A stretch of 22,652 nt of DNA from a virus: IMG/VR virus record IMGVR_UViG_3300047481_000688, positions 1 through 22,652 of that record. One strand, 5' to 3'. The notes under the pieces were generated by a model. That model did not search any database. It was not told where the DNA came from and worked only from the letters and a program-made list of their open reading frames with translations. Below, piece after piece: positions 1 to 22,652 of the stretch. Positions within the stretch are counted from its first letter, which is position 1, and every line of letters begins with the position of its first letter. The position numbers were made by a program, and so were the translations under genes.

Positions 1-464
1 AGTCTAAAAGCTTCATTAAGACTTCCTATCTTGCTAAGAGTCGAAAACTTGTGACCAACTAGGGTCTCAGTTTCTTCCCAGCCTTCTGGCCCCTCTTTCC
101 AAATTCTAATTAGAGCAGCTGGATCCTCAGCGCTTGCATTAATAGAAAAGTCTGAATCTGGCACACCTAGGGTGCCATCCTTCATAACGTGCTCAATGCG
201 GCCACGAGCAGTACCGCCACTTGAGTTCCAACTTACAAAGTCGCCTTCTTTTAGGGCATTGGCAGCAGCTTCTTTTTTCACAGATTCTTTCCTTTTATCG
301 CGTGGGTGAGTGCCACCTGGCTCAATTTCTTCAGAAAGACTAATTGCAACCATTTGATCTGTTGCGGCTTTTTTGGAGGCGTGGCAAGCAACTACCTCAT
401 AGTTGGACTTTACTACAGCCCACTTTGGACAATCTGGATGCTGATTAGTGATGTAGTATGGCAT
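1..464 (-). CDS. TUDOR-like (HVA/DUF2945-type) domain protein, C-terminus cut by window edge
   Basis: An open frame starts at the ATG at 464-462 and runs off the left edge, giving 154 visible codons. The N-terminus (MPYYITNQHPDCPKW) and the following stretch ending in DQMVAISLSEEIEPGG resemble a module common at the front of actinophage and actinobacterial proteins. Residues about 70-150 (GDFVSWNSSGGTARGRIEHV, then VPDSDFSIN and LVGHKF) match the small beta-barrel known as the hypervirulence-associated TUDOR domain. In relatives this module can precede a larger domain such as a prohead protease; here the rest is unseen, so the full function is unknown. The start overlaps the stop of the resolvase gene upstream (TAATG), which suggests translational coupling. 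Recognition of the module is from memory of the family, not from a search. Confidence 0.75.
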   Translation of the reverse strand, partial: MPYYITNQHPDCPKWAVVKSNYEVVACHASKKAATDQMVAISLSEEIEPGGTHPRDKRKESVKKEAAANALKEGDFVSWNSSGGTARGRIEHVMKDGTLGVPDSDFSINASAEDPAALIRIWKEGPEGWEETETLVGHKFSTLSKIGSLNEAFR

Positions 465-910
465 TAATCTTCTTTCGGCCAGGCCATTTCAATGGTTGGC
501 AGGTGTCTAATACTTCTAAGATAGATTATACCGTGCCTTATGGCATCATTTGCGTGGGGCTTTCCCCTTTGGTACAAGCCAGCGCCCCTTAGCACATCAT
601 CAGAGCATAGGGGCTTTTGGGATGGGGATTGATAAATTGGCTTTACTGGGTTCCAATACTCTCCAGACTCAATGGCTCCAATAATATATACAGGGGTAAG
701 GTCGGGAAACTTAACGCTGGGGCGAAGCACAAAGTCCTCACAGACAATTTGCGCCCAAGATCCTGCCCTAGCCCTGTACCAATCTAAAAAGCCTGATAGC
801 CCGCCCTCAACCTGCTCGGCATAAGATAGGATGGGTGGACTAGATAATTCATAATCTAGCTCAGCTAAACCAGTTGTTCCGCCCGGATCAATCGCCAAAA
901 TTTTCGGCAT
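464..910 (-). CDS. RuvC-like Holliday junction resolvase / RNase H-fold nuclease
   Basis: A 148-residue protein opening with MPKILAIDPGGTTG, the first strand of the RNase H fold with a metal-binding Asp8. A second acidic site follows at Glu58-Asp59 (VCEDF) and a third at Asp122 in HANDAIRH, with His126 nearby. This D...E...D pattern and the size fit phage RuvC-like resolvases, which cut branched DNA made during replication and recombination so that the genome can be packaged. It overlaps the 76-residue gene upstream by 23 bp and the TUDOR-like gene downstream by one base (TAATG). Neighbouring primase, Sak4-like ATPase and RecB-like nuclease genes fit the role. Substrate choice (four-way junctions or other flaps) cannot be read from the sequence. 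Confidence 0.85.
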   Translation of the reverse strand: MPKILAIDPGGTTGLAELDYELSSPPILSYAEQVEGGLSGFLDWYRARAGSWAQIVCEDFVLRPSVKFPDLTPVYIIGAIESGEYWNPVKPIYQSPSQKPLCSDDVLRGAGLYQRGKPHANDAIRHGIIYLRSIRHLPTIEMAWPKED

Positions 911-1118
911 TTTTTCTACCCAGTTTTTCTTCTCGTAGAACTTCTATTTTTGATTCTGCCTCAGACAACGCTTCTTGTGCTCTGTGACCGTCATAGGTGT
1001 CACGCAAGTTACTTAGAGCTGCCAATACTTCATCAAAAGTATCGCGTATTGCCTGTTTGTAGCCCTGATTAAAAGCTAAAACACCTTGCTTAGCAATAAT
1101 TTCCTGTAGGTCACTCAT
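888..1118 (-). CDS. Small coiled-coil hypothetical protein
   Basis: A 76-residue protein, not recognised. The ATG at 1118 has an AAAGGAAC ribosome binding site a few bases upstream. The C-terminal half is rich in Glu, Lys and Leu with roughly heptad-like spacing (EALSEAESKIEVLREEKLG), so a helical coiled coil is likely. It overlaps the resolvase gene by 23 bp and the tiny membrane ORF upstream by 8 bp. The tight packing and good binding site support a real gene; no catalytic motif is visible. Confidence 0.6.
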   Translation of the reverse strand: MSDLQEIIAKQGVLAFNQGYKQAIRDTFDEVLAALSNLRDTYDGHRAQEALSEAESKIEVLREEKLGRKNAENFGD

Positions 1119-1200
1119 CTTGTTCCTTTCTGATGATGGTTAGAACGATGGCAGTCAGCAGTATGTTGACCACCTGAAACATAAGAACATACTCAATCAT
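1111..1200 (-). CDS. 29-residue single-pass membrane microprotein
   Basis: A short ORF starting at ATG 1200-1198 and ending at TGA 1113-1111. The product (MIEYVLMFQVVNILLTAIVL, then TIIRKEQDE) is almost entirely one hydrophobic helix followed by a charged tail, so it would sit in the membrane with the basic/acidic end probably inside. An AAAGGAAAG ribosome binding site lies just upstream. It overlaps the HTH gene by 8 bp and the coiled-coil gene by 8 bp, filling what would otherwise be the only gap between them. Function is unknown. Similar tiny membrane proteins occur elsewhere in this operon (7973-8140, 5135-5437). Confidence 0.55.
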   Translation of the reverse strand: MIEYVLMFQVVNILLTAIVLTIIRKEQDE

Positions 1201-1597
1201 TTCTGCTTTCCTTTATCTTTAGTTTTCTACTAATTGAAGACTGCGAAACTCCCGAGAGCCTCATAATCATATTCTGGCTTGTACCCATTTCAATTGCTCT
1301 CTTTACTGCCTGATAATCAAAATCACCCATTGACTTTGTAAAGAGAATTTGCCTGAGCGTCTCTAGTGACTCTGGCTCAAAAGATCCGCCAGTCTTATCT
1401 GTTTTATTTGTATAGGTTTTAATCTTTGAGTGATTGACCCCAGATCCAAATATTTTTGCTATCTGCCTATTGGAAAATAATCCGTAGCGCGAAAGCTCTG
1501 CAGCCTTGTCGGCAATCTGTTTGTCAGAAAATGTTTTAGCATTTTCTCTAATCCAAATTGCAGTATTGATCGCCTCTAACCTTTTTTCGTCATTCAT
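1193..1597 (-). CDS. Helix-turn-helix DNA-binding protein
   Basis: A 134-residue protein with two regions that look like helix-turn-helix units: residues about 37-52 (RYGLFSNRQIAKIFGSG) and about 104-128 (GTSQNMIMRLSGVSQSSISR followed by KLKIK). The second is the more convincing, with the pattern of resolvase or sigma-like HTH domains. It probably binds DNA as a phage regulator or replication accessory factor. Its ATG overlaps the primase stop by four bases (ATGA), so its translation is coupled to the primase, and its stop overlaps the start of the 29-residue membrane ORF. The particular operator cannot be told from the sequence. Confidence 0.65.
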   Translation of the reverse strand: MNDEKRLEAINTAIWIRENAKTFSDKQIADKAAELSRYGLFSNRQIAKIFGSGVNHSKIKTYTNKTDKTGGSFEPESLETLRQILFTKSMGDFDYQAVKRAIEMGTSQNMIMRLSGVSQSSISRKLKIKESRND

Positions 1598-3783
1598 ACC
1601 GTCTCCAAAAATCTTTTGCTTCCGTCAATTACAATATTAATTCGAGCTTGCGAGTGAAGGGACTCGATCATATCGTCAAACTCCCTCTTCTTTCTATCCC
1701 CAAACTTCTTAAATGCCTCCTCGTAGCGAACTCGACCACCCTTTGCAACAATGAGTGCCTCTAATGAATCAACATCTCTCTGCCAATCTGAAGCGGATAT
1801 CGCACTAGCCATCCTAACGAGATTTGCAAACCAGCTCTCTGCATAATGAATTGCAACCAGAACATGCTTTAGCTCAACTCTCAGCGACCTCTCCTGCATA
1901 GCGAGTAGGATAGATATCTTCCAAACCGACAGCGCAAGTCTCTGCCTTGATGGCTCGATTGATTCTTCGTGCTGATGTCCGCTTGTATATTCGCCCATAT
2001 CCCATTTGAACTGATTGAACCGAGCTAATGCCTCATCCGATAATAAAACTGGCACAGGTGGTTCTGGGGATTGATTGAGCCACCATTGGTAAGTTTCCAG
2101 CAGAGACCTGACAATCTCTTCCATCTCAACATCACGCCTAAAGCTGTCAGCAGAACTAGCCTGAGAAAGGTCCTCTGATTCCCTTGTGCGTTCCGGGGCA
2201 TCCGCCACGACATAGATAAACCTGGCTAAAAAGCCCGAGCGGAAATAATCAGTAGTAAGAATTTCTGCAACCTTACTAGTGATACCCATTAGATACATAA
2301 TGAAGTTTGTCTCAGCCCTGTCGGTTTGAAGTGCTTTTATCCCAGTGTTTGCGCCAGTTGATCGAAGCATTACTGGAACTTTTCCGTCATATAGTTCTGT
2401 GTATTGATCAGCGGCAGCTGACATATATGTCTTAGTTACAAACTCCTTGAACATACCCTGCACCTCGTCTCGGTGGAACATAGATGTCATTTTGTCTCGT
2501 CCGGCCAAGTGCTTGACCAATGCCTCACCAGTTGCATTTGAACCGATGTCAATTTGGTATCCAATTTGATTCTCAAAAGATGAGAGCATCTTTAGCATCA
2601 ATGCCCGACTGGTTGATTTTCTGCTACGGGTTGTTTCACCCAGTAGCATAAACCAAAGGTTCAGTCCCATCTTTCCATACTTTGGAGCCGCCACGCCGGC
2701 TGAGGAGAACACAGCCGACAGGAGAGTAAAGGCGCTGGCTACTTGATACTCAATCGCTCCGTCGGTTTTCTTTTTAGCCCATGCGCAGTACCGGTCAATA
2801 AAGGTATGGGTTGAGTTGACCTTGGTGCGTTCTTCGTCAGATAGAAAATCAATCTTCTTTTCTGGGCTTGGCTCAACATCTAGCGGCTCGATTGCCTGAT
2901 TAATATCTCCCAAAGATTGCTGTGCCCTCTGAACCTCACGCCACAGATCGCCATCGGCATCAGCTCTCTTTGGTCTTGATGGGTGATGATACTTATTACA
3001 CTTTGCATTTTTAGCAACTACAAAAACTTCTTCCGCAGATAGCCCTTGTCTAAAAAGCTCAAGCTCTAACTTCCAAAGCATTCTGCTCATATCTGAGTTC
3101 ATGCCGGGGTCTTCCATATATAGAGACAAGATTTCCCTGTTGCTGGAAATTTTTGAAAGAACCTTTATTAGTTCAGGCGTTTGCTCTGGAAGTGGTAGGT
3201 TTGCCAATTCCGGAACGGCCTCAACGGAAACATCGGCATAAGTCTTTTCTATCTCATCAATCGAATACACAACGCCAGTATTATTTGCGCTGACTCGAAA
3301 TCGCTCTGAGTATTTTAGATTGCTAGTGCCAGCAACTCGAAGTAACTTAGTCGGATTCCAGCCAGAAACGTCGCAACCCTGGTCTCTGTGTGCATAGGCA
3401 ATCTTTTTAGCAATCGTTGCAACCCTCTGTGGGTCTTGCTCGTTGTCAAGGATCCAGTAACAGTGCCACCTATCTTTGGATGTCTCCACGGATATTGATG
3501 GCTCAAGTCTGAAATTGCTGGGGTGACAGGTATCTGCATCCGCATACACAACAGAAACAGCTTTGGCGTTTTCTCGAATTCGTCTTTGTTCGTAAAACAA
3601 AATTGGTGAGAAGTAAACATCTTCCTCAGAGTATTTTTCCGCGTAGGCAGACATCTGCTCAAGCTCGTCTGGATAACTAAAGAACTTTTGAACCGTAGGA
3701 GTTGATTGGCTATCCTTTGTTACAAGCGTGGCGTAGCCAGCGGATGAGCCGAGAACTGACTCTAGGAACTGCTCAATTGACAT
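1594..3783 (-). CDS. Bifunctional primase (AEP/RepB-like) and DUF3987-type helicase/ATPase
   Basis: A 729-residue replication protein. The N-terminal third looks like an archaeo-eukaryotic-type primase: DxD at Asp82/Asp84 (VVYADADTC), the strand SISVETSKDRWHCYWILD with His107, then LLRVAGTSNLK near residue 149. The C-terminal part has a P-loop-like LLGETTRSRKST (about 381-391) and an acidic HRDEVQGMF (about 437-445), as in DUF3987-type phage helicase domains. It should make primers and unwind DNA at the fork. A longer frame begins at a TTG (3795), but that TTG lies in the GAGGAG ribosome binding site of the ATG at 3783, so the ATG is chosen. The HTH gene follows with an ATGA overlap. The assignment to exact Pfam families is from motif memory. 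Confidence 0.8.
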   Translation of the reverse strand: MSIEQFLESVLGSSAGYATLVTKDSQSTPTVQKFFSYPDELEQMSAYAEKYSEEDVYFSPILFYEQRRIRENAKAVSVVYADADTCHPSNFRLEPSISVETSKDRWHCYWILDNEQDPQRVATIAKKIAYAHRDQGCDVSGWNPTKLLRVAGTSNLKYSERFRVSANNTGVVYSIDEIEKTYADVSVEAVPELANLPLPEQTPELIKVLSKISSNREILSLYMEDPGMNSDMSRMLWKLELELFRQGLSAEEVFVVAKNAKCNKYHHPSRPKRADADGDLWREVQRAQQSLGDINQAIEPLDVEPSPEKKIDFLSDEERTKVNSTHTFIDRYCAWAKKKTDGAIEYQVASAFTLLSAVFSSAGVAAPKYGKMGLNLWFMLLGETTRSRKSTSRALMLKMLSSFENQIGYQIDIGSNATGEALVKHLAGRDKMTSMFHRDEVQGMFKEFVTKTYMSAAADQYTELYDGKVPVMLRSTGANTGIKALQTDRAETNFIMYLMGITSKVAEILTTDYFRSGFLARFIYVVADAPERTRESEDLSQASSADSFRRDVEMEEIVRSLLETYQWWLNQSPEPPVPVLLSDEALARFNQFKWDMGEYTSGHQHEESIEPSRQRLALSVWKISILLAMQERSLRVELKHVLVAIHYAESWFANLVRMASAISASDWQRDVDSLEALIVAKGGRVRYEEAFKKFGDRKKREFDDMIESLHSQARINIVIDGSKRFLETV

Positions 3784-3807
3784 TTTTCTCCTCAAAAAAA
3801 GTGTCTA

Positions 3808-3898
3808 GTCCCCTTTCAGGAATCGAACCTGACATCGCCAAGGAGAGCCGGGCCGAGAGAAACAGAGAGAAAACCCGAAACGATGCACCAAGAAGGGG
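3808..3898 (-). ncRNA. tRNA-like remnant with a canonical T-arm (degenerate tRNA, att-like half, or unusual tRNA-like RNA)
   Basis: On the minus strand 3832-3816 forms a textbook tRNA T-arm: stem TCAGG, loop TTCGATT, stem CCTGA. It is followed directly by AAGGGGA and C, in the place of the 3' acceptor strand and discriminator base. At 3898-3892 there is ACCCCTT, which pairs with six of the seven acceptor bases; the terminal pair would be A-A. Between them no normal D-arm or anticodon arm is visible. Instead CATCG (about 3884-3880) can pair with CGATG (3837-3833) around a CGGG/CCCG helix. Another possible partner for the acceptor, TCTCCTT, lies only a few bases before the T-arm. It occupies the only real gap (160 bp) within the replication operon. 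No CCA is encoded. Confidence 0.4.
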
Positions 3899-3943
3899 TT
3901 GGCGAGCAGTTTATACTCTTGCTCAGGAGTGCCCATTAGGCAA

Positions 3944-4414
3944 CTACCAAGTGTCGCTATCGCCCTCAGTAGTCTTTCTTGCACCCATTGATTTTAGAAG
4001 AGCCTCTGGGGTGCTGGCAGATTTAGTGAAACCTGCCACATTGTTTTCCTCGCCCTCAAGGCCAGGAACGATTTTAACTTTTGCACCGATCGACATACCC
4101 ATCAAGTCTTTGGTAGCAGGAACTGCAAACTTGCCGTCCTTCATATCAAAGCCAAGTGCCTCAAAAAAAGCCTGAGTCTTCCAGAATGCCTTGCCGGTGT
4201 AAAGTGGAACATAGGTGAACAGCCTACGATTTTCGTAATCACCCTCAGAAATTCTGAGCTGTAATTTGAACTGCGGCTTACCTGCGTTTTCTCCATTCTT
4301 GACCTCTAGGGTCTCAATGTCGAAGATGGTGGTGCTATAAGTTCCTGCTGGAATAAGTCCGTAATCAGACTTTGGTGCTAGGTCTCCAGCGGAGATGTTG
4401 ATGCTAATTGCCAT
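3944..4414 (-). CDS. DUF669-type phage protein, putative ssDNA-binding / replication accessory
   Basis: A 156-residue protein with the usual DUF669 layout: an N-terminal PAGTYSTTIFDIE strand (about 22-34), a central GENAGKPQFKLQLRI strand with a YENRRLFTYVPLY block, and FWKTQAFFEALGF (about 77-89). In phages this family sits beside Sak4-like RecA-fold ATPases and is thought to act with them in recombination or as an ssDNA-binding accessory; biochemical evidence is thin. The ATG at 4414 has a strong AAGGAGG site about eight bases upstream. The Sak4-like gene ends two bases before it. A second protein of similar design is encoded at 14895-15296. Confidence 0.75.
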   Translation of the reverse strand: MAISINISAGDLAPKSDYGLIPAGTYSTTIFDIETLEVKNGENAGKPQFKLQLRISEGDYENRRLFTYVPLYTGKAFWKTQAFFEALGFDMKDGKFAVPATKDLMGMSIGAKVKIVPGLEGEENNVAGFTKSASTPEALLKSMGARKTTEGDSDTW

Positions 4415-4416
4415 AA

Positions 4417-5142
4417 TTATTTTCCTCCTTCAGCAATCTTATCCATAATTTTTTTCATACTTGGATCGACAAGCCGACCTGGCAACCCAAATCTGTTTCC
4501 AGACACAAGTCTGTCCGAGGACTGCATATACATTACTCGGTGAATCTCACCATCGCCATCCGCCTCGGTTGTTAGGTAGGCAACAATGTCTGGCACAGAT
4601 GGCAGAGTATTGCGGGCAGACCCGGGTAGCAGTGGGATTGTCTTTACCGCACCAGTCTGCTCATCCTTCTCATCGAGTGCGTGGGCAACGATTATTCCGA
4701 GAAACGGAGCAGCGTGGAGCTTTCGTGATAAATCCGTAATCCACTGCTTTAGGTCTCCATACTTACCGAACTTGTTGTTTCGGTTTTCTGGCTTGTCACC
4801 AAAGACCTTCTCAGCTCTATCCATAGCCACGCCAAGGGTATCGATGATAACGGTCTTGTATTGGTGCTTTTGGTCGAGCAGTGCATTGATGGCGCTGTCG
4901 AACTTTTCGTGTGTATCGCAAGCAACAACATCTACATCGGGCCAGTCACGAGAGATGGCGGTAGATCCACCCTCGGTATCTAGAACCAATACCGGAGACA
5001 AAGATGCAATCTGAGCGGCGCTCGCGGCAAACCAGCTCTTACCTCTCTTTGGGTCTCCATAAACCAAAATTGAATTTGGCTTGTTGAGTTGTGCTGCTTT
5101 TTTGATGCCCTTCTCAAAGGGCAGTTTTGGAAAGTCAGTCAT
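4417..5142 (-). CDS. Sak4-like RecA-fold ATPase (AAA_24), single-strand annealing/recombination
   Basis: A 241-residue ATPase. Walker A is VYGDPKRGKSW (residues about 28-37), a second conserved strand is VLVLDTEGGS (51-60), and Walker B is TVIIDTLGVA (97-106). This is the layout of phage AAA_24/Sak4 proteins, relatives of the RecA core that promote annealing of phage DNA together with a phage SSB. Both a DUF669 protein (downstream) and an OB-fold SSB (9663-10076) are present, which fits. ATG at 5142 with an AAGGAGG site; it overlaps the small membrane gene upstream by 8 bp. It is shorter than true RecA and lacks the RecA C-terminal domain. Confidence 0.8.
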   Translation of the reverse strand: MTDFPKLPFEKGIKKAAQLNKPNSILVYGDPKRGKSWFAASAAQIASLSPVLVLDTEGGSTAISRDWPDVDVVACDTHEKFDSAINALLDQKHQYKTVIIDTLGVAMDRAEKVFGDKPENRNNKFGKYGDLKQWITDLSRKLHAAPFLGIIVAHALDEKDEQTGAVKTIPLLPGSARNTLPSVPDIVAYLTTEADGDGEIHRVMYMQSSDRLVSGNRFGLPGRLVDPSMKKIMDKIAEGGK

Positions 5143-5437
5143 ATTTCCTCCTTGTTTGTGACTCTACCACATCTAATCCCGCCATGCGTAACGACACGAC
5201 GAGTTTCTTGAATTTCTTTTCAATTTTTATTTGTCCAACAATTTCCCTGATTGCAAATGCCAACGAAATAATGGCAGATATAAATAAGAAAATCTTTAGA
5301 TAAAGGCTTGTAACCTCAAGACCTGCCAGCACAAAAAGTGCCGATTGAATAATTAGCCCAAGGCTAAGGCTGAGGGTCAAGAACCTTGCAATTGAAACAA
5401 TGCTCTTCTCTTGCAAACTCTTCAAGATCTTTTCCAC
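5135..5437 (-). CDS. Small membrane protein with two predicted transmembrane helices
   Basis: A 100-residue protein read from a GTG at 5437, with AAGGAG about seven bases upstream. Residues about 17-40 (ARFLTLSLSLGLIIQSALFV and on) and about 45-66 (LYLKIFLFISAIISLAFAI) are hydrophobic enough to span the membrane, followed by a basic C-terminal tail. It overlaps the end of the nuclease gene by 74 bp and the start of the Sak4-like gene by 8 bp. Function unknown. The long overlap makes the exact start uncertain, but no internal ATG would keep both helices. Confidence 0.55.
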   Translation of the reverse strand: MEKILKSLQEKSIVSIARFLTLSLSLGLIIQSALFVLAGLEVTSLYLKIFLFISAIISLAFAIREIVGQIKIEKKFKKLVVSLRMAGLDVVESQTRRKYD

Positions 5438-6080
5438 CTTGAATCTCCTTCCAAATTCTTTCTAGTCTGTGCCAAACACTCAGAGCAAACTCTTTATCAT
5501 AATCAAAAGTCCAAGTCCAAAGGTCTGGGTCGTAAGTTCCATCTCGGTTGATAAATACAAGTGATGCTCCGTCGATAGGAATGTTGTTCTTGTTCAGCCC
5601 CCAAGCGTAAACCTGGACCTGAGCGTAGTAACGGCGAAGAGTGTAAGATGCCTCCGGATCTTCCTTCTGCTCGAAGATAACAGCTTGTAGGGCTTTTGAC
5701 TTCTTGCGGTTAGAAGTTTTCCAATCGATCAGGTGCTTGCTATTGATTAGGGCTAGGTCTGGCTTTGACTTTATTTCGCCGTAGCCCTCTAGGTTGCCCA
5801 GTCTAATAGTTTGCTCAATGCTGGCAGACTTGAACTCTGGGAACAGGTCAAAGTCTGCTGTTGGTATGCGCTCTTCGAGATACTCATGAACAGCAGTGCC
5901 AATCCTAGCGCCCATCCAATACTTGAATGGTAGCTGCTCAACTCCCTTTAGCTTGCTTGCGAGATGGTACTCACACGGATCGCTGAAGTCGCTTGCGCCC
6001 ACTAGTTTTTGTGAGTCTCTTGAACTCGCTTGTTGAAACAAAGACAGTGCGAGTGTCTTCACTCTCGAATCGGTAATCAT
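5364..6080 (-). CDS. RecB/Cas4-like PD-(D/E)XK exonuclease
   Basis: A 238-residue nuclease with the motifs of the RecB/Cas4 branch: His65 in GTAVHEYLEE, Asp108 in GEIKSKPDLALI, the DxK pair Asp119/Lys121 in HLIDWKTS, and Gln154...Tyr158 in YYAQVQVYAWGL. Cys36 (SDPCEYH) and Cys228/Cys231 (HCFNCK) look like parts of an iron-sulfur site, but I see no fourth Cys before the stop, so the cluster may be lost or completed otherwise. It should resect DNA ends for annealing by the Sak4-like ATPase. The ATG at 6080 has AAAGGAGC upstream; that start lies inside the WhiB gene, giving a 110-bp overlap. Residues in the overlap (ASDFSDPCEYH at its edge) are family-like, so the overlap seems real. Confidence 0.8.
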   Translation of the reverse strand: MITDSRVKTLALSLFQQASSRDSQKLVGASDFSDPCEYHLASKLKGVEQLPFKYWMGARIGTAVHEYLEERIPTADFDLFPEFKSASIEQTIRLGNLEGYGEIKSKPDLALINSKHLIDWKTSNRKKSKALQAVIFEQKEDPEASYTLRRYYAQVQVYAWGLNKNNIPIDGASLVFINRDGTYDPDLWTWTFDYDKEFALSVWHRLERIWKEIQGGKDLEEFAREEHCFNCKVLDPQP

Positions 6081-6309
6081 CTTGCTCCTTTGTTGGGGTC
6101 TTCCTTATCGTAAAGTCAACGCCACCCCAAATGCCGTTTTCCTCTTCGTTTGCAATTGCATAGTTTAGGCATTCTACCTGAACCGGACAAGTTTTGCAAA
6201 TACTTTTTGCGTAAGCTCCCTGTCGTTCCATGTCAGGGAACCATAATTCTGGGTCAATCTGAGCGCAAACTGCTTCTTTTTTCCAAGATAAATCTAGTTG
6301 AACTTTCAT
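5971..6309 (-). CDS. WhiB-family iron-sulfur transcription regulator (copy 1)
   Basis: A 112-residue WhiB-like protein. The four cluster cysteines are Cys15, Cys38, Cys41 and Cys47 (C-x22-C-x2-C-x5-C), followed by the family turn GIWGG at 59-63. WhiB proteins bind a 4Fe-4S cluster and the principal sigma factor region 4 to alter promoter choice. The region after residue 70 is a long polar basic tail (ending in SGRKRLQRSV) that could contact DNA and whose codons double as the start of the nuclease gene. Its ATG overlaps the stop of the second WhiB gene by one base (TAATG). Confidence 0.9.
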   Translation of the reverse strand: MKVQLDLSWKKEAVCAQIDPELWFPDMERQGAYAKSICKTCPVQVECLNYAIANEEENGIWGGVDFTIRKTPTKEQDDYRFESEDTRTVFVSTSEFKRLTKTSGRKRLQRSV

Positions 6310-6590
6310 TAGAATAACTCCTCTGGCTTTATACTAAATGAAACTCCACCCCAAACCCCATTTTGTTCGCCATTGGCGACTGCGAAATCGTAGCACTGCT
6401 TTAGCAGGGGACATCCGTGGCAAATCTCTTCGCACTCATCTTCGGTTAGGAAGTCGGTGTCTGTGTAGAGATCTGGATTTGATATACACGGATAAATGGG
6501 ATGCTCTTCCTGTTTTTTACAAAGCTCTTCCCATGCCCTTCGGGCTTTGGGCAGTATGCCTAAATCTATTCCTTCTTGACTTCTCGTCAT
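6309..6590 (-). CDS. WhiB-family iron-sulfur transcription regulator (copy 2)
   Basis: A 93-residue WhiB-like protein with Cys35, Cys57, Cys60 and Cys66 (C-x21-C-x2-C-x5-C) and the G-V-W-G-G turn at 78-82. An additional Cys24 is present. Unlike its neighbour it has a longer N-terminus and almost no basic C-terminal tail, ending in SFSIKPEELF, so it may act through the sigma factor alone. Both ends are coupled by one-base TAATG overlaps: with the helicase upstream and with WhiB copy 1 downstream. Tandem WhiB genes in one operon suggest duplication with later specialisation. Confidence 0.88.
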   Translation of the reverse strand: MTRSQEGIDLGILPKARRAWEELCKKQEEHPIYPCISNPDLYTDTDFLTEDECEEICHGCPLLKQCYDFAVANGEQNGVWGGVSFSIKPEELF

Positions 6591-7972
6591 TACTGCTTCC
6601 TAGCCCTGAGACTTTCATTCATTTTTATTCTATCCCGCACAAGCCTAGAAAGTATGCCAAGATCGTAAGTGTCGTCCGCAACAATTTTATAGCTGACCAC
6701 CGACTTTTTCTGCCCTCTTCGGTCTAATCGACCAGCGGCTTGCTCGTTGAGCAGTCGGTTGTCATCCTCAGATAGCCAAACAACAATATTCGTGGCTTCC
6801 TGTAGTCCATCAGTTCCCTCTCCGATAGCCGCAATAACCGCCACAATGAACTGGATATCCCCTGCAATAAATTCTTCTAGTGCCCTGTCTCTTACTGGTT
6901 GAGACTTTTTTCCAGACCACTCAAATGCCGAGTAGCCCATCCTGATTAGCCTCTTAGTCGTGACCTCAGCAAACTTTTGCGAGTGAGTCAAAATCAACAT
7001 TTGCTCACCCTCAGGATGGTCTTCAATAATTTGCAAAAGTTCCACCAGTTTTGTGGACTTGCAATCCTCAGCAAAAGTTACATCACCAGTCTCAGGGTCG
7101 ATTGTTGGAACGCCCAGAGTAATTTGTCTTAGCCTTGTGCGAACCGCTACAGGAGCTTCTACCACAAGCGGATTATCTCCTAGCCAAACAAAAAGATCTT
7201 GCTCAAGTTTCTTGTAAATCTTCTTTTGCTCTGGCAGAAGTTCGACAGTTCTTATCTCTTCTTGCACCGGCGGAAGTTCGTGGTCAATTCCCTCTGGGTG
7301 CAAATCGCAACACCTCTCCCGCTTTAGGTGTCGGATGTAACAGGGAATGCTAGTAACAATTCGACCAGGGGTTTTCTCCTTGTCAACAACCTTGCCAGCA
7401 AAAAAGTCCATCTTTGTTTCGCAATATTGCTCGACCCACGCCCAGTAACTTCGTCCCGCTACTTCTGGATAAACCCACCTCAGCACAGACCAGAAGCCTT
7501 CTATTTTGTTGCCGGCGATTGTCCCCGACATCCCCAACCGACGCTTCGCCTTTAGCGTGTGTAGCATCTTGGCAGTCTTGCTATTGCGGTTAGAGGCTCT
7601 GTGTATCTCGTCAAACACAGCAAAATCTGGCTCAATGCCCCGCCAATGATAGTTCCGGAAAAACTCTGGCGTAATAATAAACCAGCCCGCCTCATTGGCT
7701 TCTAGTTTTAGAAACGCCTCTTTACCAGACTTGGTCGAGTTGATCGGATAAATTTTTGCCGTAGGAATTTGCGACAGGATAGTTTTTATCCACGCCCTTT
7801 TGTGTGTTCCCTTAGGGGCAATTACAAAGTTAGTTTTAGTGTCTAGGGCTTTGGCAACCTCAACAGCAATTAGCGTTTTGCCACCACCCACCTGAGTTGC
7901 GACAATACCAGTTCCGTTGTGCTTTACAAGATTACCAATGTCTGCCCTTTGAAATGGATAGGGCTGAAGCAT
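6590..7972 (-). CDS. SNF2/superfamily 2 DNA helicase
   Basis: A 460-residue two-lobe helicase. Motif Q-like PYPFQRADI is near the N-terminus, motif I is VGGGKTLIA (28-36), motif II is the DEIH box at 121-124, motif III is MSGT (148-151), and near the C-terminus motif VI is EQAAGRLDRRGQKKSV. The order and spacing fit phage SNF2-like helicases, which move along or remodel double-stranded DNA. It lies between the membrane microprotein (stop directly abuts its ATG) and WhiB copy 2 (TAATG overlap). The role is likely in replication or recombination, but the exact step is not visible. Confidence 0.88.
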   Translation of the reverse strand: MLQPYPFQRADIGNLVKHNGTGIVATQVGGGKTLIAVEVAKALDTKTNFVIAPKGTHKRAWIKTILSQIPTAKIYPINSTKSGKEAFLKLEANEAGWFIITPEFFRNYHWRGIEPDFAVFDEIHRASNRNSKTAKMLHTLKAKRRLGMSGTIAGNKIEGFWSVLRWVYPEVAGRSYWAWVEQYCETKMDFFAGKVVDKEKTPGRIVTSIPCYIRHLKRERCCDLHPEGIDHELPPVQEEIRTVELLPEQKKIYKKLEQDLFVWLGDNPLVVEAPVAVRTRLRQITLGVPTIDPETGDVTFAEDCKSTKLVELLQIIEDHPEGEQMLILTHSQKFAEVTTKRLIRMGYSAFEWSGKKSQPVRDRALEEFIAGDIQFIVAVIAAIGEGTDGLQEATNIVVWLSEDDNRLLNEQAAGRLDRRGQKKSVVSYKIVADDTYDLGILSRLVRDRIKMNESLRARKQ

Positions 7973-8140
7973 TTAGTATCTATCTTCTCTCCAATAGTTC
8001 TCGTGTTCAGTAAGATCCAACTCCGAGTTTGGAAGGTCTGCTTGCTCTGGAACATTATTAGCGACTGTTATAAAGGACCAAATGCCAAAACAAATTATCG
8101 CCAGCGGTGTGAGTATTATGAGCAACTCAAGAATTAGCAT
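7973..8140 (-). CDS. 55-residue single-pass membrane protein
   Basis: An ORF from ATG 8140-8138 to TAA 7975-7973. It begins MLILELLIILTPLAIICFGI followed by WSFITVANN, one long hydrophobic helix, then an acidic cytoplasmic-type tail ending in HENYWREDRY. GGAGG lies six bases upstream of the ATG. It overlaps the previous gene by 14 bp and its stop touches the helicase ATG exactly, so it fills the gap perfectly. Function unknown; superinfection exclusion or membrane anchoring are possible but unsupported. Confidence 0.6.
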   Translation of the reverse strand: MLILELLIILTPLAIICFGIWSFITVANNVPEQADLPNSELDLTEHENYWREDRY

Positions 8141-8591
8141 TATGTGCCTCCAAAATCTGCCTCTTCAAATTGTCGGTGCTGTTGTATTGAAATGGTGGAG
8201 TGTCGGTCAGAATTTCGCCGTCCCTAATTTCAATGTTTGCTGTGCCACTCCACCTTGCGGGGCCAAGCCCCTCAACTGTAATTATGTAGGTATTCGCACC
8301 TGTGGCAATCATACTCCAATTATCGCCCTTTGATAGCTTGGTAATCTCATTGGCGTTTCTGATAATCTCGTAAATTGTGTGGCGATTGGTTGTGCCGTAA
8401 GCCACGCAAATCTTGCTCACAGGAATACCCGCTTGATGACAAGCCAAAACCGCAGTCCTCAGTTCGTTTTGTAGTTCCTGCTTCCGAGATCGATACTCTT
8501 CCTCAAGTGCCTCAAGACGCTCTCTAACCCCTAAGGCTTGTTGCTCTAGGTGTTCTAGGGGCTTTTGCTGTTCAGGTCTCATCAAGGTCAT
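8127..8591 (-). CDS. Coiled-coil plus HTH-like hypothetical protein
   Basis: A 154-residue protein. Residues about 10-48 are a Glu/Gln/Arg-rich helix likely to form a coiled coil (EHLEQQALGVRERLEALEEE and on). Residues about 55-79 (GIPVSKICVAYGTTNRHTIYEI) look like a helix-turn-helix. The C-terminal half is beta-rich (YIITVEGLGPARWSGTANIE). A dimeric DNA-binding protein is a reasonable guess. Start could be the ATG at 8591 or the in-frame ATG at 8582; GAGG lies ten bases before the first. It follows the 95-residue gene by 2 bases. Confidence 0.55.
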   Translation of the reverse strand: MTLMRPEQQKPLEHLEQQALGVRERLEALEEEYRSRKQELQNELRTAVLACHQAGIPVSKICVAYGTTNRHTIYEIIRNANEITKLSKGDNWSMIATGANTYIITVEGLGPARWSGTANIEIRDGEILTDTPPFQYNSTDNLKRQILEAHNANS

Positions 8592-8593
8592 TG

Positions 8594-8881
8594 TTACAAA
8601 ACCTCTACGCCCTCGTCCGTAATTAGTCTTACTGCCTTTCCGGCTTCGTCAATTACGCCTATGGTCAATGAGGAATACTCCCGACACAGAAAGGAAATCT
8701 CCTGGTCAGCTGGTTTGTTGGTTAGTTCGAGTTCGATAGCTTGCGTTTGCGTAGTAATCGGATACCAAGTAAATGCCTTTACATTTGGCTTGTCAGATAA
8801 GAACCGACTTTCTTTCATTATCGGTATCATCACGTCAGATAACTGCTCGAATTGTCCTGTCAGTATGTAGTTTATTTTCAA
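8594..8881 (-). CDS. Hypothetical protein
   Basis: A 95-residue protein, not recognised. It starts at a TTG (8881) preceded by AAGGAAAAGAA, and begins KINYILTGQFEQLSDVMIPI after the start residue. Mixed alpha/beta composition, no catalytic or metal motif seen. It overlaps the end of the ClgR-like gene by 47 bp, which is long, so a later start is possible; the next Met (in DVMIPIM) would remove an apparently structured beta strand. Confidence 0.5.
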   Translation of the reverse strand: MKINYILTGQFEQLSDVMIPIMKESRFLSDKPNVKAFTWYPITTQTQAIELELTNKPADQEISFLCREYSSLTIGVIDEAGKAVRLITDEGVEVL

Positions 8882-9131
8882 TTCTTTTCCTTTCTTGGGC
8901 TTCCTGCCTCGCGAGAAGCCGATACGCCTCTAACACTATTGCACTCTGCTCGGTCTTGAGGGCGACACACAGGCACTCAAAAAGTTCTGAGGAGATCTCA
9001 TTTTTGCCCCTCTCGAACTCTGACAAGTGTGCCGGAGAGATACCTGCTTGCTTTGCAACCTCTCGCAAGGTCAGGTCATTTTGCTGTCGAATAATACGAA
9101 CAATGTGTCCGTAGGCGTTTCTTAGTCTCAT
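8835..9131 (-). CDS. XRE-family regulator resembling actinobacterial ClgR
   Basis: A 98-residue protein made almost wholly of one XRE HTH domain: IIRQQNDLTLREVAKQAGIS, then PAHLSEFERGKNEISSELFE with CLCVAL. The blocks LTLREV, LSE-ERG, E-SSEL and C-AL are those I associate with ClgR, the actinobacterial activator of clp protease genes, rather than with typical phage Cro/CI proteins. The resemblance is from memory, and it is shorter than host ClgR. The ATG overlaps the previous stop by four bases (ATGA). It could divert the host protease regulon or control phage promoters. Confidence 0.75.
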   Translation of the reverse strand: MRLRNAYGHIVRIIRQQNDLTLREVAKQAGISPAHLSEFERGKNEISSELFECLCVALKTEQSAIVLEAYRLLARQEAQERKRIENKLHTDRTIRAVI

Positions 9132-9481
9132 TCTGCAAAAAGCTCAATCTGATACTCCGGCAAACCTTCATACCAATCGAGAACCGCTTTTGGTGGCTTC
9201 TTTTCTCGAAGCAAGAAGTCGCTGTAGTGCCACTCGTCGTATCCGTCCCAGTCGCCCCTGAGTTTCCAATCGGGGCAATCAAGCAGATACCCAATTGCCT
9301 TTTCGTGAGTTTTGTTGGTCATTGATCGGGTAAATGTCTCACCCGCTTGGTGAAGTCCGTGGTCTGAACTAAAATACCCATCGGCATCTATGGTGAGCTT
9401 GTAGGCGACAACCCTTACCTCTTTGTCGTTGACCCAGATGTTGATGTCATAGACCTTGCTGTTGGCTTTAGCCAATCTCAA
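9128..9481 (-). CDS. Hypothetical protein
   Basis: A 117-residue protein, not recognised. It is rich in Trp, Tyr and Asp (DCPDWKLRGDWDGYDEWHYS) and begins with a beta-rich part (VYDINIWVNDKEVRVVAYKL). No ATG is near the start: two in-frame TTGs at 9481 and 9475 follow a GAGGTGA site. Spacing favours 9475 (nine bases) over 9481 (three), so the true N-terminus may be two residues shorter. Overlaps the upstream 64-residue gene by 14 bp and the ClgR-like gene by 4. Confidence 0.5.
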   Translation of the reverse strand: MRLAKANSKVYDINIWVNDKEVRVVAYKLTIDADGYFSSDHGLHQAGETFTRSMTNKTHEKAIGYLLDCPDWKLRGDWDGYDEWHYSDFLLREKKPPKAVLDWYEGLPEYQIELFAE

Positions 9482-9662
9482 TCACCTCATCCACGCCTAG
9501 ATACTCTCCTTCTACGGAATACTCATACTTCAGCCGTAGGCTGTCCTCTGGAACATTTGAGATAAGGTCGTAAGCCTTTTCTTTGGCTTGCTTGCCATCC
9601 TCAGCCTCAATCTCGATTGAGTGAACTATTCGCTCGTAAATGTGAACTTCGTAAAGAGCCAC
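9468..9662 (-). CDS. Small acidic DpnD/PcfM-like protein
   Basis: A 64-residue protein beginning ALYEVHIYERIVHSIEIEAE after the start residue, with the pattern Y-x-V...IEIEA...A...A seen in small DpnD/PcfM-like phage and plasmid proteins, whose function is unclear. The start is a GTG at 9662 that touches the SSB stop, with GAGGAGA as binding site inside the SSB end. A second protein of similar shape lies on the other side of the SSB (10076-10246). Family link is tentative. Confidence 0.55.
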   Translation of the reverse strand: MALYEVHIYERIVHSIEIEAEDGKQAKEKAYDLISNVPEDSLRLKYEYSVEGEYLGVDEVIEIG

Positions 9663-10076
9663 TTATCTCTCCTCTACATTTCTATCGCACGAGTTGCAAT
9701 CGCACTTATGACCGACAACCTTTGGCTCGTATTCGGGGGTTCTTTCAAAGCGGGTTGTTCCGTAGTTTAGGTCGTGACCCATTGCAATAGCCTCTAACTC
9801 AACTGATGTTCCGGATCGTTCTCCGTTATCCCAGTCCCTAATGCGTAAATCGCCAACTATGATGAGCCTGTCGCCCTTCGATACCGAGATTGTTCCATTT
9901 ACCGCCAGACCCTTCCAGCAGGAAACGGAATACCAGTTTGTCCCAGCATCCGTTGGTATCTCGGCAAAGCGGAAGGTCAAAATCTCCTTCTCAATGGTGT
10001 CGCCGTTCTCCCCTTGTGCCTCGATTACTACCGATCTCGGGGTTGTGCATACTAATCCTCTTATGGTTATTGTCAT
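9663..10076 (-). CDS. ssb: Single-stranded DNA-binding protein (OB fold)
   Basis: A 137-residue protein with the OB-fold layout of SSB: TITIRGLVCTTPR, a beta strand LTFRFAEI, NWYSVSCWKGLAVNG in the place of the usual W-x-V...W, then SKGDRLIIVGDLRIRDW and SVELEAIAMGHDLNYGT. It should coat single-stranded DNA during replication and serve as partner for the Sak4-like ATPase. The C-terminus is unusual: instead of the acidic DDDIPF-type tip it has HKCDCNSCDRNVEER, with three closely spaced cysteines that could bind a metal. Coupled by TAATG to the small acidic gene upstream. Confidence 0.85.
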   Translation of the reverse strand: MTITIRGLVCTTPRSVVIEAQGENGDTIEKEILTFRFAEIPTDAGTNWYSVSCWKGLAVNGTISVSKGDRLIIVGDLRIRDWDNGERSGTSVELEAIAMGHDLNYGTTRFERTPEYEPKVVGHKCDCNSCDRNVEER

Positions 10077-10246
10077 TATTCCTCATCCTCTTCCTCGATA
10101 GTGTCAGTAATTTCCCACTCACCCTCGTCGCCATCATTGGTTATGCCGGACTGGGATAGTTGCTCAGAGGCTAGTTGAAAAGCCTCATCTTCGTTGTTGG
10201 CTTCAATCATTAGCCAACCGCTGTAATCTACTAGGTATCGCTTCAT
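10076..10246 (-). CDS. 56-residue acidic protein, DpnD/PcfM-like
   Basis: An ORF from ATG 10246-10244 to TAA 10078-10076. It begins MKRYLVDYSGWLMIEANNED and ends in a very acidic tail (DTIEEEDEE). The order Y-x-V...IEA...A...A is like the 64-residue protein at 9468-9662, suggesting that the two are distant paralogues on either side of ssb. GGAGAGA lies upstream. Both ends use one-base TAATG overlaps, typical of this operon. Acidic tails of this kind can mimic DNA or bind basic partners, but this is a guess. Confidence 0.6.
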   Translation of the reverse strand: MKRYLVDYSGWLMIEANNEDEAFQLASEQLSQSGITNDGDEGEWEITDTIEEEDEE

Positions 10247-10473
10247 TATTTCTCTCCTGTAATGTTGCTGGTTTCTTTGCTAATTCGGTGTGCTACATAA
10301 TCGAAAATCCCTGCGTAGGGGTCTATCTTGTCAAGGACTTTCTGAAACTCCTTTGGGCTTACCTTGAAATGCTGGGGCAGGTATGCCTCAAACAGGACGG
10401 GGGTCTCACCGCCCTCTGGGGAAGTTTTGATGTAGTGTTCTAAAATTTGCTTTGCTTCATTGAGGTTTATCAT
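10246..10473 (-). CDS. Hypothetical protein (75 residues)
   Basis: Read from ATG 10473, giving a 75-residue protein starting MINLNEAKQILEHYIKTSPE. A longer frame reaches to 10602 but would lie inside the Pyr_excise-like gene with unlikely composition; an ATG at 10491 is the other candidate. No strong ribosome binding site is present before either. Residues about 25-50 (PQHFKVSPKEFQKVLDKIDP) are helical. Not recognised. Coupled to the next gene by TAATG. Confidence 0.5.
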   Translation of the reverse strand: MINLNEAKQILEHYIKTSPEGGETPVLFEAYLPQHFKVSPKEFQKVLDKIDPYAGIFDYVAHRISKETSNITGEK

Positions 10474-10477
10474 AGTT

Positions 10478-10981
10478 TTAGTTCCAAACATATTCGTATT
10501 CTCTGGGGATGGTTGTTGCTGTGTATGTGTTCTCTGACCAATCAAACTGCGAGTAATGCTCGTAGTTCTTGACCAGAAGTGCTTTGCGGTGACTGGCGAC
10601 AATTAGTGCCAACCGATCTGAGTTTATGAGCCACGCAGGTCTGTTGTCAAATCGGTGGTCTGGCAACAGGGCGTTCTCAAAGGCAACTCGTATGGTCGCT
10701 GTGGCTTTGTCGCCTATCGTGGAGTTGTAGCCCCTTCTGTGCCACTCTTTGACCATAGTCATAATGTATTCGTAAAGAGCCAATTCGTGGTTTCGCCACA
10801 ACTTGACGGCAGGATGATTGACCCAGCCTCTAGGTGTGCGGTGATTACCAGCAGGGTCGAGTTCCAGTAGGGTCAGCAGAATTTGCCAGCCCTCTAGTGC
10901 CTGTTTGTTTAGTCGCAGGTTGTCCAGCGTTTGTGCTGTGTAGGCGTGGTCGCCTTCGTATGAAGTTAGAAAAGTTTGCAT
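10478..10981 (-). CDS. Pyrimidine-dimer glycosylase-like (Pyr_excise / MSMEG_6728-type) protein
   Basis: A 167-residue protein, first of the leftward operon. MQTFLTSYEGDHAYTAQTLD, NLRLNKQALEGWQILL, GWVNHPAVKLWRNHELALYE and VKEWHRRGY follow the conserved order of the Pyr_excise-related MSMEG_6728-type family, whose better-known relatives (T4 endonuclease V) cut DNA at UV pyrimidine dimers. It continues with a HRKALLVKNYEHYSQF block also typical of the family. In a phage of sunlit water, UV repair would make sense, but the activity of this subfamily is not established to my knowledge. GGAGG six bases before the ATG; the promoter lies only 20-50 bases upstream. Confidence 0.65.
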   Translation of the reverse strand: MQTFLTSYEGDHAYTAQTLDNLRLNKQALEGWQILLTLLELDPAGNHRTPRGWVNHPAVKLWRNHELALYEYIMTMVKEWHRRGYNSTIGDKATATIRVAFENALLPDHRFDNRPAWLINSDRLALIVASHRKALLVKNYEHYSQFDWSENTYTATTIPREYEYVWN

Positions 10982-11001
10982 TTTGCCTCCTTGTTGCTGT
11001 C

Positions 11002-11030
11002 AGTCTAATTGACTTTGGTTTGGTTGTCAA
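11002..11030 (-). promoter_or_regulatory. Promoter of the leftward replication operon (TTGACA-N17-TAGACT)
   Basis: On the minus strand TTGACA (11030-11025) and TAGACT (11007-11002) are separated by exactly 17 bp. The start codon of the first gene is about 20 bp further on, with GGAGG between. One copy of the 14-bp repeat lies one base upstream of the -35 box, the classic position for an activator. The same box pair with the same spacing occurs at 12415-12443. Confidence 0.75.
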
Positions 11031-11112
11031 GCCATATCTAATGCATTTTTTCCATATCTAATGCAAGCGGTGAATTAGATGTGGTTTGAAATCGATCAAA
11101 ATTGGGTGTTTT

Positions 11113-11125
11113 TTGTGTTACACAA
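11113..11125. promoter_or_regulatory. Inverted repeat TTGTGT-T-ACACAA, operator-like
   Basis: TTGTGTTACACAA is a 13-bp inverted repeat with one central base. A sequence identical in 11 of 13 positions (TTGTGTCGCACAA) lies at 12493-12505. Both are upstream of the two identical minus-strand promoters, at roughly 83 and 50 bp from the -35 box, which suggests a shared regulator. Confidence 0.45.
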
Positions 11126-11142
11126 CATACAAAACACAGCCC

Positions 11143-11186
11143 TTTTCTGGGTGTTTCCTGAGTGCTTCCTGAGAGTTTTCTGAGAG
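11143..11186. repeat. Four tandem 11-bp repeats
   Basis: TTTTCTGGGTG, TTTCCTGAGTG, CTTCCTGAGAG and TTTTCTGAGAG follow each other without gaps. Eleven bases is close to one helical turn, so a protein reading this unit would bind on one face of the DNA. They sit in the middle of the 14-bp repeat cluster. Confidence 0.7.
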
Positions 11187-11274
11187 CCTTTGCATTGGAT
11201 ATGGTCAAAATGAATTAGATGTGGTCGAATTTGACCATATCTAATGCAATTTTGGCTCAAAAAAAACATCTCCT

Positions 11275-11312
11275 TATCTATATATATAAATATGTATTTA
11301 TATAAATACACT
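11275..11312. other. AT-rich tract with perfect 18-bp palindrome (candidate unwinding element/operator)
   Basis: Nearly pure A/T over about 36 bp. It includes the perfect palindrome TGTATTTATATAAATACA at 11293-11310. Beside the iteron-like clusters this is what a DNA-unwinding element of an origin would look like. The TGTA...TACA ends also resemble a repressor operator. No gene or promoter can be assigned inside it. Confidence 0.5.
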
Positions 11313-11329
11313 TTTACTTGGAGTGAGCG

Positions 11330-11370
11330 GAAAACTTCAAAAAGTCCCCTTTTTTGTCAAGGGGGACTTT
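11330..11370 (-). terminator. Intrinsic terminator of the GATase gene
   Basis: AAAGTCCCC (11341-11349) pairs with GGGGACTTT (11362-11370). Read on the minus strand the hairpin begins at the GATase stop codon and is followed by TTTTTGAAGTTTT, so it ends leftward transcription before the repeat region. It isolates the GATase from the replication operon. Confidence 0.8.
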
Positions 11371-12382
11371 AGTGAATGTTGTAGTAAGTTGCCCACTCTT
11401 TGTCGAGGTCTAACTTCTCTTGGTCGTAGCAGTATCTCTCGAAGGTTTCCAGAAGTTGCGACCGATCGCCAGCGAAGTATCCGTCGTAGGTGAAGTATTC
11501 TCCATTGGTGTAGAGGAAGTTGTCGTCGAGCCACTCCTGAAAGTCTGCCTCGGCTTCTGATATCGGCTCTGGCAGGTGGTCGAGATGGCTATTCCAGTCG
11601 TATGGAGTAATCATCCCGCCCTTACCGCCAGCAGTCATTGTGCGGTAGTTAGACTTACCCTCGTTGTATCTGCTCCAGTTGTATTCGTAGGCAGGGTCGA
11701 GTTCTGGTATCTCTAGTGTCTCGACAATAACACCACGACGAATTGTGTAACCCAGTCGCTCTGGCATCTTGAGGAAGAAGGTGGCTGTCAATTTCATCTT
11801 CTTGAGGAACTTGTTGAGTATGTCCTCGGTCGAAGCAAAGAAGAACGAGCCGTCTCTGACCTGACAGATAACAAGCGGAGAGTGTTCGATACGAGCAAGG
11901 TGCAAGTCACCTAGTCGGTCGTCGCTGAGCCACGCAATAGAAGCGTCGCCGTCCAGTTTGGCTATCCCCGCTAGTTGTTCCTGCTGAAGCAGGGCAGGGA
12001 TAACCGAAGTATCTACTTTGGGCAGTTTGAAGTTCAACTCTGTGCGAACTTGGTCGTGGTTGTAGATAACGCCATTGTGAACTAACTTGATGGAATTATC
12101 TGGCGACAGAACTGGATGATTGTTGCGTTGGTCGCTAGTCGATCCGTGAGTGGCTAACCTTGTGTGCAAGATAACCGCCTGAGTTCTGCGTGGCATTGAC
12201 CTGAGATTGAGTGCTGAGCCACGAACATCACGCTTGATGTATCCGCAAGACGAATTGGCGTGCCAGGCTGCACCAGAGGCTTGAGAGCCACGGACTTCGA
12301 GCAAGCCGAGCATTACATTTGACAATTTGCGGGAGTTGAGTTTAGAGTTATCTGATAAGGAAAAACCACCGATACCACACAT
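11369..12382 (-). CDS. Class II glutamine amidotransferase
   Basis: A 337-residue Ntn-type glutaminase. It starts MCGIGGF, so removal of Met exposes the nucleophile Cys2. Other family motifs follow in order: RGSQASGAAW, HTRLATHGSTSDQRNNHP (glutamine-binding Arg) and LVHNGVIYN (oxyanion Asn). Class II domains release ammonia from glutamine for a partner synthetase. The remaining 130 or so residues carry no synthetase, phosphosugar isomerase or other domain I recognise, so ammonia must be passed to another protein; the divergent amidoligase gene is the obvious candidate. It has its own promoter and terminator, so it can be expressed apart from the replication operon. Start chosen because Cys2 is required. 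Confidence 0.88.
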   Translation of the reverse strand: MCGIGGFSLSDNSKLNSRKLSNVMLGLLEVRGSQASGAAWHANSSCGYIKRDVRGSALNLRSMPRRTQAVILHTRLATHGSTSDQRNNHPVLSPDNSIKLVHNGVIYNHDQVRTELNFKLPKVDTSVIPALLQQEQLAGIAKLDGDASIAWLSDDRLGDLHLARIEHSPLVICQVRDGSFFFASTEDILNKFLKKMKLTATFFLKMPERLGYTIRRGVIVETLEIPELDPAYEYNWSRYNEGKSNYRTMTAGGKGGMITPYDWNSHLDHLPEPISEAEADFQEWLDDNFLYTNGEYFTYDGYFAGDRSQLLETFERYCYDQEKLDLDKEWATYYNIH

Positions 12383-12414
12383 AGGCTACCTACTTTCTGT
12401 TTGTTGATGTGTTC

Positions 12415-12443
12415 AGTCTAGGCGAAAATGACGCTCGTGTCAA
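12415..12443 (-). promoter_or_regulatory. GATase promoter (TTGACA-N17-TAGACT)
   Basis: Minus-strand TTGACA (12443-12438) and TAGACT (12420-12415) with a 17-bp spacer, 32 bp before the GATase ATG. Both boxes and the spacing are identical to the replication operon promoter at 11002-11030, though the spacers differ, so both are probably read by the host vegetative sigma factor at the same time. Confidence 0.75.
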
Positions 12444-12492
12444 CAAAATTCGCAAACTTTTTCAAAAAAGTTGCCTTGTGGGGGTAAAAGAA

Positions 12493-12528
12493 TTGTGTCG
12501 CACAAAATCTGGGCAAAAATCTGGGCAA
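12493..12528. promoter_or_regulatory. Operator-like inverted repeat followed by a tandem 12-bp repeat
   Basis: TTGTGTCGCACAA at 12493-12505 is close to the element at 11113-11125. It runs into two copies of AAAATCTGGGCA (12504-12515 and 12517-12528). The block lies about 50 bp upstream of the GATase -35 box in the gap between the divergent genes. No convincing ORF covers it. Confidence 0.45.
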
Positions 12529-12615
12529 AGTTTCCCCTATGTCGCCCCCTTATAGGGCATATGCATAGGCTAGCCACATATGTCAAGAATAGTTCGCTGT
12601 AGGCGTACAGATACC

Positions 12616-12662
12616 GGGTCGTTTGCTCTCCTGCCCGGTGAGCGGGTCGAGCAAAGCGACCC
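12616..12662 (+). ncRNA. Structured RNA element A, upstream of the amidoligase
   Basis: A long hairpin: 12616-12628 pairs with 12649-12662 through 13 base pairs with one bulged G (12656). Inside are an unpaired TCCT(G) on the 5' side (12629-12633), a short inner stem CCCG/CGGG with loop GTGAG, and TC on the 3' side. No U-tract follows, so it is not a terminator. A competing stem ACCGGG/CCCGGT (12613-12618 with 12633-12638) overlaps it. Its core matches element B at 14697-14732 in 20 of 24 bases while the outer stems differ. It lies 150 bp before the amidoligase, probably in its 5' untranslated leader. Strand is inferred from that. Confidence 0.55.
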
Positions 12663-12711
12663 AATTACAAGAAAGTTGGTAGTAACGACAATAATAAATT
12701 AGCAGTAACAA

Positions 12712-12738
12712 TAATGATTGCATGCTTAGTAATCATTA
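12712..12738. repeat. Inverted repeat TAATGATT / AATCATTA upstream of the amidoligase
   Basis: Eight-base arms at 12712-12719 and 12731-12738 around an 11-bp centre. It may be an operator or an mRNA hairpin in the leader. A 27-codon ORF at 12714-12797 uses part of it but has no ribosome binding site. The remainder of the 12383-12811 gap shows no gene and no confident plus-strand promoter. Confidence 0.35.
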
Positions 12739-12811
12739 CCATACTAGCCCTATCAGGGTTAGAGACCTGTAACAACAATTCATATTGCAAACTATAAGGA
12801 GATAAAGCAAC

Positions 12812-14314
12812 ATGATAAAAGAAATAAAAGAGGGTGCCGGAAGAATAGCAACAGAGTTAAAAGCTATTCAAGAAGGTGCTGGAAGAATAGATGCCATTGA
12901 TTATGTAAACATAATTGAAAAGAATCTACCAGAATATACAAAAATACATTCATCCGAAGGAAGCTGGATGGAAGTAATATCAGTTTATGTTAATCCATGG
13001 AAAAACATATCAGCACAAGATATGCGATCAGTAATAGCTTATGGATTACATAATCTAGGCGGTGAACACATTGTAATACTAGAAAACTTAATAGAAAATA
13101 TTGAGAGATATAGATTACAAACAACTGTTTTCAATGCATTCTTACAATCAGTCCTACAAACTGAAGAGCTAAAAATACATAGAGAAAGAAATACGATCAC
13201 TCATGTTATTAACAGATCCAATGTGATTGAAAGCTCAGAACTAGGATATGTAATAACAAGTTGGGAAAAAGTATCCAACACATCTATTACGAAAGAGGCG
13301 CTAATAGATGCAGTGTCACAAATGGCTGAACTTAAGAGAATACTAATAAGTAGAAAAAATCAATTATTAGGAAAAGACAAAGTCAGCGGCTTAAAAAGCC
13401 TATATGATCAAAAACCAACAACACCAGCATCTAGTTCTTGGTTCAGCAGCATATACGATGAAATGCCCAAAAATGGATTGACAAGTCGTACTTGGGGTTT
13501 CGAGTTAGAAATCGCAGATGCCAAAGATGTAAGACCAGTATTTGGTATCGAAAAAGGCGAAGATGGCAGTTTGCGTTCATATGAAAGTGACAGCGACTGC
13601 GAGTGTGATTGCGATGATTGCTGCTATCACGATTGCGATTGTGACCACTGCGAAAACAGAAACACAGACCCAGAGCACTGCAGAGGTCGTCATTGCGCAA
13701 ATGCAGATATGGCAGAGTTTAGGTCAGTGCGAGGTATCAGCAGATGCAAGCACTATGGTCTAAATAAACTATGTCAAAACCTAGAAAGTGAAGATGCAGA
13801 AGTAAATGATACATGCGGAGTACACATTCACGTATATGCCGCAGATCTAGAACCAAAACAAGTCGGCCACGTACTTGCTTGCTATCACTGGATTAGCAAA
13901 ATGATTGTAACCATAGCAGGTAGGGAAGACACAGAATATGCAAGAGATCTGAGCATAAACGAAATTAAAAACGGTATAAAGCATGGAAAGATATCTGGCA
14001 TAAAGATGAAGTCTGTAAATACAATGCATCTAAATAGCGATAGAGGAACTATAGAGTTTCGTCAAATGGAGGGCACACTGAATTACAAAAAGATTACAGT
14101 GTGGGCTTGGCTTGTACGAGGCTTAGTAACTTGTGCACAACGCGGTATGACGCTAAGTAGTTTGATAAAAGCTAAAAACCTAGAAGATGTGATGTCGGTA
14201 ATGAGCAAATATCAATACTCGCTATCAAGCGAGAACCCAGATGAAATTATCCCGGGCGGTAGACAGGACAATGATTTCATCAAGAAGCACAAATATATGA
14301 TACTGGAAAGGTAA
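12812..14314 (+). CDS. Amidoligase (Amidoligase_2 / COOH-NH2 ligase superfamily) with Cys-rich insert
   Basis: A 500-residue protein. The ligase domain begins at about residue 225: TWGFELEIA (227-235) and EDGSL (250-254), then GVHIHVYAAD (336-345) and TIEFRQMEGTL (413-423). These match the order of the phage amidoligase family related to glutamine synthetase and gamma-glutamylcysteine ligase, which join a carboxylate to an amine using ATP. Between EDGSL and AEFRSV lies an insert at about 260-298 with ten Cys in 33 residues (263, 265, 267, 270, 271, 275, 277, 280, 290, 295) plus several His and many Asp. The N-terminal 220 residues are helical, with a duplicated EGAGRI. AAGGAGA lies nine bases upstream of the ATG. 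Codons are A-rich (many ATA and AGA), unlike the capsid genes. The substrate is unknown. Confidence 0.8.
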   Translation: MIKEIKEGAGRIATELKAIQEGAGRIDAIDYVNIIEKNLPEYTKIHSSEGSWMEVISVYVNPWKNISAQDMRSVIAYGLHNLGGEHIVILENLIENIERYRLQTTVFNAFLQSVLQTEELKIHRERNTITHVINRSNVIESSELGYVITSWEKVSNTSITKEALIDAVSQMAELKRILISRKNQLLGKDKVSGLKSLYDQKPTTPASSSWFSSIYDEMPKNGLTSRTWGFELEIADAKDVRPVFGIEKGEDGSLRSYESDSDCECDCDDCCYHDCDCDHCENRNTDPEHCRGRHCANADMAEFRSVRGISRCKHYGLNKLCQNLESEDAEVNDTCGVHIHVYAADLEPKQVGHVLACYHWISKMIVTIAGREDTEYARDLSINEIKNGIKHGKISGIKMKSVNTMHLNSDRGTIEFRQMEGTLNYKKITVWAWLVRGLVTCAQRGMTLSSLIKAKNLEDVMSVMSKYQYSLSSENPDEIIPGGRQDNDFIKKHKYMILER

Positions 14315-14318
14315 GAAT

Positions 14319-14603
14319 ATGAAAATAAAGTTCATAGATCATATGCCACCCAAAAGGGGACCAAAGTCCAAGTATCCGTGGGCTGAGTTCATAGAAGAGC
14401 TATACAAACACCCCAACAGGTGGGCAGAGTTCCCTATGCTAGTAGCACATTCAATAACTGCATACAATGTATCCCAACGGTTTGCAGATATTGAAGTATC
14501 AATATCAGGCGGTAACAACTTCGCAATAGACAATCCAAACAAAAAAGATTGGACAGTCTATCTGCGATATGTTCCAAAAACTGGGCCTCAATCCAGTGAG
14601 TAA
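14319..14603 (+). CDS. Small actinophage-type protein with KYPW motif
   Basis: A 94-residue protein beginning MKIKFIDHMPPKRGPKSKYP followed by WAEFIEEL. Small phage proteins with a front of the form xPPKRG-x-KYPW-x-E are common in actinobacterial phages, with no known function; a nucleic-acid-binding role has been guessed from the basic N-terminus. It starts four bases after the amidoligase stop behind GGAAAGG and shares the same A-rich codon use, so the two genes form an operon that ends at the terminator after 14617. Confidence 0.6.
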   Translation: MKIKFIDHMPPKRGPKSKYPWAEFIEELYKHPNRWAEFPMLVAHSITAYNVSQRFADIEVSISGGNNFAIDNPNKKDWTVYLRYVPKTGPQSSE

Positions 14604-14604
14604 G

Positions 14605-14640
14605 TTCTCCTTATAGAGAAAAGCTTTAGGGCTTTTCTTT
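14605..14640 (+). terminator. Intrinsic terminator with an anti-Shine-Dalgarno lead sequence
   Basis: AGAAAAGC (14617-14624) pairs with GCTTTTCT (14631-14638) around TTTAGG, followed by TTCC, a fair terminator for the amidoligase operon. Just before it, TCTCCTTATAG (14606-14616) is perfectly complementary to 11 bases over the amidoligase ribosome binding site (12792-12802). TTCTCCTTAT (14605-14614) is also complementary to the site of the 14895 gene (14879-14888). Confidence 0.6.
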
Positions 14641-14696
14641 CCACATACGCACGTAGGGTAGGGAGACGAGATGGAAGCGCAAGACCATATCCGCTC

Positions 14697-14732
14697 CGTC
14701 CGTCTCCTGACCTGCGAGCAGGTCGACGGACG
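14697..14732 (+). ncRNA. Structured RNA element B
   Basis: CGTCCGTC (14697-14704) pairs perfectly with GACGGACG (14725-14732). Inside, TCCT (14705-14708) is unpaired and GACCTG/CAGGTC (14709-14714 with 14719-14724) forms a second helix with tetraloop CGAG. The core matches element A (12627-12650) in 20 of 24 positions without gaps, but the outer stem is a different sequence that still pairs. A 25-codon ORF at 14671-14748 runs through it and is probably chance. It lies just before a small membrane ORF, so it may be a leader element. Strand inferred. Confidence 0.55.
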
Positions 14733-14753
14733 ATCGCTCGGAAAGTAGTTATC

Positions 14754-14876
14754 ATGGGTAGACATAGCAAGACACAAACACTAAGCCAGAGGCTTAGGTC
14801 AAGTATCGTAGACTTTGCGGTATACGGTGCATTTGCAGTAACGCTAGCAACGACAATCGTTCTAGTATTCGAGTAG
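14754..14876 (+). CDS. 40-residue single-pass membrane protein
   Basis: ATG 14754 to TAG 14876. A basic N-terminus (MGRHSKTQTLSQRLRSS) is followed by a hydrophobic helix FAVYGAFAVTLATTIVLVF ending one residue before the stop, so it would be inserted with its N-terminus inside the cell. GGAAAG lies about eight bases upstream. It precedes the 133-residue gene by 18 bp. Function unknown. Confidence 0.5.
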   Translation: MGRHSKTQTLSQRLRSSIVDFAVYGAFAVTLATTIVLVFE

Positions 14877-14894
14877 ACATAAGGAGAAATAAAA

Positions 14895-15296
14895 ATGACA
14901 CAAATTAAATTCGTAGTACCAGAAGTTAAGCAAAACGATTACTCAACACCATTACAGCCCGGTAAGTACACGGGCAAGATAGTTGAGCTACGACCAACCA
15001 CAATCAGGTCAGGTCGACACCAAGGCAAGAAGTCAATAGACGTTGCCGTTCAGATGGAAGATGGTAGATACATCTGGAAGGTATTGCCACAGTTTACGAT
15101 AACCCAGTACAACAAGTTGTCACAGTCAGACAAACAATGGGTTGAGATGAGTACCGTTAGTTTCGCAAATGCGCTGAAGCTAGTCGGAGATTTCACGCTT
15201 GATGCAGTAATCGGCAAAGACATCAAGGTCTTAGTCGGTATGCACCAAGACAACGGCTATGGTCCGCAGAATTCCATAGTTAAGTTCCTGCAGTAA
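14895..15296 (+). CDS. DUF669-like hypothetical protein
   Basis: A 133-residue protein with PLQPGKYTGKIVELRP near the N-terminus, DGRYIWKVLPQF in the middle, NALKLVGDF and IGKDIKVLVG near the end. The order resembles the DUF669 protein at 3944-4414 (PAGTY, then FWKTQAFFEALGF, then IGAKVKIVPG), so it may be a distant paralogue and bind single-stranded DNA. AAGGAG lies ten bases upstream of the ATG. It ends just before a strong terminator. The family link is tentative. Confidence 0.55.
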   Translation: MTQIKFVVPEVKQNDYSTPLQPGKYTGKIVELRPTTIRSGRHQGKKSIDVAVQMEDGRYIWKVLPQFTITQYNKLSQSDKQWVEMSTVSFANALKLVGDFTLDAVIGKDIKVLVGMHQDNGYGPQNSIVKFLQ

Positions 15297-15319
15297 CCCC
15301 CCTTCACACTGCAGGTCGA

Positions 15320-15363
15320 GGGTCAGAATCGGTTACCCCCTAGCCGGTTCTGGCCCTTTTTTT
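15320..15363 (+). terminator. Strong intrinsic terminator
   Basis: GGGTCAGAATCGG (15320-15332) pairs with CCGGTTCTGGCCC (15344-15356) through 13 pairs including two G-T, followed by seven Ts. It separates the accessory genes from the head module. Confidence 0.9.
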
Positions 15364-15458
15364 GTAGCCGGCAGAATTCCTATGGCAAAGAAATCATTTT
15401 ATTACGCGTATGTGTGGGCGGGCGCACCCTCTCCCATCACGTGCGCTTCGCAGCATCT

Positions 15459-15467
15459 TGCTATAAT
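15459..15467 (+). promoter_or_regulatory. Extended -10 promoter TGCTATAAT
   Basis: A perfect TATAAT with the upstream TGN of an extended -10 and no -35 match 17 bp upstream. It ends six bases before the ATG of the next gene, so the transcript should start at or very near that ATG (leaderless). Confidence 0.75.
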
Positions 15468-15473
15468 TTGGCC

Positions 15474-15641
15474 ATGAGCATAGAGTATGACGAGTGGCTG
15501 AAAGTCGGAGTCTCAAACGGATGGGTCTCTCAGCCCTTTTGCCACACGCACGAAGGCGATCCATACATGACCATCGATGAAGAAAAGCAGTGGGAAGAGG
15601 GCGATGATCCCTGCCTCGTCGTGCTAAAGGTCATCATCTAA
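15474..15641 (+). CDS. Small conserved actinophage/actinobacterial protein, leaderless
   Basis: A 55-residue protein starting MSIEYDEWLKVGVSNGWVSQ followed by PFCHTHEGDP and ending EEGDDPCLVVLKVII. Small proteins with this pattern (GW-S-PFC-THDG...WEEGDDPC) are common in actinobacteria and their phages, often just before the terminase genes; function unknown. A longer frame back to 15414 would cross the promoter, so the ATG at 15474 is chosen. No ribosome binding site is present; the -10 box ends six bases upstream, which fits leaderless translation, common in actinobacteria. Confidence 0.75.
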   Translation: MSIEYDEWLKVGVSNGWVSQPFCHTHEGDPYMTIDEEKQWEEGDDPCLVVLKVII

Positions 15642-15665
15642 AGAAATCATAGAAAAACCATTTCC

Positions 15666-15674
15666 TGATAGAAT
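15666..15674 (+). promoter_or_regulatory. Extended -10 promoter TGATAGAAT
   Basis: Matches the TGNTANNAT motif found before other head genes. It lies 33 bp before the ATG of the 54-residue gene, giving a leader of about 25 bases. Confidence 0.55.
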
Positions 15675-15706
15675 GGAACCCTAAAAAAATTTTGGGCGGT
15701 GTAAAA

Positions 15707-15871
15707 ATGGCGCGAGGACTTACAGAAGCTGCTGAGCCAGCTGACGAAAAACCACAGGCTGATCTGAAGCAAATCGCAGATATGCTCTATGCGATCTTCT
15801 GTGCCGTTCAGGAAATCAATGCCAAGTTACCAGAATCTAAGCCAGCGGAAAGGCCCGTAAATGGCCTCTAA
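15707..15871 (+). CDS. 54-residue hypothetical protein before the small terminase
   Basis: ATG 15707 to TAA 15871. It begins MARGLTEAAEPADEKPQADL and continues with a predicted helix KQIADMLYAIFCAVQEINA, ending polar. GGGCGGTG before the ATG is a weak binding site. It overlaps the next gene by 11 bp, as expected for coupled phage genes. Position just before the terminase suggests a small packaging or head accessory protein, without proof. Confidence 0.55.
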   Translation: MARGLTEAAEPADEKPQADLKQIADMLYAIFCAVQEINAKLPESKPAERPVNGL

Positions 15872-16358
15872 AGAAATTTCGCTGCTTGACGATACCTTAA
15901 TTCATCTAGCTGCCTCTGGTGCCTCTGGCGAGGAGATGGAAGCCAAGACCGGTATTCCGGGCCCACAGGCAATTGACCACGTTAAGCAGCTTATGAAAAA
16001 GCGCGACATCTGGACTGAGTTTGAGCAAAGACAACTTCTGCTCCTAGAGCTGAACGAGCTAAAGGACTCGCTTCGGGCCAATGCCGTGCAAATGCAGGAC
16101 CCAGACTCTGCCAGGCTTTTACTTAAGACACTCGAGCTGATTGGCAAGCGGCTTGACTCTGAATCCACTAAAATAAATGAGGATGTTTTGCGCCTGAGTG
16201 AGTTTCAGCAAAAGATACTTTTAAGGGCCATGGATGCGGCTTTGAACTTTGCTAAGTCTCAGTTAGCACAGAAATACCCGGATGTATCGCGAAAAGAGCT
16301 TGACGAGTTAGTTGCCGAAGGTTTGCAGCTTGCCAAGTCAGAACTTGAAAGGGAATAG
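15861..16358 (+). CDS. Probable terminase small subunit
   Basis: A 165-residue, largely helical protein. Residues about 10-47 (IHLAASGASGEEMEAKTGIP and on) look like a DNA-binding helix-turn-helix, followed by long charged helices (LLLLELNELKDSLRANAVQM). This HTH-plus-oligomerisation layout and the place two small genes before the large terminase fit a small terminase subunit, which recognises phage DNA for packaging. No sequence motif is decisive, so it could be another DNA-binding head-module protein. Confidence 0.6.
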   Translation: MASKEISLLDDTLIHLAASGASGEEMEAKTGIPGPQAIDHVKQLMKKRDIWTEFEQRQLLLLELNELKDSLRANAVQMQDPDSARLLLKTLELIGKRLDSESTKINEDVLRLSEFQQKILLRAMDAALNFAKSQLAQKYPDVSRKELDELVAEGLQLAKSELERE

Positions 16359-16359
16359 C

Positions 16360-16533
16360 ATGCCAACCTATGACTACAAGTGTGTCGAGGGGCATGTGCA
16401 AACAATTAGTCACGGCTTTGTAAATGAACCCAAGGTTTATTGCGGTAAGTGCAGTGCCCTAATGCGAAAAGTTTTTTCACCACCTGCGGTAAGTTTCAAG
16501 GGAAGTGGATTCGCAATAAATGAGCCTAAGTGA
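16360..16533 (+). CDS. FmdB-type zinc ribbon protein
   Basis: A 57-residue protein starting MPTYDYKCVEGHVQTISHGF, with CGKCSALMRKVFSPPAVSFK later. The MPTYDYKC-x3-H front and the CxxC in the middle are typical of FmdB family zinc ribbons (Cys8, His12, then Cys31/Cys34), and FKGSGF is their usual end. Such proteins often sit beside phage terminases; they may bind nucleic acid, but the role is not established. The ATG begins one base after the previous stop; a longer frame back to 16312 is inside that gene. Overlaps the next gene by 14 bp. Confidence 0.75.
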   Translation: MPTYDYKCVEGHVQTISHGFVNEPKVYCGKCSALMRKVFSPPAVSFKGSGFAINEPK

Positions 16534-16744
16534 GACTTGCACCTGTGGCGCATCATTTTCTGCTGAAAGAGATGACGAGCTCAAGCTGCTGAACTCTTGG
16601 AGAAAATCTCACAAGTGTAACCCGCAACCCGGAGATTTATACACAACTGCATTTGACTCCAGGGCAGACTTAGCGCCGGACTACACACTTCCAGAAATGC
16701 ATATTGGATTTAGATACGAACCGGACTTGGACGAAGATGAATAA
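16520..16744 (+). CDS. Hypothetical protein with CxC motif
   Basis: A 74-residue protein beginning MSLSETCTCGASFSAERDDE and containing WRKSHKC (about 37-43). Cys7, Cys9, His42 and Cys43 could bind zinc. Small proteins of this kind (SETCTCGA...W...H-C) are found next to actinophage terminase genes, with unknown function. The acidic C-terminus (DLDEDE) overlaps the large terminase start by 8 bp. Confidence 0.6.
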   Translation: MSLSETCTCGASFSAERDDELKLLNSWRKSHKCNPQPGDLYTTAFDSRADLAPDYTLPEMHIGFRYEPDLDEDE

Positions 16745-18254
16745 TATTGACGGCATTATAGATGGAGTAATCAGTGATCTCAGGAAGCGTTCTCGTAATT
16801 CTATTTATCTTAATGACCCCGTTGCTTGGGCTAATGATATTCTCGGCAAGCACATGTGGTCCAAGCAGGCAGCTGTTGCGAACTCTGTTGCCCAAAATAC
16901 CCACACTGCCGTTGTTAGTTGTAATGGTGCTGGTAAGTCTGCCACTGCTGGTATTCTTGGCGCTTGGTGGATTGCTACGCATGATCCGTATGAAGTTGCT
17001 CTCATCTGTTCGGCTCCAACATACCCGCAGATTGCTCGCGTCTTATTTAGGGAGCTAAAAGATAATCACAAAGCAGCGGCACTAAAAGGTTTTCCGCTAC
17101 CTGGACACATTAATCAATCGGAGGAATGGAAACTAGACGATGAGTACGGTACTCTTATCGGATTCGGAAGAAGGCCCGCAGATACAGATATTGTGTCAGC
17201 GTTCCAGGGGATCCACAGGCGGTATGTTTTTGTCATTCTGGATGAGGCGGGAGGAATTCCTACCGACCTTTATACTGCAGCTGAAGCTGTTACGACATCT
17301 GCAGATTCACGGGTACTTGCCATCGGTAACCCCGATCGTCGTGGAACCGAGTTTCACAGAATATTTCGCGAAGATGAAACTTGGAACAAAATTACTATAT
17401 CTGCTTTTGATACACCTAATTTTACAGGTGAGCCAGTTCCTGACGAGCTTAAGCCACTTCTCATCCAGCCTTCATGGGTCGAAAGACAGAAAAGGGCGTG
17501 GGGCGAAGAGTCTGCAAGATACAAATCAAAAGTCTTAGGTCAGTTCCCCGAAGAAGACGATACAACATTCTTTTCACAGATTGCCATTGACTCAGCAATT
17601 GATACAGATGTAGTTGAGGATATGCAGATCCCCGTTGTGCTGGGCGTAGACATTGCTCGCTTTGGTGAAGATGATTCTGTAATTTATTCAAACAGAGGCG
17701 GCAGGCTTAGACACGTTTCGACTTGGAATAAAGCAAATGCCGTAGAGTCTGCCAATCGCATTCACGAAGCGGCACTGGCCATTGGTGCGCACGAAGTTAG
17801 GGTTGACGGAACTGGCTTGGGAGCGCCGGTAGTAGATATGCTAGCTGCTATGGGTGAGGGGCACTATACGACTATTTCAGTTGTTGGTGGAGCGGCAAGT
17901 CCAGACAATACTCGCTGGCTAAATGCAAGAGCTTATGGTTATGACAACCTACGCGAGAAGATGATGCTTAACCAATTAGATATTGACATTGATGACAAGA
18001 CTCTTCTGGACGAGATGATGGTAATTAAGTACAAATTTAGTCCAAAGGGCGCTATTCAGATTGAGTCAAAAGATGACATGCGGGCCAGGGGATTAAAGTC
18101 TCCGGACCGCCTAGATGCCGCTATGTATGCCTGTTTAAATCTTTCATATCTTACAGATGGGCCGTATCAGGGGCTACAACCAGGGGATAAGATTTATCAG
18201 GATGCAAATGCATTGGATTATAAATACCCGTTTTATTCTAATTGGAACTGGTAG
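16737..18254 (+). CDS. terL: Terminase large subunit
   Basis: A 505-residue packaging motor. ATPase part: Walker A is SCNGAGKSAT (61-70), Walker B is VFVILDEAGG (164-173). Nuclease part (RNase H fold): Asp305 in VVLGVDIARFGEDDS, Asp358 in VRVDGTGLG, and Asp457/Asp460 in SPDRLDAAMYA. It drives DNA into the prohead and cuts it. ATG 16737 is preferred over an upstream TTG at 16704, as it leaves only an 8-bp overlap with the previous gene. The ribosome binding site is weak, suggesting coupling. The order zinc ribbon, CxC protein, terL, portal is normal for actinophages. Confidence 0.92.
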   Translation: MNNIDGIIDGVISDLRKRSRNSIYLNDPVAWANDILGKHMWSKQAAVANSVAQNTHTAVVSCNGAGKSATAGILGAWWIATHDPYEVALICSAPTYPQIARVLFRELKDNHKAAALKGFPLPGHINQSEEWKLDDEYGTLIGFGRRPADTDIVSAFQGIHRRYVFVILDEAGGIPTDLYTAAEAVTTSADSRVLAIGNPDRRGTEFHRIFREDETWNKITISAFDTPNFTGEPVPDELKPLLIQPSWVERQKRAWGEESARYKSKVLGQFPEEDDTTFFSQIAIDSAIDTDVVEDMQIPVVLGVDIARFGEDDSVIYSNRGGRLRHVSTWNKANAVESANRIHEAALAIGAHEVRVDGTGLGAPVVDMLAAMGEGHYTTISVVGGAASPDNTRWLNARAYGYDNLREKMMLNQLDIDIDDKTLLDEMMVIKYKFSPKGAIQIESKDDMRARGLKSPDRLDAAMYACLNLSYLTDGPYQGLQPGDKIYQDANALDYKYPFYSNWNW

Positions 18255-18256
18255 TC

Positions 18257-18265
18257 TGCTAGAAT
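18257..18265 (+). promoter_or_regulatory. Extended -10 promoter TGCTAGAAT
   Basis: Lies directly after the terminase stop and 30 bp before the portal start, without a visible -35. Its position suggests separate dosing of portal from terminase. Confidence 0.6.
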
Positions 18266-18295
18266 TAAAATAAATTTTAATAATTTGGAGATGTT

Positions 18296-19642
18296 TTGAG
18301 CGACTTTGAAGATAATTTAGCATTTTTAGAAACATATAACAGCATGGCTCAGGCTTTGCTATCTATTGAAGATGAGGGCTGGAGTCTTCTTGGCGTTCAA
18401 AGAACTATTGGTGATGCTTTTACTCTTCAGGAGTTGCACACACTGGCAGAGAAGCTGACTGAGAAAACTGACGGCAATCCGCTACTCAAGCGCGGATTCG
18501 GACTTCGCACAAGCTACATTTTTGGTCGTGGCGTTCAAATTACTGACTTTTCCTCTCGTAGAGTTGAATCTTTGGTCAATGATCCAGAAAATCAGGCCGC
18601 ACTGTTTTCTGCAGAAGCAATGGTTATTAACGAAAGATCGAACTTCACTTCCGGTCAGTTCTTTATTCTTGGAGATAATGCTTCAAAAAAGCTACAAAGA
18701 ATTCCATTTAAGGAGATAACTGGCTGGGTATCAGACCCAGATAATGCAGATATTATTCGCTACATTCGTAGAACCTGGTCTCGCATTCAGATTGACGGAA
18801 GCACAATGACCATGCAAGAGTGGTATCCTGTTGACACTTATACTCCAACTGTAAAAGTGCAGAAGATTCAAAATCAGCGAGTAAATTACTCAAAGACAAT
18901 GTTTCCATTTATGGTAAACAAACGGGCGGGAAATCCCTGGGGTGTGCCAGATTGTTTCGCCGCTTATCCATGGGCCTACGCTTACAACGAATATCTAAAG
19001 GACGGCTCAAGAATATTAAAGAGCTTGTCTATGTTCGCATGGCAATTGAGAAGCAAAACAAAAACGGGTGCCACAACTGCTGCTGCCACGATTGCAACTA
19101 CGAAGGCAGCCGGATCAACTGCCGTCTTGGGTGCAGACATGGAGCTATCATCCCTACCAAGAACAAGCAATTCTGTAGACCTTGGAAACGGAAAACCCCT
19201 TGCTGCGATGGTTGCTGCCGCATTGGAGGTCTCGGTTGTTGCTCTTATGAGCGACCCCGGAACTAGCGGTGCCTATGGCGTTGCTCAGACCCTAGACGTT
19301 CCAACTACTAAGGCAATGCAGGCCAGGCAGAGACTATGGGAGCTGTATTTAGCCAGGGTAATGCTTTTCTTTGGACAAAGGGAAACCTATGTCAAGTGGC
19401 CAAAAATGGAAACCGAGTCTAGCTACAGGATGGTTCAATCGCTTGCCCTTGCCTATGAGGCCGGTGCTATTTGGCAAGACGAAATGAGGGCGGCGGTTAT
19501 GGACGAACTGGACGTAAGCCCAATGCACTCTACCCCGCCTAATTCAGATTCAAATGGATCGGCAGTTCCATCTCAGGGCAACAGTGGTGCAGTCGGGTCA
19601 ATGCAAGATAACTCAAACGAATTAAGAGACTTAGATAATTAA
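18296..19642 (+). CDS. Portal protein
   Basis: A 448-residue protein between large terminase and prohead protease. Early residues GFGLRTSYIFGRGVQI and the central WYPVDTYTPTV, then GNPWGVPDCFAAYPWAYAYN, followed by VSVVALMSDPGTSGAYGVAQ (residues about 300-340), are typical for phage portals. The C-terminus is Ser/Asn/Gly rich and disordered. The portal forms the ring at one head corner through which DNA passes. Start is a TTG preceded by TTTGGAG at five bases; no ATG is available in frame. Confidence 0.85.
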   Translation: MSDFEDNLAFLETYNSMAQALLSIEDEGWSLLGVQRTIGDAFTLQELHTLAEKLTEKTDGNPLLKRGFGLRTSYIFGRGVQITDFSSRRVESLVNDPENQAALFSAEAMVINERSNFTSGQFFILGDNASKKLQRIPFKEITGWVSDPDNADIIRYIRRTWSRIQIDGSTMTMQEWYPVDTYTPTVKVQKIQNQRVNYSKTMFPFMVNKRAGNPWGVPDCFAAYPWAYAYNEYLKDGSRILKSLSMFAWQLRSKTKTGATTAAATIATTKAAGSTAVLGADMELSSLPRTSNSVDLGNGKPLAAMVAAALEVSVVALMSDPGTSGAYGVAQTLDVPTTKAMQARQRLWELYLARVMLFFGQRETYVKWPKMETESSYRMVQSLALAYEAGAIWQDEMRAAVMDELDVSPMHSTPPNSDSNGSAVPSQGNSGAVGSMQDNSNELRDLDN

Positions 19643-19653
19643 TACGCTAAATG

Positions 19654-19662
19654 TGGTATCAT
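19654..19662 (+). promoter_or_regulatory. Extended -10-like promoter TGGTATCAT
   Basis: A weaker member of the TGNTANNAT set, 35 bp before the prohead protease ATG, in the short gap after the portal gene. Confidence 0.45.
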
Positions 19663-19696
19663 AACATTTAGTTAATGCATTAATTATGGAGTACAT

Positions 19697-20683
19697 ATGG
19701 CGTTTGAGTTTAGAGAAAACTCATACAAACCCGCTATTTCAAAGGGTAAGAAATCCGGCAAGCGCTGGAAAGTAAAGGTCATTGAATCCGGCTGGGGATC
19801 TTCTGGCTATTACGGCGCAGAGATGCTATCAGAATATGGTCCTAAAGTTTTTAGAGCTGGTACCAAGGTATTTTGGAACCACCCATCCATGTCAGAAGAA
19901 GCCGATCGTCCAGAGCGTGACGTTCACCAACTTGCTGGCAAATTAATTACTGATGCAACATTTGAAGAAAATGGACTTGTTGCAGAAGTTGAATTTTATT
20001 CACATTACGCACCGATCATCGAAGAGATGGCTGCTGATGTTGGATTATCAATTCGTGCGTTTGGCGATGCCCAAGTTGGCGAGGCAGACGGACGTGAAGG
20101 CCCAATCATTGAATCATTAGTTGAGAGTCCTCTTACTAGTGTTGATGTGGTTACAGTAGCAGGGGCTGGCGGAAAATTTATTTCTCTGCTGGAAAGCTAC
20201 AGAAATAAAGACGAAGCTGTCACTCTGGCAGCCGAGTCCCTCATGGAAGGAAACGGAATGTCTATTACCAAGGAAGAGTTTGAGGCTGCAATCGAAGACC
20301 TCAAGGCTACCTTTGTTGAGGCACTCAGCCCTCTGCGTGAGTCTGTATCGGTTCTTGTAGAATCCGCTACGGCTGAGCCAGAGAAGACAGAAACTGACCC
20401 TGCTGTTGAACTAGACGCAGTTGACGTTGCTGAGAAATTCAACGAATCTCGTCTTCCAAGAATCGCTCTAAAGCGAATTGCGGAAGCACTAAAGTCTGCT
20501 GACAACAGCAAGACGATTGACGAACTTATTGAGGATGAGCAGGCTTATGCCGCTTCTCTGCGTGAGGCCGTCGCAGCTCCTACTGCTGAGGTAGTAGGCG
20601 TTGTTCACGAGGCTGCCAAGTCCGGCGCTTCGTCCACCACCGATGAGTTCGACGCTATTGTGTCGCGCATCTCAAAGAAGTAA
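19697..20683 (+). CDS. Prohead (capsid maturation) protease with C-terminal scaffold region
   Basis: A 328-residue protein. The protease part includes VFWNHPSMSEE with His62, and SPLTSVDVVTVAG with Ser148, the usual His and Ser of actinophage capsid maturation proteases. From about residue 185 on it is Glu/Ala-rich and helical (EEFEAAIEDLKATFVEALSP and on), like a fused scaffolding region that guides capsid assembly and is then cut away. GGAG lies five bases before the ATG. The decoration-like and capsid genes follow directly. Confidence 0.8.
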   Translation: MAFEFRENSYKPAISKGKKSGKRWKVKVIESGWGSSGYYGAEMLSEYGPKVFRAGTKVFWNHPSMSEEADRPERDVHQLAGKLITDATFEENGLVAEVEFYSHYAPIIEEMAADVGLSIRAFGDAQVGEADGREGPIIESLVESPLTSVDVVTVAGAGGKFISLLESYRNKDEAVTLAAESLMEGNGMSITKEEFEAAIEDLKATFVEALSPLRESVSVLVESATAEPEKTETDPAVELDAVDVAEKFNESRLPRIALKRIAEALKSADNSKTIDELIEDEQAYAASLREAVAAPTAEVVGVVHEAAKSGASSTTDEFDAIVSRISKK

Positions 20684-20693
20684 GGAAAAGTAA

Positions 20694-21044
20694 ATGGCTC
20701 TTAACGAGATTTACAAAGATGCCAATGAGCTCGTTTTCCCAGTTCACACCAGCGTCGTAAAAGGCAATGTTGTGAAGGTCGGAGATCTTGTTGGTGTTGC
20801 TCAAAACACCGCTGTGACTGGTGAGGACGGCAACAAGTATGCAACACTTAAGCTAAGTGGCGGCATTGAAATTGCTTTCAAGTCTGGTGACACATTTGAC
20901 GTAGGCCAAAAGGCTTACGGCGTTGCCAACGCTACTACTGGTATCGTTCCTGAAGCTCAGGAATCTTCTTCCAGTGCAAAGCTACTTGGACACGTTGTCA
21001 AGGTTACTGCTTCCACCGTTATCGTGCGTTTGGCACAGAACTAA
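20694..21044 (+). CDS. Capsid decoration/fibre-like protein (DUF2190-type)
   Basis: A 116-residue beta-rich protein: LVFPVHTSVVKGNVVKVGDL, then VGVAQNTAV, GGIEIAFKSGDTFDVGQKAY and LLGHVVKVTASTVIVRLAQN. The K-GD-V--G and V-vG--A-G spacing fits the DUF2190-like group placed between protease and major capsid in many phages and thought to decorate the capsid. GGAAAAG lies just before the ATG. Codon use is the same highly biased type as the capsid gene, pointing to high expression. Confidence 0.7.
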   Translation: MALNEIYKDANELVFPVHTSVVKGNVVKVGDLVGVAQNTAVTGEDGNKYATLKLSGGIEIAFKSGDTFDVGQKAYGVANATTGIVPEAQESSSSAKLLGHVVKVTASTVIVRLAQN

Positions 21045-21056
21045 GGATAGGTAGAA

Positions 21057-22163
21057 ATGACAAAGAACATTACCCCACGTCAACTAGAGGCTGCTAAGCT
21101 CCTTGAGGGTGCTCTACGCGGCGACAAGATGGACAAGCTAAAGCTACAGGAAGGTATCGCAACTAGCGACCTACCAGAGCTACTTGTTCCAACTCTAAAC
21201 AAAATCCTCCTCGACAACTACCAGGATGTTCCAAAGGTTTGGGACCAGTTTGCTACTCGCTTGGTTGTTGACGACTTCCGCCCAGTTACTTTCCAGGCCC
21301 TCAAGTATGAGGATGACGGAATGGACAACCAGGGTGACAAGTTCCGCGAGGGATCACTTCCAACTGTTGGCGAGTACGATGAGTACCCAACTGCTGGTTG
21401 GTTTGCAGTTACTGAGCAGACCATGCAGGTCAAGAAGGCCGGACAGCGCATTCGCTTCTCATGGGAGGCAATCGTTAACGACGGTCAGATTGGTCTACTA
21501 GAGCGTCTGCCAATTGAAATGGCTCAAAAGGCCGCTGGTAAAGAAGACGAAGAAGTCACCAAGCAGTTGGTTGCTTCTGGCGGTCTGAACACCGGTAACT
21601 TCAAGTCAGCTAACCAGAACCTAATTTCTGGAAACCCTGCTCTAACACTAGAGGCACTTGAGGATGCAATCGACGCTGCTAACAAGCAGACCTGGAACGG
21701 AAAGCTAATCCGCCCAGTTACTCAGTTTGCGCTGGTAATTCCACGCTCACTAGAGATGACTGCTCGCAAGATTCTTTCTATTCAGGAGATTCGCACTCAG
21801 AATGGAACTGGCAGTGGTTCAACCGTAACCATCGCTGGAAACCCAATCTCCTCTTCACAGATCACCATTGTTGTAAATGACTGGATTACCAGAATCAACT
21901 CGGGTGCATCAAACTACTGGTTCTTGATTCCAGTTCCTGGACAGGCTCTAAACCCTGGAGTTGCCCTTGGCTTCCTCCGTGGATACGAGACCCCAGAGCT
22001 ACGCATCAAGTCAAACGGTGGTCTGTACCTCGGTGGTGGAGAAGTTCCTGCTCGTGAAGGTTCATTCGACAATGACGACTGGGAGATGAGAATTCGCCAC
22101 ATTGCAACTGGTGGCTTCATCGTTCCAGCTGGAACATTGGCTTCAACCGGAGCTGGTGCATAA
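21057..22163 (+). CDS. Major capsid protein
   Basis: A 368-residue protein directly after protease and decoration genes and before a strong terminator. Features: acidic-basic N-terminal region, FREGSLPTVGEYDEYPTAGW (P-domain/E-loop-like), QRIRFSWEAIVNDGQ, LVIPRSLEMTARKIL, and a C-terminal EMRIRHIATGGFIVPAG. This agrees with HK97-fold capsids of the actinophage type. Codons are strongly biased (CTA, ATC/ATT, AAG, GAG), as expected for the most abundant virion protein. GGATAGG precedes the ATG. The fold is inferred from order and composition, not from a search. Confidence 0.85.
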   Translation: MTKNITPRQLEAAKLLEGALRGDKMDKLKLQEGIATSDLPELLVPTLNKILLDNYQDVPKVWDQFATRLVVDDFRPVTFQALKYEDDGMDNQGDKFREGSLPTVGEYDEYPTAGWFAVTEQTMQVKKAGQRIRFSWEAIVNDGQIGLLERLPIEMAQKAAGKEDEEVTKQLVASGGLNTGNFKSANQNLISGNPALTLEALEDAIDAANKQTWNGKLIRPVTQFALVIPRSLEMTARKILSIQEIRTQNGTGSGSTVTIAGNPISSSQITIVVNDWITRINSGASNYWFLIPVPGQALNPGVALGFLRGYETPELRIKSNGGLYLGGGEVPAREGSFDNDDWEMRIRHIATGGFIVPAGTLASTGAGA

Positions 22164-22172
22164 ACCAAACTC

Positions 22173-22205
22173 AAAAAAGATTAGCCCCGCTTCGGCGGGG
22201 TTTTT
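22173..22205 (+). terminator. Intrinsic terminator after the capsid gene
   Basis: CCCCGC (22185-22190), loop TTCG, GCGGGG (22195-22200), then five Ts; G84-T101 and A83-T102 extend the stem. An A-run on the left side makes it bidirectional. Confidence 0.92.
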
Positions 22206-22213
22206 CTTTTATG

Positions 22214-22222
22214 TGCTAAAAT
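22214..22222 (+). promoter_or_regulatory. Extended -10 promoter TGCTAAAAT
   Basis: Lies directly after the capsid terminator and 40 bp before the NrdH-like gene, without a -35 box. Identical to the motif at 22486-22494. Confidence 0.65.
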
Positions 22223-22261
22223 ATTTTCTCTTTACCCCCTCAAAAATCGAAAAGGAAACTT

Positions 22262-22483
22262 ATGGTAACCATTTACTCTTTGCCAAATTGCGTTCAATGC
22301 GAAAGCACAAAAAGATTTTTGAGAAACAAATTTATTGATTATAATGAAATTGATATGAGCAAAGATCAGCAGGCATTGGAAAAAATTCGCGAACTAGGAT
22401 TTACCCAGGCACCTGTTGTCGAATATGGCGATGAGAAATGGTCTGGATTTAGGTTTGATCGCCTCAGTGCAATTGCCGCCTAA
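22262..22483 (+). CDS. nrdH: NrdH-type glutaredoxin-like protein
   Basis: A 73-residue redoxin. The active site is Cys10-Val-Gln-Cys13 (LPNCVQCEST), the cis-Pro loop is TQAPVVE, and WSGFRFDRLSAI near the end is the thioredoxin-reductase-binding signature of NrdH. NrdH delivers electrons to class Ib ribonucleotide reductase, so it helps make dNTPs for phage DNA. It has its own promoter and AAAGGAAA before the ATG. Its place within the head module, away from the replication genes, is unusual but known in actinophages. No nrdE/F gene is visible in this window. Confidence 0.88.
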   Translation: MVTIYSLPNCVQCESTKRFLRNKFIDYNEIDMSKDQQALEKIRELGFTQAPVVEYGDEKWSGFRFDRLSAIAA

Positions 22484-22485
22484 TG

Positions 22486-22494
22486 TGCTAAAAT
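22486..22494 (+). promoter_or_regulatory. Extended -10 promoter TGCTAAAAT
   Basis: Overlaps the end of the nrdH gene region and points to a hairpin that begins only six bases downstream. Confidence 0.6.
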
Positions 22495-22500
22495 AAATTT

Positions 22501-22525
22501 GTTGCGTCCCTCCTTCGCAACTTTT
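22501..22525 (+). ncRNA. Promoter-proximal hairpin with anti-Shine-Dalgarno loop
   Basis: GTTGCG (22501-22506) pairs with CGCAAC (22516-22521) and is followed by TTTT. The loop is TCCCTCCTT, like the 3' end of 16S rRNA. With the promoter just upstream, the RNA would begin with this hairpin; it may be an early terminator or a 5' stabilising structure. A second hairpin (CCCGC/GCGGG with CTA/TAG) lies at about 22539-22575. Confidence 0.4.
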
Positions 22526-22579
22526 AGATGCATCTGCTACCCGCTCTGTCGAGTTTATTCCAGGGCGGGTTAGCTTTAC

Positions 22580-22588
22580 TGGTAGAAT
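22580..22588 (+). promoter_or_regulatory. Extended -10 promoter TGGTAGAAT
   Basis: Ends six bases before the ATG at 22595, the same distance as in the leaderless gene at 15474. No -35 box. Confidence 0.65.
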
Positions 22589-22594
22589 GTAATA

Positions 22595-22652
22595 ATGATT
22601 ATCTGGCCAGATACTAATTTACCTATTGAGTCCGAAGAGTGGACCGATAAGG
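22595..22652 (+). CDS. Start of a gene cut by the right window edge, probably leaderless
   Basis: Nineteen codons are visible: MIIWPDTNLPIESEEWTDK. No ribosome binding site is present; the -10 box ends six bases before the ATG. By position after the capsid one would expect a head-tail connector, but the fragment is too short to support a function. Confidence 0.55.
   Translation, partial: MIIWPDTNLPIESEEWTDK

Follow-up and report, generated by a model that had tools for sequence, protein, structure and literature searches.

Pairs of a class II glutamine amidotransferase (GATase) and an amidoligase have already been described in LUZ24, RIO-1, and OM43 phages, and in other phages such pairs are thought to alter the infected cell chemically. 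In LUZ24, RIO-1, and phiEco32, a class II GATase adjoins an Amidoligase_2 protein within a "peptidoglycan modification cassette" that additionally holds a COOH-NH2 ligase, an ATP-grasp ligase, and a GGCT/AIG2 protein. The passages dealing with the LUZ24/RIO-1 type cassette propose, rather than demonstrate, a cell-wall modification that blocks superinfection, and passages of PMC5498523 and PMC10580990 likewise propose a cell-wall role for the phage pair. The proposal of cell-wall or protein modification that the earlier note credited to Iyer, Aravind and co-workers is a real one, and is echoed in the relevant passages of papers citing it. Annotation of such pairs in phages goes back more than 10 years, and the cited passages report no demonstrated substrate.

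We analyzed the uncultured phage sequence IMGVR_UViG_3300047481_000688 (hereafter the window, the whole stretch of 22,652 nucleotides), where a GATase gene and an amidoligase gene lie side by side in divergent orientation (Table 1). The host is probably one of the Actinobacteria; a search of genome contigs for a related prophage gave a single distant relative, and no host was assigned from it. To the left lies a leftward block with a helicase, a WhiB-like protein, and SSB, of which the GATase is the first gene; to the right, the amidoligase heads a rightward block with TerL, portal, and capsid genes. The interval thus lies between the early and late blocks, as had been claimed for it.

Table 1. 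Position of the features of the GATase/amidoligase interval in the window
Feature	Position	Strand	Basis
Terminator-like hairpin just past the GATase stop codon	11346..11364	-	Scan match, mainly position
Class II glutamine amidotransferase, glutaminase only, 337 aa	11369..12382	-	PF13522, phrog_14519, residues, fold
GATase promoter TTGACA-N17-TAGACT	12415..12443	-	Recurrence in divergent loci
Stable hairpin, divergent intergenic region	12617..12665	+	Fold z
Amidoligase_2 protein, 500 aa	12812..14314	+	PF12224, invariant residues, fold
Cys/His-rich insert, amidoligase residues 263-295	13598..13696	+	Ligand conservation in 36 homologues
ORF94, 94 aa, function not assigned, family f14	14319..14603	+	Homologues near GATase

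The same combination of GATase_6 and Amidoligase_2 occurs in Arthrobacter phages (Laroyevirus: Wheelbite gp93/gp94, Laroye, Salgado; also Ottawa and Kharcho), which share an actinobacterial host. Their two genes follow each other in tandem on the same strand, at the end of the genome, whereas those of the window are divergent; their GATase is about 35% identical to ours, and their amidoligase lacks a Cys/His-rich insert present here. OM43 (methylotroph) phages also encode PF12224 and PF13522 in the same genomes, but they belong to another host group, and the passages of PMC10580990 on which this comparison by description rests describe no Cys-rich insert. We then looked for the other cassette members. 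The COOH-NH2 ligase (PF14395) was found in none of 37 related records, which are possibly fragments, nor among the window proteins scanned, and the LUZ24 control was positive. GGCT/AIG2 (PF06094) was in no window-type record searched and appeared only in seven marine records; an AIG2/GGCT-type protein has been reported in an Arthrobacter phage cluster (PMC5513430). The LUZ24 gp21 ATP-grasp, used as a protein query, recovered only itself in 39 records, a search that a divergent ATP-grasp could escape. The pair is of a known kind, and differs here in its Cys/His insert and in that the other cassette members tested were not found in the window-type relatives searched. The clade of the window, whose phages probably infect Actinobacteria, appears to have a minimal two-gene form of a cassette that in other phages runs to as many as seven genes, and it should be the simplest system for asking if the two proteins by themselves produce an amide, and what they act on.

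The GATase matched PF13522 (E 1e-17, 64.9 bits, cut-off 27) and phrog_14519 (E 1e-31). Its nucleophile, Cys2, directly follows Met1, and both residues were invariant in 48 homologues; R31-G32, H73-T74-R75, T78, N87, H102-N103-G104, and D124 were invariant or nearly so. The motifs HTRxATHG and HNGVIYNH, together with D124, are the equivalents of R73, H77, N98-G99, and D123 of GlmS. An AlphaFold model (pLDDT of about 97 for residues 1-230) had the Ntn-hydrolase fold and resembled E. coli GlmS (2j6h_A) with a VIA Z of 25.4 and 30% identity, ahead of EgtC (Z 20). No synthetase domain was found in the 337 residues. Profiles, conservation in 48 sequences, and fold thus bear out the earlier description of a complete class II glutaminase with a Cys2 nucleophile and no synthetase domain. 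By its residues and modeled fold it is an intact class II (Ntn) GATase_6, for which glutaminase activity is predicted. It shares the fold and the Cys2/Arg/His/Asn-Gly/Asp catalytic set with the glutaminase domains of GlmS, PurF, and AsnB, but these are fused to a synthetase, and the C-terminal 100 residues of the phage protein have no assigned role. Since it has no synthetase domain, a separate acceptor is needed.

The amidoligase matched PF12224 (E 1.3e-10, 42 bits, curated cut-off 22), as well as phrog_2443 and phrog_7469. A helical N-terminal region of about 205 residues precedes a catalytic domain resembling glutamine synthetase (GS) at approximately 208-475. Among 36 homologues, E231, E233, D251, H338, E415, and R417 were invariant, and S253, G336, and H340 were kept in at least 90%; they form motifs of the metal/ATP-site type (ExE, D-G-S, GxHxH, and ExR). 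Scans based on an alignment used a 12-member set, the 36-member set being too poor in conserved words. No solved structure was matched by sequence, and Foldseek alone reached only E 0.01 with the model. The best VIA matches of the core were YbdK (Z 11.6), glutamine synthetases (10-11), Dop (10.2), and glutamate-cysteine ligase (9.8). The phage-amidoligase motifs noticed earlier are accordingly present, in a predicted ATP-dependent ligase fold of GS/YbdK type that keeps residues typical of ATP and metal sites; the refuting outcome named in the note, a fold lacking such sites, was not seen. The protein looks like an intact Amidoligase_2 member, and ATP-dependent amide formation is predicted from its motifs and model. 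Identity to YbdK and glutamine synthetase is only about 12% across some 190 residues, and these enzymes have neither the Cys/His insert nor an N-terminal region of the phage kind.

These folds would also suit a ligase followed by a hydrolase, in place of ammonia transfer. The amidoligase would join the amine of an amino acid or peptide to a carboxylate, for example by gamma-glutamylation, and the GATase-fold protein would later cleave the gamma-glutamyl amide, by analogy with EgtA and EgtC in ergothioneine synthesis. The core resembles not only GS but also YbdK and glutamate-cysteine ligase, which agrees with this, as do the match of the GATase model to EgtC and the gamma-glutamyl enzyme GGACT in related phage cassettes and marine relatives. 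However, the GlmS glutaminase is nearest in both fold and sequence, before EgtC, and GGACT was not found in the actinophage-type relatives searched; we regard this explanation as rather unlikely.

An adjoining amidoligase was present in 61 of 66 GATase-related viral loci, and in the other five the contig ends there, so that the constant pairing expected from the earlier note held in this neighborhood survey. The pair persists in every layout seen (divergent, AMI-GAT, GAT-AMI, and AMI-GAT-AMI). In Arthrobacter phages, each of the 14 records that have the GATase has the amidoligase as well (adjacency was read in Wheelbite), and LUZ24 gp18-gp19 is likewise such a pair. It could be argued that these are unlinked metabolic genes, held together at the early/late junction merely through common descent: one clade contributes many of the 66 loci, and the divergent layout has separate promoters. 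We consider this very unlikely, because the pair survives inversions of the layout and spans deep lineages (Arthrobacter, LUZ24, a marine group, L063, L066, and L138). The converse rule, that a phage amidoligase implies a GATase, is not general, as a nearby GATase was missing for most of the distant viral amidoligases examined.

The function predicted as most likely for the pair is to amidate a carboxylate at the expense of glutamine and ATP. Because the glutaminase residues and fold are intact, the ligase is GS-like with conserved motifs, and the pairing is near-obligate, we propose that the two proteins together make up a split amidating enzyme that depends on glutamine, its likeliest target being a carboxylate of a host peptide; we put the chance that this is right at about even. 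The class II GATase would convert glutamine to glutamate and ammonia, the amidoligase, with ATP and Mg2+, would phosphorylate a substrate carboxylate, and the activated carboxylate would react with the GATase-derived ammonia to give a primary amide. As substrate, a host peptide with a free carboxylate would be likeliest, above all the peptidoglycan stem peptide or its precursors (D-Glu or diaminopimelate), and amidation would change the cell wall during infection. Peptidoglycan itself, which is the proposal of the literature, is a tentative choice, with the chances somewhat against it. Also in favor of the proposed enzyme, a Pseudomonas phage that has such a pair acquired missense changes in both genes in two evolved lines (PMC11450229).

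Several observations argue against a split amidating enzyme. Here the genes are transcribed separately, with a strong conserved promoter only at the GATase; known GS-like enzymes can do without a GATase by taking free ammonia or amines, and of the distant viral amidoligases examined most have none nearby; class II GATase folds, such as EgtC, serve as hydrolases too. The mirror-tree distance correlation between GATase and amidoligase (0.24) was not clearly higher than that with terminase (0.21) in the same 32 loci, and no cell-wall gene was linked among the neighbors of the pair. Of the partnership suggested before, the intact enzymes and their conserved gene linkage stand, but without a shared transcript here; physical partnership, ammonia transfer, and a primary-amide product are what we infer.

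The amidoligase also carries, inside its catalytic domain, the pattern CxCxCxxCxxHxCxCxxC ... HCxxxxC, with nine Cys and two His as 11 ligands. Seven were invariant in 36 homologues and the remaining four were kept in at least 90%, making the insert as conserved as the catalytic residues. It was absent from the earlier description of the locus. No insert was found at the same place in the Wheelbite, LUZ24, or marine amidoligases, the last of which have a different, N-terminal Cys-rich extension, and the insert-bearing loci form one clade on the GATase tree. The predicted model (pLDDT of about 45 for the insert) gives neither its fold nor its metal number, and a sequence search against solved structures matched none. 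The insert is probably a metal-binding piece and would probably act as a structural Zn cluster shaping the substrate entrance. A bolder reading, which we hold to be doubtful, is that a multi-metal Cys/His cluster in the GS-fold ligase senses redox state or recognizes a macromolecule, be it a peptidoglycan strand, a protein, or a nucleic acid, with the GATase completing a split glutamine-dependent amidotransferase. If so, the amidoligases of this clade would be a class of GS-fold ligases with a built-in metal cluster. The insert offers a mutable handle on substrate recognition and separates the clade from better-known Amidoligase_2 members.

The insert could instead dock a protein or nucleic acid, with the pair amidating or peptide-tagging carboxylates of host or phage proteins (RNA polymerase, ribosome, surface). 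Invariance of the insert within the clade, the distinct Cys-rich extension of the marine enzymes, the GS-like Dop among the fold relatives, and a gene position among early/replication rather than lysis genes speak for it, but no gene for a target, a tag peptide, or a precursor turned up among the conserved neighbors searched, and we think it unlikely. The archaeosine pathway includes GATase II domains, and base modification occurs in phages. The pair might accordingly place an amide on a modified base of the phage DNA; this seems extremely improbable, as QueC and a thymidylate-synthase-family enzyme were found in none of 39 related records, with positive controls.

The earlier note gave the module its own promoters, terminators, and RNA elements, and hence separate control. 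Scanning the region alone revealed five promoter-like sequences (8.8 expected from shuffles) and five terminator-like ones (3.0 expected), no better than shuffled sequence, and no Rfam family was matched; module-wide signals from this single-sequence scan were rejected and a comparative test was used instead. The GATase promoter is a strong sigma70-type element that recurs, with at most one mismatch, in 33 of 35 divergent loci against one of 23 tandem loci, far above chance; it stood ahead of the amidoligase in two of 35, and the amidoligase of the window has no promoter of this type. This conserved promoter and stable hairpins are what remains of the first claim. Separate control of the module is borne out only in part: the promoter in divergent loci is in favor, but the amidoligase heads the rightward genes and the same promoter type lies upstream of the leftward gene at 10981. 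The terminator-like hairpin (stem CCCCTTGACAAAAAAGGGG-ACTTTTTGAA) is supported mainly by its position. The intergenic hairpin had a fold z of -2.4 on the plus strand and -3.6 on the minus strand, and a second stable hairpin at about 14690-14745 has a 22-nt core in common with it. As a shared element this core was discarded as chance: it occurs in seven other viral contigs, its flanks fold differently, and it resembles GC-rich coding sequence.

ORF94 lies directly 3' of the amidoligase and closes the interval. Searches with Pfam and PHROG profiles matched no family, and the PADLOC defence-system models matched none of the three proteins (GATase, amidoligase, and ORF94). Homologues of ORF94 were present in 20 of 68 loci, at most 6 kb from the GATase, in both layouts and mostly adjoining or near the amidoligase.

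Our results showed that the GATase, the minus-strand class II glutamine amidotransferase, and the plus-strand amidoligase make up a genuine and well-conserved pair, of a kind already known, and that a Cys/His-rich insert in the amidoligase is new and defines a clade. A survey that used only the GATase as seed returned 66 viral loci. An amidoligase was found by profile in 60 and as a fragment in one more (L011); in the remaining five, the GATase starts no more than 360 bases from the contig end. This count, 61 of 66, shows conserved gene linkage and fits the partnership inferred in the earlier note. Searches seeded with the amidoligase found the GATase beside 13 of 14 close relatives (the other was cut at the contig end), but beside 1 of 67 distant ones, at least 16 of which had more than 2.5 kb on both sides. 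The presence of the GATase therefore implies the amidoligase, and the reverse does not hold.

Four layouts occurred among the viral loci: divergent, as in the window; amidoligase–GATase, with or without a member of the family of the 94-aa ORF between them; GATase–amidoligase; and amidoligase–GATase–amidoligase. Because loci inside clades are related, the strength of the pairing rests on several deep lineages and on these altered layouts. Across 32 loci, the distance correlation of the two genes was 0.24, not clearly above the 0.21 obtained with terminase. In each of the 14 Arthrobacter phage records that contained the GATase, the amidoligase was present too (gp93–gp94 in Wheelbite), and LUZ24 gp18–gp19 is the same pair. 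Two marine loci, L057 (8183–12673) and L059 (8177–12670), carry two different amidoligases, one on either side of the GATase.

The pair is already known in UFV-P2 and LUZ24-like phages (PMC3890496) and in phage tf (PMC3517423). In RIO-1-like phages it was named a peptidoglycan modification cassette and proposed to block superinfection (PMC5498523). OM43 phages also have both genes, according to a paper (PMC10580990) that cites Iyer and co-workers as well as mycobacteriophage Marvin. When a Pseudomonas phage was put through directed evolution, two lines acquired missense changes in both genes (PMC11450229), which is an experimental hint. PF14395 was not found in 37 related records (the LUZ24 control was positive), GGACT was confined to seven marine ones, and no LUZ24-type ATP-grasp was found in the related records searched. 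By gene content, the window pair thus appears to be a reduced two-gene variant and no member of the full LUZ24/RIO-1-type cassette.

The window is a fragment of a virus from IMG/VR. Its leftward block encodes a DUF3987 protein, an AAA ATPase, two WhiB-like proteins, a helicase and SSB, and its rightward block TerL, a portal-like protein and capsid; the blocks meet near 12.4–12.8 kb. The WhiB genes and a TerL 43–45% identical to those of Arthrobacter phages point to an actinobacterial host. An MSMEG_6728/Pyr_excise family protein lies at 10478–10981, and homologues occur near the GATase in several relatives, for example L003–L005.

Positions of the pair and its associated features in the window
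Feature	Position	Strand	Remark
TTGACA-N17-TAGACT promoter, perfect	11002-11030	(-)	ahead of the Pyr_excise-like leftward gene at 10981
GATase	11369-12382	(-)	first leftward gene at the junction
TTGACA-N17-TAGACT promoter, perfect	12415-12443	(-)	ahead of the GATase
Amidoligase	12812-14314	(+)	first rightward gene at the junction
94-aa ORF	14319-14603	(+)	starts 4 bases after the amidoligase

A promoter scan of the window alone gave a count no higher than in shuffles. With the -10 variants TAGACT and TAAACT allowed, both taken from the data, a sigma70-type site matching with no more than one mismatch lay upstream of the GATase in 33 of 35 divergent loci and 1 of 23 tandem loci, and upstream of the amidoligase in 2 of 35; shuffles under the identical rule had a mean of 3.4 mismatches. 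Since this conserved site also precedes the leftward gene at 10981, the GATase appears to be an early gene. The amidoligase would either be under other control or be read together with the rightward genes. These counts contradict, for the window phage, the claim of a jointly and separately controlled module, yet they are compatible with a shared reaction.

Six copies of CCAYATCTAATGCA/TTCA, three direct and three reverse, lie in the noncoding gap that follows the GATase (11032–11248). The window has eight matches at up to two mismatches, a number reached by none of 100 shuffles, and the arrangement resembles a cluster of operators or iterons. Stable hairpins at 12617–12665 and 14690–14745 flank the amidoligase–ORF94 unit. 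They have the core TCCTGNCCNGNGAGCNGGTCGA in common, and their outer stems are wholly different yet still paired; hairpins with this core were not found in 69 other loci.

Profile searches matched the GATase to GATase_6 (E 1e-17) and phrog_14519 (E 1e-31). GlmS models were matched in their glutaminase portion, and no match to a synthetase domain was obtained. Met1-Cys2, RG, HTRxATHG, NxHP, HNGVIYNH and D124 were invariant or nearly so in 48 homologues. The AlphaFold model, confident over residues 1–230 (pLDDT about 97), superposed on the GlmS glutaminase domain with Z 25.4 and 30% identity. The description as a complete class II glutaminase (Cys2) without a synthetase held, and on these motifs and this model the glutaminase should be active.

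The amidoligase motifs were confirmed likewise: the protein scored 42 bits against PF12224 (cut-off 22), and E231, E233, D251, H338, E415 and R417 were invariant in 36 homologues, which we take to be the acidic/His/Arg layout expected in GS-like ligases. The catalytic part of the predicted model (pLDDT mostly >94) aligned over 170–200 residues with YbdK (Z 11.6), glutamine synthetases (10–11), Dop (10.2) and glutamate-cysteine ligase (9.8). Foldseek by itself gave weak matches (best E 0.011), yet the top 26 all belonged to the GS/YbdK/Dop/glutamate-cysteine ligase superfamily. The invariant residues and the GS/YbdK-type fold thus speak against the refuting case named in the earlier note, a predicted fold lacking ATP and metal sites. 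The gene is markedly AT-rich (12501–14000), with 36–38% GC against about 46% elsewhere in the window, which suggests later acquisition. An imperfect 33-nt tandem-like repeat (12816–12890) encodes the peptide KEIKEGAGRI/KAIQEGAGRI, repeated at the N-terminus.

Most likely, the two proteins act as a split amidotransferase: the GATase would release ammonia from glutamine, the amidoligase would activate a carboxylate with ATP, and the product would be a primary amide. The main rival is a ligase/hydrolase pair like EgtA/EgtC; the GATase model matched EgtC as well (Z 20). For a split amidotransferase, the published proposal of peptidoglycan as target would be chemically sensible, because actinobacterial cell walls contain amidated D-Glu and diaminopimelate. 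DNA modification by the pair is unlikely: 39 related records yielded neither QueC nor any enzyme of the thymidylate synthase family, and the controls were positive.

The insert sits in the catalytic domain between D251-G-S253 and E302, and contains 11 Cys and His residues, nine and two respectively (C263xCxCxxCxxHxCxCxxC280 ... H289 C290 xxxx C295). Among 36 sequences with a mean column identity of 24%, seven of the 11 never vary and the remaining four are kept in 90% or more, a conservation as strong as that of the catalytic residues. The Arthrobacter and LUZ24 amidoligases lack it, whereas the marine ones (L054–L064) have none at this position and carry a different Cys-rich stretch, with repeated CxxC motifs, in their N-terminal part. 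In the GATase tree, insert-bearing loci formed one set of 43 rows (97/96), within which the insert is reduced in one tandem subgroup and degenerate in L042 and L043. AlphaFold did not resolve the insert (pLDDT about 45); a metal cluster would be its natural reading. In BFVD, the amidoligase fold occurs in a phage protein named 'LIM domain containing protein'.

Follow-up and report, generated by a model that had tools for sequence, protein, structure and literature searches.

Our analyses confirmed that the window, a 22,652-base virus record studied over its whole length, carries two related hairpins, and showed that in most lineages of the phages related to it the hairpin copies within a phage are much closer to each other than to the hairpin at the same place in another lineage. 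Its gene content (terminase, portal, protease and capsid) marks the window as a tailed phage, with a portal protein at most 39% identical to those of isolated actinophages such as Clavibacter phage CN1A. No close record for the window was found in the phage collection, and a terminase scan of genome contigs for a host or prophage gave no match; the host group of these uncultured phages is probably actinobacterial.

Both hairpins lie on the + strand. Element A (12616–12662), in the leader of the amidoligase operon, has the layout GGGTCG-TTTGCTC-[TCCTG]-CCCG-loop-CGGG-[TC]-GAGCAAA-G-CGACCC and thus carries an extra flanking stem, GGGTCG/CGACCC. Element B (14697–14732) reads CGTCCGTC-[TCCT]-GACCTG-CGAG-CAGGTC-GACGGACG. 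Their cores, at 12627–12650 and 14703–14726, have 20 of 24 bases in common. Pattern matches at both places bore out these coordinates and shared bases, which the first-pass annotation had proposed, and the sequence likewise agrees with its statement that the outer stems of A and B differ yet pair perfectly. A looser version of the core pattern, expected 0.01 times by chance, was seen twice in the window, at A and at B. The minimum free energies are −27.3 kcal/mol for A (z −4.1) and −21.3 kcal/mol for B (z −3.8), and none of 200 shuffles folded as well in either case. When a pair was required to reach 20/24 identity in the core and to have outer stems of 7 bp or more, the window contained one and 60 dinucleotide shuffles none; the best core identity in the shuffles was 16/24. 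The A hairpin persists in wider folding windows, whereas in a 101-nt folding window B loses to pairing with upstream sequence. The elements had been described as belonging to no known RNA family, and comparison with Rfam 15 agrees: at the gathering threshold the window gave no match at A, at B or anywhere else. A search of the loci of 10 relatives gave no match at the elements and one borderline abiF match elsewhere (L012:11217–11252, 37.3 bits against a threshold of 37), which adjoins a terminator after the capsid region and may be a chance hairpin.

The + strand genes around the two elements follow a simple order. Directly after A comes a small membrane-protein frame (12678–12797) that is kept in L010 and L012 in an alignment inspected by eye; its usual GTG start appears, also by eye, to have been lost in the window (the L010 version begins VIDDNNRL), and the window frame may be dead. 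The Amidoligase_2 gene (12812–14314) and a conserved 94-aa gene of unassigned function, orf94 (14319–14603), follow. Directly downstream of B is a 40-aa membrane-type ORF (14754–14876), and in L012 a similar small protein (MSRHAKPK...) stands after that phage's own hairpin. The next gene, p14895 (14895–15296), encodes an OB-fold, SSB-like protein with a weak DUF669 match; its predicted structure (mean pLDDT 88) is an OB fold that most resembles PrgE, followed by RPA, and no relatives were found among isolated phages. An intrinsic terminator (15318–15358) separates p14895 from the terminase genes and was the sole + strand terminator that the scan flagged between 12380 and 16000. The terminator that had been placed before B (about 14623–14645) was thus not recovered, and A and B themselves are absent from the scan's list, the U run sought after the stem being absent. 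We also abandoned the earlier description of A and B as bracketing the amidoligase operon; each is better understood as leading the gene on its right, and relatives hold two to three such hairpins within the amidoligase-to-terminase segment. Upstream of A, at about 12508–12530, is a tandem TCTGGGCAAAAATCTGGGCAAA repeat, kept in L010 and L012, that is possibly an operator or promoter region.

Relatives were gathered by terminase (53 loci), amidoligase (2), the 94-aa gene (18) and p14895 (14), sets that overlap, many of the loci lying on shared contigs. Both elements recur at the matching places in one relative, L010: A at L010:3942–3985 and B, with two compensated pairs, at L010:6297–6332. Across the four copies from the window and L010, 26 of 26 outer stem cells are paired and five of the seven outer pairs have changed on both sides. 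The covariation score of 0.905 lies above those of all 500 shuffles (mean 0.355) and falls to 0.19–0.29 when the partner is slid by one base. These compensatory changes between the window and L010 uphold the earlier proposal that the structure is under selection. The covariance model suggested with it was built from the four copies and, in 833 kb of relatives, found only those four (next best E 3.9). The window-type core is thus narrow in distribution. Pattern scans of IMG/VR with longer B-type and L013-type cores found no new structured homologue beyond the contigs already gathered. Exact-core matches in IMG/VR, L001 and L002, were rejected as coding coincidences in GC-rich genes (DPLTGQE by eye).

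In the other relatives, hairpins stand at the same places and their sequences are different. L013, L014 and L103 have two 44-nt hairpins each, L033 two of 45 nt, L015, L016 and L017 three each of 65–66 nt, L006 three of 61–64 nt, and L012 three. Because detection required stems of at least 6 bp, the pairing in these hairpins is not independent evidence; the differences between their arms are. Both sides have changed in 3 of 16 pairs of the L013/L014/L103 group, and the nine hairpins of L015–L017 show eight distinct 5′ outer arms, every one complemented by its own 3′ arm (the m elements of L015 and L017 have the same 5′ outer arm). A scan of amidoligase leaders gave, by our reading, 10 of 14 loci with a GC-rich hairpin; L023, L025 and L036 had none, and the L010 element, found by alignment, is outside this count.

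The place of the hairpins before p14895 is kept across lineages. Sequence upstream of this gene was available in 20 phages, a 21st having none, and in 16 of the 20, some of which are close relatives so that the cases are not all independent, a hairpin ends 17–38 nt ahead of the start (criteria: 6 or more contiguous pairs, an energy no higher than −13 and a 3′ end no more than 45 nt from the start). The same criteria applied to eight other conserved genes gave hairpins at 17 of 271 starts: amidoligase 0/25, orf94 0/22, p15861 5/45, terminase 5/45, portal 0/41, protease 2/36, capsid 3/30 and GAT 2/27. The four misses are L019, L037, L050 and the window, where B is followed by the 40-aa ORF and p14895 is not immediately next; in L037 and L050 weaker hairpins could be made out by eye and were left out of the 16. 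Under a lenient rule, a start with a match resembling a ribosome site lies downstream of 35 of 38 elements; this rule found no start after A. A position close to a promoter is not required, since several elements come straight after a stop codon or share sequence with the end of the gene before them; L005 B and L013 B, for example, by eye directly follow or overlap such an end. The element is thus in general no terminator and is not bound to a promoter upstream of it. We also considered whether the hairpin pairs with the ribosome site behind it, in the anti-Shine-Dalgarno manner, and saw no effect (mean z 0.08). CTCC occurs in 17 of the 38 elements, compared with 10.2 expected.

The likeness of copies within a phage was measured in two ways. 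Similarity within a phage had a median z of 5.25 (26 pairs), compared with 1.1 (125 pairs) between B elements of different lineages, the lineages being those we assigned and the comparison including two L103 entries shifted by 6 bases. When a single phage was taken from each lineage and its B element matched with the other element of the same phage, the similarities summed to 61.9; random pairing averaged 16.4 (SD 7.0), and none of 20,000 permutations reached the observed value. The own-phage partner ranked first in 7 of 10 lineages; it ranked second in L018, third in L050 and fifth in L020, where the copies are hardly alike. Two phages, G001 (L010) and G013, have proteins that are mostly 70–99% identical genome-wide, yet their A hairpins differ. 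Their amidoligases are 30% identical over the overlap, the gene being incomplete in G013. This comparison revealed no trans factor: among ORFs beyond the A–B segment, none was seen to follow hairpin type. Given such similar genomes with different A hairpins and no outside ORF tracking the type, the A–B segment may move as one exchanged block. The candidates for the likeness of the copies are either a reader within the A–B segment, or a block swap, or a plastic reader.

Two other recurrent hairpins were observed in these genomes. One, after the capsid gene (22539–22570 in the window), is present in about 30 loci, with other sites in L010 (near 13834) and L014 (near 8312). It has a 9–10-bp stem with a TT bulge (..CTG-TT-GAGC..GCTC-CAG..), its stems vary with compensation in 17 distinct copies, and no Rfam match to it was found in the loci searched. 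The other, after a gene of roughly 358 aa (for example G007:32254–32292, G014:19640–19678 and G012:20293–20333), has a conserved top of the TTTGCGCCCATTT type and a variable GC-rich stem.

We tentatively favor, with somewhat less than even confidence, the explanation that A and B are cis-acting leader hairpins, the RNA operator of a small regulon read by a phage-specific factor, the folded molecule being assumed to be the sense RNA, although mid-helix wobbles hint at the other strand. In the relatives, the hairpins stand a few bases upstream of ribosome-binding sites, on the same strand as the genes, and the genes behind them are the small amidoligase-operon gene, variable small genes and the SSB-like p14895. 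A specific phage-encoded factor would read the core, and reading by one factor would make the copies change together. Its binding would control the translation or stability of the adjacent mRNA, and the hairpins would form a small post-transcriptional regulon like phage translational operators. Because p14895 is predicted to be an OB fold, an autogenous SSB-type operator is a concrete candidate, and autogenous control by p14895, as with T4 gp32, would be the first candidate for the putative reader. The p14895 sequence does not track hairpin type, the proteins of L010 and L012/G013 being 86–88% identical.

Two known systems come near to such an operator. The closest are the ESAS repeats of cluster K mycobacteriophages, which, in the available account, are inverted repeats just upstream of a subset of starts, as the hairpins are here, and which resemble them also in lying nearly all in one orientation with a consensus per genome (PMC3203893). 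As described there, the 17-bp half-sites of ESAS are conserved in sequence, with a spacer of mostly 4–13 bp, and are tied to a 13-bp SAS (PMC3203893); in A and B, by contrast, the outer stem sequence varies with compensation. The SAS word GGGATAGGAGCCC gave 3 matches at 3 mismatches against 3.7 expected, none of them near A or B. The gene 32 leaders of T4 and RB69 are, like the hairpins before p14895, structured leaders of an SSB gene, and the available text reports that these operators diverge in sequence between the two related phages and that the gp32 reader is plastic (PMC535899). Gene 32, however, is one autogenous target, whereas here two to three similar hairpins stand before several genes.

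Of the competing explanations, the one that survives best, although we consider it unlikely, is that these are stability or processing hairpins, whose stems would shield or label the downstream mRNA at the 5′ end left by host RNases, with no dedicated phage factor involved. The position of the hairpins directly upstream of ribosome sites and between genes, some right after a stop codon, is consistent with this, but a nuclease shared among hosts would not yield a core private to each phage group, and the inner stems are short.

Processive antitermination, in which an RNA-only element like HK022 put or a protein-dependent one like lambda nut would modify RNA polymerase and let it read through downstream terminators, is less probable still. 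Lambda nut consists of a boxA adjoining a boxB hairpin, and several copies per segment, right before ribosome sites, would be unusual for it; the enterobacterial boxA-like word CGCTCTTA had no match near A or B. In favor of antitermination, the two copies head two gene groups, and a strong terminator follows p14895 ahead of the terminase genes; putL and putR are likewise described as two similar structured RNAs that head two transcription units downstream of early promoters (PMC9378689). In the same account, however, put is about 70 nt long, has two stem-loops and acts on host RNA polymerase (PMC9378689), from which core replacement between phages of similar hosts would not be expected, and the elements here are single hairpins of 36–66 nt that adjoin ribosome sites and have a core private to the lineage.

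We judge it similarly improbable that the element belongs to the bottom strand, as single-stranded template DNA (an N4-like promoter or a replication or recombination site) or as antisense RNA. In its favor are the wobble pairs, counted in folds that treated G·U and C·A alike, a C·A on one strand being a G·U on the other. At mid-helix positions with at least 3 pairs on each side, the gene (+) strand has 7 C·A, 6 of them independent, and no G·U; with looser flanks the counts are 10 against 4 (at least 2 pairs) and 15 against 9 (at least 1 pair). Folding favors the − strand by more than 0.5 kcal/mol in 23 of the 38 elements and the + strand in 8, while the capsid-gene hairpin, used as a yardstick, shows the opposite bias (18 G·U against 3 C·A on the gene strand). 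This small sample hints at folding of the opposite strand, which would be antisense RNA or template-strand DNA, but the strict events number only 6 independent ones and the L006/L023 group leans the opposite way in wobble bias. N4 promoter hairpins, which have short stems and a tiny loop, are used by the virion RNA polymerase; the hairpins here are far longer. The T7-type polymerase domain PF00940 was found in 0 of 15 contigs, yet also in 0 of 14 control genomes. Like the present hairpins, which lie right before short leaders, N4 early promoters are described as template-strand hairpins upstream of genes in which the strand matters and non-conserved stem bases are free if the hairpin is kept (PMC4496689). 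We give even less weight to an "address" system, in which a lineage's own hairpin type would head a fixed gene set and, as template-strand ssDNA or antisense RNA, be read by a lineage-specific factor; if it were true, gene expression would answer only to the phage's own machinery.

It is very unlikely that the hairpins are mobile or duplicated repeats without function, alike within a phage through recent copying. The within-phage similarity and the seeming exchange of the A–B segment as a block would fit such repeats, but the outer stems pair in spite of their differences from copy to copy, and the position ahead of p14895 is conserved from lineage to lineage. Finally, it is highly improbable that A and B are products of chance, or that they belong to the ORFs of 40 codons (12580) and 25 codons (14671) in which they lie: although neither ORF is interrupted and that at 14671 comes with a good ribosome site, neither peptide has relatives in the relatives' loci examined, the four core differences do not look synonymous, and chance is excluded because none of the 60 shuffles held a comparable pair.

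Returning to the leader-hairpin operator, a place and shape that are kept while the sequence is swapped between lineages, yet mostly stays in step among the copies of one phage, are what a self-specific signal and its coevolving reader would be expected to show. Within the terms searched, the literature on freshwater actinophages and phage leader hairpins, including the passages of PMC6802176 with hairpin words, does not describe the element. The rule for finding such elements is to match copies inside one phage, not across phages. If a reader exists, it and these hairpins would add a new regulatory pair to those of phages, in uncultured ones with probably actinobacterial hosts, and leader hairpins of this kind, ESAS included, would be a wider class that sequence-based RNA family searches have missed.
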